Shown here: positions 1 through 61,168 of the stretch, piece by piece
How positions within the stretch are numbered: position 1 is the stretch's first letter
How the letters are laid out: the number at the start of each line of letters is the position of its first letter
Assembly: GCA_020721345.1 (NCBI GenBank)
Contig: DYMX01000004.1
Span: forward strand, 1-61,168
Length of the DNA: 61,168 nt
From: Sulfurovum sp.
GTDB taxonomy: Bacteria > Campylobacterota > Campylobacteria > Campylobacterales > Sulfurovaceae
Reading direction: 5' to 3'
Notes under the pieces: generated by a model
Databases searched by the model: none
What the model was told of the DNA's origin: nothing
The model's input: only the letters and a program-made list of their open reading frames with translations
Program-made: the position numbers and the translations under genes

Positions 1-562
<562 letters not shown>

Positions 563-584
563 TTAATTTTGCTTACCTTTGCAT

Positions 585-613
585 TTAGTAAAATCTGTTT
601 ATTATTGTATAAT
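585..613 (+). promoter_or_regulatory. Sigma70-like promoter of the nfeD-SPFH genes
   Basis: A TATAAT -10 box sits at 608-613, with a weak -35 (TTAGTA, 585-590) 17 bp upstream. The -10 is about 30 bp before the nfeD ATG. This arrangement, good -10 with poor -35, is usual in Campylobacterota. Read by eye only. Confidence 0.45.
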
Positions 614-644
614 TCTTGATATCAAATATACAAAAGGATTATAG

Positions 645-1100
645 ATGATTGATTTTTTGAATGAAATTGTTCTTTGGTGGCACTGGATAGTTTTAGGAAT
701 ATTGCTGATAATCCTAGAACTTGCGGTTGGAACATTTTTTATACTTGGACTTGGAATTGCCGCAATTATAGTTGGTGTTATAGCTTTGATTATAAATTTA
801 TCATTTGCAGGTTCATTTGGAATATGGATTTTTTTCTCTATACTTGCTATCATCGCTTGGTTTAAGTATTATAAAGAAACAACCATATCTACAAGCGGAC
901 AATCCAATAAAGGCTTTGATACCATGGGCACTGTCAGTCAAAATATAAAAGCTGGCGGCAGAGGAGAAGTGGTTTTTGATACACCTGTTCTTGGAAATAC
1001 GACTTGGGATGCAACATCTAAAAATGATATTAAAATAGGTAGTCGCGTATATATAGCGGAAATTAACGGTCAGCTTATGGTCGTAGAAGAAAAAAAATAA
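645..1100 (+). CDS. NfeD-like membrane protein
   Basis: A 151-residue protein with hydrophobic segments in roughly residues 10-75 and a small soluble C-terminal domain (about 90-150) that fits the OB-fold of NfeD proteins. NfeD family members work with SPFH (stomatin-like) partners in membrane microdomains and protein quality control. The very next gene, 10 bp downstream, encodes such an SPFH protein, so the pair is almost certainly co-transcribed and functionally linked. The protease domain of long NfeD proteins is absent; this is the short form. The exact role is not known. Confidence 0.85.
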   Translation: MIDFLNEIVLWWHWIVLGILLIILELAVGTFFILGLGIAAIIVGVIALIINLSFAGSFGIWIFFSILAIIAWFKYYKETTISTSGQSNKGFDTMGTVSQNIKAGGRGEVVFDTPVLGNTTWDATSKNDIKIGSRVYIAEINGQLMVVEEKK

Positions 1101-1110
1101 GGAAGAAAAT

Positions 1111-1956
1111 ATGGAAATTTTAATAGTTTTACTCGTACTTGTAGTTGTGACATTGTATAAGGGTATAAATATAGTACCGCAAGGAGAAGAGTGGATAGTG
1201 GAACGACTAGGCAAATTCTCTAGAACACTATTCCCTGGGCTTAACATAATAGTTCCTTATATAGAGACTATTCGTCAAAAAATATCGACAAGAGATATAA
1301 TCCTAGATATTCCAAAACAAGAAGTGATCACAAAAGACAATGCAGTTATACATACAAACGCAGTAACATTTATAAGAGTTACAAAACCTGAAAATGCAAT
1401 ATACGGTGTTGAGGATTTTAAGCTTGCTATTCAACAGCTTGTTATGACAACACTTCGTTCTATTTTAGGTGAAATGAACCTAGATGAAGCTTTATCAAAT
1501 AGAGAACACATAAAATCAAAACTTAAAAGTCAAATTATCGATGATGTTGCTGATTGGGGAGTTACTGTTAAATCAGTAGAAATTCAAGACATTGCTCCAA
1601 GCCCTTCTATGCAAGCATCCATGGAGAGACAAGCTGCAGCAGAGAGAGAAAGAAGAGCAATTGAAACCATAGCAGAAGGTAACAAAAATGCTATGGTTTT
1701 AGAAGCAGACGGCAAACTAGCATCTGCGGAGAGAGAAGCAGCGGCACAGATAAAATTGGCAAATGCATCTGCTGAAGCAATCAGGGTAGTTGCCCTTAAT
1801 ACACAAAACAATGAACTACCTGTTATGTTTTTATTGGGTGAAAAATACATTAACTCTTTGGAAAAAATATCACAAAGTACAAATGGTAAATTTGTAATTT
1901 ATCCGGCAGATCTTCAAATGGCCATCAAAGGTCTTCTCGGTGGGGTTTTGAAATAA
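1111..1956 (+). CDS. SPFH/band 7 (stomatin-like) membrane protein, QmcA type
   Basis: 281 residues: an N-terminal membrane anchor (about 1-17), then an SPFH/band 7 domain (VPQGEEWIVERLGKF onward) and an Ala/Glu-rich coiled-coil stretch around residues 165-215. Stomatin-like proteins oligomerise at the inner membrane and act as scaffolds, often with NfeD and the FtsH or HtpX proteases. The upstream neighbour is the NfeD partner and the downstream one is HtpX, which supports a membrane quality control role. It is similar in size to E. coli QmcA (about 305 aa). The gene symbol is left blank because QmcA and other stomatins cannot be separated here. Confidence 0.9.
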   Translation: MEILIVLLVLVVVTLYKGINIVPQGEEWIVERLGKFSRTLFPGLNIIVPYIETIRQKISTRDIILDIPKQEVITKDNAVIHTNAVTFIRVTKPENAIYGVEDFKLAIQQLVMTTLRSILGEMNLDEALSNREHIKSKLKSQIIDDVADWGVTVKSVEIQDIAPSPSMQASMERQAAAERERRAIETIAEGNKNAMVLEADGKLASAEREAAAQIKLANASAEAIRVVALNTQNNELPVMFLLGEKYINSLEKISQSTNGKFVIYPADLQMAIKGLLGGVLK

Positions 1957-2016
1957 TATTTATACTATTATTTCACGATTTTTATATAGAAATGCAAAAA
2001 ATAAAAAGGACAAATA

Positions 2017-2856
2017 ATGGAAAAATTTAAAACATATTTTTTGATGATAGGATTAACGCTTCTTTTTGTATGGTTTGGAAGTTTTATAGGCGGTAAAACC
2101 GGTATGCTAATAGCATTTTTAATGACCGTAGGGATGAACTTTTATGCATACTATTATAGTGATGAACAGGTTTTAAAACATTATAATGCTATGCCTGTGG
2201 ATGAAAGTTCTGCCGGCGGTCTATATAAGATAGTAAGAGGCTTAACAACAAAAGCAAATCTGCCTATGCCAAAACTGTACATAATACAAGACGGCACTCC
2301 AAATGCATTTGCAACAGGCAGAAACTATGAGCATGCTACCGTTGCGGTAACGGAAGGTTTACTTGACCTCCTAAGCGCCGATGAAGTAGAAGCAGTTATC
2401 GCACATGAACTAAGCCATATCAAACACTATGATATGCTTATAGGAACCGTAGCTGCAACAATGGCTGGAGCTATTGCTATGCTTGGAAACTTCGGAATGT
2501 TTTTTGGCGGACACGGCAGTGATGAAGAAAGACCAAATCCTGTAGTAATGATAATTCTAATGCTTATAATGCCGCTTGCAGCAAGCATAGTTCAAATGAC
2601 AATCAGCAGAAGCAGGGAATTTATGGCAGATGAAGGCGCGGCAAAACTTACGGGTCATCCAGAATGGCTTCAAAGCGCACTTATAAAACTTGATAATTAT
2701 GCGCATGGCAATCTACTTCATGATGCACAGCCGCAAAATGCCCATATGTTTATCATAAATCCTTTTTTGGGTTTAGGCGGAAATATGAGAGAGCTTTTTA
2801 GCACTCACCCTACAACTGCGCAAAGAGTAGAGAGACTAGAAGCGCTAAAAATGTGA
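2017..2856 (+). CDS. htpX: Membrane zinc metalloprotease HtpX
   Basis: A 279-residue M48 peptidase that degrades misfolded inner-membrane proteins. Two hydrophobic segments lie near residues 5-25 and 30-46, and two more near 140-160 and 177-195. The zinc site HELSH is at 130-134, and the third ligand is probably Glu201 in the [11 protein letters not shown] segment. Length matches E. coli HtpX (293 aa). It follows the NfeD/SPFH pair with a 60-bp gap, making a plausible three-gene membrane stress unit. An AAAAGGA ribosome site precedes the ATG. Confidence 0.95.
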
Positions 2857-2867
2857 TATAATCTTTT

Positions 2868-2924
2868 ATGAAGATTGATAAGAAAATAAAACAAAAAATA
2901 TATCAAAGGGATGCAAATAGATGA
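2868..2924 (+). CDS. Possible 18-residue leader ORF overlapping the rnr start
   Basis: An ATG at 2868 opens an 18-codon, lysine-rich reading frame (starting MKIDKKIKQKIYQ). Its TGA overlaps the rnr ATG as ATGA. A TATAAT box at 2857-2862 would place the transcript start almost on this ATG, so it would be leaderless. It may be a coupled leader peptide or simply chance. No homologue is recognised. Confidence 0.25.
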   Translation: MKIDKKIKQKIYQRDANR

Positions 2925-4891
2925 ATGAATTTGCGCTCCAAATTACAAACGGTTGCAAAAAAAGCGATATAGAAGAAGAGTACATAGAAGCTTTTGATAA
3001 TTTAGAAAAAATAGATGCCATAAAAGAAGATAAAGACGGTCTTTTGAGGCTGTCTTCTCTTTATCGCATAGGCGAACTTTATATAAGCAAAGACGGTACG
3101 GGGTTTGTAGAATCCATACTAAAATCGGAGATCGACCTACTCATAGAGCCTGAAAATTTAAAAGGCTCAAAAAGAGGTGATCTAGTGGTCGCTAAAAGAA
3201 TTATTGCTAAAAGAGGCAGAGTAAGCGGAAAAATAATCTTAACCGCAAAAAAAGCATTTTTGTATAATTTGGCGTATATAAACATTGATGAATCAAAAAA
3301 TTTCTCCATTTTAAACTTGAGAACAAATGAACCGTTATCTGCATGGATGGGCGGGCTTGATTTGAAAACGCTTAAAAGCGGCACCGTTCTAAAAATAGAT
3401 GTTGATAATGATGAAGTAAAAGAGATTTTAGGCAATATCGATGATCCAAAAATAGATGAGAAAATATCTCTTATCCTCTATGATAGAGAAGATGAATTTC
3501 CAGTTTCGTGCTTAGAGCAGGCAAGCACTACTCCTTTAGAAGTAGACGGGGATGAATACCTAAATAGAATTGATTTGAGAAATTTGGATTTTTGCACCAT
3601 TGATCCTGTAACAGCAAAAGATTTTGACGATGCTATATATTTTGATACGGATAACTTTATACTATATGTTGCTATTGCGGATGTAAGTTATTATGTCGAT
3701 TATTTTTCTCCGATCGACATGGAAGCAAAGAAGAGAGGATTTACCACATACCTGCCTCATAAGGCTTTTCCTATGCTGCCGCGTGAACTTAGTGAAAATG
3801 TATGTTCCTTAAAACCTCGTGTTGACAGACTGGCTTTTGTATCAAAAGTAACGCTTGATAGAAATTCTTTGACTTCAAAAAGCGAAGAGTTCTTTGAGGC
3901 TGTCATTCATTCAAAACATAGATTTAACTACGATGAAGTCGATAAGCTCATAGAAACAAATGGGACCGAGGCTTCCGAGGTTGTAAAAAGACTTTGGACA
4001 AATCTTTCAAAACTTTACGATATCACAAAATCTCTAAGAGCCAAAAGACTAAAAAACGGTTTTGATTTTAGAACAGAAGAGATGAAGTTATCGATTGATA
4101 AAAATCATCTTTTAAAAAGCACTCAAATAGAAACAGGAACTCCATCTCATTCTCTTATAGAAGAGTGTATGCTGCTTGCGAACCAAGCATCCGCAAAAAA
4201 AGCCACCGGAGAAGAGTGGATTTTCAGAATTCATGAACCGCCTCAAATGTCAAAACTCGAAGAGCTTCTTTCAGAGCTTGCTACCATTGGATTATTTGTG
4301 GATGACTATAAAGACTCGCCTTCACTTATTAGGGCCATACAAAAAGAAGCGGTAAATCTTGGTTTGGAAAATGAGGTTGACTCTATGATCATAAAATCGC
4401 TAAAACAAGCTTCTTATGCGCCTCAGAATTTGGGGCATTTTGGGCTTGGCTTTACGCACTACAGCCACTTTACATCACCAATCAGAAGATATAGTGATCT
4501 AATACTGCATAGACTTATAAAAACACAATTAAACAGCGACTCAAAAGAGAGAGAATATCTGCTTAGAAACATATCTCCACTATGTGCTAGAGTAAGTGAG
4601 CTAGAGAGAAAAACGACAAAATGTGAATGGGATTTTAGAGATAGAAAATTTGCCAGATGGGCGGCTGCTCATAAGGATGAAATATTTGAAGCTGAAATAA
4701 TCGAGATACAGGACAATAATGCAAAAGCTGTGTTAAAAACAGATATAAGCGGTGTCGTTGTAAATGTAAAAAATGACGGCTTGCTTCTTTTTGAGAGGGT
4801 GCAAGTCTCAATCTATGAAGCCAATATAGCAATGGCTATGATCATGGCGAAAGTTGTTCAAAAATTATCAAAAGACCCTATGGAATTTTGA
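2921..4891 (+). CDS. rnr: Ribonuclease R (VacB/RNB family 3'-5' exoribonuclease)
   Basis: 656 residues. It degrades structured RNA processively from the 3' end and takes part in rRNA and tRNA quality control. N-terminal cold-shock-like regions cover about 45-200, and the RNB catalytic domain begins near 215 with the metal-binding motif DPVTAKDFDDA at 228-238. The HYSHFTSPIRRYSDLI block characteristic of the family is near residue 510. A C-terminal S1-like region follows. It is shorter than E. coli RNase R (813 aa), as is usual in Campylobacterota. The stop overlaps the next ATG by one base, so it is translationally coupled to holA. Confidence 0.95.
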   Translation: MNEFALQITNGCKKSDIEEEYIEAFDNLEKIDAIKEDKDGLLRLSSLYRIGELYISKDGTGFVESILKSEIDLLIEPENLKGSKRGDLVVAKRIIAKRGRVSGKIILTAKKAFLYNLAYINIDESKNFSILNLRTNEPLSAWMGGLDLKTLKSGTVLKIDVDNDEVKEILGNIDDPKIDEKISLILYDREDEFPVSCLEQASTTPLEVDGDEYLNRIDLRNLDFCTIDPVTAKDFDDAIYFDTDNFILYVAIADVSYYVDYFSPIDMEAKKRGFTTYLPHKAFPMLPRELSENVCSLKPRVDRLAFVSKVTLDRNSLTSKSEEFFEAVIHSKHRFNYDEVDKLIETNGTEASEVVKRLWTNLSKLYDITKSLRAKRLKNGFDFRTEEMKLSIDKNHLLKSTQIETGTPSHSLIEECMLLANQASAKKATGEEWIFRIHEPPQMSKLEELLSELATIGLFVDDYKDSPSLIRAIQKEAVNLGLENEVDSMIIKSLKQASYAPQNLGHFGLGFTHYSHFTSPIRRYSDLILHRLIKTQLNSDSKEREYLLRNISPLCARVSELERKTTKCEWDFRDRKFARWAAAHKDEIFEAEIIEIQDNNAKAVLKTDISGVVVNVKNDGLLLFERVQVSIYEANIAMAMIMAKVVQKLSKDPMEF

Positions 4892-5865
4892 TGTACAAAC
4901 AAGAATTTGAGCAAATACTAAAAACTAGGCTACCAAAGTCGGCTCTTTTTTACGGTGAAAATCAGTATGCGATAGAGCAGTATATAAATTTTTATATCAC
5001 AAAACTGCAAGCAAATGACGATAAATTGAATCTCTATTTTGATGATTATGATTTTGAAAAAGCAAAGTCTTATCTTTCCCAAAATTCACTTTTTGGCAAT
5101 ACGAATCTTCTGATCATAAAATCAGAAAAAACGATTGCCAAAAAAGAGCTTGAATCGCTGCTCGAGATGACTCAAAAAAGTCAAGATAATTATCTTCTTT
5201 ATATCTTTTTCGGATTATCAAAGGATATAAAAACATCAACTTCGCTATTTAGAAGCAATGATAGTGTTGAAGTCAGACTATTCGAGCCTAGTATTAAAGA
5301 TTCGATAATGATATTACAAAACAAAGCGAACCATATAGGTTTAAATATAGATTATTATGGGCTTGAATATCTGATAATAATGCTTGGTAACAACCTTATG
5401 CTTTGCAGCAATGAACTAGATAAACTAAATATCCTAAATAGAGAAATAACAACTAAAGATATAAATGAATTGGTTTTTTCTGAAACTCCTCTCTCCGCAG
5501 AAAAGCTCTTGATTGATGTTTGCAATAAAAAATTAGAGCCAAATACAATAAATACTCTTTTGAACTCAGGTGAAGATGCGAACAGCATACTAAGAGCAAC
5601 ACAAAATTTTTTAAATCAAATATTGCTTTTTCAGGCATATATCAAAATAAACGGTACTGTAAATTCGCAAGATATTCTTGGCTATAAACTGCCTAAGCAA
5701 ATCGAGGAACAAAAAGCGACATTGGCAAACCGCATAAAATCTTCAAAACTTTTAAAAGCTTTTGAATATGTTCTGCAATGTGAACTTGAAATAAAATCTG
5801 CATCAGCGCCACAGAAAGAGACACTGCTGTACTCTATGTTCATAGAACTGCAAAACATTTTATAA
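4891..5865 (+). CDS. holA: DNA polymerase III delta subunit (HolA)
   Basis: 324 residues. The delta subunit of the clamp loader opens the beta sliding clamp. It is a weakly conserved family; recognition rests on the opening MYKQEFEQILKTRLPKSALFYGEN, length close to E. coli HolA (343 aa), and the conserved rnr-holA adjacency in Campylobacter. The ATG at 4891 shares a base with the rnr stop; a TTG at 4888 is in frame but less likely. There is a gap of 80 bp to rpsF with a new promoter. Confidence 0.85.
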   Translation: MYKQEFEQILKTRLPKSALFYGENQYAIEQYINFYITKLQANDDKLNLYFDDYDFEKAKSYLSQNSLFGNTNLLIIKSEKTIAKKELESLLEMTQKSQDNYLLYIFFGLSKDIKTSTSLFRSNDSVEVRLFEPSIKDSIMILQNKANHIGLNIDYYGLEYLIIMLGNNLMLCSNELDKLNILNREITTKDINELVFSETPLSAEKLLIDVCNKKLEPNTINTLLNSGEDANSILRATQNFLNQILLFQAYIKINGTVNSQDILGYKLPKQIEEQKATLANRIKSSKLLKAFEYVLQCELEIKSASAPQKETLLYSMFIELQNIL

Positions 5866-5877
5866 GGTATATTTCTG

Positions 5878-5883
5878 TATAAT
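5878..5883 (+). promoter_or_regulatory. rpsF: -10 box for the rpsF-ssb-rpsR operon
   Basis: A TATAAT at 5878-5883, about 60 bp before the rpsF ATG and just after holA ends. No convincing -35 is visible. It leaves a leader of about 55 nt containing a small hairpin. Confidence 0.45.
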
Positions 5884-5900
5884 ATATATCCAAAATTCTT

Positions 5901-5925
5901 GCTCAAAGCCATAAAGGCAATGGGC
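5901..5925 (+). promoter_or_regulatory. Structured rpsF leader, possible S6/S18 autoregulatory element
   Basis: The leader folds as GCTC (5901-5904), a symmetric AAA/AAT internal loop, GCC (5908-5910), loop ATAAA, GGC (5916-5918) and GGGC (5922-5925). The S6-S18 complex is known to bind leader hairpins of its own operon in many bacteria. The match to that motif is an inference from position and shape, not from a covariance model. Confidence 0.35.
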
Positions 5926-5945
5926 TACAAAACCAAAGGAAAAAA

Positions 5946-6374
5946 ATGAATTGTTACGAAACACTTTTTATTGTCAAACCTACTTTGACTGAACAAGAGA
6001 TCGCATCACAAGTTGCTAAAATCAAAGATGTTTTAGCAAAAGAAAATGCTGAACTTATCGCTACTGATGATATGGGCATGAGAAAACTAGCTTATACTGT
6101 AGCTAAACAAAATAGAGGTTACTATACGGTACTTTATTATAAAGCTGACGGAAGCAAAATTGCTGAAATCGAAAGAAATCTAAAAATCAATGAAGATATC
6201 ATTAAATTTTTAACTGTTAAATATAGTTCTAAAAAAGAAGTTGCGCAATTTGAAAAAATGATTGCTTCAATCGGTAAAAGCAAAAATGAAAGAACTCCTA
6301 GAGAAGCTGCTCCTAAAAAAGAGGCGGTTGTAGAAGAAGTTACAGCAGAAGCAACTCAAGAGGTTACTGAATAA
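5946..6374 (+). CDS. rpsF: Small ribosomal subunit protein bS6
   Basis: 142 residues, opening MNCYETLFIVKPTLTEQEI, the hallmark of S6. S6 binds 16S rRNA together with S18 on the platform of the 30S subunit. The core is residues 1-105, followed by a charged, low-complexity Glu/Ala/Lys tail (105-142), a common lineage-specific extension. It is first in the S6-SSB-S18 operon, preceded by an AAAGGA ribosome site. Confidence 0.98.
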   Translation: MNCYETLFIVKPTLTEQEIASQVAKIKDVLAKENAELIATDDMGMRKLAYTVAKQNRGYYTVLYYKADGSKIAEIERNLKINEDIIKFLTVKYSSKKEVAQFEKMIASIGKSKNERTPREAAPKKEAVVEEVTAEATQEVTE

Positions 6375-6395
6375 TTTAAAACAAAGGAGCTCTCA

Positions 6396-6854
6396 ATGTT
6401 TAATAAGGTTATATTGGCTGGTAATTTGGCTCGTGATATCGAAATAAGATATTTACCAAGCGGTACTGCAGTAGCGACAACAGCTATTGCTACAAACAGA
6501 AGATACAAAGCGGCAGACGGTACTCAAAAAGATGAAACTATGTTTATAGATCTGACCTTTTGGGGAAGAACCGCCGAAATAGCCAATCAATACCTTAAAA
6601 AGGGTTCCCAAGTTTTAGTTGAGGGTCGCCTGACTCTTGAGCAATGGACAGCAACAGACGGAAGCAAAAGAAGTAAACACGCAATTGCCGTAGAAACACT
6701 TCAAATGCTAGGAAGCAGAGATCAGTCTGCAGGTATGTCAGATAGCTACGCTCCTGCGAAAGCAAGCGAACAAAGCATGGAGACAAAACAAAGTTCCGTA
6801 GAACATACTATAATACCTGAGATTGATATTAACGATGATGAAATACCATTTTAG
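6396..6854 (+). CDS. ssb: Single-stranded DNA-binding protein
   Basis: 152 residues. The N-terminal OB-fold (about 1-108) begins MFNKVILAGNLARDIEIRYL. A flexible linker follows, and the conserved acidic tip NDDEIPF at the C-terminus recruits repair and replication partners. It acts as a tetramer on ssDNA during replication, recombination and repair. The gene sits 21 bp after rpsF and 12 bp before rpsR in the canonical order. An AAAGGAG site precedes the ATG. Confidence 0.98.
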   Translation: MFNKVILAGNLARDIEIRYLPSGTAVATTAIATNRRYKAADGTQKDETMFIDLTFWGRTAEIANQYLKKGSQVLVEGRLTLEQWTATDGSKRSKHAIAVETLQMLGSRDQSAGMSDSYAPAKASEQSMETKQSSVEHTIIPEIDINDDEIPF

Positions 6855-6866
6855 AAGGACTTAAAT

Positions 6867-7118
6867 ATGAGACAAGAAAGAAAATTTAAAAAAAGACATT
6901 GCAAATATTGCGAAATGAAAGTTGATTATATTGATTATAAAGATGTTAACGGTTTAAAATTTTCGCTAAGCGAAAGATATAAAATTATGCCAAGACGTCT
7001 TACAGGAAACTGCAAAAGACATCAAGAGCTAGTTACTATAGCTATAAAAAGAGCTAGACAAACTGCATTTATCCCTTATATAGTTGATAGAAAAAATGTT
7101 GTTGATTCTCAATTTTAA
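6867..7118 (+). CDS. rpsR: Small ribosomal subunit protein bS18
   Basis: 83 residues. It is a basic protein that pairs with S6 on the 30S platform. The opening [14 protein letters not shown] keeps a Cys pair (CKYC), which may hold zinc in this C+ form. The conserved block [20 protein letters not shown] is interrupted by no gap, and the length fits the family. Last gene of the operon; the intergenic region that follows has two hairpins. Confidence 0.98.
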
Positions 7119-7145
7119 TTAAGATAATAACCTAATTAATTCTCA

Positions 7146-7209
7146 AATTTTAGGCAAAGCCTAAAATTGGGTCTTCAAAACAGGCACTCTCGCAACATAG
7201 TTGCTCTTT
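7146..7209 (+). terminator. Two terminator-like hairpins after rpsR
   Basis: The first is a perfect 10-bp stem (AATTTTAGGC, 7146-7155; GCCTAAAATT, 7159-7168) with loop AAA but no U-run. The second, GCAAC-ATA-GTTGC (7192-7204), is followed by TCTTTT and looks more like an intrinsic terminator for the plus-strand operon. The gap before the convergent hisG is 174 bp. Confidence 0.45.
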
Positions 7210-7292
7210 TGAGGCAATATCTTTTAGTAAGCAAATATGCTTTTATCGGCATAGGTTTATTTTCAAACAAATTTAACAAGCCTTTTATCGCT

Positions 7293-7937
7293 CTATATAT
7301 TACCCAAACTATTACAATAAACAAAACTATCTACTACGGATTTTATTTTCTCATAAATAGAAAATATATCACCTTTTTTGGCATAAAAACTATTATTGTT
7401 TGCTATTAAGTGTGCTGAGGAATGCATAATATCTTCTGCAACCTTCAGTCCATTTTCTCTCATGGTTGCCCCAGTATCGACAATATCTACGATTGCATCA
7501 ACCAGTCCAACCAATGGAGCAAGCTCTATAGAGCCGTAAAGCTTTATAACTTCAACTCCTACTGCTCTTTTAGCAAAATAATCTTTCGTAATATTTACCA
7601 TTTTTGAAGCTACTTTTATATTTGGTCTACTCCAATCGATCTCATCTTCATTTTTGATCCCGATTGATACCCTGCAACGTCCTAGCTGCATATCAAGCAA
7701 GTCTATGATATCTAAACCTTGCTCTGTTATAACATCAAGCCCAACTACGCCCAAATCTGCCACCCCATGGGCAACATATGTCGGAACATCTTGGTTTCTG
7801 ACATTTAAAAATCTAAATCCATGCTCTTCTAAGATCAATTTCCTATTGTCAAATGCAAAATCAGTATTAAATATTTTAGAAAAAATTTCCAATGTTTCAT
7901 CTGCAATTCTTCCTTTTGGAAGCGCTATTGTTAGCAT
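7293..7937 (-). CDS. hisG: ATP phosphoribosyltransferase, short form
   Basis: 214 residues, beginning MLTIALPKGRIADETLEIF, with the EQGLDIIDLLDMQLGRCRV and VDIVDTGATMRENGL blocks of HisG. It catalyses the first step of histidine synthesis (PRPP plus ATP). This is the short form without the C-terminal regulatory domain, so by family knowledge it needs a HisZ partner, which is not in this window. Its start overlaps the end of coaX by 7 bp. The last residues (about 205-214) look poorly conserved. Confidence 0.95.
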   Translation of the reverse strand: MLTIALPKGRIADETLEIFSKIFNTDFAFDNRKLILEEHGFRFLNVRNQDVPTYVAHGVADLGVVGLDVITEQGLDIIDLLDMQLGRCRVSIGIKNEDEIDWSRPNIKVASKMVNITKDYFAKRAVGVEVIKLYGSIELAPLVGLVDAIVDIVDTGATMRENGLKVAEDIMHSSAHLIANNNSFYAKKGDIFSIYEKIKSVVDSFVYCNSLGNI

Positions 7938-8551
7938 TTGTTTTCCTTTAGTGCTGTTTTCATACCGTTAAAAACCAAAAATTCGTCATATATACTATCT
8001 TTAAAATATTTTGAGAGCCACTCTCCGTTGCCACCGGTGAAATATATCGGTAAACCGGAAGAGTTTTTATCTATTATGGCTTTGATTGAAGCAATTATAC
8101 CATAGCTAACGCTGTCTTTTGTTGTTTTTGGCAAGCTGGTGAGCGAACAATGACTGTTTATTTCTACATCAAGAGCATTAGATATGCCTTTGTAGGCTTT
8201 AAGCCAAGTATCAATTCCAAGAAGTATAAAACCTCCTTGATATTCGCTGCTACTTACAATATCAACAGTAATTGCGCTTCCAGCATCTACAAAAATACCG
8301 TTCTTGTGACTAAGGCATAATGCCTTTCTGTCTATGCCCATAGTGTCATATTCTCCTTTTATATGAAGATGGTCGGATATATCTATCCAGTCTGCAAAGT
8401 CTTTTATCTTCTCTTTCGTTTCAATGCTGACACAGATATAAAACAACTCTTTATCTTTATAACAATGTATAGCCTCTTCATGTGAAAGTTGAATTATGCT
8501 TTTACCGTCATATATATGCATCCTGCAATTTCCTATATCAGCTAACAGCAT
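7931..8551 (-). CDS. coaX: Type III pantothenate kinase
   Basis: 206 residues, an ASKHA-fold kinase that phosphorylates pantothenate in the first step of CoA synthesis. Visible motifs are the phosphate loop DIGN at 5-8, GIDR at 72-75 and VDAGSAITVD at 88-97, plus FTGGNGEWL near residue 170. It is shorter than typical CoaX (about 255 aa) but matches the short Campylobacterota form. It overlaps both neighbours (hisG, and the small gene upstream by 14 bp), so this is a tightly coupled run. Confidence 0.9.
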   Translation of the reverse strand: MLLADIGNCRMHIYDGKSIIQLSHEEAIHCYKDKELFYICVSIETKEKIKDFADWIDISDHLHIKGEYDTMGIDRKALCLSHKNGIFVDAGSAITVDIVSSSEYQGGFILLGIDTWLKAYKGISNALDVEINSHCSLTSLPKTTKDSVSYGIIASIKAIIDKNSSGLPIYFTGGNGEWLSKYFKDSIYDEFLVFNGMKTALKENKC

Positions 8552-8879
8552 CTATTTTCTCCATAATCTTAAAATCATTCTCTTCTAAAAACAGTTTTGC
8601 TTTTGAACATATCGACGAATTGATAACTATATATCTAAATTTTATCTTGCTTTCATTAAAAGTTTCTAATCTTTGAACTAGATCAACGACTTCATTTGCA
8701 TCTTTTTTTATAAATCTGCTTTTTTTATATATTTGAAATAAAGAGCAGTAGTTATTTTTCAAATCAACACCAATATAAATATCGATCTTTTTTCTACTTT
8801 TAAGCTTTGAGGCATTAATGACCTTAAGGCTTTTAAAAACTATTCCTTTTTTTGCCAGCAGCTCCACTAACTCTTTCAT
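8538..8879 (-). CDS. Conserved-looking small protein of unknown function
   Basis: 113 residues, Lys/Ile-rich, not recognised. It has a mixed alpha/beta look: a basic stretch SKLKSRKKIDIYIGVDLKN near 25-43, then KKSRFIKK around 53-60. It starts at the ATG that overlaps the xer stop by 4 bp (ATGA) and ends inside the coaX 5' end, so it is co-translated between recombinase and coaX. Codon use resembles its neighbours. An orthologue may exist in this position in other Campylobacterales, but that is a guess. Confidence 0.7.
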   Translation of the reverse strand: MKELVELLAKKGIVFKSLKVINASKLKSRKKIDIYIGVDLKNNYCSLFQIYKKSRFIKKDANEVVDLVQRLETFNESKIKFRYIVINSSICSKAKLFLEENDFKIMEKIDAVS

Positions 8880-9706
8880 AATATAGTCCTTAGGGGATGG
8901 AAAGCTCTTATGGTATCCGCTAGATCTTGCTTTTGAATATGTGTGTAAATTTGAGTTGTCACAAGCGAACTATGCCCCAATAGCTCCTGCACAACACGCA
9001 GATCTGCGCCGCCAATAATGAGCGATGAAGCAAAAGAGTGGCGAAGTATATGGGGTGATGCTCCAAGATACTTTTTAACTATCTTAAATGCACTTATGCG
9101 GCTAAGTTTTTCGCCTTTGTAATTTAACCACAAGAAACTGCTTCGCATATCATGATGCTTTAGATATTCATTTAGAGCATCCAAGGCAATGGGTGCGAGC
9201 GGAACCATTCTCTCTTTTTCGCCTTTTGCAAAACGAATCTTTAGCCATCCGTCAACAATATCAGTTTTTTGGGCATTCAATGCTTCGCTTATCCTGCATC
9301 CGCTTGCATATAAAAATAAAATAAGAGCATAATCTCTAAATCCGCTCTGCGTGGTTTTGTCTATAAGTTTTATACTGCCTATGATCTCTTCATGCGAAAG
9401 ATATTTGGGAAGATTTTTTGGCAATTTTGACATAGGTAAAGATATCTTGGAATGCTCAAAATTATACTCATGACAAAATTTAAAAAATGTATTTATGGAT
9501 GAAAGTTTTCTATTTAATGTTCGCTTATTGGAAAATTGTGATAAAAACCCTATAATGTCTTCCATTTCAAGCGATGTCAGACTTTTCTCTCCTATGAATT
9601 CCTGCAAAGAGGATAAGTCTCCGACATATGAACTTGTCGTATTTGAACCAAGCATTTTTGAAATGCTTAAATATTCCTCAAATACCAAAAGCAGTTCATT
9701 GTTCAT
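8876..9706 (-). CDS. Tyrosine recombinase, XerH/XerD type
   Basis: 276 residues: an N-terminal SAM-like core-binding domain (1-95) and a catalytic domain (105-276). Catalytic residues are visible: Arg138 (GCRISE), His219 and Arg222 (HILRHSF), His245 (LLGHSSL) and the nucleophile Tyr254 (QIYTH). Campylobacterota resolve chromosome dimers with one recombinase, XerH, and FtsK; ftsK lies at the other end of this window. The protein is shorter than H. pylori XerH (about 360 aa), so it could be another Xer-like integrase, but its core-gene setting argues for the housekeeping enzyme. I did not find a dif site. Confidence 0.88.
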   Translation of the reverse strand: MNNELLLVFEEYLSISKMLGSNTTSSYVGDLSSLQEFIGEKSLTSLEMEDIIGFLSQFSNKRTLNRKLSSINTFFKFCHEYNFEHSKISLPMSKLPKNLPKYLSHEEIIGSIKLIDKTTQSGFRDYALILFLYASGCRISEALNAQKTDIVDGWLKIRFAKGEKERMVPLAPIALDALNEYLKHHDMRSSFLWLNYKGEKLSRISAFKIVKKYLGASPHILRHSFASSLIIGGADLRVVQELLGHSSLVTTQIYTHIQKQDLADTIRAFHPLRTIL

Positions 9707-9715
9707 TTTTTAGGA

Positions 9716-10300
9716 TTATCTTTTTACGCCGCTCAAGGTATAGTGTTTATAAAGTGTTACAATATTTATTAGCGGTGAATTTTGGGATATAGAGTCCAAA
9801 ATAGTTTTTGCTTTTTGATACTCTCTTTTTGATATTGCATCATTGACTTGCATTATTAAACTTAGATCATGATAATACTCTGAATCAACAGGCTTGTTCT
9901 CTATAATGCCAAGTGTATATTTGCTAAGATCAGCAATCACTCTATCCTCTGAGCCGCTCAGTTCTTTTAGTCTTTTAGTATCATTTTTTGCAGATGCCAT
10001 TTGATAACTATACAGATCATAAAGAGCTTTATTGTTGCTTTTTAATGACTCTATTGCTCCCTTATTATCCGGATTTTCAACCAATTTCATCAATGCTTCA
10101 TTTGCTTTTGTGTATTTATATTCCTTATATTCATTATAACCCCAAAAAGCAATTATTGATAAAGCTGCAAAGGCTAATACCGCAAATAATTTAACCTTAT
10201 GTTTATTATATACTGTTTCAAATTTCAAAACGCTCTCAAGCAATTTTTCATCACTGCTAAGCTCATCTTTTGCATACTGCTTTATCTCTTTTATATCCAT
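9716..10300 (-). CDS. Membrane-anchored helical-repeat (TPR-like) protein
   Basis: 194 residues from the chosen ATG at 10300, which has AGGAG seven bases upstream; the ATG at 10306 sits almost on that site. One transmembrane helix (about residues 38-57, LFAVLAFAALSIIAFWGY) follows a charged cytoplasmic N-terminus. The rest is helical, reminiscent of YfgM/TPR-21 proteins. Those act as periplasmic chaperone partners of the Sec translocon; here that is only an analogy. It lies between mutS2 and xer on the same strand. Confidence 0.75.
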   Translation of the reverse strand: MDIKEIKQYAKDELSSDEKLLESVLKFETVYNKHKVKLFAVLAFAALSIIAFWGYNEYKEYKYTKANEALMKLVENPDNKGAIESLKSNNKALYDLYSYQMASAKNDTKRLKELSGSEDRVIADLSKYTLGIIENKPVDSEYYHDLSLIMQVNDAISKREYQKAKTILDSISQNSPLINIVTLYKHYTLSGVKR

Positions 10301-10348
10301 GACCATACTCCTAAAATATTAAGATATTATATCAAAATGTGATAAAAT

Positions 10349-12553
10349 CTAAAGTTCAACTACCGTTATGCCTAAATTGCCGGGCATCCTGTAAAAATTT
10401 TTTATTTTCGGATGATTTTTTAAAAATTCGCCTACCAACTTTGCCAGTATCCCCGCTCCTCCTCCATGTATAACTTGAACTTCACTAAAATTATGCACAA
10501 GAGCGTCCGAGATAAACCTATCTAACTTATCTATGGCCTCATCTCCAAACATTCCAATCAGCTTCACGGAAACGGCCGCTCTTCCCTTCTCGACCGTAGC
10601 CACAACTTTCAGCGGTTTTTTTGGTTTAATGCTTTTTTCTTCATCACCTATCTTTCTCAGATTTGCCAGATCGACTTTGATCTTTAGCCCATCAACATCT
10701 ATCGTCGCATAATCGCTGGCTATAGAGAGTACCATTCCTTTATGAGAACGATATTTTACCTTATCTCCTTCCCTTAGAGCCTCTATCGGTTTCGCTTTTT
10801 CTTGTTTTAGAGGCTGAAGTATTTTATTTGCATCATTTAGCAGCCTTCTGCCCTCTTTTGACTCATGCTGTTTTAATGCTTCTTGCGCTTTATGCAGAGC
10901 ATCCCTGTATGCAACTTCAAGATTTGTTTTTTGGCTTTCAAAATTCTGATTGAGCTTTTCTTCTAATTCTATAAGACTTTTATGCTTCCTGCCTAGTCTT
11001 TGACGCTCTGCTTCTATATCTTCAAGCTTTTGCCTCATTTTAAGTTCAAGCATTGCTTGATTTTCTATGAGTTCATTTAAACGCTCTTTATCTTCACCGT
11101 GAAGTTTTACGACTTTTGATACAATATCTCTTGGTATGCCGTATCTTAAAGCAGTCTCAAATGCATAACTTTTACCAATACTGCCCTCTAAAAAAGTATA
11201 AGTGGGAATCCTTTTTTCTTCATCAAAAAGTGCTGCAATAAGCCCTGTTTCTTTGTTTGGAGCAAGCAAAGAAGCTAATCTTTTATGATGTGTCGTTACT
11301 ATAAAATAGATATCTTTTTTGGCTAACTCTTCAAGCAATACCCTAAATAAACTCGCCGCTTCATCGCTATCCGTACCAAGTTCTATCTCATCTACTCCTA
11401 TAATTGCGTTTTTTTTCTCAAAAAGCTTCGCAAATTCAACCATTCTTCCTGCAAATGTCGATATATCATTTTTTACACTTTGCGGATCGTCTATAATGGC
11501 ATCAATGATATCAAAATGACCTATATGCGTTTTTGCGATATTGCACCTAAACGGGAGTAGATACTTGCTCATAAATACTGCACTCAAAATTGATTTTAAA
11601 AGCATTGTCTTACCGCCGGCATTGACTCCCGTTATAAGCAATATCTTTTTCTCAAAAGAAAGTGAAATCGGCACAGGATCATGAAGTGCAGGATGCGCAA
11701 AATTACTAAGTATCACTTTGTTGCTTTTTTGCGGCAAAACAAACTCATAGTCTTTTGACTTTGCAAAAAATATTCTTGCCTGATAATGATCAAATCTGTC
11801 GAACTCTCTGTTTATGAACGACAAAAATCTTTCATTTTCACTCATTATGGACGAAAAATCTTTGCAGTATCTTAGTATAATGAGCTCTTTTTGACTCATA
11901 AGCGCTGATTCCTTAGCCTTTAGGTCGCTTAAACTTTGTGGCAGGATATAAAAAAATCCGCTGCTGCTTCTGGCAATAACGCTTGCTTTAACGGCGTTGG
12001 AAAATCCGCCTCTTACCAAAAGCGTCTCTTCATTATTTATAAAATGTATCTGGGAATCCACCAAGAACTCACTTAAATGCGATGATCTCAATATATTGTA
12101 CAAAGAATCTTTTATGGCTTTTTTGTTTAATAAAATCGCATTTTCAATATTCAGCAACTCTTCGTCTTTCTGGCTGTTAATATCGCCTTTATCCGTAAAA
12201 TAAGTAATGATATCGCCAATTTGCGACGGCAAGATGATGTCGTTTATCCAATTTGATATTAGCGGCGGCAATGTTAAGCTTTTTAGATAATTGAAATACT
12301 CTAGGATCTGAACAAAAGAGTAAATTTCATCTATTGAAAGAATTGCTTGTTTTTTTAATCTGTTTAACTGATTATTCAAGCTTAAAACATTTTTAGGAGG
12401 TTTAAACTCCAGTAAGGATAGTTCTTTGATAAATTTAAAATGCAAATTGGTATCACCGATCATTGCAATATCTTTATCTCTGGCTAAAAAATTTTTAAAG
12501 CCGTTTATATACTCCTCGATATCAAGTTTTTTGTACAAAGAGGAATGAGACAT
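10349..12553 (-). CDS. mutS2: MutS2 family ATPase/nuclease
   Basis: 734 residues. MutS2 proteins act against recombination or in ribosome rescue, depending on species, not in mismatch repair. Walker A is at 309-316 (GVNAGGKT); the Walker B region IIGVDEIELGTDSDEAA and switch TTHHKR follow. A long coiled coil covers about 490-580, and a C-terminal Smr domain holds VIHGGGAGIL. The Smr motif usually read as LDLRG/LDLHG is here VKLIGM, so the Asp and Arg/His are missing. It is followed by a 42-bp gap; the upstream murC ends 3 bp before its start. Order murC-mutS2 is typical for Campylobacter. Confidence 0.95.
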   Translation of the reverse strand: MSHSSLYKKLDIEEYINGFKNFLARDKDIAMIGDTNLHFKFIKELSLLEFKPPKNVLSLNNQLNRLKKQAILSIDEIYSFVQILEYFNYLKSLTLPPLISNWINDIILPSQIGDIITYFTDKGDINSQKDEELLNIENAILLNKKAIKDSLYNILRSSHLSEFLVDSQIHFINNEETLLVRGGFSNAVKASVIARSSSGFFYILPQSLSDLKAKESALMSQKELIILRYCKDFSSIMSENERFLSFINREFDRFDHYQARIFFAKSKDYEFVLPQKSNKVILSNFAHPALHDPVPISLSFEKKILLITGVNAGGKTMLLKSILSAVFMSKYLLPFRCNIAKTHIGHFDIIDAIIDDPQSVKNDISTFAGRMVEFAKLFEKKNAIIGVDEIELGTDSDEAASLFRVLLEELAKKDIYFIVTTHHKRLASLLAPNKETGLIAALFDEEKRIPTYTFLEGSIGKSYAFETALRYGIPRDIVSKVVKLHGEDKERLNELIENQAMLELKMRQKLEDIEAERQRLGRKHKSLIELEEKLNQNFESQKTNLEVAYRDALHKAQEALKQHESKEGRRLLNDANKILQPLKQEKAKPIEALREGDKVKYRSHKGMVLSIASDYATIDVDGLKIKVDLANLRKIGDEEKSIKPKKPLKVVATVEKGRAAVSVKLIGMFGDEAIDKLDRFISDALVHNFSEVQVIHGGGAGILAKLVGEFLKNHPKIKNFYRMPGNLGITVVEL

Positions 12554-12556
12554 AAA

Positions 12557-13873
12557 TTAGTGTTGCTCCCCTCTGATTTGATATGTTATATCGCCTGCTC
12601 CAAAAGCCGTAATAAGCCCGCTATTTATCTCTTTTATAACATGGTTATCTTTGTAAACTTTTACTATACCATCCTCTTTGGTGACTCTGTCTGCCATTAT
12701 CGGGCTGTAAGAAAAAAAAGCCCCCTTAAGATCAATGGCAACTTCAAGTTCTCCTGCGCTCCAAATAGGCAAAATTATAAGCTCATCAACACCCTTAAAG
12801 CACTTGACAAAACCAGCTAGATTATCGATGGTTCTGCTGTACTTATGCGGTTGCCAAATAACGCTCAACTTATCCAAGCCTCTTAGGTTTTTATATACTT
12901 TCAAAGCGTCCATAGTTGCTTTTATCTCTGTCGGATGATGACCGTAGTCATCTATAACGATACTGTTTTGGCTGTTTTGAATGATGTCAAATCTCTTTTT
13001 AATCCCTTTATATTTTCTAAGCCTGCTTCTTACATTTTCAACCTCTTCTCCAAGCTCAAGCGCAGCCAATATTGCCAAAGATGCATCAAGCACTATATGT
13101 TCGCCAAATCCAAAAACTTCAAAAATGCCTAGATCTTTTAGTGTAAATTTTGTATAAGGTTTATCATCGACCAAAACATACTCTATATTTGATATATCTA
13201 GTGTCGGATAAAGATTGACCGACTCCATATCAAGCGAATTCAAAAATTCATCTTCAGCATTTATAACACGAATTTTTGCCAGACTTAAAAAGTTTTTATA
13301 GGCATTATAAAATCTATTTTCATCATACTCGTAATACTCCATGTGTTCGGGTTCTACATTTGTTACAATAGCCAAATATGGATTTGAATTTAAAAAGCTT
13401 TCATCACTCTCATCTGCTTCAAAAACCACTTTTTTATTGTCAAAGTGTCTTACATTTGAGCCAAACTCCTTGCTTATGGCGCCTATTAGCGCATTTGATT
13501 CAGGTATCAAAGAAGATAGAATGGCAGAAGTTGTACTTTTGCCGTGCGCTCCTCCGACCGCATAAACCTCTTTATCTCCCAAAATGAATTTTAAAGCATC
13601 TTTTCTAGAATACAACTCGATACCAAGTTTTTTTGCATTTTGAAATTCCGGATTATTTGGTCGCACGGCTGCCGAATAGATAACCCTATCTACGCCTATA
13701 ACCGCATCTTCATGATGAGGGATAGTTATCTTTGCATGGAAATTTATCGCCAGATCATTTGTAATCTCACTTTGTCTTATATCTGAACCGCTTATATGCT
13801 CCCCGTCGCTTGCTAAAAACTTTGCAAGTGCAGAAAGACCAATTCCGCCGATTCCTATAAAGTGTGTGTTCAT
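12557..13873 (-). CDS. murC: UDP-N-acetylmuramate-L-alanine ligase
   Basis: 438 residues. It adds L-Ala to UDP-MurNAc in cytoplasmic peptidoglycan synthesis. The Rossmann start HFIGIGGIGLSALAKFL is at 4-20, the ATP loop GAHGKSTTS near residue 109, and the EADESDESFL and DDYGHHPTEI blocks follow. The usual GTHGKTTT is GAHGKSTT, a mild variant. It overlaps the upstream gene by 4 bp (ATGA). Given the MurU/AmgK/AnmK set in this window, its substrate UDP-MurNAc may be supplied both de novo and by recycling. Confidence 0.97.
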   Translation of the reverse strand: MNTHFIGIGGIGLSALAKFLASDGEHISGSDIRQSEITNDLAINFHAKITIPHHEDAVIGVDRVIYSAAVRPNNPEFQNAKKLGIELYSRKDALKFILGDKEVYAVGGAHGKSTTSAILSSLIPESNALIGAISKEFGSNVRHFDNKKVVFEADESDESFLNSNPYLAIVTNVEPEHMEYYEYDENRFYNAYKNFLSLAKIRVINAEDEFLNSLDMESVNLYPTLDISNIEYVLVDDKPYTKFTLKDLGIFEVFGFGEHIVLDASLAILAALELGEEVENVRSRLRKYKGIKKRFDIIQNSQNSIVIDDYGHHPTEIKATMDALKVYKNLRGLDKLSVIWQPHKYSRTIDNLAGFVKCFKGVDELIILPIWSAGELEVAIDLKGAFFSYSPIMADRVTKEDGIVKVYKDNHVIKEINSGLITAFGAGDITYQIRGEQH

Positions 13874-14460
13874 TTGCCGGCTCCTTCTAATTTTTTAAGT
13901 GTCTCTTTTGCTTCATTTACATGTTTTGCAAGCATGGCAAGCAAGATATCGTTTGGCTGTGTAAAATTTTGAATAAAATATGATGTGTCGCTTATTGTAT
14001 CCATATTGCTATCAACCAGATTTTCGATAAATTCATCAAAACTATATCCAGCCATCACAATTGCGCAGTGAATGAGCATAGACTCACTTAGATCTGCATC
14101 ATCTACAGCATGGGTGAGAGCTAAAAATAACTCCTTTGCGCCCTTTTTATCATCTTCGCTATAAAGCTGGATTGCGTGCTCATACATAGCTCTTGCGGTT
14201 GCTATATCTTCACTGTTTTTGATGTCGAATTTTATATTATTTGCTAGATTTTCACTCAATTTATCGAAAGACGCTGAAACCAAAAATGTAAATATATCGT
14301 TTATCTCGTCTTCGTTCTCTCCCAATAAAATCTTTGCATCTAAAAGCTGGTAACCCTTTGCTACGCTTGCTTCTTCTTTCATCTGTTTTTCTAGCGTTTG
14401 TAAAAAATCCAAAAACTCTTTGTTTTGCTTTAACTCTTCTATGTTTATCTCTTCATTCAT
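13870..14460 (-). CDS. Conserved hypothetical acidic protein
   Basis: 196 residues, very acidic and predicted largely helical, with no signal or membrane segment. No motif is recognised; a region around 90-120 (ATARAMYEHAIQLYSEDDKK) has a TPR-like look. It is placed between dapC and murC on the same strand, with an ATGA overlap to murC and a 14-bp gap from dapC, so it is part of a cell-wall precursor transcription unit. Function unknown. Confidence 0.75.
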   Translation of the reverse strand: MNEEINIEELKQNKEFLDFLQTLEKQMKEEASVAKGYQLLDAKILLGENEDEINDIFTFLVSASFDKLSENLANNIKFDIKNSEDIATARAMYEHAIQLYSEDDKKGAKELFLALTHAVDDADLSESMLIHCAIVMAGYSFDEFIENLVDSNMDTISDTSYFIQNFTQPNDILLAMLAKHVNEAKETLKKLEGAGK

Positions 14461-14474
14461 CGCATCGATCCTTT

Positions 14475-15596
14475 TTATCTTAGTGCTTTTTCAATTCTAC
14501 CTAGAGCATCTCTCGTGGTCTCTTCATCATAAACAAGAGCCAATCTAACATATCCCGCTCCCATGCCGTTTCTGCCCAAAAAAGACCCCGGAAGAACTTT
14601 TAAATTGTATTCTTTGTATAGTTTTTTTGTAAATTCCAATTCATTTTCTACTTCCAGCCAAATATAAAATGTGGCAAGAGGTGGATGGATGCCTAAAATT
14701 TCTTTTGCAATTTCAAAGTTCTTTTTATATTTATCTCTAAAAAAATCAGCATGTCCTTTGTCACTCCATGCCAAAGACGACGCATATTGAAGAGGCAGAG
14801 GAGATGCACAGCCGACATATGTTCTATACTTCATGTACTTTTCGAGTATATTTTCATCTCCTGCCAAAAATCCGCTTCTAAGTCCAGGAGCGCTTGATCT
14901 TTTAGAGATAGAATTAGCGACAAGTATATTTTTATAATCAACGTTTCCTATTTCTTTTGACACATTAAGCAGTGATGGCAATGGTTTGTCTATATAAAGA
15001 TCGACATAGCACTCATCATTAAGAAGCACAAAATCATATTCCAAAGCCAACTCTATCCACTCTTTCATATCATCAAAACCCATAACCGTAGATGTTGGAT
15101 TGTTTGGAGAATTGAGTATTACCAAGTCTACATCTTGCAGTTTATCTTTATCGATTTTAGGCAAAAAGTTATTTTCTTTGTCTAGATCTAAATGAATTAC
15201 TTTTGCTCTTGAAGCAATTGCCGCTCCTTCATAGATCTGATAAAAAGGATTTGGAAATGCTATTACAGGATTTGGTTTATCAAATAGCAAAAACTGCGGA
15301 AAATTAAACAAAACTTCTCTTGTACCGAATGTTGGTATGATCTGTGAGTTTTTCACATCAAGGTCAAACCTATCAAATAGATAGCTTTTTATAGAATCAT
15401 ATAAAAAATCTTCGCTGCTGCTTTTTGGATATTTATTTAGAAGTGATGCTTTATCCCTTAGTTCGTTTTGTATAAAATCAGGTGTTTCAAACTGCGGCTC
15501 ACCAATTGTTAATGCCAATGGACTATGGTCAATATTTGGTTCGATCTTATCAAGCAATGTTGCTAACTTTTCAAACGGATATGGTTCAAAGTTCAT
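14475..15596 (-). CDS. dapC: Succinyldiaminopimelate transaminase-like PLP aminotransferase
   Basis: 373 residues, fold type I class I/II aminotransferase. PLP-site features are LNSPNNPTSTVMG (about 160-172), LNDECYVDLY (near 193), and the Schiff-base lysine in VANSISKRSSAPGLRSGF. The family label DapC (lysine/meso-DAP synthesis) follows the Campylobacterota annotation habit for this close relative, and fits placement beside murC and dacB. Another aminotransferase specificity cannot be excluded from sequence alone. Start is the ATG at 15596. Confidence 0.85.
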   Translation of the reverse strand: MNFEPYPFEKLATLLDKIEPNIDHSPLALTIGEPQFETPDFIQNELRDKASLLNKYPKSSSEDFLYDSIKSYLFDRFDLDVKNSQIIPTFGTREVLFNFPQFLLFDKPNPVIAFPNPFYQIYEGAAIASRAKVIHLDLDKENNFLPKIDKDKLQDVDLVILNSPNNPTSTVMGFDDMKEWIELALEYDFVLLNDECYVDLYIDKPLPSLLNVSKEIGNVDYKNILVANSISKRSSAPGLRSGFLAGDENILEKYMKYRTYVGCASPLPLQYASSLAWSDKGHADFFRDKYKKNFEIAKEILGIHPPLATFYIWLEVENELEFTKKLYKEYNLKVLPGSFLGRNGMGAGYVRLALVYDEETTRDALGRIEKALR

Positions 15597-15641
15597 ATAA
15601 ATTTCTCTTAATTTTTATTATATTATATCCAAAAGTACATT

Positions 15642-17288
15642 TTATTGTGTGACAACAAAAGCCTCTGGATTTATCTTTTCTCGCAGATCATACAGATAAT
15701 TAGAGGCATTTTCTTTTGTTGTATATGGACCTACTAGAATTTTTTTAACACTTCCGTTCGCAATTACCATATAGTTATAATTTAAATATTTTAGTTTTTT
15801 TTCTAGCGCACTGCTCGTATTTGATGCGAAACAGCCTACTTGAATAAAGTAATTGCCGTCACTTATCGGTTTTGTATATGTCGAAACTTTTTCATAAGCT
15901 TCATATTCACTGTCGCCGCTATTTGCTAAAAGTTCTATGATCTCATTTTCAAGTCTAAATCCATTGGAACTTGCATTTGCGCCATTTACAAAAATAGCTA
16001 CAGTATAAAGCTTTCCATTGTTTGATTTTACATATCCTACTATGTTTTTTGCATTTTTCACAGTTCCTGTTTTCATCCAGATCCTGTTTCTCATAGAACT
16101 TGGGAATCTAGTCTTAATAGTGCCGTCAACTCCTGCGATAGACAAAGCATTTAACCACTTATACCCGAATCTAGCATAAGCGTTTTCTAGTATCTCTTCA
16201 AATACAATAGTTGATGTTCTAGCCGTCCTAGAGAGTCCGCTTCCATTTTCTATTTTAAGCATATCAACACCGGCAATACCATTCTTTTGCAAGATTTGTC
16301 CAATTGCCCTTCTAGATCTTTCTAAATTACTTGGACTTCCTATAACTTCTGCGCCTAATGTTAAAAATATATGTCTTGCAAACAAATTATTACTATCTTT
16401 ATTTGTTTCTTCAGCAATTTCTAGAAGCGGTTTTGAGTAATGAGTAAATATCTTTCTTGAGCCCTCTGGAATTCTACCCAATGCTAATCTACCGTTAAAT
16501 TCAATCCCATTTTTAAGAAAATTTTCTTTAAGACCATAATAAAAAGATTGATATGATCTTGAAACGATCTTGGTTATTTTTTTAGTCCCGCATCTTTGAG
16601 ATATATTACCGCTTATAACTACTTTGGGTCTTGAGCTGTCAATAATTCTCACATGAGGCCAATCACATCTATTACTCTGAGGGTTTATATTGTTTTCTAT
16701 GTCAAAACTTTTATCGTCAATTTCACAATCTATGCAATTACCGTCAATATTTAATGTTGTAGTATTTTGGTTAAACATCATAGAGTCAGGCATAGCGTTA
16801 TATGGACTATATGGATTTTCATCAAAATATGCGCTGCTTTTCTCTGACGGCTCAAAATAATTTCTATCTATTATTATGTTTCCTTTTATAGACCTAAGTC
16901 CCACAAGTTTTAGTTTAGAAACTATATTTTTAACATCATTTGTATCAAGCGCAGGATCCCCGCCACCTTTCACAATAAGATTTCCATTTAAAACGCCGTT
17001 ACTTATACTTCCATCGCTATAAAACTCTGTTTTCCATCTAAAGCTTTCTCCAAGCTCTAGAAGCGCTGAAAATGTAGTTGGAACCTTGATAACAGAGGCA
17101 GGAACTCTCAAAGTATATTCATGTAAACCTATTATCTTTTTGCCCTGTATTCCAGTTTCTTTTATAGATATGCTTATATTATCTTTTGAAATTCCTGAAT
17201 CTTCGATCTTTTGTCTGATATCATAAGTCAGATCACCAAAAGAGATTGAAAAACATATTCCAAGTGTTGTTAAAATTCTAAATATCAT
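15642..17288 (-). CDS. dacB: PBP4-type D-Ala-D-Ala carboxypeptidase fused to a SPOR domain
   Basis: 548 residues: signal peptide (1-18), peptidase S13 domain and a C-terminal SPOR domain (about 478-548, starting GNYFIQVGCFASN). The penicillin-binding triad is complete: SxxK at 65-68 (SVIK), SxN at 299-301 (SNN) and KTG at 406-408. PBP4 enzymes trim or cleave peptide stems and cross-links in the periplasm. SPOR domains bind denuded glycan at the septum. E. coli DacB (477 aa) has no SPOR domain, so the fusion suggests a septum-directed carboxypeptidase/endopeptidase. It is separated from secF by 102 bp. Confidence 0.92.
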   Translation of the reverse strand: MIFRILTTLGICFSISFGDLTYDIRQKIEDSGISKDNISISIKETGIQGKKIIGLHEYTLRVPASVIKVPTTFSALLELGESFRWKTEFYSDGSISNGVLNGNLIVKGGGDPALDTNDVKNIVSKLKLVGLRSIKGNIIIDRNYFEPSEKSSAYFDENPYSPYNAMPDSMMFNQNTTTLNIDGNCIDCEIDDKSFDIENNINPQSNRCDWPHVRIIDSSRPKVVISGNISQRCGTKKITKIVSRSYQSFYYGLKENFLKNGIEFNGRLALGRIPEGSRKIFTHYSKPLLEIAEETNKDSNNLFARHIFLTLGAEVIGSPSNLERSRRAIGQILQKNGIAGVDMLKIENGSGLSRTARTSTIVFEEILENAYARFGYKWLNALSIAGVDGTIKTRFPSSMRNRIWMKTGTVKNAKNIVGYVKSNNGKLYTVAIFVNGANASSNGFRLENEIIELLANSGDSEYEAYEKVSTYTKPISDGNYFIQVGCFASNTSSALEKKLKYLNYNYMVIANGSVKKILVGPYTTKENASNYLYDLREKINPEAFVVTQ

Positions 17289-17390
17289 TTATTAAATTCC
17301 GTATTTATTGAATCATTATTTATTTTCATAAAATTATATATCTATTTTTTCTTTATATATGATATTTTACCAAAAATAGGTATTCAATGT

Positions 17391-18362
17391 TTACACTCTT
17401 CCTTGCTCATACATAGCTCTAAGTTTATCTTTTTCTTTTTCTCTTTTTTGTTTCTCTGCAATTTTGGCTCTATAAGATTTAACATCAAACCCAGTCCAAA
17501 TGACCAGCTGTGCAGCAACAAAAACAGAACTATAGCTTCCTATAAGAACACCTATAAGCATTGGAAAGCTAAACCCGTGCATGATCTCACCGCCAAGAAC
17601 ATATAGTGTAAGTATCACAAAAAATACGGTCAATGATGTCAGCATGGTTCTAGCTAACGTTCTTGATACCGCTTCATTTATAATTTGTTTAAAATCAGTC
17701 TCTTTACTCTCTTGGACATACTCTCTTACCCTATCAAATACGATAATTGTATCGTGGATCGAATATCCCAAAATTGTCAATATTGCCGCTATGGTTTCTA
17801 AGTTTACGTCAATTTTAAACAATGATATAGCTCCTATGGTTATGACTATATCATGCAAAAGCGCTATTACGCCTGCTAGCGCAAACCTAAACTCATATCT
17901 AACAGTAACTGATAGGAGTATTACGCCAAGCGCTAGGAAGAAAGCCGTAAGGCCTTTTGTGCGAAGCTCATCTCCTACTTTTGGTCCAACCATATCAACT
18001 TTTCTAATTTCAAATTTACCGCTCCCCTCAAACAGTTTTTTGACCACATCGCTTGCATCGTTTTGTATATTTGAGTTTATAGATGGGCTTTTTATAACAA
18101 TTTCACCTTCATTCCCAAACGGCGTAACAGTCGCTTTTTCAAAAAGTTCGTTTTTGGCTAGCCTACTTCTTACATCATCTATCGGTGCAGCGCCTTGATA
18201 TTTTACCTGCACCACGGTCCCACCGGCAAAATCAATTCCAAAAGACAATCCTTTTGTAAATACCAATACGATAGCAACAAAAAAAGCAATGATCGAAAGA
18301 GCAAAAAATATTTTACCTTTTTCTAAAATATTGTAAACTTTATGTGATTTGAAAAGTTCCAT
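17391..18362 (-). CDS. secF: Protein translocase subunit SecF
   Basis: 323 residues with six transmembrane segments. Family blocks seen are GLSFGIDFAGGTVVQVKY near 38-55, the periplasmic P4-like domain, and ILGYSIHDTIIVFDRVRE around 192-209. SecDF uses the proton motive force to help SecYEG release exported proteins into the periplasm. It follows secD by 1 bp and ends the yajC-secD-secF operon. A charged C-terminal tail (RAKIAEKQKREKEKDKLR) is cytoplasmic. Confidence 0.97.
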   Translation of the reverse strand: MELFKSHKVYNILEKGKIFFALSIIAFFVAIVLVFTKGLSFGIDFAGGTVVQVKYQGAAPIDDVRSRLAKNELFEKATVTPFGNEGEIVIKSPSINSNIQNDASDVVKKLFEGSGKFEIRKVDMVGPKVGDELRTKGLTAFFLALGVILLSVTVRYEFRFALAGVIALLHDIVITIGAISLFKIDVNLETIAAILTILGYSIHDTIIVFDRVREYVQESKETDFKQIINEAVSRTLARTMLTSLTVFFVILTLYVLGGEIMHGFSFPMLIGVLIGSYSSVFVAAQLVIWTGFDVKSYRAKIAEKQKREKEKDKLRAMYEQGRV

Positions 18363-18363
18363 A

Positions 18364-19935
18364 TTACTTACCCCCTAAGCCAAACCAAAAATTATAATTT
18401 TTGGTTTTTTCTATTTTTGAGAGCAAAACATCATAAATACCATGCGTACCTAATATTGCAGTCAACATTGATGCCAATATCCCAATACTAAGAGTCAATG
18501 CAAATCCTTTTATCGCTCCCGTTCCATACGCATACAAAATAGTACATGCTAAAACTTGGGTAATATTTGAGTCCAAAATAGCTCTCATACCGTTTGAATA
18601 TCCATCATTTAGCGCTTTTTTAATACTCATACCTTCCCTTAAAGCTTCCCTGACCCTCTCATTAATTATAATGTTGGAATCGACCGCTATACCTATAGTT
18701 AAAACGATTCCTGCCATACCGGGCAGTGTCAAAGTTGCGCCAAATAGCGACATAACCGCAACTATTAAAAATATATTTACAATAACTGCAATGTCTGCTA
18801 TAACACCGGCAACACCATAGTAAACAGCCATAAAAATAACAACTGCCAAAAAGCCAAAGATCAAGGCCATTAAACTTGCATTGATGCTATCAGCACCTAA
18901 GCTTGGTCCTATGCTTCTTTTTTCTTCGATAACAACCGGGGCCAAAAGAGCGCCTGAACGAAGAGCTATGGCTATATCATGCGCTTCTTGTTGTGTGAAA
19001 TTGCCTGATATTTGACCTTTTCCGCCACCTATTCTCTCATTGATAACAGGAGCCGAATAGACTTTGTTATCCAAAACAATAGCCATTCTCTTACCGACAC
19101 TTTTGCCTGAAAAATCTCCAAATATCTTTGCGCCTTGGCTATTTAGCTCAAAGTTGATAACAGGCTGATTACTTTGGCTGTATCCAACACTTGCATCCGT
19201 GAGCATAGACCCGTCAAGTATCGGCACATCTTTAAGTAGGTACGGCTCATTTATTGCAACATCTTTTAGTATAACATCACCGAAACTTGCTGCTTCTGCT
19301 TCACTCATTGTTGCAGCCCTAGCGGCTCTCTCTTCATCAACTGCCATCATTTGCAAATGTGCCGATTTTGCTATCAGATCTCTAATCCTCTGCTCGTCGG
19401 CTCCTGTTTTAACGCCTGCAATTTCAACAAGTATTTTATCTTCTCCTTGTTTTGCTACAGTAGGCTCTGCAAGACCGTACATATCAAGCCTATTTCTAAT
19501 GGTCTCGACGGCTTGCGATATCGCATTTTGTTTTGTTTTTGCTATCTCTTCTGCGGTTAATGTAACGGCAAATTTCAGTCCGCTTTCTTTCAAAGATACG
19601 CCTTGAATATCTTTTGAAACAAAATCTTTTAGTTTTGCCACATCGTCATTATCAAGCAATTCAAAAGTTATCGAATTTCCCTCAATTGCTAAATTATCAT
19701 ATATGATGTCATTTTCATCCATCAAAAACTTTAAACTTGTAGCTATTGATTTTGTACGAGACTCTATCGCAACATCAGTTTTTACGCCCAATACCATATG
19801 CAAACCGCCCTGAAGATCAAGCCCCAAAGTTATCTTTTTGCCCCAGCTGGTCTGCATGAGTGTCGGAATAGAAAAACCTATGCCAAAAATAAAAGCTATT
19901 GCAAATATTACTAATCTAAAATTAAACTGCTTCAT
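18364..19935 (-). CDS. secD: Protein translocase subunit SecD
   Basis: 523 residues. There is an N-terminal transmembrane helix, the block GLDLQGGLHMVLGV near 38-51, the large periplasmic P1 region (about 55-330), then five more helices with MAGIVLTIGIAVDSNIIINE near 408-427, the conserved SecD/RND motif. It forms the SecDF-YajC helper complex at the inner membrane. The start overlaps the end of yajC by 14 bp, and the stop lies 1 bp before secF. Confidence 0.97.
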   Translation of the reverse strand: MKQFNFRLVIFAIAFIFGIGFSIPTLMQTSWGKKITLGLDLQGGLHMVLGVKTDVAIESRTKSIATSLKFLMDENDIIYDNLAIEGNSITFELLDNDDVAKLKDFVSKDIQGVSLKESGLKFAVTLTAEEIAKTKQNAISQAVETIRNRLDMYGLAEPTVAKQGEDKILVEIAGVKTGADEQRIRDLIAKSAHLQMMAVDEERAARAATMSEAEAASFGDVILKDVAINEPYLLKDVPILDGSMLTDASVGYSQSNQPVINFELNSQGAKIFGDFSGKSVGKRMAIVLDNKVYSAPVINERIGGGKGQISGNFTQQEAHDIAIALRSGALLAPVVIEEKRSIGPSLGADSINASLMALIFGFLAVVIFMAVYYGVAGVIADIAVIVNIFLIVAVMSLFGATLTLPGMAGIVLTIGIAVDSNIIINERVREALREGMSIKKALNDGYSNGMRAILDSNITQVLACTILYAYGTGAIKGFALTLSIGILASMLTAILGTHGIYDVLLSKIEKTKNYNFWFGLGGK

Positions 19936-20215
19936 TTACCGAATCTACTTTTTTAGCAATAAATGCCTTATCAATTTTAACTATAGTATCCTCATTTAGT
20001 TTTATTTTGATAAAATTCTCTTCAACCTTAACAACTTCGGCATACAATCCGCCGTTTGTGATGATATTATCACCTTTGGCTAGAGCATTGATCATATCTT
20101 TGTGTTTTTGCTGTTGTTTTTGTTGCGGTCTAATGATCAAAAAATAAAAAATTGCAAATAAAGGAATCAGGGGTAGAAATGACATCAATGTATTTCCTTG
20201 TTCGGCACCATTCAT
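19922..20215 (-). CDS. yajC: Preprotein translocase accessory subunit YajC
   Basis: 97 residues: one transmembrane helix (about 11-28, FLPLIPLFAIFYFLII) followed by RPQQKQQQKHKDM and the conserved GDNIITNGG turn near 49-57. YajC joins SecDF. The ATG at 20215 has an AAAGGA site upstream. Its start lies only 12 bp from the proposed start of the divergent lnt gene, so both ribosome sites occupy the same few bases on opposite strands. Confidence 0.95.
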   Translation of the reverse strand: MNGAEQGNTLMSFLPLIPLFAIFYFLIIRPQQKQQQKHKDMINALAKGDNIITNGGLYAEVVKVEENFIKIKLNEDTIVKIDKAFIAKKVDSVNEAV

Positions 20216-20227
20216 GGAGTTATCCTT

Positions 20228-21502
20228 TTGTCTAAAAAAATTTTTAAATATTTTACCACCGATGATATACTAAAGGGCTTAACTGTAGCTATTTTACTCT
20301 CTTCGTTTATATACTTTTCACACCTAAATATAGAAGCAAAATTTTTAAATACTGTCTTTGGGTTACTTGGCTTATATCTCATGATCGGGAATAAAAACAG
20401 GGCTTGGTTTTGGAGCGGTTTTTTTATAGCGCTGCTTTGGTTTTGGTGGATACTCCTTAGTTTTAGATTTTACGGTATGTTCTGGGCAATACCCATAGGT
20501 ACACTTCTTGTTGCGCTTGTTTATGGATCTTTGTTTTGGTTTGCAGCTTTCGCTTCAAACAAATTGGCTCAATTTACAAAATTACCGCTATATTTATTTC
20601 ATGCTATTTGGCTTTTTATTTTTAGCTACATTCATCCATTTGGCTTTGATTGGTTCAAGCCGGAACTTATATTTATCGATAGCTATATAGGCATCAATAA
20701 ATGGCAATTTGTTATTGTTCTAAGCGCCGTTGTTCTCTCTAAAATCTCGAGCAAACCTATATTTTTATCACTTGTAGTCTTTGCATATGGCGGCTGGATA
20801 ACAAATCATAAAAACGAGGATTTGCGAGATATAAAAATTGTTACAACAAATATCAGCGTAGATGACAAGTGGCAGCAGGAACATCAAGATGTAATGTTTA
20901 AAATCTTTTTTTATGAAATAGACAAAGCCATTGCCCAGAAAAAGCAAATAATTGTATTCCCCGAGTCGGTTTTTCCCCTGTTTTTAAATCTAGAACCCAA
21001 ACTATTATCTCAACTCCAAGAAAAAGCTAAAAAAATAGACATGGTCATAGGAGCGCTATATTGGGATAAAACAATTCCTCGAAACTCTACATATGTATTT
21101 GCAAATGATAAAATAACGGTTATAAACAAAGTGGTGCTTGTGCCGTTCGGCGAAGCAAACCCTCTTCCCCAATGGCTTGGAAAATATATAAACAAAATAT
21201 TTTTCAAAGAAGGAGTCATCGACTATGTCGCAAGTGATGATATAATTGATTATAAACTTGACGGCAAAAAGATAAGAAATGCCATATGCTATGAAGCGAC
21301 AAGCGAAAAACTCTATATGAACGATCCGAAATATATGATAGTTATAAGCAATAACGGATGGTTCCTGCCATCCACAGAACCGGTATTGCAGCAGCTATTG
21401 CTCAAATATTACAGCAAAAAATACGGCACTACTATATATCATAGTATCAATATGTCCCCATCTTATATCATCAAAAACGGTAAGGTTTTTTATCAAAAAT
21501 AG
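20228..21502 (+). CDS. lnt: Apolipoprotein N-acyltransferase
   Basis: 424 residues from the TTG at 20228, chosen because GGAG lies eight bases before it; an in-frame ATG at 20198 would run back into yajC. The N-terminal half has six or so membrane helices, and the C-terminal half is a periplasmic nitrilase domain. Catalytic elements are Glu in FPESVFPLF, Lys in the downstream GALYWDK region and Cys in RNAICYEATSE. It transfers the third acyl chain to lipoproteins. Its last 75 bp are duplicated at 23823-23897, and its C-terminus (VFYQK) differs from the one the second copy would give (VFYIQP), suggesting the end was replaced. Confidence 0.92.
   Translation: MSKKIFKYFTTDDILKGLTVAILLSSFIYFSHLNIEAKFLNTVFGLLGLYLMIGNKNRAWFWSGFFIALLWFWWILLSFRFYGMFWAIPIGTLLVALVYGSLFWFAAFASNKLAQFTKLPLYLFHAIWLFIFSYIHPFGFDWFKPELIFIDSYIGINKWQFVIVLSAVVLSKISSKPIFLSLVVFAYGGWITNHKNEDLRDIKIVTTNISVDDKWQQEHQDVMFKIFFYEIDKAIAQKKQIIVFPESVFPLFLNLEPKLLSQLQEKAKKIDMVIGALYWDKTIPRNSTYVFANDKITVINKVVLVPFGEANPLPQWLGKYINKIFFKEGVIDYVASDDIIDYKLDGKKIRNAICYEATSEKLYMNDPKYMIVISNNGWFLPSTEPVLQQLLLKYYSKKYGTTIYHSINMSPSYIIKNGKVFYQK
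21419..21493. repeat. 75-bp direct repeat, left copy (3' end of lnt)
   Basis: This stretch recurs at 23823-23897 with one mismatch (A at 21436, C at 23840), 74 of 75 identical. It codes the last residues of Lnt. The two copies bound a 2.3-kb segment with three accessory genes, which is the pattern left by site-specific or duplicative insertion at a gene's 3' end. Confidence 0.95.
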
Positions 21503-21537
21503 GGTTATTCTATCATATCAACTCACAAAACTCTTTA

Positions 21538-21759
21538 CTATATGCCTTGAGACTGTACGCTTTTTCCTGCCAATGAGCCTGATGGCATAGGTATGATCGC
21601 TCTAAATGCTTTTAGTTTTTCTTCTCTTGCCAATCCTTGATATTTCTCTTCTATCATATCTCTGATGATGTCGGTTTGACTTACGCGTTCTCTTGCTGCT
21701 AACTCTTCAAGATGACTAGCTATCTCTTCGCTAAATAAAAAATTTTTTCGTATGGTCAT
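21538..21759 (-). CDS. Ribbon-helix-helix antitoxin-like protein, no toxin beside it
   Basis: 73 residues from the ATG at 21759, which has AGGA at a good distance; the ATG at 21762 is too close. The N-terminal strand MTIRKNFLFSEEIASHL and helices fit a CopG/RHH DNA-binding fold of an antitoxin or regulator. The tail ends GSLAGKSVQSQGI; relatives I recall run on as KSVQSIKA..., so the last residues may be altered by a junction at the island edge. No toxin gene lies downstream, where lnt converges 35 bp away. It may be an orphan remnant or a regulator of the island. Confidence 0.7.
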   Translation of the reverse strand: MTIRKNFLFSEEIASHLEELAARERVSQTDIIRDMIEEKYQGLAREEKLKAFRAIIPMPSGSLAGKSVQSQGI

Positions 21760-21823
21760 CATAGTTTCCTACATATCATATCATACAATAAAATACATAT
21801 AAGAGTATAAAAATAATAACTAT

Positions 21824-23365
21824 TTAATTACTAAACAAATCAAATCTTTTATCATAGTATTTACCATTTATTTCAAGTAATCCTAAAATCGTATTATCAA
21901 CATTATCAAGTTGATATTTGTATTTTGTTACATTTTTATCTATTTGTGATATTTTTGGCGACCAAAAAATCATAGGTATATCCCATTGTTCATTTGCTTT
22001 ATGATTATGACCTGAAAAGTTATCATTATGACAAACATCCTGACCGTGATCGGGATGATACAGCAAAACACTATTCTTTGCGCCTTCGCTCTGTTTTAAA
22101 ATATTGATAAGCTGATATCTTATATAGTCACTATATAAAATGCTATTGTCATATAAATTCCTAAAAACCAATGCCCAATCTTCTCTCCCTTTTGTTTTTA
22201 AATCATTTATAGTTTTGTCATTAAAAATATATGTGAATTTGTCGTATGATTTAGGATATCTAAAATTGTATGCGGGATGCGATCCCAAAAGATGTACAAT
22301 TATAAATTTTTTATCATAATTATCTTTGATTGCTTCTTTAAATGGCAACAAAACTGTCTCATCATAAGATCCCTCACTTCTAGAATCTCCTTTATTTGTT
22401 AAAACGATATTATTTGCGCGAGATGCAAAAAGATTCATCTCTCCATAATTGTCACTGCTGTGATTTGATATCCAATATACTTTATATCCTACTTTTTTTG
22501 CCATCAGTAAGACATCTGGCTCTTTTTGCCATTCGTTTGGTTTTTGAATCGTTGCAGGCGTAAGCATTCTCTCAAAAGCCGTAATAGTAGCTGGCGCAGC
22601 GGCAGTAATATTGTCAAATACTAAAAGTTCATTTTTTATAGATGATAACATAGGCGTTGTATTTCTTTTATATCCATATAAAGACCAGTTATATTTTGTA
22701 TCACTTTCTCCTATAACCCAAACTACTGTTCTTTTATTCTCTTTTCCAACATTATGCATTGATGACAAGGTGGTGGATTTTATATTTTTATTTACGCTAT
22801 TGAATAATTCTTGACTTTGCTTTATCCCTACTTGCCATTTTGTATAATAATATGGAAAATAGATAAGTGGATTTGAGCGGCGAAGAGATGGATTTAAGTG
22901 AGCAATAATCAGCAGAATGGTTACAATAATTGCCATTTTTTTTGAAGACTCTTTTGTATTGGTATAAAAAACAAAATAAATATACGCCGTAAATGAAATA
23001 ACAAAAATAACAAAATGTTTCAAAATAAACCATTTATACTGTAAGAAAAACTCGCTGCTCTCTTGTATATCTGTTGAAAATATAGACTGAATAACTATAA
23101 TATCATCTTGACCTATTCCAAAAATATCTCTTAGTGCAGAATGAAAACTCATATTGAAAAAAATTATAAATATAAAAAATATTAATGTGGCATTGATATA
23201 AATATTTTTTTGAAATCTACTTATCCACGATAGCAAAACTACTATTATAAAAAATCCAATAAGAGCTATTTTGCCTGCTCTAGAATAATTTATATAGTCC
23301 ATTAGATAAAAACTTAAAGGAAAAAGTAAAAATAAAAAAGCTTTAGAAAGTGAAGATTGAAACAT
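21824..23365 (-). CDS. Phosphoethanolamine transferase (EptA/EptC/CptA-like)
   Basis: 513 residues: five membrane helices in about 1-170, then a periplasmic alkaline-phosphatase/sulfatase domain. Visible motifs are VVWVIGESDTKYNWSLYGYKR, the nucleophile Thr region TAAAPATITAFERM, and the metal site HPDHGQDVCHND. Such enzymes add phosphoethanolamine to lipid A, core sugars or, in C. jejuni EptC, the flagellar rod. Addition to lipid A lowers the charge and gives polymyxin resistance. The substrate is not decidable here. It lies in the repeat-flanked island, divergent from an XRE regulator, under a promoter with operator-like palindromes. The N-terminal half is extremely AT-rich. Confidence 0.88.
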   Translation of the reverse strand: MFQSSLSKAFLFLLFPLSFYLMDYINYSRAGKIALIGFFIIVVLLSWISRFQKNIYINATLIFFIFIIFFNMSFHSALRDIFGIGQDDIIVIQSIFSTDIQESSEFFLQYKWFILKHFVIFVISFTAYIYFVFYTNTKESSKKMAIIVTILLIIAHLNPSLRRSNPLIYFPYYYTKWQVGIKQSQELFNSVNKNIKSTTLSSMHNVGKENKRTVVWVIGESDTKYNWSLYGYKRNTTPMLSSIKNELLVFDNITAAAPATITAFERMLTPATIQKPNEWQKEPDVLLMAKKVGYKVYWISNHSSDNYGEMNLFASRANNIVLTNKGDSRSEGSYDETVLLPFKEAIKDNYDKKFIIVHLLGSHPAYNFRYPKSYDKFTYIFNDKTINDLKTKGREDWALVFRNLYDNSILYSDYIRYQLINILKQSEGAKNSVLLYHPDHGQDVCHNDNFSGHNHKANEQWDIPMIFWSPKISQIDKNVTKYKYQLDNVDNTILGLLEINGKYYDKRFDLFSN

Positions 23366-23380
23366 TTTGTCCTCTTTACA

Positions 23381-23392
23381 TAGTAATTACTA
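23381..23392. promoter_or_regulatory. Operator-like palindrome 1, ept leader
   Basis: TAGTAATTACTA is a perfect 12-bp palindrome. It lies between the predicted ept transcription start and its ATG. The second site 51 bp away shares TAGTRATTACTAG. Candidate binding site of the divergent XRE protein. Confidence 0.6.
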
Positions 23393-23393
23393 G

Positions 23394-23422
23394 TTGAAGA
23401 AAAGATTATATCGGATTACAAT
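23394..23422 (+). promoter_or_regulatory. Promoter of the XRE regulator gene
   Basis: TTGAAG at 23394-23399, a 17-bp spacer, and TACAAT at 23417-23422. The expected start near 23429 falls at the edge of palindrome 2, so repressor bound there would block it. Confidence 0.5.
23405..23410 (-). promoter_or_regulatory. -10 box of the ept promoter
   Basis: TATAAT on the minus strand at 23410-23405, with a transcription start expected near 23398. Palindrome 2 covers the upstream -35 area (no clear -35 consensus), and palindrome 1 lies downstream of the start, so both could serve repression. Confidence 0.5.
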
Positions 23423-23431
23423 TAAACAAAT

Positions 23432-23443
23432 TAGTGATTACTA
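23432..23443. promoter_or_regulatory. Operator-like palindrome 2, overlapping the regulator start
   Basis: TAGTGATTACTA, one base away from the perfect palindrome of site 1, extended to a shared 13-mer TAGTRATTACTAG. The spacing of 51 bp is close to five helical turns, so two dimers would sit on one face of the DNA. Confidence 0.6.
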
Positions 23444-23700
23444 GGCAGGTTTTGAAAACAGCAGAAGATTTAAATGAAGATCAAATAGATGATTTTTATA
23501 AAATGATTGGCGCTAATGTCAAGAAAAAAAGAATGGAAAAGGGTTTTACTCAGCTTCAATTATCTTATGCGCTTGGGCATAAATCCGTAGGTCTTGTATC
23601 TCAAAGTGAACTTTATCTCAAAAAGCAACACTTCAATATAAAACACTTGTATCAGATAGCTTATATTTTGAATTGTGATATAAAAGATTTTTTTAATTAA
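23434..23700 (+). CDS. XRE-family helix-turn-helix regulator
   Basis: Up to 88 residues. The HTH_3 fold occupies about 25-88: IGANVKKKRMEKGFTQLQLS with recognition helix around SVGLVSQSEL and the C-terminal NCDIKDFF typical of the family. The start is uncertain: GTG at 23434 would be nearly leaderless and lies inside palindrome 2, and TTG at 23452 follows an AGGCAGG stretch closely. It is divergent from ept across 68 bp holding two matching palindromes, so it is probably an autoregulator that also controls ept. It is the right-hand gene of the repeat-flanked island. Confidence 0.85.
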   Translation: MITRQVLKTAEDLNEDQIDDFYKMIGANVKKKRMEKGFTQLQLSYALGHKSVGLVSQSELYLKKQHFNIKHLYQIAYILNCDIKDFFN

Positions 23701-23766
23701 AAACTATGAAAACCTGCAAGAAATAGTAAACAAACTGTCAACTAAAAAACATTTTGAAAATAACTA

Positions 23767-23790
23767 GACTGCTTCGTTCCTCGCAGTGAC
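23767..23790 (-). repeat. Copy of a widespread GCGAGGAACGAAGC-type short repeat
   Basis: Read on the minus strand it is GTCACTGCGAGGAACGAAGC followed by AGTC. This resembles the dispersed CATTGCGAGGAACGAAGCAATC element seen in many unrelated bacterial genomes. It contains an ACTGC/GCAGT inverted repeat. Only one copy is seen in this window. Recognition is from memory of the motif. Confidence 0.5.
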
Positions 23791-23810
23791 AAAAACTAAT
23801 TATAGTTTTT
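23791..23810 (+). terminator. Terminator-like hairpin after xre
   Basis: AAAAACTA (23791-23798), loop ATTA, TAGTTTTT (23803-23810). The arm ends in five T residues, so it could work as an intrinsic terminator on either strand, though the stem has little GC. Confidence 0.45.
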
Positions 23811-23822
23811 AGAGACTGTATC

Positions 23823-23897
23823 AAATACGGCACTACTATCTATCATAGTATCAATATGTCCCCATCTTATATCATCAAAAACGGTAAGGTTTTTTAT
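23823..23897. repeat. 75-bp direct repeat, right copy (lnt 3' end)
   Basis: Matches 21419-21493 with a single mismatch. Read in the lnt frame it ends KNGKVFYIQP then stop, against KNGKVFYQK in the left copy. The right copy is probably the original end of lnt, left behind when the island entered. Confidence 0.95.
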
Positions 23898-23930
23898 ATC
23901 CAGCCATAATTGTGAGTATTTTTATTCTTG

Positions 23931-23960
23931 TTGTAAAAGTATTCAGGCTTATAGTATAAT
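23931..23960 (+). promoter_or_regulatory. Sigma70-like promoter upstream of yaeQ
   Basis: TTGTAA at 23931-23936, an 18-bp spacer, and TATAAT at 23955-23960. It lies just right of the repeat and gives a leader of about 50 nt before yaeQ. Confidence 0.5.
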
Positions 23961-23989
23961 TTGAATATCTTACAAAGCAAGGACATGAA

Positions 23990-24016
23990 ATGAATATAGA
24001 TTTAGGCAATGTCTAA
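23990..24016 (+). CDS. Possible 8-codon leader ORF overlapping yaeQ start
   Basis: ATG at 23990 gives MNIDLGNV and a TAA whose last base is the A of the yaeQ ATG (TAATG). GGAC lies five bases before it. This would couple yaeQ translation to the leader. It could equally be chance. Confidence 0.25.
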   Translation: MNIDLGNV

Positions 24017-24546
24017 TGGCGATCGGTTCAATGGTATGCAAGGTCGAACTAAACATTGCAAATATAGATACAAACTATTATGAAACTCACGAAATAACAA
24101 TAGCAAAACATCCATCAGAAACAGAGCTAAGGGTTATGGCAAGGCTTGTAGCTTTTATCTTTCACGCAACTGATAGACTAATCATAAATCAAGGTGTAGA
24201 TAATGACGATGACCCAGCTTTATGGCAGAAAAACTATGGTGGAAATGTAGAACTTTGGATCGATTTGGCGCAGGTTGATGAAAAGCGGCTAAGAAAGGCT
24301 TGCGGAAGGAGTGAACAAGTAATAATTTATCTATATAATTTAGGAAGTGCGACTGCTTGGTGGAAACAAAATGGCGGTTTATACGCTAGATTTAAAAACC
24401 TGAGCGTTAAATATATCAATCTTGAGGGAATTGAAAAATTATTTAGCAGAACCATGAGAATTCAAGCCACTATTACTGATGGCGAATTAAGCCTCAATAG
24501 CGACAATGGGGATTTCCATGTCATTCCAGATATTTGGAAACGGTAA
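24016..24546 (+). CDS. yaeQ: YaeQ family protein
   Basis: 176 residues, matching YaeQ end to end by recall: HEITIAKHPSETELRVMARLVAF, DDDPALWQKNYGGNVELWID, DEKRLRKACGRSEQV and the C-terminal RTMRIQATITDGELSL. YaeQ has a PD-(D/E)XK nuclease fold. A role in suppressing loss of RfaH has been reported, but the molecular function is unclear. The family is mainly known from gamma- and betaproteobacteria, so its presence here beside an island edge may reflect transfer. It has its own promoter and a weak ribosome site (AGG nine bases upstream). Confidence 0.92.
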   Translation: MAIGSMVCKVELNIANIDTNYYETHEITIAKHPSETELRVMARLVAFIFHATDRLIINQGVDNDDDPALWQKNYGGNVELWIDLAQVDEKRLRKACGRSEQVIIYLYNLGSATAWWKQNGGLYARFKNLSVKYINLEGIEKLFSRTMRIQATITDGELSLNSDNGDFHVIPDIWKR

Positions 24547-24637
24547 AGCCCTTGTTATAAGAAGTGAAAGTTGTGATTGTTATTGACCAAATGGTGAAAT
24601 TCACAATTTTAAAACAAACTTCATAGTATAATTCTGC

Positions 24638-24982
24638 ATGACAAAAAAGTTTTTTCTAGCCCCTATAAAAATGTATCAAAATATCTCTAGGCTTATGCCT
24701 GGAAAATGCAGATACTATCCTACTTGTTCGGAATATGCCAAATGGCAGTTTGAAACTACAGATCCGCTTAGCGCGTCATTTAATTCAACTCTTAGAATAT
24801 TAAGATGCAATCAATTTTTTGCAGGCGGAATAGACTATCCTGTTATCAAATATAACACGCCAAAATTTTCTATTAAAAAGCCTGATATTAACAACAATTA
24901 TGGCAAAATAGATATCAAATATTGGCTTATACCAAAAGACAAAACACACTACTATGTCGTAAAGGATTTTCATGACAATTGA
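24638..24982 (+). CDS. yidD: Membrane protein insertion efficiency factor YidD
   Basis: 114 residues. The YidD signature PGKCRYYPTCSEYAKWQF is at about 22-39, with a Cys pair, followed by LRILRCNQFFAGGIDYPV. YidD is a peripheral inner-membrane protein that assists YidC. It normally sits between rnpA and yidC; here it is separate and joined to pyrC, with an 11-bp overlap. Its C-terminus (about 70-114) is longer than in E. coli YidD (85 aa) and is hydrophilic. Confidence 0.92.
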   Translation: MTKKFFLAPIKMYQNISRLMPGKCRYYPTCSEYAKWQFETTDPLSASFNSTLRILRCNQFFAGGIDYPVIKYNTPKFSIKKPDINNNYGKIDIKYWLIPKDKTHYYVVKDFHDN

Positions 24983-25979
24983 GCTTAACAGTCCGCTTGA
25001 TATGCACCTGCATTTAAGAGATCACGAGATGTTAAATGTGGTTGCTCCACTAACAAGCCATAGCTTTGCAGGCGCTCTTATTATGCCAAATCTTGTTCCG
25101 CCTATTGAGACGCTTGATGCCCTCTTGGCTTACAAAGAGAGAATTTTAACCGTTACAAAAAACGATATTTTTAAGCCATACATGACGCTCTTTTTTAGAG
25201 ATAGTTATGATTATGATTTTTTGAAAAGTTTTGGTAGCGAATTGAGCGCTATCAAGCTTTATCCTGCAGGAATTACGACAAACAGCGAGGGCGGAGTCAG
25301 CGGATTTGATGTGAAAAAACTCTCCCCTACGCTTGAAGTCATGAGCGAACTTGGGATCCCTCTTTGCATACATGGAGAAACAAACGGTTTTGTAATGGAT
25401 AGAGAAGCGCAGTTTGTGCCTATATATGAAAAATTGGCAAGCGCTTTTCCTCGCCTTAATATCATCATGGAACACATAACGACCAAAGAAAGTGTGGAAG
25501 CTCTTGAGCGTCATGAAAATCTATATGCCACCATTACTCTTCATCACTTGTTGATCACCCTTGATGATGTAGCTGGCGGAATGCTGCGTCCCCACCTGTT
25601 CTGCAAACCTATCGCAAAAAGACCGCATGATCGAGATGCTCTACTTGATGTTGCATTGTCCGCTCATCCAAAAGTAATGTTTGGCTCAGATTCAGCCCCG
25701 CATCCAAAACATGCAAAAGAATCATGCGGATGCGCTGCCGGGGTATTTACGGCTCCGTTGGCTTTGGCAAAACTAGCAGAGATTTTTATGGAAAAATCAT
25801 CAGTTGCTAATTTACAAAAATTCGTTTCAGATAATGCAAGAGCGATATACAATATCACGCCTTTAAGCAAAAAAGTGATACTAGAAGACAATCCTATGAA
25901 TGTTCCACATAATTACGGTGAAGTAGTACCGATGTATGCTGGAGAGAGCATATCTTGGAGCATCAAAAGCATAGAGTAA
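24972..25979 (+). CDS. pyrC: Dihydroorotase
   Basis: 335 residues, type II dihydroorotase that closes carbamoyl aspartate to dihydroorotate in pyrimidine synthesis. Zinc ligands His12 and His14 lie in MHLHLRDH; the carbamylated Lys is in AIKLYPAGITTNSEGG (about 95-110). HGETNG and MEHITTKE carry further His ligands, and GSDSAPHPKHAKE holds the catalytic Asp. The carB gene elsewhere in this window is in the same pathway. It overlaps yidD and is followed 4 bp later by the carbonic anhydrase gene. Confidence 0.97.
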   Translation: MTIELNSPLDMHLHLRDHEMLNVVAPLTSHSFAGALIMPNLVPPIETLDALLAYKERILTVTKNDIFKPYMTLFFRDSYDYDFLKSFGSELSAIKLYPAGITTNSEGGVSGFDVKKLSPTLEVMSELGIPLCIHGETNGFVMDREAQFVPIYEKLASAFPRLNIIMEHITTKESVEALERHENLYATITLHHLLITLDDVAGGMLRPHLFCKPIAKRPHDRDALLDVALSAHPKVMFGSDSAPHPKHAKESCGCAAGVFTAPLALAKLAEIFMEKSSVANLQKFVSDNARAIYNITPLSKKVILEDNPMNVPHNYGEVVPMYAGESISWSIKSIE

Positions 25980-25983
25980 AAAA

Positions 25984-26625
25984 ATGAAAAATAACATCAA
26001 AGATATAATAAGCGGTTATCTTGATTTCCAAGATTTTCGTTTTAAGGAAAACGAGGATAGATTTAAACAGCTTATCAATGAAGGTCAACATCCAAAAGCA
26101 TTATTCATAGGCTGTAGTGATAGCAGGGTTGTGCCGGAAATGATAACCGATAGTGAGCCTGGAGAACTATTTATAGTACGCAATGTAGGCAATTTTGTAG
26201 CTCCATTTAAACCCGATGAAGACTTCCATGCAACAGCGTCAGCCATAGAATATGCTGTCGGTGTTTTAAATGTAACTGATATTATAATCTGCGGTCATTC
26301 TCACTGCGGCGCCATCGAAGCGCTATATACAAATTTGGAATTTGATACGGACATTATTCATACTATGAAATGGCTTGAGCTTGGCAAGACTGCTAAAGAG
26401 TATGCCATGGATTGCATGCCAAACTCACCAAAAGATGAGCTTCTTAGATTTACCGAAAAAGCATCCGTAGCATTTCAGCTTAAAAATATTTTGACATATC
26501 CTATAGTTGAAAAAAGAGTTAAGGAGAAAAAACTATTTTTACACGGCTGGTACTATGATATAAGAAGCGGAAAAATATCTTACTATGACAACAAAGATAA
26601 CTCTTTTAAACCGCTTGGAGACTAA
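25984..26625 (+). CDS. Beta-class carbonic anhydrase
   Basis: 213 residues. Zinc ligands and active site are visible: Cys and Asp-Arg in GCSDSRV (about 42-48) and His-x-x-Cys in GHSHCGA (about 99-105). The RNVGNFV block lies between. The enzyme hydrates CO2 to bicarbonate; in this chemically demanding group it supports CO2 use and carbamoyl phosphate synthesis. It is co-oriented with pyrC (4-bp gap) and the PabC-like gene (2-bp gap). Confidence 0.95.
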   Translation: MKNNIKDIISGYLDFQDFRFKENEDRFKQLINEGQHPKALFIGCSDSRVVPEMITDSEPGELFIVRNVGNFVAPFKPDEDFHATASAIEYAVGVLNVTDIIICGHSHCGAIEALYTNLEFDTDIIHTMKWLELGKTAKEYAMDCMPNSPKDELLRFTEKASVAFQLKNILTYPIVEKRVKEKKLFLHGWYYDIRSGKISYYDNKDNSFKPLGD

Positions 26626-26627
26626 TT

Positions 26628-27200
26628 TTGCTGCTTGAAACTATCAAAATAGAAAATGGCGAGATCAATAACATAAAATATCATCAAAAAAGATTTGACA
26701 ACTCAAGAGAGAAGCTTTTTCACACTAAAGAAAAAATAAATTTAGACGACATCATTATTCCGCCAAAGTCCAGACTTTTTAGGTGCAGGATTGTTTATGA
26801 TAAGGATATAAAAACTGTTGAATATCTGCCATATACACCAAAAACTTTCAAAAGATTTAAAATCATCCAGTCTGATATTGATTATTCATTCAAGTATTCA
26901 GACAGAAGTGAGCTAGATAGTCTAAAGGCAAAGTATCCTGATTTTGATGAAGTTATCATAGAAAAAAACGGACTGCTAAGCGATACAACGATATCTAATA
27001 TTGCGTTTTTTGACGGACATGAGTGGATTACTCCGACATCTCCTCTGCTAAATGGAACAATGAGAGCTAAGCTAATTGATGAAGGTTTTTTAAAAGTCAA
27101 AGATATTAAAGCAAATGGGATAAAAAACTATACCAAATTTGCTCTTATTAATGCTATGATGGGTTTTAGAGAAATTGAAGATTATTGTATTGAGAATTAA
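26628..27200 (+). CDS. Class IV PLP enzyme, aminodeoxychorismate lyase-like
   Basis: 190 residues starting at TTG (26628), with GGAG seven bases upstream. Family features: YSFKYSDRSELD, probably containing the PLP lysine, and FDEVIIEKNGLLSDTTISNIAF, matching the E-N region of class IV enzymes. Such short forms are usually annotated as PabC, giving p-aminobenzoate for folate, but branched-chain or D-amino acid transaminases share the fold. E. coli PabC is 269 aa, so this lacks part of the N-terminal domain. The stop abuts the HAD gene ATG directly. Confidence 0.8.
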   Translation: MLLETIKIENGEINNIKYHQKRFDNSREKLFHTKEKINLDDIIIPPKSRLFRCRIVYDKDIKTVEYLPYTPKTFKRFKIIQSDIDYSFKYSDRSELDSLKAKYPDFDEVIIEKNGLLSDTTISNIAFFDGHEWITPTSPLLNGTMRAKLIDEGFLKVKDIKANGIKNYTKFALINAMMGFREIEDYCIEN

Positions 27201-28031
27201 ATGAAGAAAATATTTATTACCGACCTTGACCACACGCTTCTTAGAAGCGATCAAAGTGTAAGCGATTTTACTAAAGATACAATAGATCAGATAACAAAAC
27301 ATCATCTATTTACGGTTGCAACTGCTAGAAGCTTTCATAAGGTGAAAGAGTTTTTAGAAGATGTCGAGCCGAATGCCCCGATGATACTGCTTGACGGAAC
27401 CATGATAACAACAAGTGAAAAAAAAATAATTGATCTGAAACTCTTATCCAAAGAGATATCAAATGCGATTGTGTATGAGGGGCAAAAATTTGGCATATAC
27501 CCGTTTATTATCGGTCTTGAGGACAATGGCATAGAGGAGCTTTTTTGGTATCCAAAGGTACTGAATGAGCATCAAAAAGATGTACTAAAAAACTACCAAA
27601 ACGACCCAAGGCTTACTCTAAAAGACCCAATAATGGCAATGGAGCGAGTTTTAAAAGTAGTTTATTTTGGTTCTTATGAAGTTTTAAACCCTCTAACAGA
27701 CCACCTAGAAAATATTTTTGGTGATATGGTAGAATATAAACTTTCGCCGGAGAAATACGGCGGCGGATGGTTTCTGACACTTCTGCATCCAGAGGGAGAC
27801 AAATCCCATGCCATAACAAAGGTTCTTGAATATATAGATTTTTCGTGCAATGATCTCACTGTTTTCGGCGATAGCATAAATGATATAGAAATGTTTAAGC
27901 TTGCAAATGTCAGCGTAGCAGTAGCAAATGCCCTTGACGAAGTAAAACAAGAAGCAAACATTATTTTGCCACATTCCAACGACGAAGATGGAGTTGCTAT
28001 GTATCTATTAAAACTAATCAAGGAGATATGA
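27201..28031 (+). CDS. HAD-superfamily hydrolase, Cof/IIB type
   Basis: 276 residues. The nucleophile motif is DLDHTLL with Asp8 and Asp10, motif II ATARS near 39-43, and motif IV VFGDSINDIEMFK near 217-229; a Cof-type cap lies between. These enzymes dephosphorylate sugar phosphates or cofactors; the substrate is not readable. It is the only phosphatase near the AnmK/AmgK/MurU set, 1 kb away on the other strand, but resembles the Cof family rather than MupP, so a role there is speculative. It is packed 1 bp before the aldo/keto reductase. Confidence 0.88.
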   Translation: MKKIFITDLDHTLLRSDQSVSDFTKDTIDQITKHHLFTVATARSFHKVKEFLEDVEPNAPMILLDGTMITTSEKKIIDLKLLSKEISNAIVYEGQKFGIYPFIIGLEDNGIEELFWYPKVLNEHQKDVLKNYQNDPRLTLKDPIMAMERVLKVVYFGSYEVLNPLTDHLENIFGDMVEYKLSPEKYGGGWFLTLLHPEGDKSHAITKVLEYIDFSCNDLTVFGDSINDIEMFKLANVSVAVANALDEVKQEANIILPHSNDEDGVAMYLLKLIKEI

Positions 28032-28032
28032 T

Positions 28033-29049
28033 ATGCAATATCGTTATATAGGAAAAAGCGGTCTTAGAGTATCGCCTATCTGTATTGGTACTATGACCTT
28101 TGGACTACAATGTGATGAAAAAGAAGCATTTAGGATAATGGACACCGCTTATGAAAACGGCATCAATTTTTATGATACTGCTGAACTTTATCCTGTACCT
28201 CCGAGTAAAAAACTGGCAGGTCTTACTGAAGAAATTGTAGGCAAATGGCTCAAAACAAAATCAAGAGACTCTATCATACTAGCTTCCAAGGTTGCGGGTG
28301 CTGCTAATGGATGGTTTGTGCCACCTATCAGACACGGGCTAACTGCCATTGACAGTTTTCATATCAAAAGAGCCATTGAAGGAAGTCTAAAAAGACTGCA
28401 AACTGACTATATAGATCTCTATCAGATGCATTGGTCTGATTCTGTTGTACCGATCGAAGAAAGCCTAAAAGCATTTGATGAGCTAGTAAGAGATGGAAAA
28501 GTACGCTATATCGGCACATCCAACGACAGCGCATATGGACTTACAAAAGCAAACGAGACATCTAAAAGACTCGGGATTGCTAGATTTGAAAGTATCCAAA
28601 ATAACTTTTCACTCAATAACCCTAGATTTTTAGATGAACTTGCTAATGTATGTCAAAAAGAGTCTATATCATTGCTTCCATATTCTCCAATAGCAGGCGG
28701 CGTATTAAGCGGTAAATATAATCAAGGTTTTTCACAAGGTGGCAGATATAGTGATTATATAAGCGATAAAAACGGAAGAGTCAGGGCTCAAGCTACTAGA
28801 TTTGTAAATGAAAAGAGTTTGGCAACAACGGCAAGATATGTAGAGCTTGCTCTTGAACTTGATATGCACCCAGTTACACTCGCAGTTGCATACTCTAAAA
28901 ACTTTGATTTTGTTGCTTCTACTATAATTGGTGCTACAAGTGCAGCTCAACTTGAACCATCTCTAAAAGCTATGGATGTTGCATTAAGCAAAGAGACAAT
29001 GGATAGGATTGCAGATATTCAAAAGGATATTATGTATCCTATGGGTTAA
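28033..29049 (+). CDS. Aldo/keto reductase
   Basis: 338 residues forming a TIM barrel. The catalytic tetrad is visible: Asp and Tyr in NFYDTAELYP (about 50-59), Lys in ILASKVAG (about 80-87) and His in YQMHWSD (about 128-134). The NADPH-binding ATIIGATSAAQLE lies near the C-terminus. It resembles the Tas-like subfamily. It reduces aldehydes or ketones; the substrate is unknown. It ends in a 4-bp convergent overlap with murU. A different aldo/keto reductase has decayed at 53842-53973. Confidence 0.93.
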   Translation: MQYRYIGKSGLRVSPICIGTMTFGLQCDEKEAFRIMDTAYENGINFYDTAELYPVPPSKKLAGLTEEIVGKWLKTKSRDSIILASKVAGAANGWFVPPIRHGLTAIDSFHIKRAIEGSLKRLQTDYIDLYQMHWSDSVVPIEESLKAFDELVRDGKVRYIGTSNDSAYGLTKANETSKRLGIARFESIQNNFSLNNPRFLDELANVCQKESISLLPYSPIAGGVLSGKYNQGFSQGGRYSDYISDKNGRVRAQATRFVNEKSLATTARYVELALELDMHPVTLAVAYSKNFDFVASTIIGATSAAQLEPSLKAMDVALSKETMDRIADIQKDIMYPMG

Positions 29050-29729
29050 ATAGTATTCTTTTTATTGCAAATTTTATTTATCTCCTCTAGTCTATCAGGA
29101 GTGCCGATATCACGCCATAAACCATTATAAAGCTCACCGCTAACGGCATCATGTTTCATAGTGTCCCTCAAAACCTCGCCCAATGCTCTCCTGCCATATT
29201 CCAACCAACGAAATAGATTTGGGCTATAGTACCCGATCCCTGAAAATGTAAATTTTTTATTCCCAATTTCAGAAACCATGCTATCTTTTAGGCAAAAATC
29301 GCCATTTGGATTGTGTTCAGGATTTGGTACAAGTATCAAGTGGGCTAGTATCCCATCATCTAACTCGAAGTTGTTATCAAACTCATAATCACACCAAACA
29401 TCACCGTTTACCACCAAAAACGGCTCGTCTCCAAGCAACGGTAATGCTTTTACAATGCCCCCTGCGCTCTCCAAAGCTCCCTCTTTTTGCTCATCTGAGA
29501 AATGTAACTTCACACCCCATTTAGAACCATCGCCTAAAGCTTCTGATATCTTATGTCCAAGATGAGCTATGTTTATAACTATCTCTTCAAATCCAGCATT
29601 TGCTAACTTTTCTATATGCCAAACTATGATTGGTTTACCACCAATTTCAAGTAATGGTTTTGGTATTGTGTCAGTTAGAGGTTTCATCCTCTCACCTCTG
29701 CCTGCTGCTAATATCATTGCTTTTTTCAT
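29046..29729 (-). CDS. murU: Sugar-1-phosphate nucleotidyltransferase, MurU-like
   Basis: 227 residues. The nucleotide-binding signature GRGERMKPLTDTIPKPLLEI covers about 10-29, and the VNGDVWCDYEF metal-binding region lies near 111-121. It is the right size for MurU, which makes UDP-MurNAc from MurNAc-1-phosphate in peptidoglycan recycling. The assignment over other nucleotidyltransferases rests mainly on the preceding amgK and anmK genes. It begins 12 bp after the amgK stop and is last in the operon. Confidence 0.85.
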   Translation of the reverse strand: MKKAMILAAGRGERMKPLTDTIPKPLLEIGGKPIIVWHIEKLANAGFEEIVINIAHLGHKISEALGDGSKWGVKLHFSDEQKEGALESAGGIVKALPLLGDEPFLVVNGDVWCDYEFDNNFELDDGILAHLILVPNPEHNPNGDFCLKDSMVSEIGNKKFTFSGIGYYSPNLFRWLEYGRRALGEVLRDTMKHDAVSGELYNGLWRDIGTPDRLEEINKICNKKNTI

Positions 29730-29740
29730 CTTTTTTCCCT

Positions 29741-30667
29741 CTATAAAATATCCAACAATTCTTTTGTCTGCGGATATTTTTTCGCAGTTTCTATGACATA
29801 CTTAAGCGTTAATGGAATATCTTTAAGATACCCATCCTTGCCGTCGCGATAATATAGCCTTGCAAAAATTCCAAGCACTTTTATATGCCTTTGAAGCCCC
29901 ATCATATCAAACCATCTTAGCATTGTGCTATCATCTACATCTAAGCCTTTTTTCTCTCTAAAATAAAGCACAAGTTCGTCTCTAGCCACCTCATCGGTTT
30001 CGATATAACAGTCTTTTAGTAATGAAACCAAATCATAAGTGATACTACCAGATCTCGCATCTTGAAAATCAATGACACCAAGTTTGCCATTTTTGTCTAT
30101 CATGATATTTCGTGAGTGAAAATCACGATGTACAAAAACTCCCCCAGGTTGAGCGAGAATTTCATCTGCAATAGTTTCAATAATATTAGTTAGTATTGAT
30201 AGCTTTTCTGCGTCTAATTGGATATTTAAATGTTTATTTAGATACCATTCATAACACAAATCCATCTCGAATATTAAAAATTCTTTATCATACAAAGGAA
30301 GTCCATCTACATCAGCCTTTTGCATAGAGACTATCTCATTAATTGCTTTTTTATAATACTCTTTTTTATTATTATCATTTAGCGCATCAAACAGATGTGT
30401 AGAACCAAAATCTTCTAATATCAAAAAGCCAAACTCTAGATTTTTCTCTATTACCTGCGGCACTCTCACTCCTACACTAAAAAGCCTTGCCTGCATATCC
30501 AAAAATGGCGCAAGCGACTCTTTTTGACGAGATGAATCCATCAGCACAAAACTGTTATTGTCTTTATAAACTCGATAATAACTCCTAAAACTCGCATCGC
30601 TTGAAGCAACTTCTATTCTCACATCTTTCCAGCCTAACTCAGCTAGCCAAGACTCAATTTGGTTCAT
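29741..30667 (-). CDS. amgK: Cell-wall sugar kinase, AmgK-like
   Basis: 308 residues of the aminoglycoside phosphotransferase fold. The catalytic loop HRDFHSRN is at 180-187 and the metal-binding Asp of VIDFQDA at 200. AmgK phosphorylates MurNAc (and GlcNAc) at the anomeric carbon, bypassing MurNAc-6-phosphate. Its placement between anmK and murU strongly supports this. It overlaps anmK by 14 bp, so it is translationally coupled. A generic phosphotransferase is the alternative. Confidence 0.85.
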   Translation of the reverse strand: MNQIESWLAELGWKDVRIEVASSDASFRSYYRVYKDNNSFVLMDSSRQKESLAPFLDMQARLFSVGVRVPQVIEKNLEFGFLILEDFGSTHLFDALNDNNKKEYYKKAINEIVSMQKADVDGLPLYDKEFLIFEMDLCYEWYLNKHLNIQLDAEKLSILTNIIETIADEILAQPGGVFVHRDFHSRNIMIDKNGKLGVIDFQDARSGSITYDLVSLLKDCYIETDEVARDELVLYFREKKGLDVDDSTMLRWFDMMGLQRHIKVLGIFARLYYRDGKDGYLKDIPLTLKYVIETAKKYPQTKELLDIL

Positions 30668-31742
30668 ACAAACCCCCTGCTATCATATTTTCCTTTGCTC
30701 CTGTAACACTGCCCAGCTGTGCAGGGATTTTATGAATTCGCAGATACGCAAAATAAGCCATCATCATAGCCTCAATAGCATCTTCTTGCACTCCATGATC
30801 GCTAGTGAGTTTTACATTTTTGCCAAACAAAGACTTGATCCTCTCAACCAAAAAGCTATTTTTAGCGCCGCCGCCGCATAAAATTATCTCATCAATATCA
30901 AACTTACTAGCTTCATTAACTATGCTTTTCGCTGTAAGTTCTGTTAGTGTTCTTAGGATATCTTTTGGCTCAAAAACGCTACTTATTTTTGACTCTATCC
31001 AATCCATATTAAAATATTCCCTGCCTGTACTCTTTGGATGACTTTGCTTAAAGTAACCATCATCAAGCATCAAACTAAGTAGCTTGTTGTTTATCTCTCC
31101 ACTCTTTGCGATTTCGCCATTTTTATCATAACTTAGGTCAAAATATTTATCACACCAGCCATCAAGGAGTACATTTCCGCATCCTGTATCATACCCGATT
31201 AGCTCATCATTAAGAATAGAGATATTTGCCATACCGCCGATATTGACAACTGCATTTTTTTTGCCCAAATCGCCAAATAAAAACTTATGAAACAGTGGAG
31301 CGAACGGTGCTCCTTGTCCCCCACTTGCCATATCCATTCTTCTGATGTCACATACTGCTGGGATTTGGCTCTCAGCTGCCACTCTGTTTGGATTGCCTAT
31401 TTGCATAGAAAATCCCTCTCTTGGCTCATGCCACACAGTCTGCCCATGAAGTCCAATAGCTTTGATATCTTGTGATTTGAGGCTATATTTTTCTAAAAAT
31501 TGGGCGATATATTTTGCATACATCCGCCCTAGTCTATCATCTATTAAGCCGATCTCTTTTAGCGTTGTGGTTTCATTTATAACTCTTAAAATATCTTGTT
31601 TTAAATCGTCATCAAAAGGATAACTCTCGAAATGCTTCAGATACACTTTTTCATTTACAAATTCACAAAGAGCGATATCCACGCCATCAAGCGATGTACC
31701 GCTCATCACACCAATATAGAGTTCACTGTTGTTTGTTATCAT
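30654..31742 (-). CDS. anmK: Anhydro-N-acetylmuramic acid kinase
   Basis: 362 residues, close to E. coli AnmK (369 aa). The P-loop-like motif GVMSGTSLDG is at 11-20, and GLHGQTVWHEP, NIGGMANIS and the C-terminal LCGGGAKN blocks follow. It opens and phosphorylates 1,6-anhydroMurNAc to MurNAc-6-phosphate in the cytoplasm. It is transcribed after the Phd-like gene (14-bp gap) and before amgK. There is no murQ in the window, so the product would go to AmgK/MurU only if dephosphorylated first. Confidence 0.95.
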   Translation of the reverse strand: MITNNSELYIGVMSGTSLDGVDIALCEFVNEKVYLKHFESYPFDDDLKQDILRVINETTTLKEIGLIDDRLGRMYAKYIAQFLEKYSLKSQDIKAIGLHGQTVWHEPREGFSMQIGNPNRVAAESQIPAVCDIRRMDMASGGQGAPFAPLFHKFLFGDLGKKNAVVNIGGMANISILNDELIGYDTGCGNVLLDGWCDKYFDLSYDKNGEIAKSGEINNKLLSLMLDDGYFKQSHPKSTGREYFNMDWIESKISSVFEPKDILRTLTELTAKSIVNEASKFDIDEIILCGGGAKNSFLVERIKSLFGKNVKLTSDHGVQEDAIEAMMMAYFAYLRIHKIPAQLGSVTGAKENMIAGGLYEPN

Positions 31743-31756
31743 TGAATTAATTTATC

Positions 31757-32038
31757 CTATTTATCAATGCCAAGTTTGCCCAGTATATCATCATGCGAGA
31801 TAATTTTGCCATTTTCTCTTTCTTTTATTATTTTATATATCTCATGATACTCAAGTAACTCTCTAGCTTCACTTAATGCCTCATACTCTTCTATATCTAT
31901 GATGACAGCTTCTAGTTTATTGTTTCTTGATATAGCTATTTTGTCTTTTGTTTTTTTGGTGATGGAGTTGAGAATAGAGCTAAATGTTCTTGCCATATCA
32001 CTTGCACTTATGATTTCATCTTTTCTATATGCTATCAT
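31757..32038 (-). CDS. Phd/YefM-like antitoxin or regulator, no toxin beside it
   Basis: 93 residues from the ATG at 32038, which has AAAGG seven bases upstream; upstream in-frame ATGs lack this. The N-terminal Phd fold (MIAYRKDEIISASDMARTFS) is a prevent-host-death DNA-binding domain. The C-terminal part (ISHDDILGKLGIDK) matches the linker of antitoxins, but no toxin follows. Instead the next gene, 14 bp on, is anmK. It is driven by a consensus promoter and may have become the regulator of the recycling operon. Confidence 0.85.
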   Translation of the reverse strand: MIAYRKDEIISASDMARTFSSILNSITKKTKDKIAISRNNKLEAVIIDIEEYEALSEARELLEYHEIYKIIKERENGKIISHDDILGKLGIDK

Positions 32039-32066
32039 TTGCATACCTTTATGTATTATTTTGCAT

Positions 32067-32095
32067 ATTATACTACATATTTTTTTGTGTGTCAA
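32067..32095 (-). promoter_or_regulatory. Consensus sigma70 promoter of the phd-anmK-amgK-murU operon
   Basis: On the minus strand: TTGACA (32095-32090), 17-bp spacer, TATAAT (32072-32067). Both boxes are perfect E. coli consensus, which is very unusual in a genome whose other -35 boxes are weak. An imperfect ATGTA...TACAT inverted repeat surrounds the -10 and start site and could be the operator of the Phd protein. Confidence 0.75.
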
Positions 32096-32206
32096 TGGTA
32101 CTCGAATAAAATTATAAGTGCAAGTCCTATCCTAAATAGTACATCTGTTTGATTTTATCAATTCTATTAACAACACCGACCTGCAAAAGTTGGTATCAAT
32201 AACAAA

Positions 32207-32731
32207 TTAATCATTTGGAATCAGTTTAGAAAATGCATCTTTCAAGAAAAATCTTAATAAATTTTTACTACTCTTTGAAGTTACGCTAATACTACAAATA
32301 TCAGCATGTGAAAACAAATCAATCATTGCTGTATCATATATTGCCATGGCTCTTTTTGAGTCTACAACATATTCACGAATAGTTTTTGCCTGAACTCTAA
32401 TATAGCCATGATATCCGTGTGTATCTTTTTTCTTATTTTTGCCAATCTCAATAATTTTGGCAGTATCGACTTGATTGCACCGTAAAACCGAAAGTCCCTT
32501 GTTTAATATGTCGTCAAATGCTAAAGTAGTTAAACTTCCAGTACTTATATCATAATGATGGGGAGAAAAAATATTTCGTGCTAATCCTTCATCGTCTTTT
32601 ACAGTGCCGCAAGAGTACGAACTAACACTTTCTTTTTCCCACTCTAATGATTGTTCATAATTTTCAGTCAGGTAATGACATTTTGCAAAGGATAACTCTG
32701 GATTGTTAAAAAAATCCTTTGCAGATTCCAA
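32207..32731 (-). CDS. Uncharacterised protein, third gene of TIGR04255 cassette
   Basis: 174 residues, no signal or membrane segment. Features seen are an acidic N-terminus, LTTLAFDDILNKGLSVLRCN near residues 68-87, and HGYHGYIRVQAKTIREY near 105-121, with FSHADI near 139. The S/T-x-x-AF...LSV...A...H pattern recalls families of small hypothetical proteins found scattered across bacteria. No catalytic motif is assigned. It begins 11 bp after the 176-aa gene and is clearly co-transcribed. Confidence 0.65.
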   Translation of the reverse strand: MESAKDFFNNPELSFAKCHYLTENYEQSLEWEKESVSSYSCGTVKDDEGLARNIFSPHHYDISTGSLTTLAFDDILNKGLSVLRCNQVDTAKIIEIGKNKKKDTHGYHGYIRVQAKTIREYVVDSKRAMAIYDTAMIDLFSHADICSISVTSKSSKNLLRFFLKDAFSKLIPND

Positions 32732-32742
32732 AGTATAAAGCC

Positions 32743-33273
32743 TTATGCATTTCTATTAATATGAGAAATTCTTGTGGTTAAATCGCTTGAAAAAGCACCA
32801 TTTATGGCTTTATCTTCTTCGATAAAAGGAACTTTGTCCTTCATATATACAAATGTGTATGCTTCTGAATTATCACACGTTATTTCAGCATATTCATTTC
32901 CATTTTCCCAATAAAAACCAATCTCACCTGAACCTGATAACATTAATTTTGGCGCTTTAAATACATAGTTTTTACATTGCAATAATAATTTCTCACATGC
33001 ACTGATGATGTCAAAAGTCGGTGCTTTTCCCCCGTAACCATCCCAATCATATTGTAAAGACAAATAACTATGTAATATATTTATAGCATTTATATATGCA
33101 TCACTAAAAATTAGGTCTTTAGATTTCGATATGGAATATATTGGTTTAAATGATGTACTTGTATCTTTTGTCTGTACTTCAATGTCTACTGATGGAAAAG
33201 TAGGGATCGCACTAATTTGGGTTGCTGGCATTGTCAAAGCCATTGCTGTTGAAATTACGGTAGCAGTAATCAT
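32743..33273 (-). CDS. Uncharacterised protein with DWDGYGG motif, second gene of cassette
   Basis: 176 residues. The N-terminus (about 1-30) is hydrophobic and could be a weak signal or hydrophobic lead. The core has YDWDGYGGKAPTFDI near residues 75-89, SGSGEIGFYWENGNEYAEI near 113-131, and a beta-rich C-terminus. The WDGYGA...PS...DGEI.FEW pattern recurs in small unknown proteins of many genomes, as far as I recall. The ATG overlaps the TIGR04255 stop by 4 bp (ATGA). Function unknown. Confidence 0.65.
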   Translation of the reverse strand: MITATVISTAMALTMPATQISAIPTFPSVDIEVQTKDTSTSFKPIYSISKSKDLIFSDAYINAINILHSYLSLQYDWDGYGGKAPTFDIISACEKLLLQCKNYVFKAPKLMLSGSGEIGFYWENGNEYAEITCDNSEAYTFVYMKDKVPFIEEDKAINGAFSSDLTTRISHINRNA

Positions 33274-34079
33274 TTTTCACACCCTAAATCAATTCTTTTA
33301 CAAATTTCTGCTGATAATAAATTGCACATTACTTCTTTATTTAACAGATGATTTTTTTCAATGATTGGTTTAATTGCACTGATCACACCTGATGAGTTAG
33401 TAGAAACTGGAATTAAATTCGAGCAAGTTGTTTTATGGTGCGTTTGTATAACAACTTTGGGACTCATTTTTTCATCTAAAAAATAATTCATATTGATATT
33501 ATTTAAAATTTTATGCTCATGATTTGAAAAATACCCTTGGTGAATGTGCCAAAAATCATCTTTAGACCATATGTGATTTGGAATGAAATCATTTCCTTCT
33601 CTAAATAATTCTTTTTTCCAATCTTTTGTAGCATCAGAAATTCCGAACTCATCAATATACTCTATCCCAATTTCTTGAATATTATTACCTTCTAATGCAG
33701 GCATAAAAAAGTCTATATATTTTTTTACTGTAGCCCACACTTCATCCCATCTGGTGTAATCACTAGACCCAATAGTTAAAAAATTATTTGCTAAATTAAC
33801 AAACCATTTCTGTCTTCCATCAGGTAATAAAGTGTCAAATATGACTCCATTCATCATTGGAGAGTGTATATTTTGTGGCTGTTCTATCATATCGCCAATC
33901 TGAAAACTAATCATATTTTGTGGCTGACATCTTGGTAATTTGTCAATCATATCAGGAGTGTTTTGATAATTAGTAATGACATTTTTAATAACAGCATCAT
34001 TTATTGGTGCTGACAAAACAAAAATAAACGCAACTTTTTCAATTGCGTTATTACTATTTTGAAGAATAATATTACTCAT
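33270..34079 (-). CDS. TIGR04255-like protein, first gene of cassette
   Basis: 269 residues, soluble. It fits the sporadically distributed TIGR04255 family: FLTIGSSDYTRWDEVWATVKKY and an IGIEYIDEF segment near residues 136-144, plus a beta-rich middle. The family has no established function and appears patchily, often in variable genome regions. The three cassette genes are visibly more AT-rich than neighbours (by count 23% GC at 33301-33360 against 43% at 34501-34560). The cassette lies between a symporter and the recycling operon, suggesting insertion. Confidence 0.7.
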   Translation of the reverse strand: MSNIILQNSNNAIEKVAFIFVLSAPINDAVIKNVITNYQNTPDMIDKLPRCQPQNMISFQIGDMIEQPQNIHSPMMNGVIFDTLLPDGRQKWFVNLANNFLTIGSSDYTRWDEVWATVKKYIDFFMPALEGNNIQEIGIEYIDEFGISDATKDWKKELFREGNDFIPNHIWSKDDFWHIHQGYFSNHEHKILNNINMNYFLDEKMSPKVVIQTHHKTTCSNLIPVSTNSSGVISAIKPIIEKNHLLNKEVMCNLLSAEICKRIDLGCEK

Positions 34080-34171
34080 TTACCAAGCTCCACATTTTTA
34101 ATTTTATATAATATTATTACATAAAGACTTAAAACAAAATAGTCAAATACATAAAATATCATTTATTGCTT

Positions 34172-35665
34172 TCATCCTCCCCCCACCATCATAACCCCAA
34201 ACGAAACAATTGTCCCTATGATTATCTGCATCGCAAAGTTCACATCAAGATCAAAAAGCGATTTTGTGATATATGGCTGCAATAATAATACTGTCATAAA
34301 TCCGGCAATAAGAGCAGCTCTGACACTTCTCTCATCACCTCTTTTCGTCCATAATGCCGCCCCATAAACTCCGAGCAACCCCGCATATGCAAAGACCATC
34401 ACGCCAAGCGCGAAATCAAGCAGCGGTATGTCGCTGACTCTTTGCCAATAGTAACTCAAAATTGCCATAAGCGCAAGCGCAAGCGCTGATGTAAGCACGC
34501 CCGCCCTTGATGCTTTTAGGTAGTGCTCATCTGATCTTCCGCTAAACATCGGTTTATAAATATCCGTTACAGCCACAGACGACATAGCTCCTAGGACTGA
34601 GCTTGTACTTGTAAATGTTGTTGCCACGACACCGATAGTAGCAAGCGCTTTGAAGCCATCTGGAAGTTCATGGAGGATATAGGTCATAAAGATAGCTATC
34701 TTTTCGCCTGCAAAATTTTGATCGACCTCGCTGCTAAAGCCTGAGAGCTCCGGATGTTGATAGAACAGATACAAAAGCAGTCCAATGATCAAAAACAAAG
34801 ATGCAGTTGGAATGGTGATGAGGATAGAAACAATAAGAGATCTTGCGCCTTCTCTCTTGTCTTTGCAGGTAAGAATACGCTGTGTCATATCCTGATCGAG
34901 CCCATAAGCTGCGATATTTAAAAGTAGTAGTCCGCTTATAAGCGCCCAAAAGTTATAACTTCCTGTTAATGAAAAATCAATGATCTTAAGCTTATCGCTT
35001 GAAGCAAGCGTGGAGTAAATCAACTCTATATCGCCTCCGAGAGCGCTAAAAAGATGATAAATGATAAAAAGTGCCGCCCCTATATAGATAATGACTTGAA
35101 CGATATCGGCAAATATGATGGATTTGATGCCTCCAAAATATGCATATCCAAGTGAACCTGCCATCAAAACAACAATAGCAAAAATCATATGAATCGGTGC
35201 AATATCACTAAAAAGTATCATAGATACAGCAAGAGCGCCGATGTAAAGTCTTGCTCCGCTGGCAAAGAGCCTGCCGACTAGAAACATCATCCCTGCATCT
35301 CTTTTGGCTTGTCCTCCATATCTCTTCTCTAAAAGTTCATAAACAGTGATAGCGCCTATATCGTAAAATTTTGGCACCAAGACTTTAGATACTATGATAA
35401 CTGCCAAAAGTGCTGAAAAGAAAAAACCCACAAATGTGAGATTTCCGCCGTATGATGACTCCGGAGCGCCAAGAAATGTTGCGGCTGACTGGGAAGTAGC
35501 AAGAACTGAGATAGCAACCGCAAACATCGGAAGAGATTTTTCGCTGACAAAATAATCTTTTGAATTTTTAACCTTTACTCGAGCAAGCCACACGGACGAG
35601 ATAATTACTAAAAGAAAATAAGATCCAAAAATCACCCAGTCAACTGTGCTAAAAGATGAATTCAT
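34172..35665 (-). CDS. Sodium:solute symporter family transporter
   Basis: 497 residues with about 13 membrane helices, starting SSFSTVDWVIFGSYFLLVII. SSS signatures include SVLATSQSAATFLGAPESSY near 53-72 and ARLYIGALAVSM. The family couples Na+ to uptake of sugars, amino acids or sialic acid. It overlaps the amidase gene by 4 bp, and beyond the TIGR04255 cassette the next genes are anmK, amgK and murU. The substrate is likely a cell-wall sugar, but this is inference from context only. Confidence 0.88.
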   Translation of the reverse strand: MNSSFSTVDWVIFGSYFLLVIISSVWLARVKVKNSKDYFVSEKSLPMFAVAISVLATSQSAATFLGAPESSYGGNLTFVGFFFSALLAVIIVSKVLVPKFYDIGAITVYELLEKRYGGQAKRDAGMMFLVGRLFASGARLYIGALAVSMILFSDIAPIHMIFAIVVLMAGSLGYAYFGGIKSIIFADIVQVIIYIGAALFIIYHLFSALGGDIELIYSTLASSDKLKIIDFSLTGSYNFWALISGLLLLNIAAYGLDQDMTQRILTCKDKREGARSLIVSILITIPTASLFLIIGLLLYLFYQHPELSGFSSEVDQNFAGEKIAIFMTYILHELPDGFKALATIGVVATTFTSTSSVLGAMSSVAVTDIYKPMFSGRSDEHYLKASRAGVLTSALALALMAILSYYWQRVSDIPLLDFALGVMVFAYAGLLGVYGAALWTKRGDERSVRAALIAGFMTVLLLQPYITKSLFDLDVNFAMQIIIGTIVSFGVMMVGGG

Positions 35666-36339
35666 CTACAGTCCTTAGTTAACACAGGTGCTGCTAAATG
35701 CAGATCTTTTACTCTGTTCCTAACTGAACCCATAAATTTATCTCCGGGATCATTTTTGTGCGTAAAATAATTTGGATCAAGCTCAAGCCAATAAGAACTC
35801 TTTTTCATCATAAAGTACTCATGATGACCCATCAAATATTCAATGCGAGGATATTTCTCTTTTAGATACCTAACAAGATAAGCATTTGCTTCAACTTGAG
35901 CTTCGGTCAAATCCTCTGTCTTATCGCTCTTGCCGCCTACATTTTCTATACCTATCGAAAAATAGTTTAATCCTATAATATGTCTAGCCATCATATTTTC
36001 CGGCATAAGTCTATATATAGTTCCATCCCTATCGACCAAAAAATGCGATGAAACGTTCACTGCTCCAGCAGCTGCGATATCTTTACGATCGGTTAGTAGT
36101 TTTTCAGGTTTTAATCTCTCAAATGAGCCTTCAAAGGTGGGTACTGCCGTCCAGTGAAGTACAATTATCTTTGGATCTATGGTTATGTCTTTAACATCCA
36201 AACCATAGCGGCTTTTGATATACTCTTTTGTCATATCAACTCTATTGGTGCTAAAGTCTATCGGCTTATCTATAATGACAAAATCTTTGGCGCACCCAAA
36301 ACTAAAAATTACAAATATCAAGAAACTAATTGATCGCAT
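35662..36339 (-). CDS. Lipoprotein N-acetylmuramoyl-L-alanine amidase (Amidase_2)
   Basis: 225 residues from the ATG at 36339, which has AAAGGA upstream and gives a clean lipoprotein signal MRSISFLIFVIFSFGC, with lipobox FSFGC. Zinc-site blocks are IVLHWTAVP, SSHFLVDRDGTIYRL and GHHEY of the PGRP/amidase_2 fold. Like E. coli AmiD it would cleave the lactyl amide between MurNAc and L-Ala, from the outer-membrane inner face. The product muropeptide sugar could feed the adjacent symporter. It overlaps the upstream gene's end by 14 bp. Confidence 0.88.
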   Translation of the reverse strand: MRSISFLIFVIFSFGCAKDFVIIDKPIDFSTNRVDMTKEYIKSRYGLDVKDITIDPKIIVLHWTAVPTFEGSFERLKPEKLLTDRKDIAAAGAVNVSSHFLVDRDGTIYRLMPENMMARHIIGLNYFSIGIENVGGKSDKTEDLTEAQVEANAYLVRYLKEKYPRIEYLMGHHEYFMMKKSSYWLELDPNYFTHKNDPGDKFMGSVRNRVKDLHLAAPVLTKDCR

Positions 36340-36865
36340 TGTTGTCCTTTGATGTTTTTGAATTCCAATAAAATACAACTGCTATCAACATGGGCGACAA
36401 GAAAAGCCCAAACATATAGCTTGGCATATGAAATATTTTTACATTTTGAAGGTATAAAAATCCAAGCACCAAAATTGCATAAGCGCCTATGCGATAAAAT
36501 GAAACATAAGCTTTGTTTTTCTTCATAGCTTCAATGGTACTTATTTTTTCTTGGTCTTTATCATCTTGATCTTGAGCGTCATCCTGAACTTGTACCTTGT
36601 CATCCTCATCAAAAACACCGTGCGGATCTTCGATCTTATCTAGTAATTCATCAGTCGAAGTTGTAGCTGCCTCATTTTCTACACCTGTTTTAACCATTTG
36701 GGCATAGCTGTATATTGATGCCATCACAACTACGAGTGAACTAGAATATGCAATTTGAGAATTGATAAACCAATCTCTTTGTCCCGCCAAATAACAAAAA
36801 AGAACAATGCCTATATCAACTATCAAAAGAGTATTTATTATTTTAGATCTAATACTCCCCATCAT
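36326..36865 (-). CDS. Uncharacterised inner-membrane protein
   Basis: 179 residues from the ATG at 36865, chosen because AAAGAAG lies six bases upstream. ATGs at 36871 and 36862 are in frame. Predicted helices occupy about 10-28 and 38-58, then an acidic linker rich in D, Q and E (VQVQDDAQDQDDKDQEK), then two helices in about 125-170. No family is recognised beyond a general membrane protein. It overlaps atpZ by about 17 bp and the amidase by 14 bp. Confidence 0.7.
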   Translation of the reverse strand: MMGSIRSKIINTLLIVDIGIVLFCYLAGQRDWFINSQIAYSSSLVVVMASIYSYAQMVKTGVENEAATTSTDELLDKIEDPHGVFDEDDKVQVQDDAQDQDDKDQEKISTIEAMKKNKAYVSFYRIGAYAILVLGFLYLQNVKIFHMPSYMFGLFLSPMLIAVVFYWNSKTSKDNNAIN

Positions 36866-37148
36866 CCTCATCTTCTTTCAATGCTTTGTATTTATATTTT
36901 GGATCATTTGCCAACTCGTCGAGTGAAGCTTTTTGTCTTGCGTATGCTTTATATACATTTAAAATAGCTGCTGCAACGCCTATAAAAATACCTATCCATA
37001 GCGTCCATGCCAATCCAGTAAGTTTTTTTGATCCCAGACCAATGCCGACACCGATAAGAACTGCGACAACTATAGAGATGCCTAGACTCAACTCATCTGC
37101 CGCACCGACTATTTTTTTTAATTTCGGCTCTTCTTCAATACTGTTCAT
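36849..37148 (-). CDS. AtpZ/AtpI family small membrane protein
   Basis: 99 residues with two helices (about 20-42 and 48-70) and the GVGIGLGSKKL turn of the AtpZ/AtpI family. These proteins are associated with F-type ATP synthase assembly and Mg2+ or Ca2+ transport, although no atp operon is here. The acidic C-terminal tail ends EDEDDGEY. AAAGG lies six bases before the ATG, inside the hemL end, showing tight coupling to hemL. Confidence 0.82.
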   Translation of the reverse strand: MNSIEEEPKLKKIVGAADELSLGISIVVAVLIGVGIGLGSKKLTGLAWTLWIGIFIGVAAAILNVYKAYARQKASLDELANDPKYKYKALKEDEDDGEY

Positions 37149-37150
37149 AT

Positions 37151-38443
37151 TTAACCTTTTATCTCTTCCATAGCCTCATAAGCGGCTTTTATGGTCTCTT
37201 CGATCATGTGATCCGTTATAGCCGTACATATAAATCCTGCCTCAAAAGACGAGCAAGCCAGATAAACACCGCGATTTAACATAGCTTGATGAAATAAGCC
37301 GAATGTTTTTTGATCATTTTGCTGCGCATCATCGAAGTTTTTTACAGGTTTTTGGCTAAAGAAAAGTCCAAACATCGAACCCCTGACATCAGTTACCAAA
37401 TGGTATCCGAAATGGCTTGCAGCTTCTCTAAATCCTTGCATAAGCATTTTTGCCTTATTTTCAAGTTTTGAATATATTTCAGGATCAGCTTTTAGTTTTT
37501 TTAAAGATACCAATCCTGCCGCCATAGCTACAGGATTTCCGCTCAAAGTCCCTGCTTGATACACAGGACCCTCAGGAGAAAGATACGACATTATCTCACC
37601 TCTTGCGCCAAATGCGCCCACAGGCATACCAGCGCCTATAACTTTACCCCAAGTGATAATATCCGGTTTTACGCCGCTTATCCCGCACGCACCCTTCAAA
37701 GATGCTCTAAAGCCGCTCATTACCTCATCGAAAATTAAAAGCGCATTATGTTTATCGCAAAACTCTCTAAGTTCTTTCAAGAATTCTTCATCTGCAGGCA
37801 CAAGCCCCATATTTCCTGCTATCGGCTCTATGATAACGCATGCCATATCGCCTTTTGCATCTTCAAAGCATTTTTTCACGCTCTCTATATCGTTATATCT
37901 AGCCAAATGTGTATGTTTTGTAAGATCAGCTGGAACTCCTGGGCTTGAAGGAGTCCCAAATGTTGCCAGTCCGCTTCCTGCTTGAACCAGAAGTGAGTCA
38001 CTGTGCCCATGATAACATCCTGCAAATTTCACAAGTCCATTTTTGCCAGTAAATCCTCTAGCCAAACGAATAGCGCTCATAACTGCTTCCGTACCTGAAC
38101 TTACAAATCTTACTTTATCTATGTAATCAAACATAGGGACTATCTCGGCAGCCAATTTGGTTTCGGTTTCGGTTGGAGTGCCAAAACTAAGCCCTTTTTT
38201 AACCGCATTTATTACGGCATTTTCTATTTCCAAGTCACAATGACCAAAAATTAGCGGACCCCAGCTCTGAACATAGTCAATATATCTGTTTCCGTCAATA
38301 TCATAGATATACGCTCCCTCTCCTTTTTCAATAAACAGTGGGGTGCCGCCTACTGCTTTAAATGCGCGAACAGGAGAATCAACTCCACCGGGTATTACTT
38401 CATATGCCTCCCTGAAAGCATTGATACTTTTTTCATAAGTCAT
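37151..38443 (-). CDS. hemL: Glutamate-1-semialdehyde 2,1-aminomutase
   Basis: 430 residues from the ATG at 38443 ([10 protein letters not shown]), which has AAGGAT upstream; the open frame runs further back but without support. It makes 5-aminolevulinate for heme by the C5 pathway, using PLP. Motifs are [42 protein letters not shown] and [11 protein letters not shown] followed by [16 protein letters not shown], where K is the PLP lysine. Length matches the family (about 426 aa). It precedes atpZ by 2 bp. Confidence 0.97.
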
Positions 38444-38519
38444 AAACACAAGATCCTTAAAATGATTATTGATTAGATTATAACTTAAAAATGGTAAAAA
38501 GTTGGAATTGCAGAAATAA

Positions 38520-38723
38520 TTATAATAATGATACAAAAGTATCTTTGAAAGAACATTTGCCCGTAAATTTACAAAACGGTCTCCATCCCATAATGCCAAC
38601 GAACAATGGAAGCACTCCTATATAAAGCCAAGTAGTGCCTGTTAAAAAAGCAGCTGCGATAAGAACAAGTCCTACTGCTATACGCAGTGGACGACATATT
38701 TTTTCTATTTTTACTATATCCAT
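38520..38723 (-). CDS. DUF2892/YgaP-like small membrane protein
   Basis: 67 residues. A helical hairpin (about 14-45) follows [16 protein letters not shown], and the C-terminus has [15 protein letters not shown] with two Cys near residues 51 and 57. It matches the DUF2892 family by length, hairpin and Cys placement. It sits between hemL and the L,D-transpeptidase-like gene on the same strand, with 76 and 56 bp gaps. Function unknown. Confidence 0.8.
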
Positions 38724-38779
38724 ATTTTATCTCTTTGAATTTTTTACAAATTTATCCTTTTATAACTTTAAATTAACTT

Positions 38780-39478
38780 TTACTTTACTTGATTTAATAG
38801 TCGGTTTATTTCGCTTTTAGGAGCTTGAACAAGGATCGGATTTGCTTCTTTTTTTAGCCAAATAATGATCTCTTTTATCTCATCTTCACTCATAGCATCG
38901 CATCCTGTTGTAGGAATGCTCTTGATGTGCATAAATATGCACGAACCCTTGCTAGGAATATTGTCTGGATTATGTTTAACAACTATGCCGTATTTATAGT
39001 AATTGGCAGGAAATTTCATATTTTCATAGCTGACATAATCTTTTACCATTTTCATATTGCTATTAATTATTTGATTGTAAAACATCGACTTGCCGTCATC
39101 TACGCAATGATGATATTCGTGCATGACATTATATGGATATTTTACATCAAACGGCTCATATCCAAATGCACTCCCGAGCTCAAAAATTCCTATCGGCGAC
39201 TTGCCGTCACCCTCTTTTTTGATGATAGCGGCATTTTTTGGAATGGTATGAAGTCCAAGCCCCCACCCCATACCGTTCTTTCCTATTTTGATGTCAATCT
39301 CTTTACCGATTTTTTGCCATTTGCTATTTTTCAAAGAGTATCTTTGAAGCTTGGCATTTGATTTATTATAATCATCTGATACTACAACTATCATCTGTGT
39401 ATGCTTTGGCAAAATCGGCTTTTGTGCCATAGCAAAAACAGCGAAAATAAAAAGCGCAAAAGCAAGTAAAATTCTCAT
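38780..39478 (-). CDS. L,D-transpeptidase family protein, secreted
   Basis: 232 residues: signal peptide about 1-19 (cut after AMA), then a YkuD-like catalytic domain. The active-site block is FMHIKSIPTTGCDAMSEDE, with the HxxS and GC elements near residues 178-191. Such enzymes form or cut cross-links or attach proteins to murein in the periplasm; in epsilon-group bacteria similar proteins act in cell shape. The DGKSPIGIFELGSAFGYEP segment is a family hallmark. It ends 56 bp before the small membrane protein and is divergent from lpxB. Confidence 0.85.
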   Translation of the reverse strand: MRILLAFALFIFAVFAMAQKPILPKHTQMIVVVSDDYNKSNAKLQRYSLKNSKWQKIGKEIDIKIGKNGMGWGLGLHTIPKNAAIIKKEGDGKSPIGIFELGSAFGYEPFDVKYPYNVMHEYHHCVDDGKSMFYNQIINSNMKMVKDYVSYENMKFPANYYKYGIVVKHNPDNIPSKGSCIFMHIKSIPTTGCDAMSEDEIKEIIIWLKKEANPILVQAPKSEINRLLNQVK

Positions 39479-39537
39479 TATGATATAATCCTTTTAAATT
39501 AGCTATACAATTATAACGAGAAAAAGGTACATTAATA

Positions 39538-40581
39538 GTGAAAATTTTAGTCTCTGCACTTGAGCCATCTTCAAATCTTCATCTAAAAGAGTTGCTTAAA
39601 CACACTGGCGACATAGAATTAATGGGTATATTTGATAAAAACCTAGGCTTCCCGCTTTATGACATATCGCAAATGGCAATAATGGGCATTGTTGATGTAT
39701 TTAAAAAATTAAGATGGTTTTACCGCGTAGCTGATGAAATGGTGGAACTGGCTTCAAAATGCGACAAGGTTTTACTTATGGACAGCTCCGGTTTTAATCT
39801 ACCGTTAGCTAAAAAAATAAAAGAAAAATATCCCAACAAAGAGATCATCTATTATATACTGCCGCAAGTTTGGGCAAGTCGTCCAAAAAGAGTTAAGAAA
39901 TTGGAGAAATACTGCGACAAGCTGCTTGGTATCCTGCCTTTTGAGATAGATATGTACAAAAGCGGTAAAGCCAAATACGTAGGGCATCCTCTACTAGATG
40001 AGATAACTGTAAAAAGAGAAACTTTTGATAAAAACAGGGTTGTATTTTTAGCCGGCAGCAGATCGGGCGAGATAACTAGACTTATGCCTGTTTTTAAAGA
40101 AGTTAGAAAAAACCTGAAAGACAAATATGCAACCCTTGTCATTCCTGCCTCATTTGATGATAAAAAGATAAAAAGACTTTATGGAGATATAGACGATTTT
40201 GAAATCTCAAGAGATACTCACAGCGCACTTGTTAAGAGTGAATTTGCATTTATATGCAGTGGTACGGCGACACTTGAAGCTGCTCTTATCGGCGCGCCGT
40301 TCATACTGGTTTACAAGGCAAAGAAGCTCGATTTTTTTATAGGAAGAAAAATTTTGGGAATTGAACTTGTGGGACTGGCAAATATCCTCCTCAAACACTA
40401 CAATGATACACTGCTTCACGAAGAGGTATTACAAGATGACGTAAATGCTAATAGTCTGCTAAATGCTTACTATAGAACCGATAGAGAAATTTTTAATCTA
40501 AAGGCAGATGAACTAAAAAAATATCTTGGGTTTGGATCAAGTAAAAATGTTGCCGATATTTTAATGGGTAAACGGTGCTAG
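39538..40581 (+). CDS. lpxB: Lipid-A-disaccharide synthase
   Basis: 347 residues, starting at GTG. Glycosyltransferase-B fold with FLAGSRSGEITRLMPVF near 169-185, FAFICSGTATLEAALIGAPF near 233-252 and LVYKAKKLDFFIGR. It joins UDP-diacylglucosamine and lipid X to make the lipid A disaccharide at the inner membrane. It is shorter than E. coli LpxB (382 aa). It shares a 7-bp overlap with queH, and lpxA lies 1.6 kb downstream. Confidence 0.95.
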   Translation: MKILVSALEPSSNLHLKELLKHTGDIELMGIFDKNLGFPLYDISQMAIMGIVDVFKKLRWFYRVADEMVELASKCDKVLLMDSSGFNLPLAKKIKEKYPNKEIIYYILPQVWASRPKRVKKLEKYCDKLLGILPFEIDMYKSGKAKYVGHPLLDEITVKRETFDKNRVVFLAGSRSGEITRLMPVFKEVRKNLKDKYATLVIPASFDDKKIKRLYGDIDDFEISRDTHSALVKSEFAFICSGTATLEAALIGAPFILVYKAKKLDFFIGRKILGIELVGLANILLKHYNDTLLHEEVLQDDVNANSLLNAYYRTDREIFNLKADELKKYLGFGSSKNVADILMGKRC

Positions 40582-41648
40582 TTCATATCTGCTGCGCGGT
40601 TGACAGCCACTTTTTTTTACAAAAATTAAGAGATGATTATCCAAATGAAAAACTTATTGGTTTTTTTTACGATTCCAATATTCACCCGTATAGTGAATAC
40701 TATCTCAGGCTCCTTGATGTCAAAAGAAGCTGTAAATTGCTAGATATCGAGCTTATCGAAGGTGAATATGATACTCAAAGTTGGCTAGAGGCTGTAAAAG
40801 GATATGAAAACGAACCGGAAAAAGGCAAAAGATGCTCTATCTGTTTTGACAATCGCTTTGAAACAAGTGCCGCAAAAGCAAAAGAGTTGGGGATGAAAAT
40901 ATTTACATCCACACTGCTAACAAGTCCAAAAAAATCATTAGCTCAATTAAAAACTTCCGGTGACTATTTGGCAAAGAAGTACGGCATTGACTTTATAGCG
41001 CCGGACTATAGAAGCAAACAAGGTACGCAGGAGCAAAATATCTTAGCCAAACAGGACAAATTATACCGCCAAGACTACTGCGGTTGTCTTTTTGGACTAA
41101 CCAAACAAAGAGAATATCAAGACCGCCTTGCAGATGAGCTATTTTCTCCCATATCAAATCAAATCATGCCCGAATCTATAGAAAGTAGAACCCAGCTTTA
41201 TGAAAAAAGATGGGAGCTTGAAGAGAATAAAATCTCTTATGCTATCCGAAAAGAGAGATTTTTAAACTATAGACTTCTGCATGCAAAAGTCATACAAAAT
41301 AACAATACTTTAGTATCTCATTTTCTTCCATATTCTACTCTCAAAAAAGGCTACTCTAGAGGCAAGATCACTTGGGATGAAAATATGGGTTATTTTGACA
41401 GGGATGAGATAATATTTATATCGCTTGAATTCTACAATATACTTGCAAATACGTCATACAAAACCGTAAAAGAACTTATTTTCAACCCTCCTGTTTTTGA
41501 GGAAGAGATAAAGATCAGACATCAAATCTTATCAAATCCATACAACTTGAGCGCTATAATTGTCATAGACAACAAACTAAAAGGAAAATTTGAGATCATG
41601 TGCGATAGTAAGGTATATGAGGATATAAAAGAGAATTTAATCTTTTAG
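40575..41648 (+). CDS. queH: Epoxyqueuosine reductase QueH, extended form
   Basis: 357 residues from GTG at 40575. The reaction reduces epoxyqueuosine to queuosine in tRNA. The QueH (DUF208) domain (1-190) shows the Cys pairs HICCAVDS, GKRCSICFDNRF and QDYCGCLFG that bind iron and the iron-sulfur site. Residues 190-357 form a lysine-rich C-terminal extension absent from short QueH proteins (about 200 aa), a form also known in Helicobacter. The function of the tail is unknown. It overlaps the end of lpxB. Confidence 0.9.
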   Translation: MLVHICCAVDSHFFLQKLRDDYPNEKLIGFFYDSNIHPYSEYYLRLLDVKRSCKLLDIELIEGEYDTQSWLEAVKGYENEPEKGKRCSICFDNRFETSAAKAKELGMKIFTSTLLTSPKKSLAQLKTSGDYLAKKYGIDFIAPDYRSKQGTQEQNILAKQDKLYRQDYCGCLFGLTKQREYQDRLADELFSPISNQIMPESIESRTQLYEKRWELEENKISYAIRKERFLNYRLLHAKVIQNNNTLVSHFLPYSTLKKGYSRGKITWDENMGYFDRDEIIFISLEFYNILANTSYKTVKELIFNPPVFEEEIKIRHQILSNPYNLSAIIVIDNKLKGKFEIMCDSKVYEDIKENLIF

Positions 41649-41720
41649 TAAACACTATAATTTCTATTTTTTAGCAACAATTGAGTAAAATATGTAAATT
41701 TAACTAAAGAGGTTTATAAA

Positions 41721-42164
41721 TTGCTTAGTGTTACAGATATTCAAAAAATATTACCACATCGTTATCCATTTTTATTGGTCGATAGGATCACTGAACTTAA
41801 AAAAGACGAATATGTCATAGGATACAAAAACATATCTATATCTGAGCCTATTTTTCAAGGTCATTTTCCTGATCACCCGATCTATCCAGGCGTTATGATC
41901 CTAGAAGGCATGGCGCAAGCAGGCGGCATCTTAGCATTTCAAAGTATGGATATGACAGAAGAGCAAGCTGCGCAGAAAGTTGTATATTTTATGAGTATTG
42001 ACGGCGCAAAGTTTCGTCATCCCGTAAAACCGGGCGATAAACTAGAATACCGCATGACAGTAGCAAAGCATAAAGGCGCTATTTGGGTTTTAGAGGGCAA
42101 AGCATACGTAGATGATATACTTGTCAGCGAGGCTGAACTAAAAGCCATGATAGTGGATAAATAA
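41721..42164 (+). CDS. fabZ: 3-hydroxyacyl-ACP dehydratase FabZ
   Basis: 147 residues, starting at TTG with AAAGAGG upstream. The hot-dog fold has [11 protein letters not shown] near 13-23, [20 protein letters not shown], with the catalytic His-Pro pair and Glu, near 50-68. It dehydrates hydroxyacyl-ACP in fatty acid elongation. It stops one base after the lpxA ATG begins (TAATG overlap), so translation is coupled. Confidence 0.97.
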
Positions 42165-42949
42165 TGAACAATATTCATCCAACAGCTATCATAGAAGACG
42201 GCGCAAATATTGGATCAAATGTAACTATCGGCGCATATAGCTATGTGGGTAAGAACGTAACTATTGGGAACGATACCATAATTGATACTCATACGCTTAT
42301 AGACGGCTATACTAGAATAGGAAAAAATAACCATATTTTTTCACATGCAACTATCGGTTCAATTCCGCAAGACTTGAAGTACGGCGGAGAAAAAAGCGAA
42401 CTAATAATAGGCGACAATAATAAAATTAGAGAATATACACTTTTAAACCCAGGAACCGAGGGTGGCGGAATGGTAACAAAAGTTGGAAACAATAACCTGC
42501 TTATGGGCTATGTTCATCTCGGACATGATGTCATTATGGGCGATAATTGCATACTCGCGAACGGCGCAACACTTGCAGGTCATGTCGAACTCGGCAATTA
42601 TGTAGTTATCGGCGGACTTACTCCCGTACATCAATTTGTTCACATAGGCGACTATGCAATGATAGCGGGAGCAAGCGCGCTTTCTCAAGATGTGCCGCCA
42701 TATTGCTTAGCGCAAGGAAATCATGCGATACTTAGAGGGCTAAACCTAACAGGACTTAGAAGACATATAGACAGAAGCGAGATAGATCAGCTAAGAATTG
42801 CATACAAGGAAATATTTGAACAAGGCAATCCTCTGCAAGACACATCAAAAAAACTTGTTTTATCAAGCACATCAGACGCTGTTAAAAATTTGGCAAATTT
42901 TATTATTAATTCCAAAAGAGGAATTCCATTTGAAAGAGAACATAAATGA
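42164..42949 (+). CDS. lpxA: UDP-N-acetylglucosamine acyltransferase LpxA
   Basis: 261 residues. A left-handed beta helix of hexapeptide repeats ([18 protein letters not shown] and so on) covers 1-190, with the catalytic His in [15 protein letters not shown]. The C-terminal helical domain is 190-261 ([20 protein letters not shown]). It is the first step of lipid A synthesis. It overlaps clpX by 4 bp (ATGA), as usual in this group's fabZ-lpxA-clpX run. Confidence 0.97.
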
Positions 42950-44166
42950 GTGAAAGACATTGTAATTTTTGCGGAGTAGCCGATAGTCAGGAAAATCCGC
43001 TCGTAGCCGGAAAAGAAGCATTTATATGTGCCAACTGTGTTGTTTCTGCATACAAAATACTTTTTGGCGACACGGAAGAGACATTTTCAGGGACTGAGCT
43101 TGAGGGTGAGCTTATCTACCCTAAAGAGACGAAGAAGCTTCTTGATGAGTATGTGATTGGTCAAGATAATGCCAAAAAAACACTCTCTGTTGCTGTTTAC
43201 AATCACTATAAAAGAATTTTCAAACAACATGAATTAGAAGATGAAACAGAAATATCAAAATCAAACATACTTCTTATAGGGCCGACGGGAAGCGGAAAAA
43301 CGCTTCTTGCCCAAAGTATCGCTAGATTTTTAAATGTTCCTATCGCAATTGCTGATGCAACAACATTGACTGAAGCAGGATATGTTGGAGAGGATGTTGA
43401 AAATATTTTAGTCAAATTATTCCAGGTAGCGGATGGCGACATACAAAGATGTGAGCACGGCATAGTATTTATAGACGAAATTGATAAAATTGCGAGAATG
43501 GGCGAAAACAGATCTATTACTAGAGATGTATCGGGCGAAGGCGTACAGCAAGCGCTTTTAAAGATCATAGAGGGCTCTGTTGTCAATATCCCGCCAAAAG
43601 GCGGCAGAAAACATCCAAATCAGGATTTTATTCAAATTGACACGTCGAACATACTGTTTATTTGCGGCGGCGCTTTTGACGGATTATCCGAGATCATCAA
43701 AAGAAGACAAGGCGCAAATGTTCTAGGCTTTGAGCAAGAGAAGAAAAGTAAAGCTGAAAAAGAAGATGTGGTATCGCTGGTTGAGCCAGATGACCTTGTA
43801 AGCTTTGGCTTAATTCCTGAACTTATAGGAAGATTGCATGTAATTGCAACATTGGAAAAAATCACGCAAGAAGATATGGTTAGAATTTTAACTGAACCAA
43901 AAAATGCGCTTACAAAACAATATCAAAAACTATTTGAATTAGATGAAGCTAAGCTCTCTTTTGAAGCCGATGCCTTGTCTGAGATTGCAAAAAAAGCAAT
44001 AGAGAGAAAAACAGGTGCTAGAGGGCTTAGGTCTATTTTGGAAGAGCTGCTTTTGGAAACCATGTATGAACTTCCGGAGCTTAAAGGTTATGAGGTTATA
44101 ATAACGTCAGACAATGTTATAAACGGTACAAAACCTTTATATATTAAACAAAAACAGAGTGCATAA
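42946..44166 (+). CDS. clpX: ATP-dependent Clp protease ATP-binding subunit ClpX
   Basis: 406 residues. The N-terminal zinc domain has CNFCG and CANC Cys pairs (about 6-29). Walker A GPTGSGKT is near 110-117, and [16 protein letters not shown] is Walker B. It unfolds tagged substrates for ClpP. Length fits the family (about 420 aa). It lies between lpxA and mreB with overlapping ends, in a block conserved across Campylobacterota. Confidence 0.98.
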
Positions 44167-44182
44167 AAGTAAAAGGATTAGA

Positions 44183-45217
44183 ATGTTTAAAAAATTATTT
44201 GGACTTTTTTCAAATGATCTAGCGATTGACCTAGGAACAGCAAACACGTTGGTATTGGTCAAGGGAGAAGGTATAGTAATAAATGAGCCTTCTATAGTCG
44301 CGGTTCAATATGACCACATGGGCAAAGAGAAAATTTTGGCAGTCGGTCACGAAGCAAAAGAGATGGCTGGGAAAACTCCTGCGCATATAAGATCTATAAG
44401 ACCTATGAAAGAGGGAGTTATCGCTGACTTTCATGTTACTGAAATGATGATTAGATATTTCATAGAAAAAGCGCAGAAAAGAAAAAGATTTTTTAGCCCA
44501 AGGGTTATGATATGCATACCTTACGGAATAACACAAGTAGAGAGAAAAGCTGTAAAAGAATCCGCACTAAATGCAGGAGCAAGAGCTGTATATCTGATCG
44601 AGGAACCAATGGCAGCTGCGATCGGTGCCGGACTTGCGGTAAAAGAGCCTCAAGGAAATCTTGTTGTTGATATTGGCGGAGGTACTACGGAAATCGGCGT
44701 AACTTCTATGGGTGGACTTGTTCTATGCAAATCAATCAGAGTTGCGGGAGATAAACTTGACCAAGTGATCATAGACTATATCAAAAAGAACTACAATCTT
44801 CTAATAGGCGAAAAAGTTGCCGAAGACCTTAAAATAAAAATAGGAACAGCCGTACCGTTAAAAGAAGAGCTAAGCACTACCGTTTACGGTAGGGACCAAG
44901 TTGAAGGAATTTTGATCTCTATCGAACTTACTAGCGAGCACATAAGAATGGCCATATCTGATACTATCAGAGAAATTGCAGAAGCATTAAAATCAGTACT
45001 TGAAGAGATGCCGCCTGAACTTGCAGGTGATATCGTTGAAAACGGTGTTGTATTGGCAGGCGGCGGAGCGCTCATTAGAGGTTTAGATAAATACCTTTCA
45101 GATATTATTAAAATACCTGTATATGTAGCCGAAGAGCCTTTGCTTTGCGTAACAAAAGGTACCGGTAAAGCTATCGAGCAACTTGATTTTTTACAACATG
45201 TAGCATATGAAGACTAA
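44183..45217 (+). CDS. mreB: Rod-shape determining protein MreB
   Basis: 344 residues from the ATG at 44183 (MFKKLFGLFSND), chosen over a longer frame from 44159 because AAAAGGA lies just upstream. Actin fold: phosphate 1 DLGTANTLVLV near 14-24, VVDIGGGTTEIGV near 160-172, and the LAGGGALIRG block near 288-297. It forms membrane-bound filaments that position the elongasome. It overlaps mreC by 11 bp. Confidence 0.98.
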   Translation: MFKKLFGLFSNDLAIDLGTANTLVLVKGEGIVINEPSIVAVQYDHMGKEKILAVGHEAKEMAGKTPAHIRSIRPMKEGVIADFHVTEMMIRYFIEKAQKRKRFFSPRVMICIPYGITQVERKAVKESALNAGARAVYLIEEPMAAAIGAGLAVKEPQGNLVVDIGGGTTEIGVTSMGGLVLCKSIRVAGDKLDQVIIDYIKKNYNLLIGEKVAEDLKIKIGTAVPLKEELSTTVYGRDQVEGILISIELTSEHIRMAISDTIREIAEALKSVLEEMPPELAGDIVENGVVLAGGGALIRGLDKYLSDIIKIPVYVAEEPLLCVTKGTGKAIEQLDFLQHVAYED

Positions 45218-46316
45218 ATTTATTACATTTTTTTTGCTATTTGTTATACTAATAGCATTAATTCTGCACAATAAAAATGATTTGATAAACTCAAATCTGC
45301 AATCAAAACTTTCGCCGTTAAAAGGATTGTACGTAAGTACGATTGACGGCATAAAAAACTCATTTGAAGATCATGTAGATCAAAAAAATAGTATTGAACA
45401 ATACAAAAAAGAGAACGAAGAACTTAAACTTCAATTGTCGGATCAACTCAATTACATAGATGAAAGTAAAAAACTTTATAAAGTTTTTCCTGCTTTAAAA
45501 AAAATAAAACTCAACAAAAATATTGATGTAGTACAAACTATTTCATATATTAAATTCAATAATTTTTCACAAATAATACTGACAAAACCGGATAAACTTG
45601 AAGAAAATAGAATATATGGACTTATTCAAAACGGTGTAGTTGGCGGTGTAGCAAGAGTAGAGAATAATCAACTTATCGGCTATCTTCCAAATGATGATAA
45701 AAGTAGATTTTCCGTTTTTATAGGAAACGCAAATGCTCCGGGAATAGCGATAGGAAGCGGCAGCAAATACACAACTGTTCAATTTATTCCGAAATGGTTT
45801 AATGTAAAGGTTGGAGACAAGGTAGTAACTAGCGGTTTAGACGGAATATTTTACGGCAATATACCCGTTGGCATCGTAAAGCAAGTTGAACTTCAAGGAA
45901 ACTTTAAAGTTGCGCATGTTGATATATACAGTGACGCATATAACCCGAAAATATTCTTCCTTGTTAAAAATGTGAAACCTGTAATGTTTGATTCTAATCT
46001 TGTAAACTATGCGCGTATCTCTACTGGCACCTCAAGAATCCCTGCTCCTCAAACAGGGGATATGAATAAATCATTATCTGAAGGTCAAAAACCGTCATCA
46101 CTTTCGAGCACACCGCTTGTTGAGATAGATCAAACAAGAGAATACGAAATAGATACGACAAAGCCGGCAACGCAAAATGAGCCGACATCAAGAACAAATG
46201 GACGTACAAATAATAATGGTCAAACAGCCGGTCAAACAGCAGAAAAGAAAGCTGATGATACAAGTGGCAACACAAATAAAGAAAATCTAGAATTGCTCAA
46301 TCCCGAGACTAATTAA
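45207..46316 (+). CDS. mreC: Rod-shape determining protein MreC
   Basis: 369 residues. Single N-terminal membrane helix (about 3-20), a coiled coil (about 60-95, DQKNSIEQYKKENEELKLQL), then the periplasmic beta-barrel MreC domain to about 275. The C-terminal 90 residues (280-369) are a low-complexity tail rich in T, N, Q and S. MreC scaffolds PBP2 and MreD. No mreD gene follows, since the next gene is carB; the tail is unusually long for MreC. Confidence 0.9.
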   Translation: MKTKFITFFLLFVILIALILHNKNDLINSNLQSKLSPLKGLYVSTIDGIKNSFEDHVDQKNSIEQYKKENEELKLQLSDQLNYIDESKKLYKVFPALKKIKLNKNIDVVQTISYIKFNNFSQIILTKPDKLEENRIYGLIQNGVVGGVARVENNQLIGYLPNDDKSRFSVFIGNANAPGIAIGSGSKYTTVQFIPKWFNVKVGDKVVTSGLDGIFYGNIPVGIVKQVELQGNFKVAHVDIYSDAYNPKIFFLVKNVKPVMFDSNLVNYARISTGTSRIPAPQTGDMNKSLSEGQKPSSLSSTPLVEIDQTREYEIDTTKPATQNEPTSRTNGRTNNNGQTAGQTAEKKADDTSGNTNKENLELLNPETN

Positions 46317-46325
46317 GCTCCCTTT

Positions 46326-46354
46326 TTGGGACTTTAAGAGGGTTTTGATATAAT
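46326..46354 (+). promoter_or_regulatory. Promoter upstream of carB
   Basis: TTGGGA (46326-46331), 17-bp spacer, TATAAT (46349-46354). The start lies about 20 nt before the carB ATG. A short TCCC-TTTTT-GGGA hairpin overlaps the -35. Confidence 0.5.
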
Positions 46355-46382
46355 ATTAGACTTAAATTAAGGGTTCTTAAAT

Positions 46383-49300
46383 ATGCCAAAAAGAGATGAT
46401 ATCAAAACAATTTTACTTATTGGTTCAGGTCCAATCGTTATAGGGCAAGCTTGCGAGTTCGACTACTCAGGCACACAGGCCGCAAAAACTTTAAAAGACT
46501 TAGGCTACAAAGTCGTACTGATAAATTCAAATCCTGCTACTATCATGACAGATCCAGAGTTTGCACATAGAACTTACATTGAGCCGATCACCGAAGATGT
46601 TATAGCAAAGATCATAAAAAAAGAAAATGTCGATGCAATACTTCCTACAATGGGAGGACAAACTGCACTTAATGTCGCTATGAGCATGCATGAAAAAGGC
46701 ATGCTGGAAAATATTAAATTTTTAGGCGCAAATCCTGCCGCCATCAAAAAAGGCGAAGATAGGCATGAGTTCAAAGAGGCAATGCTTAAAATCGGTATGG
46801 ACTTGCCTCGAAGTGCAAATGCATATACAATTGAAGAGGCAATAAACGCTGTCAAAGAGATCGGGTTTCCTGTGATTAGCAGAGCATCTTTTACGCTTGC
46901 AGGTGGCGGAAGCGGCGTTGCTTACAATATGGAGGAGTTTAAAGAGTTAGCACATGTCGGCTTAGAAGCTAGTCCTGTTAGCGAAATCGAAATTATGGAG
47001 TCAATGATAGGATGGAAAGAGTACGAGATGGAGGTCATAAGAGATAAAGCCGACAACTGTATCATAGTGTGCTCGATTGAAAATTTTGATCCAATGGGTG
47101 TTCACACAGGAGATAGTATCACAATAGCTCCTGCTTTGACTTTGAGCGATAAAGAGTATCAGCACATGAGAAACGCAAGCTTTAAGATATTAAGAGAGAT
47201 TGGCGTTGATACCGGTGGATCCAATGTACAGTTTTCTATAAATCCCGAAACTGGCAGAATGATAGTAATAGAAATGAATCCAAGGGTCAGCAGAAGTTCA
47301 GCTCTTGCAAGTAAGGCTACAGGCTATCCGATTGCAAAAGTCGCAACTCTTCTAGCGGTTGGTTTTACACTTGATGAGATTACAAATGACATTACCGGAA
47401 CTCCTGCAAGTTTTGAACCTGTAATTGACTATATCGTTACAAAAATACCAAGATTTACTTTTGAAAAATTCCCTCAAGCAAACTCCACACTTACAACAGC
47501 AATGAAAAGCGTTGGTGAAGTTATGAGCATAGGCAGAACATTCAAAGAATCATTCCAAAAAGCATTATGTTCACTCGAAACAGGACTTATTGGATTTGAT
47601 TTTCTTGTCTGCGACAAAGAGACTCTAGTAAAAGAGATAAGAAGACCAAATGACAAAAGAATGCTTTACGTTGCGCAAGGCTTTAGAGAAGGTCTTAGCG
47701 TAGATGATATTTATGAGCTTAGCAAAATCGATAAGTGGTTCTTGTATCAGATAGAAGAGCTTATAAAAAGAGAGGATGAAATAACACTTGAGTCGATAAA
47801 AAATGCCGATTTTATGCGAAAAATAAAAAGTGAAGGCTTCAGTGATGCCATGATCTCTAAACTGGTTTTGAAAAATGATGATATTGAAATAAGCGAAAAT
47901 GATGTTTATAACATTAGAGAAAAACTTGATGTAAAACTAGAATACAATGAGGTAGATACTTGTGCAGCTGAATTTAAAGCATTAACTCCTTATCTCTATT
48001 CAACCACAAATATTACCAAATTACCAAGAACATCCGAGCAACCAAGCAATAAGAAAAAAGTATTGGTTATCGGCGGCGGACCTAATAGGATCGGTCAAGG
48101 TATAGAATTTGACTATTGCTGTGTGCATGCATCATTTGCTCTTGAAGATATGGGCGCTACTTCAATTATGTATAACTGCAATCCTGAAACAGTTTCAACT
48201 GATTATGACACTTCAGATATTCTCTATTTTGAGCCTATAGATTTTGAACATGTCAGAAGTGTAATCGAACTTGAAAATCCAGATGGCGTTATAGTGCATT
48301 TCGGAGGTCAAACACCGCTAAAGTTAGCAAAAAAATTGACTTCTATAGGGGCAAAAATTGCTGGAACAAGCGCAAAAGTAATTGACTTGGCAGAGGATAG
48401 AGAGCAGTTTTCTGAATTTATAAACCGCCTTGGTTTAAAGCAGCCTGATAACGGAACGGCCGTAACAAAAGAGGGTGCTCTAGTTATTGCAAATCGTATC
48501 GGTTATCCGGTACTTGTTCGTCCGAGTTTCGTTTTAGGCGGACGCGGCATGAGAACAGTTTACGGCGACGGTGAACTCAAAGAGTATATGGATGAAGCCG
48601 TGAGCATATCGAACGATGCACCGGTATTGGTGGATAAGTTTCTTGATAATGCGGTTGAGCTTGATGTTGATGCGATATGTGACGGCAAAAATGTTTATAT
48701 CGGAGCAGTTATGCAGCATATAGAAGAAGCAGGTATCCACTCTGGAGACAGCGCATGCTCTTTACCTCCCGTATCTATTTCCGTGGAGCTTCAAGAAGAG
48801 ATAAAAAAACAAACTGCGCTTATAGCCGTCAATCTAGGCGTTGTAGGTCTTATGAATGTTCAATACGCTATACACAAGGGCGAAATATACCTTATAGAAG
48901 TAAATCCTAGAGCTTCTAGAACTGTGCCGTTTGTAAGTAAAGCAACAGGTGTTCCTTTGGCAAAAGTAGCTACAAGAGTTATGATACAAGGCGATTTAAA
49001 AGAAGCATTGAAATATTATGACACATTTGGTGTGGTTAATTTTGACAAAGAGATAATGGAGCCAAACTTAAAAGATCATATTGCAGTAAAAGAAGCTGTA
49101 TTCCCATTCAATAAACTGCCTGGGTCTGATCTTATCCTTGGACCTGAGATGAAATCAACAGGCGAAGTTATGGGCATAAGCGATAACTTTGGTATGAGTT
49201 TTGCAAAAAGCCAATTTGCAAGCAAAAACAATATACCTTTAAGCGGTAAACTCTTTTTATCTTTAACTGGAAATGACAAATGTTATGCAGGCGAGATAGG

Positions 49301-49643
49301 AAAAGCATTTGCTAACCTTGGATTTGAAATAGTCGCAACTTCAGGAACACACAAAGCATTAACGGACGCAAAAATTGCTTCAACAAAAGTACTTAAAGTA
49401 TCAGAAGGCAGACCAAATATTGACGATATGATAAAAAATAGTGAAATATCGCTTGCTATAAATACAAGCGATAACAAATCAAGCAAAGATGATGCGAAGA
49501 TTATTCGTCAATCTGTTCTGAGTGCAAATGTGGCATATTTTACAACGGTAGCGGCAGCTAGAGCAACTGCTCTTGCCATAAAAGAGTTGCAAACAAGCGA
49601 CAATGCGCTTGAACCGAAAGCTTTGCAAGATTATCTAAAGTAA
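46383..49643 (+). CDS. carB: Carbamoyl-phosphate synthase, large subunit
   Basis: 1086 residues, close to the family length (about 1073). Two homologous ATP-grasp halves are visible: the first opens [20 protein letters not shown], and the second restarts near 560 with [19 protein letters not shown]. The C-terminal allosteric domain lies at about 945-1086. It makes carbamoyl phosphate for pyrimidine and arginine synthesis, together with CarA, which is not in the window. It has its own promoter and is followed by two terminator-like hairpins. Confidence 0.98.
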
Positions 49644-49689
49644 CACTTCTTTAAGTGCTTTTTGATGCCGAAGTTGGTATGGCATCAAA
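49644..49689 (+). terminator. Terminator-like hairpins after carB
   Basis: Two structures: CACTT-CTTT-AAGTG (49644-49657) followed by CTTTTT, and TTTGATGCC (49661-49669) with GGCATCAAA (49681-49689), a perfect 9-bp stem and 11-base loop. The first is a weak intrinsic terminator; the second is stable but without U-run. The next gene starts 94 bp later. Confidence 0.5.
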
Positions 49690-49782
49690 GTAGCTATTGC
49701 AATTATATATTTTCTTTGAAAAACAAAATTAAAATAGCATAATCAATGTTATAATTACACATAATAATTTTAAGCAGGACTT

Positions 49783-50220
49783 ATGCTAAAAAAGAAAGTT
49801 TTTCTAACATCTACTGATACTACTATTGGTTTTATTTCACAAAACAACAATAAACTAAATAAGATAAAAAATAGACCCAAAAACAAAAAATTTATAACAG
49901 CACTAGACTCTATAAATTCCATAAACAAACTTACTAGAGTTCCTTTAACTCATAAAAAAAGAGTTAGAAGGGCTGTAAAAACAACATTTGTTATTAAAGA
50001 TAAGTCTTTTAGGGTAGTAAAAAACAAGAGGCATTTATTGTTGTTAAATAGGCTGGGGTGGGCATATACCACTTCGGCAAATCTTAGTGGCAAAAAATAC
50101 AATGAAGATTTTGCAAAAGAAAATGCTGATGTTATCATCTCACCGCTTGATCTTAAAATTACAAAAGCATCTGCTATTTTTAAACTTGGCAAAAAAAATA
50201 TCAAAAGACTAAGAGCATGA
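49783..50220 (+). CDS. Short Sua5/YciO/YrdC-like protein
   Basis: 145 residues. The N-terminus KVFLTSTDTTIGFISQNNNKLN and the middle TTSANLSGKKYNED match the TsaC/Sua5 fold, where the enzyme makes threonylcarbamoyl-AMP for tRNA t6A. It is shorter than E. coli TsaC (190 aa), and the usual central KRP-P segment is Lys/Arg-rich and diverged here. It overlaps the HIT gene by 4 bp (ATGA). It may be the only TsaC of the organism or a paralogue. Confidence 0.75.
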   Translation: MLKKKVFLTSTDTTIGFISQNNNKLNKIKNRPKNKKFITALDSINSINKLTRVPLTHKKRVRRAVKTTFVIKDKSFRVVKNKRHLLLLNRLGWAYTTSANLSGKKYNEDFAKENADVIISPLDLKITKASAIFKLGKKNIKRLRA

Positions 50221-50582
50221 ATACTATCTGGAAAAATAACGATCTTTACATTGATGTACACGAAAGCGCTATCCCTTGGCTAAAAATATTCACTAAATAT
50301 CCGTACAAAGAGATGAGCGAAGTACCAAAAGAGATAAGAGATGAGATATATATGATACTTGAAATAATAGAAAAACTAATGATAGAGTATTACAGTCCGA
50401 CAAAAATAAATATAGCATCATTTGGCAACTACTTGCCGCATGTTCATTGGCACATTATGGCAAGATTTGAAAAAGACAGCCACTTCCCAGAACCCATGTG
50501 GGGAGAAAAACAAAGAGAAGGAAAACTTAACCTCCCTGATTTTGAAAAATTTTGCTATAGATTACTGCAGGAACTTGCATAA
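50217..50582 (+). CDS. HIT family hydrolase
   Basis: 121 residues. The signature HVHWHIMARF (near 75-84) follows the HxHxHxx pattern, in which the middle His is the nucleophile. HIT proteins split nucleotide-substituted phosphates such as adenosine 5'-phosphoramidate or AP4A. It lies between the Sua5-like and ChaB genes, with an overlap to the former and a 12-bp gap to the latter. Confidence 0.88.
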   Translation: MNTIWKNNDLYIDVHESAIPWLKIFTKYPYKEMSEVPKEIRDEIYMILEIIEKLMIEYYSPTKINIASFGNYLPHVHWHIMARFEKDSHFPEPMWGEKQREGKLNLPDFEKFCYRLLQELA

Positions 50583-50594
50583 AGGAGTTTCATC

Positions 50595-50819
50595 ATGCCT
50601 TATAAAACAAACGATGATCTGCCAAAAAGCGTAAAACATGTGCTTCCTAGTCATGCTCAAGATATATACAGAGAAGCATTTAATAGTGCTTGGGAAGAGT
50701 ATGCTGATCCTGATAAACGATACGAGGGCGACTCGCTAGAGGATACCGCCCGTAAAGTTGCTTGGGCGACCGTGAAGCATAAATATGAAAAAATCAGTGA
50801 TAGGTGGATAAAAAAATAA
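50595..50819 (+). CDS. ChaB family protein
   Basis: 74 residues, MPYKTNDDLPKSVKHVLPSH, matching the ChaB fold of small helical proteins. ChaB is described as a putative regulator of the cation antiporter ChaA, but no chaA is here. AAAGGAG lies seven bases before the ATG. It is the last gene of a short plus-strand run; the next gene converges 3 bp away. Confidence 0.88.
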   Translation: MPYKTNDDLPKSVKHVLPSHAQDIYREAFNSAWEEYADPDKRYEGDSLEDTARKVAWATVKHKYEKISDRWIKK

Positions 50820-50822
50820 TTT

Positions 50823-51068
50823 TTACGAACAGTGTCCGCCGCCGCAACATCCGCCGCTTCTCTCCTCTTTCATATCAACTGCTATTTGAAGCTCGTTGCC
50901 TGCTTCACTTAGAATAAAATTATGCTTACCGCAAAATTCATCATTCATATAGTTAACCATATGCTGGGCTTTTAAAAGTGCTTCATCTTTTGAAGTAAAC
51001 TCTTCATTGTTTACCAAATCACTTTCTCTAAAACAGCCGCATTCTTTTAATACATTTATCTTTGTCAT
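50823..51068 (-). CDS. Small Cys/His-tailed protein, unknown
   Basis: 81 residues. The N-terminus has CGCF near residues 10-13 and a middle segment YMNDEFCGKHNF. The last ten residues, SGGCCGGGHC, look like a soft metal-binding tail. No named family is recognised, though similar proteins occur in Campylobacterota as I recall. It is divergent from znuA across 150 bp, which makes a link to zinc or copper handling tempting but unproven. Confidence 0.7.
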   Translation of the reverse strand: MTKINVLKECGCFRESDLVNNEEFTSKDEALLKAQHMVNYMNDEFCGKHNFILSEAGNELQIAVDMKEERSGGCCGGGHCS

Positions 51069-51152
51069 TTTTTATCCTTGTTAATATTTTTAAAAAGTGA
51101 TGATATCAAACTTTACTTAAATCAAAATTAAGATAAAATTACTCCTAATTTA

Positions 51153-51171
51153 AATGCGACTAAGTAGCATT
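51153..51171. promoter_or_regulatory. Possible Zur-type operator upstream of znuA
   Basis: AATGC (51153-51157) and GCATT (51167-51171) form an inverted repeat with a 9-bp spacer, lying just before a TATAAT at 51187-51192. A Zur site is expected near znuA. Only the symmetry is seen; the match to known Zur boxes is loose. Confidence 0.3.
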
Positions 51172-51219
51172 GAAGTAGTTAGCAAATATAATTTGTAAAT
51201 TTTAAAGAGTGGAGATAAA

Positions 51220-52095
51220 ATGAATAATAAAATTTTTGTTAGTCTAATATTGGCGTCAACATTTCTATTTGCCAAGATTGACATTACTACGTCCATAATG
51301 CCGCAACTTGCTCTCACTAATGCTATAGGTGGGGACAAAGTAAACGCTGTTGCTATGATAGCGGCAGGCGCAAGCCCACATTCATATGAGCCAAAACCCA
51401 CACAAATGACAGCTATATCTAAAGCAAAAGCATATTTTACAATTGGCATAGAGTTTGAAGAAGCATGGATTGGTAGATTTCATTCTCAAAATAAAAATAT
51501 GATTATTTTTGATTCTACAAAAGGTATCAAAAAAATAAAAATGGTAGCCCATCACCATGACCACGATAAAGACGAACACGAAGATCGCCATGAACATTAT
51601 GAGCATGAAGGGTTGGATCCGCATGTATGGACAACTCCTAAAAACATGATTATAATGGCAACGAATATCAAAAATGCACTTGTCAAAATAGATCCTGCTA
51701 ACAAAATATCATATAATGCAAATTATATAAAACTTGTAGGCTCTTTAAAACAAACCGACTTGCAAATCAAAACAATCTTAAAAAATACTCCAAAAGGAAG
51801 TAAATTTATGATATTTCATCCCGCATGGGGATATTTTGCCAAAGAGTACAATTTAGTTCAATTGCCAATTGAACTAGAAGGAAAAGAACCAAAAGCAAAA
51901 GTTTTGATTATGTTAATAAACAGAGCAAAAAAAGAACATATAAAAGCTATATTTGTTGCTCCTGAGTTTTCAGCCAAAAGCGCATCTCAAATATCAAAAA
52001 CACTTAACATCCCGGTAGTAAAAATCAGTAATCTTGGATATAATTGGCACGAGTTTATGACAAGTTTCGCAAAGGCAATAGCACATTACAAATGA
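51220..52095 (+). CDS. znuA: Zinc ABC transporter substrate-binding protein ZnuA
   Basis: 291 residues: signal peptide about 1-17, a cluster A-I binding-protein fold, and a His/Asp-rich loop near 108-127 (HHHDHDKDEHEDRHEHYEH) that is a zinc-collecting segment. Zinc ligands include the HSYEPKPTQM region and HPAWGYFAKEY. It captures Zn2+ in the periplasm and passes it to ZnuBC. The stop overlaps the znuC start by ATGA. A strong TGGAG ribosome site precedes the ATG. Confidence 0.93.
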   Translation: MNNKIFVSLILASTFLFAKIDITTSIMPQLALTNAIGGDKVNAVAMIAAGASPHSYEPKPTQMTAISKAKAYFTIGIEFEEAWIGRFHSQNKNMIIFDSTKGIKKIKMVAHHHDHDKDEHEDRHEHYEHEGLDPHVWTTPKNMIIMATNIKNALVKIDPANKISYNANYIKLVGSLKQTDLQIKTILKNTPKGSKFMIFHPAWGYFAKEYNLVQLPIELEGKEPKAKVLIMLINRAKKEHIKAIFVAPEFSAKSASQISKTLNIPVVKISNLGYNWHEFMTSFAKAIAHYK

Positions 52096-52832
52096 GTAAA
52101 AAAATATTAGAGATAGATAATTTAACTTTTAATTACGACGGCGCAAATGTCCTAGAAAATATAAATTTATCTCTAAACGAAAAAGATTTTTTAGCCATTA
52201 TCGGTCCGAACGGCGGTGGAAAATCAACACTACTAAAACTAATTCTGGATATTTTGCAAACCAAAAATGGCAAAATTACTATAAATGGACAAAATCCCAC
52301 ACAGCAACTCTCACATATCGGCTATGTTCCTCAAAATACAAACATAAACACATCTTTCCCTATAAAGGTCATTGAGGTCGTTCTTATGGGGCATATTAGT
52401 GATAAAAAACCTATCTTTGGATATTCTGATACAGAAAAAGCCTGTGCATTAGGAGCGCTCTCACAAGTAGGTATTGAGGAATTTGCAAATGCAAAAATCG
52501 GCTCTCTCTCAGGTGGTCAAAGGCAAAGGGTTATGATAGCAAGAGCTTTATGCAACCACCCTGCTCTATTGCTTTTAGATGAACCGACAGCCAGCATTGA
52601 TGTCAATGGACAAAAGCAAATATACGAACTATTAAAAGAGCTAAATAAACATATGACTATAGTTGTAGTAAGTCATGATATTTCCGTAACACTAAACTAT
52701 GCCAACAAAGTAGCATATATCAATAAGTTTTTAACACTTCACAGCAATATAAGCAGGTTTTCCACTACACCCCAAAACGGTCACTTTTGTGAAGTGGAAT
52801 TGATGCAGATGTTTAGGGGGAAAAATGTTTGA
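52092..52832 (+). CDS. znuC: Zinc ABC transporter ATPase ZnuC
   Basis: 246 residues from the ATG at 52092, which overlaps the znuA stop; an upstream frame exists but is inside znuA. Walker A is GPNGGGKST near 38-46, the ABC signature LSGGQRQR near 138-145, and Walker B LLLLDEPT. It powers ZnuB. The end overlaps znuB by 8 bp. Gene order A-C-B is as in other znu operons. Confidence 0.95.
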   Translation: MSKKILEIDNLTFNYDGANVLENINLSLNEKDFLAIIGPNGGGKSTLLKLILDILQTKNGKITINGQNPTQQLSHIGYVPQNTNINTSFPIKVIEVVLMGHISDKKPIFGYSDTEKACALGALSQVGIEEFANAKIGSLSGGQRQRVMIARALCNHPALLLLDEPTASIDVNGQKQIYELLKELNKHMTIVVVSHDISVTLNYANKVAYINKFLTLHSNISRFSTTPQNGHFCEVELMQMFRGKNV

Positions 52833-53655
52833 AATTTTTACAGTTGATTTTATGCAAAATGCTTTAATTGCCGGAACAATAGTAAGCCTCATTTCAGGCA
52901 TCATAGGTTCACTTATAGTAGTAAATCGTATGGTGTTTTTAGCCGGTGGCATAGCCCATACATCTTACGGTGGAATAGGATTTGCTATCTTCTTTGGATT
53001 ACCTATATTTTTAGGAGCCTCTATATTTGCTATTGTTGCTTCAGTACTGATGGCATTTTTAACTCTAAAATACAAAGAGAGAGTTGATACTTTTATAGGT
53101 CTTATTTGGGCGACTGGTATGGCAATAGGAGTAATTCTAATAGACTTGACGCCGGGTTACAATGTAGATCTTATGAGTTATCTTTTTGGCTCTATCCTAG
53201 TAGTTGAAACAGCCGATATTTATACAATGCTGGGCGTACTGGCAATAATTTTAACAGTTGTTATTTTTGGATACAGAAATATACTAGCAGTCTCTTATGA
53301 TAGCCAGTATGCTCATATTCGCGGGTTAAACGTGGGACTTTTTTATACATTGATACTTGTAACATCATCGATCGGCATCGTTATGACCATGAAAGTGGTT
53401 GGTCTTATTTTAGTTATTGCCATGCTTACCATCCCTGTTTTTATAGCAGAAAAGATATCAAGCTCTCTAATTGGTATGATGATATATTCTGGGCTGATTT
53501 CTACTTTTTTTACAATAATCGGGCTAATGGTGTCTTATAATTATAATCTAACGACAGGCGCTACGATTATATTGGTGAGTGTAGTCGGTATGATATTGTT
53601 TTTGGTGATGCAAAAAAGTTTTAAAATATTAAAAGAAGAAATTTTATTGAAATAA
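52825..53655 (+). CDS. znuB: Zinc ABC transporter permease ZnuB
   Basis: 276 residues with about eight membrane helices of the ABC-3 family. MVFLAGGIAHTSYGGIGFAI is the conserved start of the permease core, and the long hydrophobic C-terminus fits. It forms the Zn2+ pore in the inner membrane with ZnuC. Last gene of the operon; an imperfect CCTAGA...TCTAGG hairpin follows. Confidence 0.95.
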   Translation: MFEIFTVDFMQNALIAGTIVSLISGIIGSLIVVNRMVFLAGGIAHTSYGGIGFAIFFGLPIFLGASIFAIVASVLMAFLTLKYKERVDTFIGLIWATGMAIGVILIDLTPGYNVDLMSYLFGSILVVETADIYTMLGVLAIILTVVIFGYRNILAVSYDSQYAHIRGLNVGLFYTLILVTSSIGIVMTMKVVGLILVIAMLTIPVFIAEKISSSLIGMMIYSGLISTFFTIIGLMVSYNYNLTTGATIILVSVVGMILFLVMQKSFKILKEEILLK

Positions 53656-53693
53656 AACAACCTAGAGTGTTTTTACATCTAGGCTATCTTAAT

Positions 53694-53882
53694 TTATCTA
53701 ACACAATCAAAGAAGTAGTCAGTTTGTGCGATATCTTTTGTCTCTTCATCAAGCTGATCAAGAATTGCATTTGTAATCCATATTAAAAGATTCAATGCGC
53801 CTTTGTAGTCGCTGATAGAGTATCTATGCAAATGATGCCTATCAACGAACTGTAAAAGTTCCGATCCCAAGTTTTGAAAAAA
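53694..53882 (-). pseudogene. C-terminal gene fragment, unidentified
   Basis: Open for 62 codons down to a TAA at 53694; the translated end is RYSISDYKGALNLLIWITNA then ILDQLDEETKDIAQTDYFF. It looks protein-like (amphipathic, mixed) but no family is recognised. It is in a different frame from the aldo/keto reductase start just upstream, overlapping it, so the two appear joined by a deletion. Confidence 0.45.
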
Positions 53883-53973
53883 CTAAATCATTCTTTGACT
53901 TTGCATAAAAATCCTTATAGTGTGAAAATTTTTTTGCAAATTGGTAAGTTCCTTCGGGTGTTGCATAGTTCAT
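53842..53973 (-). pseudogene. Aldo/keto reductase N-terminal fragment
   Basis: 43 codons starting MNYATPEGTYQFAKKFSHYK and ending VFSKLGIGTF then TVR and a stop. This matches, from memory, the N-terminus of a Campylobacterota aldo/keto reductase. The barrel and catalytic residues are gone, so it is a deletion remnant, unrelated to the intact reductase at 28033-29049. Confidence 0.5.
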
Positions 53974-54137
53974 GTTTCTTCTATCGTATAAAATATTTAT
54001 ATTTCAATATGCAAAAATCGTTCCGAAATAATCTTAAATTCACTTCAGATGTAAAAAGCGCCCTCAAAGTCACACCTTTGTATAATTTAATAATATGGAT
54101 ATTTTATAAATTATAGTAATTAATATAGGACAACAAA

Positions 54138-54503
54138 ATGATGATTCGAGTCTATTATGAAGATACCGATGCAGGTGGTGTTGTGTATCATACAAACTAT
54201 ATCAAATATTGTGAACGAGCTAGAAGTGATATATTTTTTGCTAAAGGCTTATCTCCCGTGATAAATGATACACATTTTGTGGTTAGCGAACTTGAGTGCA
54301 AATTTTATCAACCTGCCAAACTCGGAGATATGCTTGAAGTTAAAACTACGCCTACAGAGATCAAGAACGCTTCCCTTGTGTTGGAGCAAACGATATACAA
54401 AGAAAATGAAATGATTTTTAAAATGGTAGTTAAGCTAGGATTTGTAGATACAAATGGCAAAATAACAAAAATTCCGCAAGAATTAAAAACAATATTTGGC
54501 TAA
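54138..54503 (+). CDS. ybgC: YbgC/FcbB-type acyl-CoA thioesterase
   Basis: 121 residues, hot-dog fold. The active-site motif VYYEDTDAGGVVYHTNYIKY is near residues 5-24, with the catalytic Asp in TDAGG. It hydrolyses short acyl-CoA or acyl-ACP; in E. coli ybgC sits in the tol-pal cluster, but here it stands alone among debris. Two ATGs (54138 and 54141) are possible. It converges with tag, 4 bp away. Confidence 0.93.
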   Translation: MMIRVYYEDTDAGGVVYHTNYIKYCERARSDIFFAKGLSPVINDTHFVVSELECKFYQPAKLGDMLEVKTTPTEIKNASLVLEQTIYKENEMIFKMVVKLGFVDTNGKITKIPQELKTIFG

Positions 54504-54507
54504 ATAA

Positions 54508-55077
54508 TTAATCTATTTTGCCTTTGCGCCAACACCCATTCTCGTGATCGTCTACCATACCGCATGCTTGCATAAATGCGTAAATGGTCGTAGAGCCGAT
54601 AAATTTAAAACCTCTTTTTTTAAGTTCTTTGGTTATCTCATCGGATATATCAGAGGTACATTGTGCATTTTTATAAAAAGGTATATTGTTGATGATCTGT
54701 TCTCCACCCACTTTGCCCCAAAAGTAACTATCAATCGAACCAAACTCTTTTACAATATCCAAAAATCCTTTTGCATTGGAGATGATCGCTTCTATTTTTG
54801 GACGACTTTTTATGACAAGCCCGCTGTTTATGATCCTATCGATATCATCATTGGAAAATGAAGCAACTTTTTGCAGATCAAAGCCTTCAAATGCTTGCCT
54901 ATACCCTTCTCGTTTTTTAAGCACTGTAAGCCAGCTGAGCCCTACTGATTGCGTCTCAAGGCTAAAAAGTTCAAAAATGGCTTGATCGTTATGTAGAGGT
55001 TTGCCCCACTCCTCATCATGATATGCGACATATATCGGCTCACTCAATTTCACCCATCCACACCGCTTTTTATCCAT
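54508..55077 (-). CDS. tag: DNA-3-methyladenine glycosylase I
   Basis: 189 residues, as in E. coli Tag (187 aa). The start KKRCGWVKLSEPIYVAYHDE has the Cys and His of the zinc site, and FELFSLETQSVGLSWLTVLKKR is the HhH-like core, with Glu as a substrate contact. The end has DDHENGC with further zinc ligands. It removes 3-methyladenine from DNA in base excision repair. The ATG at 55077 has no strong ribosome site. Confidence 0.95.
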   Translation of the reverse strand: MDKKRCGWVKLSEPIYVAYHDEEWGKPLHNDQAIFELFSLETQSVGLSWLTVLKKREGYRQAFEGFDLQKVASFSNDDIDRIINSGLVIKSRPKIEAIISNAKGFLDIVKEFGSIDSYFWGKVGGEQIINNIPFYKNAQCTSDISDEITKELKKRGFKFIGSTTIYAFMQACGMVDDHENGCWRKGKID

Positions 55078-55153
55078 TTTATATTTGCCTTTTTCTTGTA
55101 TTTGTTTAGTATATCATCTTTTAAAATTAGACTATCGCTTATTTCCGGAGATT

Positions 55154-55315
55154 TCATTTTGGATCATCATTCAATTTTACTGTTACTTCCGTTGCACATG
55201 CATCATATGCATTTGCAATAAGTTCAGCGATTGCTGGCGGCAATGTAGAATACATCTTCACACCAAGATGTTCTATGGTTCTTGGATCAAAGGTCATTGT
55301 TAATTTTTCGCTCAT
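55154..55315 (-). pseudogene. GHKL/MORC-like ATPase N-terminal fragment
   Basis: 53 codons from MSEKLTMTFDPRTIEHLGVK to a stop, containing the N-box AELIANAYDACA, where Glu and Asn bind ATP-Mg2+. The intact family (paraMORC and other Hsp90-like ATPases, often in restriction or defence neighbourhoods) continues for several hundred residues with a DxGxG motif that is missing here. It is a truncated remnant left in the gap between tag and acnB. Confidence 0.65.
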
Positions 55316-55371
55316 TCTTGTACATCCATTTGTTTTTGAATTATTTGAATACAATCATCTATATGAGTTTT

Positions 55372-55396
55372 ATTTTGTGGCAACTTGCCACAAAAT
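55372..55396. repeat. Perfect 11-bp inverted repeat at the acnB stop
   Basis: ATTTTGTGGCA (55372-55382), loop ACT, TGCCACAAAAT (55386-55396); the last base belongs to the acnB stop codon. A stable hairpin in RNA from either strand, but no U-run follows, so it is more likely a stabilising 3' stem than a classical terminator. Confidence 0.5.
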
Positions 55397-57966
55397 TATC
55401 TAACCATTGCCTCAAGATCAGCGCTTGAGACTTTGTCAAAGTTTAGATATTTATAAACTTTTGAAGCTTTTTCAGGAGTAATTTTTTTCATAACGATACT
55501 CATATACTCCTCTTTTGAAGGTATTTTGCCGAGAAGCGCCGCAACAGCTCCAACTTCTGCAGAACCTAGATAAACTTTTGTATCCTTGCCAAGACGGTTG
55601 TCGAAGTTTCTTGTACTTGTACTAAATACAGTTGTTCCGACTGCTGCTTGAGCTTGGTTACCCATACACAAAGAACATCCAGGTATCTCTGTTCTAGCGC
55701 CAGCTGTGCCAAATACAGCGTAATATCCCTCTTCGATTAGAGTTTTTTCATCCATTTTTGTCGGAGGCGCTATCCAAAGTTTTGTCTTAACGGCACCTTC
55801 TCCTCTTAAAACTTCACCCAATGCTCTAAATAGTCCAATATTTGTCATACAGCTTCCAACAAATACCTCTTGGATATCTTTTGGTCTTTTTTCATCTGCT
55901 AGTATTTCACTTAGTGTTGCTACATCATCCGGATCATTAGGACAAGCCAGTATAGGTTCAATTACTTCATTTAGATCTATCTTGATAACCGCCGCATACT
56001 CGGCATCTTTATCGGCTTCCATAAGAGTTGGATTTGCAAGCCAATCTTTCATTTTATCTGCTCTTCTTTGAAGAGTTTTAGAATCTTCATATCCTTGCTC
56101 TATCATCTCTTCGATTAGAGCTATGTTTGAGCTTAGATATTCAGCTACAGGCTCTTTGTTTAGTTTTACCGTACAAGCAGCCGCGCTTCTCTCAGCCGAT
56201 GCATCACTTAGTTCAAATGCTTGTTCGCATTTTAAATTCTCAAGACCTTCGATCTCCAACACTCTGCCATTAAAGATATTTTTCTTGCCTTTTTTCTCAA
56301 CAGTCAAAAGTCCCGCTTTGATAGCGTAGTAAGGAATTGCATTTACAAGATCTCTTAGAGTGATACCCGGCTGCATTTCGCCTTTAAATCTAACCAAAAC
56401 AGACTCAGGCATAGTTAGAGGCATCATGCCCGTAACTCCTGCAAACGCTACAAGTCCGCTTCCTGCAGGGAAAGAAATACCGATAGGGAATCTTGTATGG
56501 CTGTCTCCGCCTGTTCCTACGGTATCAGGCAAACAAAGTCTATTTAGCCATGAGTGGATAACACCGTCACCTGGTCTAAGAATCACGCCTTTTCTGCTTG
56601 TCCAAAACTCAGGCAATGTATGCTGAAGCTCAATATCTGCAGGTTTTGGATAAGCTGCAGTATGACAGAAAGACTGCATAACCATATCAGCGCCAAAATT
56701 AAGAGCTGCAAGCTCTTTTACCTCATCTCTTGTCATAGGTCCTGTCGTATCTTGGCTTCCAACCGTTGTAGCGATAGGCTCCACATACATACCTGCTCTC
56801 ACTCCTTCCATGCCGCAAGCGCGTCCTACCATTTTTTGAGCCAAAGTGTAGCCCTTGCCGCTGTCAATCGGCTGTTCAGGAGTTGTAAACAGAGTTGACG
56901 CTCCCAGCTTCAAAGCTTCTCTAGCTTTTGCGCTCAAACCTTTACCAATTATCAAAGGAATTCTTCCGCCTGCCCTCATCTCGTCTGGAATGGTATTTGG
57001 AGAAAGTTTGAATGTGCTTACAACTTCTCCGTTTTTCTCTATAACGCCGTCATACGGTTTAACAACTATCTCATCACCTGTCTCTAAAGCTTCTACCGGA
57101 GCTTGAATAGGCAAACATCCGCTATCTTCTGCGGTGTTGAAGAAAATTGGAGCAATAATGCTACTGATTACCACGCCTGCTGTTCTTTTGTTTGGGATAC
57201 CTGGGATATCTTCACCCATATGCCATTGAACAGAGTTAATGCCTGATTTTCTTGAACTTCCAGTTCCTACAACATCACCGACATAAGCAAGCGGATTGCC
57301 TTTTGTTTTAAGCTCTTTCATTTTTTCAAGCGGTTGTGGCATTCTGGCGCCCAACATCGAATTTGCGTGAAGAGGGATATCTGCCCTTGTGAAAGCTTCG
57401 CTTGCAGGGCTAAGGTCATCTGTGTTTGTCTCGCCTGGTATTTTATACACAGTTAGTTTAATTTCACCGGCAAGCTCAGGTCTGTTTGTAAACCATTCGC
57501 CGTTAGCCCAAGACTCTATAACCTCTTTTGCTTTTGCGTTGCCTGCATCCATAAGTTCTTTTACATCGTCAAAAGACGCATAAACAAGAATAGTATTTTT
57601 TAGCTGCTCTGCTGCGCTGTCGGCTACTTCACCGCCAAGTTTCAATGCATTTACAAGCGGTCCGACATTATATCCGCCGCCCATTTTTCCTAAAATCTCA
57701 CAAGCTTTTACTGGAGTTATAGCTTCGCTTTTTGCATTGCCCGTAACTATATCATTCAAAAACGTCGCTTTTACATAAGCCGCATCATCAACACCGCCGT
57801 TGATTCTATCTTCCAATAGACTAAGCGCATAATCTTGGCTTTCAATAGGTGTTGCTTTTAGTAACTCTACTAGTTCGGCTGTTTGCTTTGCATTAAGCGC
57901 CAATGGCGGAACGCCAAGCGCTTCTCGCTCAAATGTGTGAGCTTTGTACTCTTCCAATAGTGACAT
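55396..57966 (-). CDS. acnB: Bifunctional aconitate hydratase 2 (AcnB)
   Basis: 856 residues from the ATG at 57966, with GGAG six bases upstream. An earlier ATG at 57978 overlaps that site. AcnB isomerises citrate to isocitrate, and 2-methylisocitrate in some bacteria, using a 4Fe-4S cluster. Family features: HEAT-like domain 4 at the N-terminus, [14 protein letters not shown] and GSCMTNIG blocks, and the CSLCMGNQA Cys motif. Length is near E. coli AcnB (865 aa). A 119-bp region upstream separates it from the next gene. Confidence 0.97.
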
Positions 57967-58097
57967 AATTATCTCCATATATTAATATAATAATAAATAT
58001 TATCTACTCTTGTCTAAAATATGGATTTTTTTAACGGTTTTTAAAAAACAGAAGAACTACTCTTGTATCAAATTGTTACAAAGGAAACAGCGACTGA

Positions 58098-58556
58098 TCA
58101 TTTCTCTTCATTGGTTTTTTTCTGTTTGTCTTTGTTTTTTGTTTTACTTTTATCGATATCTTTTTTCTTTCTAAAGAGATGATATTTTTCTTTTTTTAAA
58201 ATTTTCTCTATATATTCATCGTCAACTTTTTTTGCATTCATCCAAACACCTGACGGACATCTAACTTCAAGCTTTTTCTTTTCTCTGAGCTTGATTATTT
58301 TTTTAGGCGCTATTACTTTATCAACAGGAGAAAACTCTTCATTGCACAAGTCAATATCACTTCTAAAAAAGAGTGTTTGTTTTTTAAAATTTCCCCAGCC
58401 AGGTATCCCATCATCGGTATATGGAACTTCGTAGCCGTTTTTAAATTCAACCATAAGAGAATAGTAGCTATCAGGAAAAATATCTACTATTTTTCCTTTT
58501 CCAAATATCAAACCATAAACTTTATCACTGATCTTTGCATCAGAAAAATATGCCAT
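58098..58556 (-). CDS. Uncharacterised protein with lysine-rich tail
   Basis: 152 residues from the ATG at 58556 (GGAG five bases upstream). The N-terminal 60 residues are a compact, Gly-containing, beta-rich domain (KISDKVYGLIFGKGKIVDIF) that recalls SH3-like folds. A linker and a C-terminal tail of Lys, Asp and Glu (from about 125: KKKDIDKSKTKNKDKQKK) follow. Not assigned to a family. It is 52 bp from the ftsK end on the same strand. Confidence 0.65.
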   Translation of the reverse strand: MAYFSDAKISDKVYGLIFGKGKIVDIFPDSYYSLMVEFKNGYEVPYTDDGIPGWGNFKKQTLFFRSDIDLCNEEFSPVDKVIAPKKIIKLREKKKLEVRCPSGVWMNAKKVDDEYIEKILKKEKYHLFRKKKDIDKSKTKNKDKQKKTNEEK

Positions 58557-58608
58557 CACTGCTCCTCATTTAAATATGAAATATTATATAAAATTTATGA
58601 CAAATCTA

Positions 58609-60840
58609 TTACAAAATTTCTCTATTTCCTTTATTGTTCGGGGAACTCAATACCCCTCTTGCTTCGAGCTGTTCTATGATGTTCGCGGCTCTGTTGTATC
58701 CTATCTGCAATTTTCTCTGCAGGTATGAAATGGATGTTTTATTGTCTGTTAAAATAACCTCTTTTGCCTGCTCGTATAATGGGTCAAGGTCTTCAATATT
58801 TAAAATCTCTCCGCTCTTGCCGTTTTGCCCATCACTTGTTAGATAACTTTCATCATATTCGGGCATTCTTTGGGCTTTTAAAAATTCCACTATCTGCTCT
58901 ATCTCATCTTCTGTGTTCCATGGCGCATGAAGCCTTACAAGTCCAACTGCACCTGGAGGCGTAAAGAGCGCGTCCCCGCGACCGAGCAAACTTTCAGCCC
59001 CCATTCCGTCAAGTATGACTTTAGAATCAATCCTCGTACCGACCCTGTAGCTAAGACGTGATGGAAGATTTGCTTTTATAAGCCCTGTTACGACATCGAC
59101 ACTCGGTCTTTGTGTGGCAACTATGAGATGTATTCCGCTTGCTCTTGCCATTTGGGCAAGTCTTGCTATCGAGTATTCAACCTCTTTTCCGCCGTTCATC
59201 ATAAGATCAGCCAGCTCATCAATGACAACAACGATATACGGCATAGGCTTTGCTAAACCGTCTTTGTTTACTTTTTCATTATAGTTCTCTATATTTTTGG
59301 TTCGATTTTCTGCCATCAGCATATATCTTCTCTCCATCTCTCCAACCATATTTGACAAGGCTGCTATAGCTTTTTTTGGAGATGTGATAACCGGTGTTAT
59401 AAGGTGGGGGATATCGTTATAAATAGAAAACTCAAGCATTTTAGGATCTATCATCATAAGCTTTAGCTGATCTGGATCATTTCTATAAAGCAAAGACAGA
59501 ATCATCGCATTAATGCCCACAGATTTACCGCTTCCTGTAGTTCCGGCGATTAGCAAGTGCGGCAATTTTTTTATATCAGTAATAAAAGGTCTTCCTACTA
59601 TATCTTTACCGAGAGCCACTGTTAGTGGAGACTTTGACTCTCTAAAGACAGGATCTTCTAAAATTTCTCTTAGATAAATTGTCTGTGTTTCATCATTTGG
59701 TATCTCAATACCTACAACATCACGCCCCGGGATCGGGGCTTGTATTCTGATAGTCTCGGCGCTTAACGCCATTGCCAAATCATCCTGAAGTCCCAATATC
59801 TTTGAAACCTTGACATGCGGGGCAGGCTTAAATTCAAATGTAGTAACAAGCGGACCGGTGTAAGTTCTGATAACATCACCGTCTATATTGAATTTTTTTA
59901 ATTTTTCTAAAAGCTCTTTTATCTTCCTGTCGATCTCTTCTTCATTTATTCTTTTTGAAGTTCGAGGGGCTTTTTGTAAAAAATCCAATTTAGGCAATTT
60001 GAAATTTTTTGGAATTGGCGCTGCTCCTTTGTCTATTTGGGACATTAGCTTTGAATTTTCTTCCAGCTCATCAACTATTTCTACACTTTTAGCGGCTCTG
60101 CTTGGCTTTGGAAAATCGATACTTTGGGACGGCTCCACAAAAGGAGAATTTATCTTGAGCTCAACTTGCTGTTTTATCTCTTTTGAATAGCTTAAGATAT
60201 TCTCATCTGTATGCTTTTGGGACTTTGCACTCTCTAATGGCATAAAATCATCATTTGAATCTGGAACTGCGAATGGATTTTTAAAAACTGCTTTTATTTT
60301 TAAGCCTACTTTTTTAAAAAAAACATTAAAAGGCGTAAAAAATGACTTTAAGAAACTCTTTCTCTTTTGATCATATCTTTTCTCTTCACGAATAGTTTTA
60401 TTTTTAATTTTATAGAAAAACTCATACCAATCAAAATCATCATCAACTACGAGTATCAAGCTTATTAGCATTATCATAAACCAAAAAAGCCACAAGCCAA
60501 GCTCGCCTATATAAGGAACAAGGAAATCAACTAAACTAAATCCCACATATCCGGCGTTATCTGGAGAAAAAACAAGACCGCCGAATAAGAACAATCCTAT
60601 AAAAAAAAGTATCCATCCTACGATAAAATCAGCCTGTTTTATAAGATTGATATTTTTGTATATTTTATAAAGAGGAAAAAGCAATAGTAGCAAATTTATA
60701 TAAGAGATGTAACCGAAAAGCTCGATATTTGTTTCGCCAACTATCTTGCCAACCTTACCTACGATCTGCGTATCATGAAACAATGTTGAAAATGCGCCGT
60801 AGATAAGCACGATTATGCTTATGATCATTGTTAATTTCAA
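58609..60840 (-). CDS. ftsK: DNA translocase FtsK
   Basis: 743 residues: four N-terminal membrane helices (about 1-140), a linker (150-280) and the motor domain. Walker A LIAGTTGSGKSVGI is near 422-435, and VVVIDELADLMM carries Walker B. The C-terminal gamma winged helix (DNKTSISYLQRKLQIGYNRA) reads the KOPS-type DNA sequence. It pumps DNA at the septum and activates XerH at dif; xer is at 8876. It is shorter than E. coli FtsK (1329 aa), lacking the long linker. Confidence 0.97.
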   Translation of the reverse strand: MKLTMIISIIVLIYGAFSTLFHDTQIVGKVGKIVGETNIELFGYISYINLLLLLFPLYKIYKNINLIKQADFIVGWILFFIGLFLFGGLVFSPDNAGYVGFSLVDFLVPYIGELGLWLFWFMIMLISLILVVDDDFDWYEFFYKIKNKTIREEKRYDQKRKSFLKSFFTPFNVFFKKVGLKIKAVFKNPFAVPDSNDDFMPLESAKSQKHTDENILSYSKEIKQQVELKINSPFVEPSQSIDFPKPSRAAKSVEIVDELEENSKLMSQIDKGAAPIPKNFKLPKLDFLQKAPRTSKRINEEEIDRKIKELLEKLKKFNIDGDVIRTYTGPLVTTFEFKPAPHVKVSKILGLQDDLAMALSAETIRIQAPIPGRDVVGIEIPNDETQTIYLREILEDPVFRESKSPLTVALGKDIVGRPFITDIKKLPHLLIAGTTGSGKSVGINAMILSLLYRNDPDQLKLMMIDPKMLEFSIYNDIPHLITPVITSPKKAIAALSNMVGEMERRYMLMAENRTKNIENYNEKVNKDGLAKPMPYIVVVIDELADLMMNGGKEVEYSIARLAQMARASGIHLIVATQRPSVDVVTGLIKANLPSRLSYRVGTRIDSKVILDGMGAESLLGRGDALFTPPGAVGLVRLHAPWNTEDEIEQIVEFLKAQRMPEYDESYLTSDGQNGKSGEILNIEDLDPLYEQAKEVILTDNKTSISYLQRKLQIGYNRAANIIEQLEARGVLSSPNNKGNREIL

Positions 60841-60955
60841 ATAAACTCCAAAGCCATAGATTTGATGATATTATAACTTAAATTGTCTAATTTAAAAAAC
60901 TTTGTTTTAAACACACTTTAAGTTGATTTTTGTAAAATTTTGATGCTAAATCAAT

Positions 60956-61040
60956 GCCTTGGTGGTGAAACCGGTAGACACGCCAGACTCAAAATCTGGT
61001 GAGCTTGCTCGTGTCGGTTCGAGTCCGACCCAAGGTACCA
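60956..61040 (+). tRNA. tRNA-Leu (anticodon CAA)
   Basis: 85 nt with an encoded CCA. The acceptor stem is GCCTTGG (60956-60962) with CCAAGGT, the first pair being G-U. The anticodon arm is CCAGA-CTCAAAA-TCTGG, giving CAA. A variable arm (TGAGCTTGCTCG) of the class II type fits Leu, and the T arm is GTCGGTTCGAGTCCGAC. It decodes UUG. Confidence 0.93.
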
Positions 61041-61054
61041 TTTAATTATAACGC

Positions 61055-61075
61055 AAAACGAACAAAGTCCGTTTT
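61055..61075 (+). terminator. Terminator after tRNA-Leu
   Basis: AAAACG (61055-61060), AAC, loop AAA, GTC, CGTTTT (61070-61075): an eight-pair stem with one mismatch that ends in a run of T, fitting an intrinsic terminator. Confidence 0.55.
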
Positions 61076-61168
61076 ACTATGTTGTCACTGTGACGACTTC
61101 AGCAGTCAGCTCGCGCAACTAGTTGCTTATAATAAAAAAATAAATTGGCAATAATCAATACTTCATAT

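Follow-up and report, generated by a model that had tools for sequence, protein, structure and literature searches.

A compact three-gene cassette in the window, the whole 61,168-nucleotide stretch of Sulfurovum sp. DNA analysed here, is probably an unrecognised anti-virus system of toxin-like character, as judged by sequence comparison. The three genes are intact and lie in tandem on the reverse strand (34079–32207): gene 1 (33270–34079) encodes a TIGR04255-family protein of 269 aa, the proposed sensor or adaptor and shared core of the module; gene 2 (32743–33273) encodes a 176-aa DWDGYGG-motif protein, the proposed partner or neutraliser of gene 3; and gene 3 (32207–32731) encodes a 174-aa protein, the proposed effector. 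Our favoured reading, held with moderate confidence, is an immune module of toxin type with three components that spreads by horizontal transfer, because the trio recurs in fixed order in unrelated bacteria and viruses, and in sister versions its third gene is swapped for known RNA-cutting toxin types. The host genome is small (1.24 Mb), and its GTDB genus includes Sulfurovum sp. C5 (Campylobacterota).

A preliminary description of this DNA had reported three tightly packed genes led by a TIGR04255-like protein, and both points were borne out: the ORFs show a 4-bp overlap between genes 1 and 2 and an 11-bp gap between genes 2 and 3, and gene 1 scores above the curated cut-off of the NCBIfam TIGR04255 model (46.5 bits against 30; E = 4e-12). 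Compared with four homologous copies, each of the three genes has a dN/dS of 0.12–0.36, and therefore they are real genes under purifying selection. The same description had called the cassette AT-rich, at 23% GC against 43% nearby. The cassette is indeed below the window mean (30.8% versus 35.7% GC, with 22 of 593 sliding windows equally low), but the earlier figures were an extreme sample and the true contrast is modest. GC3 is about 21–23% in the cassette genes versus 29–38% in their neighbours.

The cassette separates anmK from the symporter and amidase genes, as first described, and shares this gap with a remnant Phd–RelE module. In the sister genome G009, whose flanks have ~88% nucleotide identity, the same locus reads kinase, anmK, RelE, Phd, a small XRE-type ORF, symporter, amidase and hemL, without the cassette. 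Comparison of the window with this locus (L051) by blastn left positions ~32178–34185 unmatched, marking them as a foreign segment missing at the syntenic site, where 516 other bases occupy its place. Elsewhere in the genus (L052–L055), the anmK–symporter gap holds different cargo, namely another toxin-antitoxin-like pair, a 3.6-kb insert (L053; with a restriction-endonuclease-like gene, named by eye from its sequence) or single ORFs, and the gap is thus a variable site. As a separate observation, the Phd-family antitoxin gene of the window, which lies outside the trio (31757–32095, reverse strand; Pfam PhdYeFM, 33.9 bits), stands without a RelE-like toxin, whereas in G009 the pair is complete at the corresponding site (4088–4644 of L051). 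A perfect TTGACA-17-TATAAT promoter match also lies at 32095–32067 on the reverse strand.

Two related cassettes are flanked by direct repeats. In L019, 300-nt repeats of 92% identity (68–367 and 2735–3034) duplicate the 3′ end of a neighbouring integrase gene, and in L017, 87-nt repeats of 82% identity (5463–5549 and 7780–7866) duplicate the 3′ end of a neighbouring P-type ATPase gene. These repeats suggest a trace of insertion, by a specific insertion or recombination route.

Among 298 sampled genomes of the phylum, TIGR04255 was found in 7, gene 2 in 3 and a clear gene 3 in 4. Every gene 2 lies within a trio, and the lone clear gene 3 outside one belongs to a locus (L032) that ends where genes 1 and 2 would lie. 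A scan of GTDB genomes yielded nine further trios (L012–L020) in identical order, each with flanks of its own; the L014 trio comes from a Victivallales MAG, and three genomes of that MAG's phylum (L070–L072) carry TIGR04255 together with a WD-G-type gene 2 and a gene 3 relative. Proteins 1, 2 and 3 of the window share 90, 85 and 86% amino acid identity with those of a Sulfurimonas copy (L017), against 68% for HemL; compared with a copy from the same genus (L012), the trio shares about 30% identity and HemL 87%. Such identities are of the kind left by horizontal transfer. The cassette moves between genera and into prophages. Pairwise distances of the three genes are correlated (Mantel r 0.76–0.85 after dereplication, p<0.001), and the trio is therefore inherited whole. 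The idea of a self-contained, patchily distributed unit is strongly supported by the nine additional trios with their varied flanks, the empty site in the sister genome, the transfer-type identities and this co-variation; the three families do co-occur elsewhere, both in those nine genomes and on a number of prophage and phage contigs. Plasmid searches with genes 1, 2 and 3 of the window and its relatives did not recover the trio, the sole match being a TIGR04255 gene with different partners on a Phocaeicola plasmid.

Several copies are associated with viruses. In L025, the trio lies between a gpA-like replication gene (phrog_91) and a portal gene (phrog_68), a position that corresponds to the gpA–gpQ interval of P2-like phages, a hotspot for phage defence genes (PMC9122126). 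The L016 trio belongs to a prophage of Arcobacter, where a terminase gene and a portal gene flank it. An integrase gene adjoins the trio on three viral contigs (L024, L026 and L027), integrase sequence lies alongside those of L021 and L089, and three phage copies of gene 1 match TIGR04255 at 44–52 bits. The earlier guess of anti-phage defence gains indirect support from the prophage and P2-hotspot sites, and also from the HEPN/PIN-type swaps and the kinship with PDC-M32 described below. The locations give a mixed picture: a prophage hotspot or defence setting is seen for L025, for L016 and for the integrase-adjacent phage copies, but most Campylobacterota copies sit amid housekeeping genes and not in defence islands, which tells against a defence role.

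TIGR04255 is an NCBIfam model for a sporadically distributed family to which no function is given, and no paper naming it was found in the literature searched; the modularity of its operons is described here. Other TIGR04255 loci retain a small gene 2 and differ in the slot of gene 3. This slot holds a HEPN-like gene in five loci (L003–L006 and L067), although these calls are weak (PADLOC 4e-4; Pfam 5e-4, below cut-off) and the R-x6-H motif is broken in some copies. It holds a PIN gene in L074 (Pfam 2.8e-11), an NlpC/P60-like gene in L007 and L010 (a likeness seen by eye only) and a member of another family in L056 and L038. The type of gene 2 changes together with that of gene 3 across these loci. 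At the level of sequence, then, TIGR04255 is the constant part of the operon and the gene after gene 2 is exchangeable. In L010 (127–1088), a TIGR04255 operon of a different type adjoins a Vsr-like endonuclease gene and a further small uncharacterised gene.

Genes 2 and 3 matched no Pfam or NCBIfam family, and gene 3 matched no PADLOC model. Gene 3 nevertheless carries a conserved set of residues (E48-x3-R52, AF, S81VLR84, R119, D133-x-A135 and H142 in alignment A9), with E32, S40, E48, R52, S81, R84, G109, R119, D133, A135 and H142 invariant or nearly so, which looks like a putative active or binding site. Its profile (A9) matches the gene 3 family of L070–L072 (P = 1e-7, profile–profile) and, by profile–profile comparison only, PDC-M32B (P = 6e-5), the hhalign probability of the PDC-M32 links being about 65%. 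Gene 2 matches PADLOC PDC-M32A with E = 0.0011 for the window copy and 1e-8 for relatives, and with P = 6.7e-5 in profile–profile comparison; the window protein aligns with profile positions 270–343 only, out of 375 aa, and so falls short of full-length membership. Searches of Pfam, NCBIfam and the PDB gave no homology between gene 3 and any known type II toxin-antitoxin toxin.

AlphaFold2 models were obtained for genes 1 and 3 (mean pLDDT 87 and pLDDT 82), and neither matched a solved structure: gene 1 had no trustworthy match among PDB folds, none with E<0.001, and gene 3 matched no solved or viral fold at that threshold. Two assignments of gene 1 were rejected, a helix-grip/START-type fold because its weak matches had a TM of about 0.15, and a SecB-like chaperone because neither profile nor model matched any SecB in the PDB.

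The trio as a whole matched no system in PADLOC v2.0 (2023 version). One of the nearest known systems is PDC-M32, in which the C terminus of PDC-M32A carries a gene 2-type domain and is followed, in the same order, by PDC-M32B with the R...AF...LSV...H pattern of gene 3. PDC-M32 differs in having two genes rather than three, in models that give no hit to genes 1 and 3 of the window, and in its type I restriction-modification neighbours: its genes follow an HsdM-type gene in L075, L076 and L077, with an HsdS-type gene after the pair in L076 (Hsd names read from sequence). The N terminus of PDC-M32A was considered as a TIGR04255 domain and rejected, as profile comparison gave E = 0.5 and the domain differs. 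Gene 2 is a remote relative of the PDC-M32A C-terminal domain and gene 3 of PDC-M32B, a pair that in the sources consulted is itself a PADLOC phage-defence candidate only. Rst_3HP, three hypothetical proteins from the P2-like hotspot that protect E. coli from P1 (PMC9122126), resembles the L025 trio by description, the only level of comparison, in its three genes, the lack of clear domains and the phage hotspot. A DNA search of E. coli genomes, however, found no match to the L025 or L089 trios.

Under the proposed mechanism, gene 3 would be a toxic effector that halts growth of the infected cell, gene 2 its cognate partner, keeping it inactive or positioning it, and the TIGR04255 protein a sensor or adaptor that would free gene 3 upon phage infection. 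This logic would be akin to that of toxin-antitoxin-chaperone systems; with CmdTAC-type defence (PMC11618068), the trio would share only the proposed scheme of an exchangeable toxin, a partner and a gating third protein. A bolder extension, which we hold tentatively and put somewhat short of even, is that TIGR04255 marks a superfamily, not described before, of immune operons built from modules (core, adaptor gene 2 and exchangeable effector gene 3) and that gene 3 is an effector enzyme of new fold shared with PDC-M32.

The same architecture of three small co-directional genes with an exchangeable, toxin-like third could belong to a selfish addiction module, spreading on mobile DNA like a toxin-antitoxin system without a specific anti-phage role. 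Insertions scattered beside housekeeping genes and Phd–RelE modules nearby at two loci fit this account, but prophage positions, among them the defence hotspot of P2-like phages, favour defence, as do restriction-modification genes adjoining relatives of genes 2 and 3, and we consider it unlikely, although a realistic alternative. Phage integrases and structural genes next to some copies could instead point to a phage 'moron' cassette with a role in lysogeny, replication or assembly, passively domesticated in chromosomes. That origin appears improbable: phage genes are absent from the surroundings of most genomic copies, HEPN/PIN swaps of the third gene are difficult to account for, and gene 1 of three relatives found no match among 50,697 phage records, so gene 1 is not a common phage gene.

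The position between anmK and the symporter/amidase genes, together with a hydrophobic gene 2 N terminus in many copies, might suggest an envelope or murein function tied to this neighbourhood, with gene 2 exported. Yet sister genomes retain the murein locus without the cassette, and homologues that lie in cob or trp surroundings, in phage DNA and elsewhere refute a conserved linkage. The hydrophobic N terminus, moreover, is neither universal nor more than weakly above shuffles, and a murein role seems very improbable. A common signal-like N terminus of gene 2 was itself rejected (hydropathy >1.6 in 12 of 25 copies, several lacking it; single-protein shuffles mostly p 0.03 or more). An immune module remains the best reading because of the shared core with its exchangeable RNase-type gene 3, the accompanying change of gene 2, the prophage positions and the restriction-modification-linked candidate. 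It would give a long-unassigned, 'sporadic' family a concrete, testable candidate role, that of the invariant element in a modular and mobile system, and would tie the family to a candidate (PDC-M32) from restriction-modification loci. If defence holds true, a function could be assigned to many hypothetical proteins, and an effector of unfamiliar chemistry would come to light.

A stand-alone homologue of gene 2 (116 aa) was also observed on a phage contig (L023, 3998–4348), where genes 1 and 3 are not beside it. If gene 2 neutralises gene 3, this homologue could be a counter-defence mimic.
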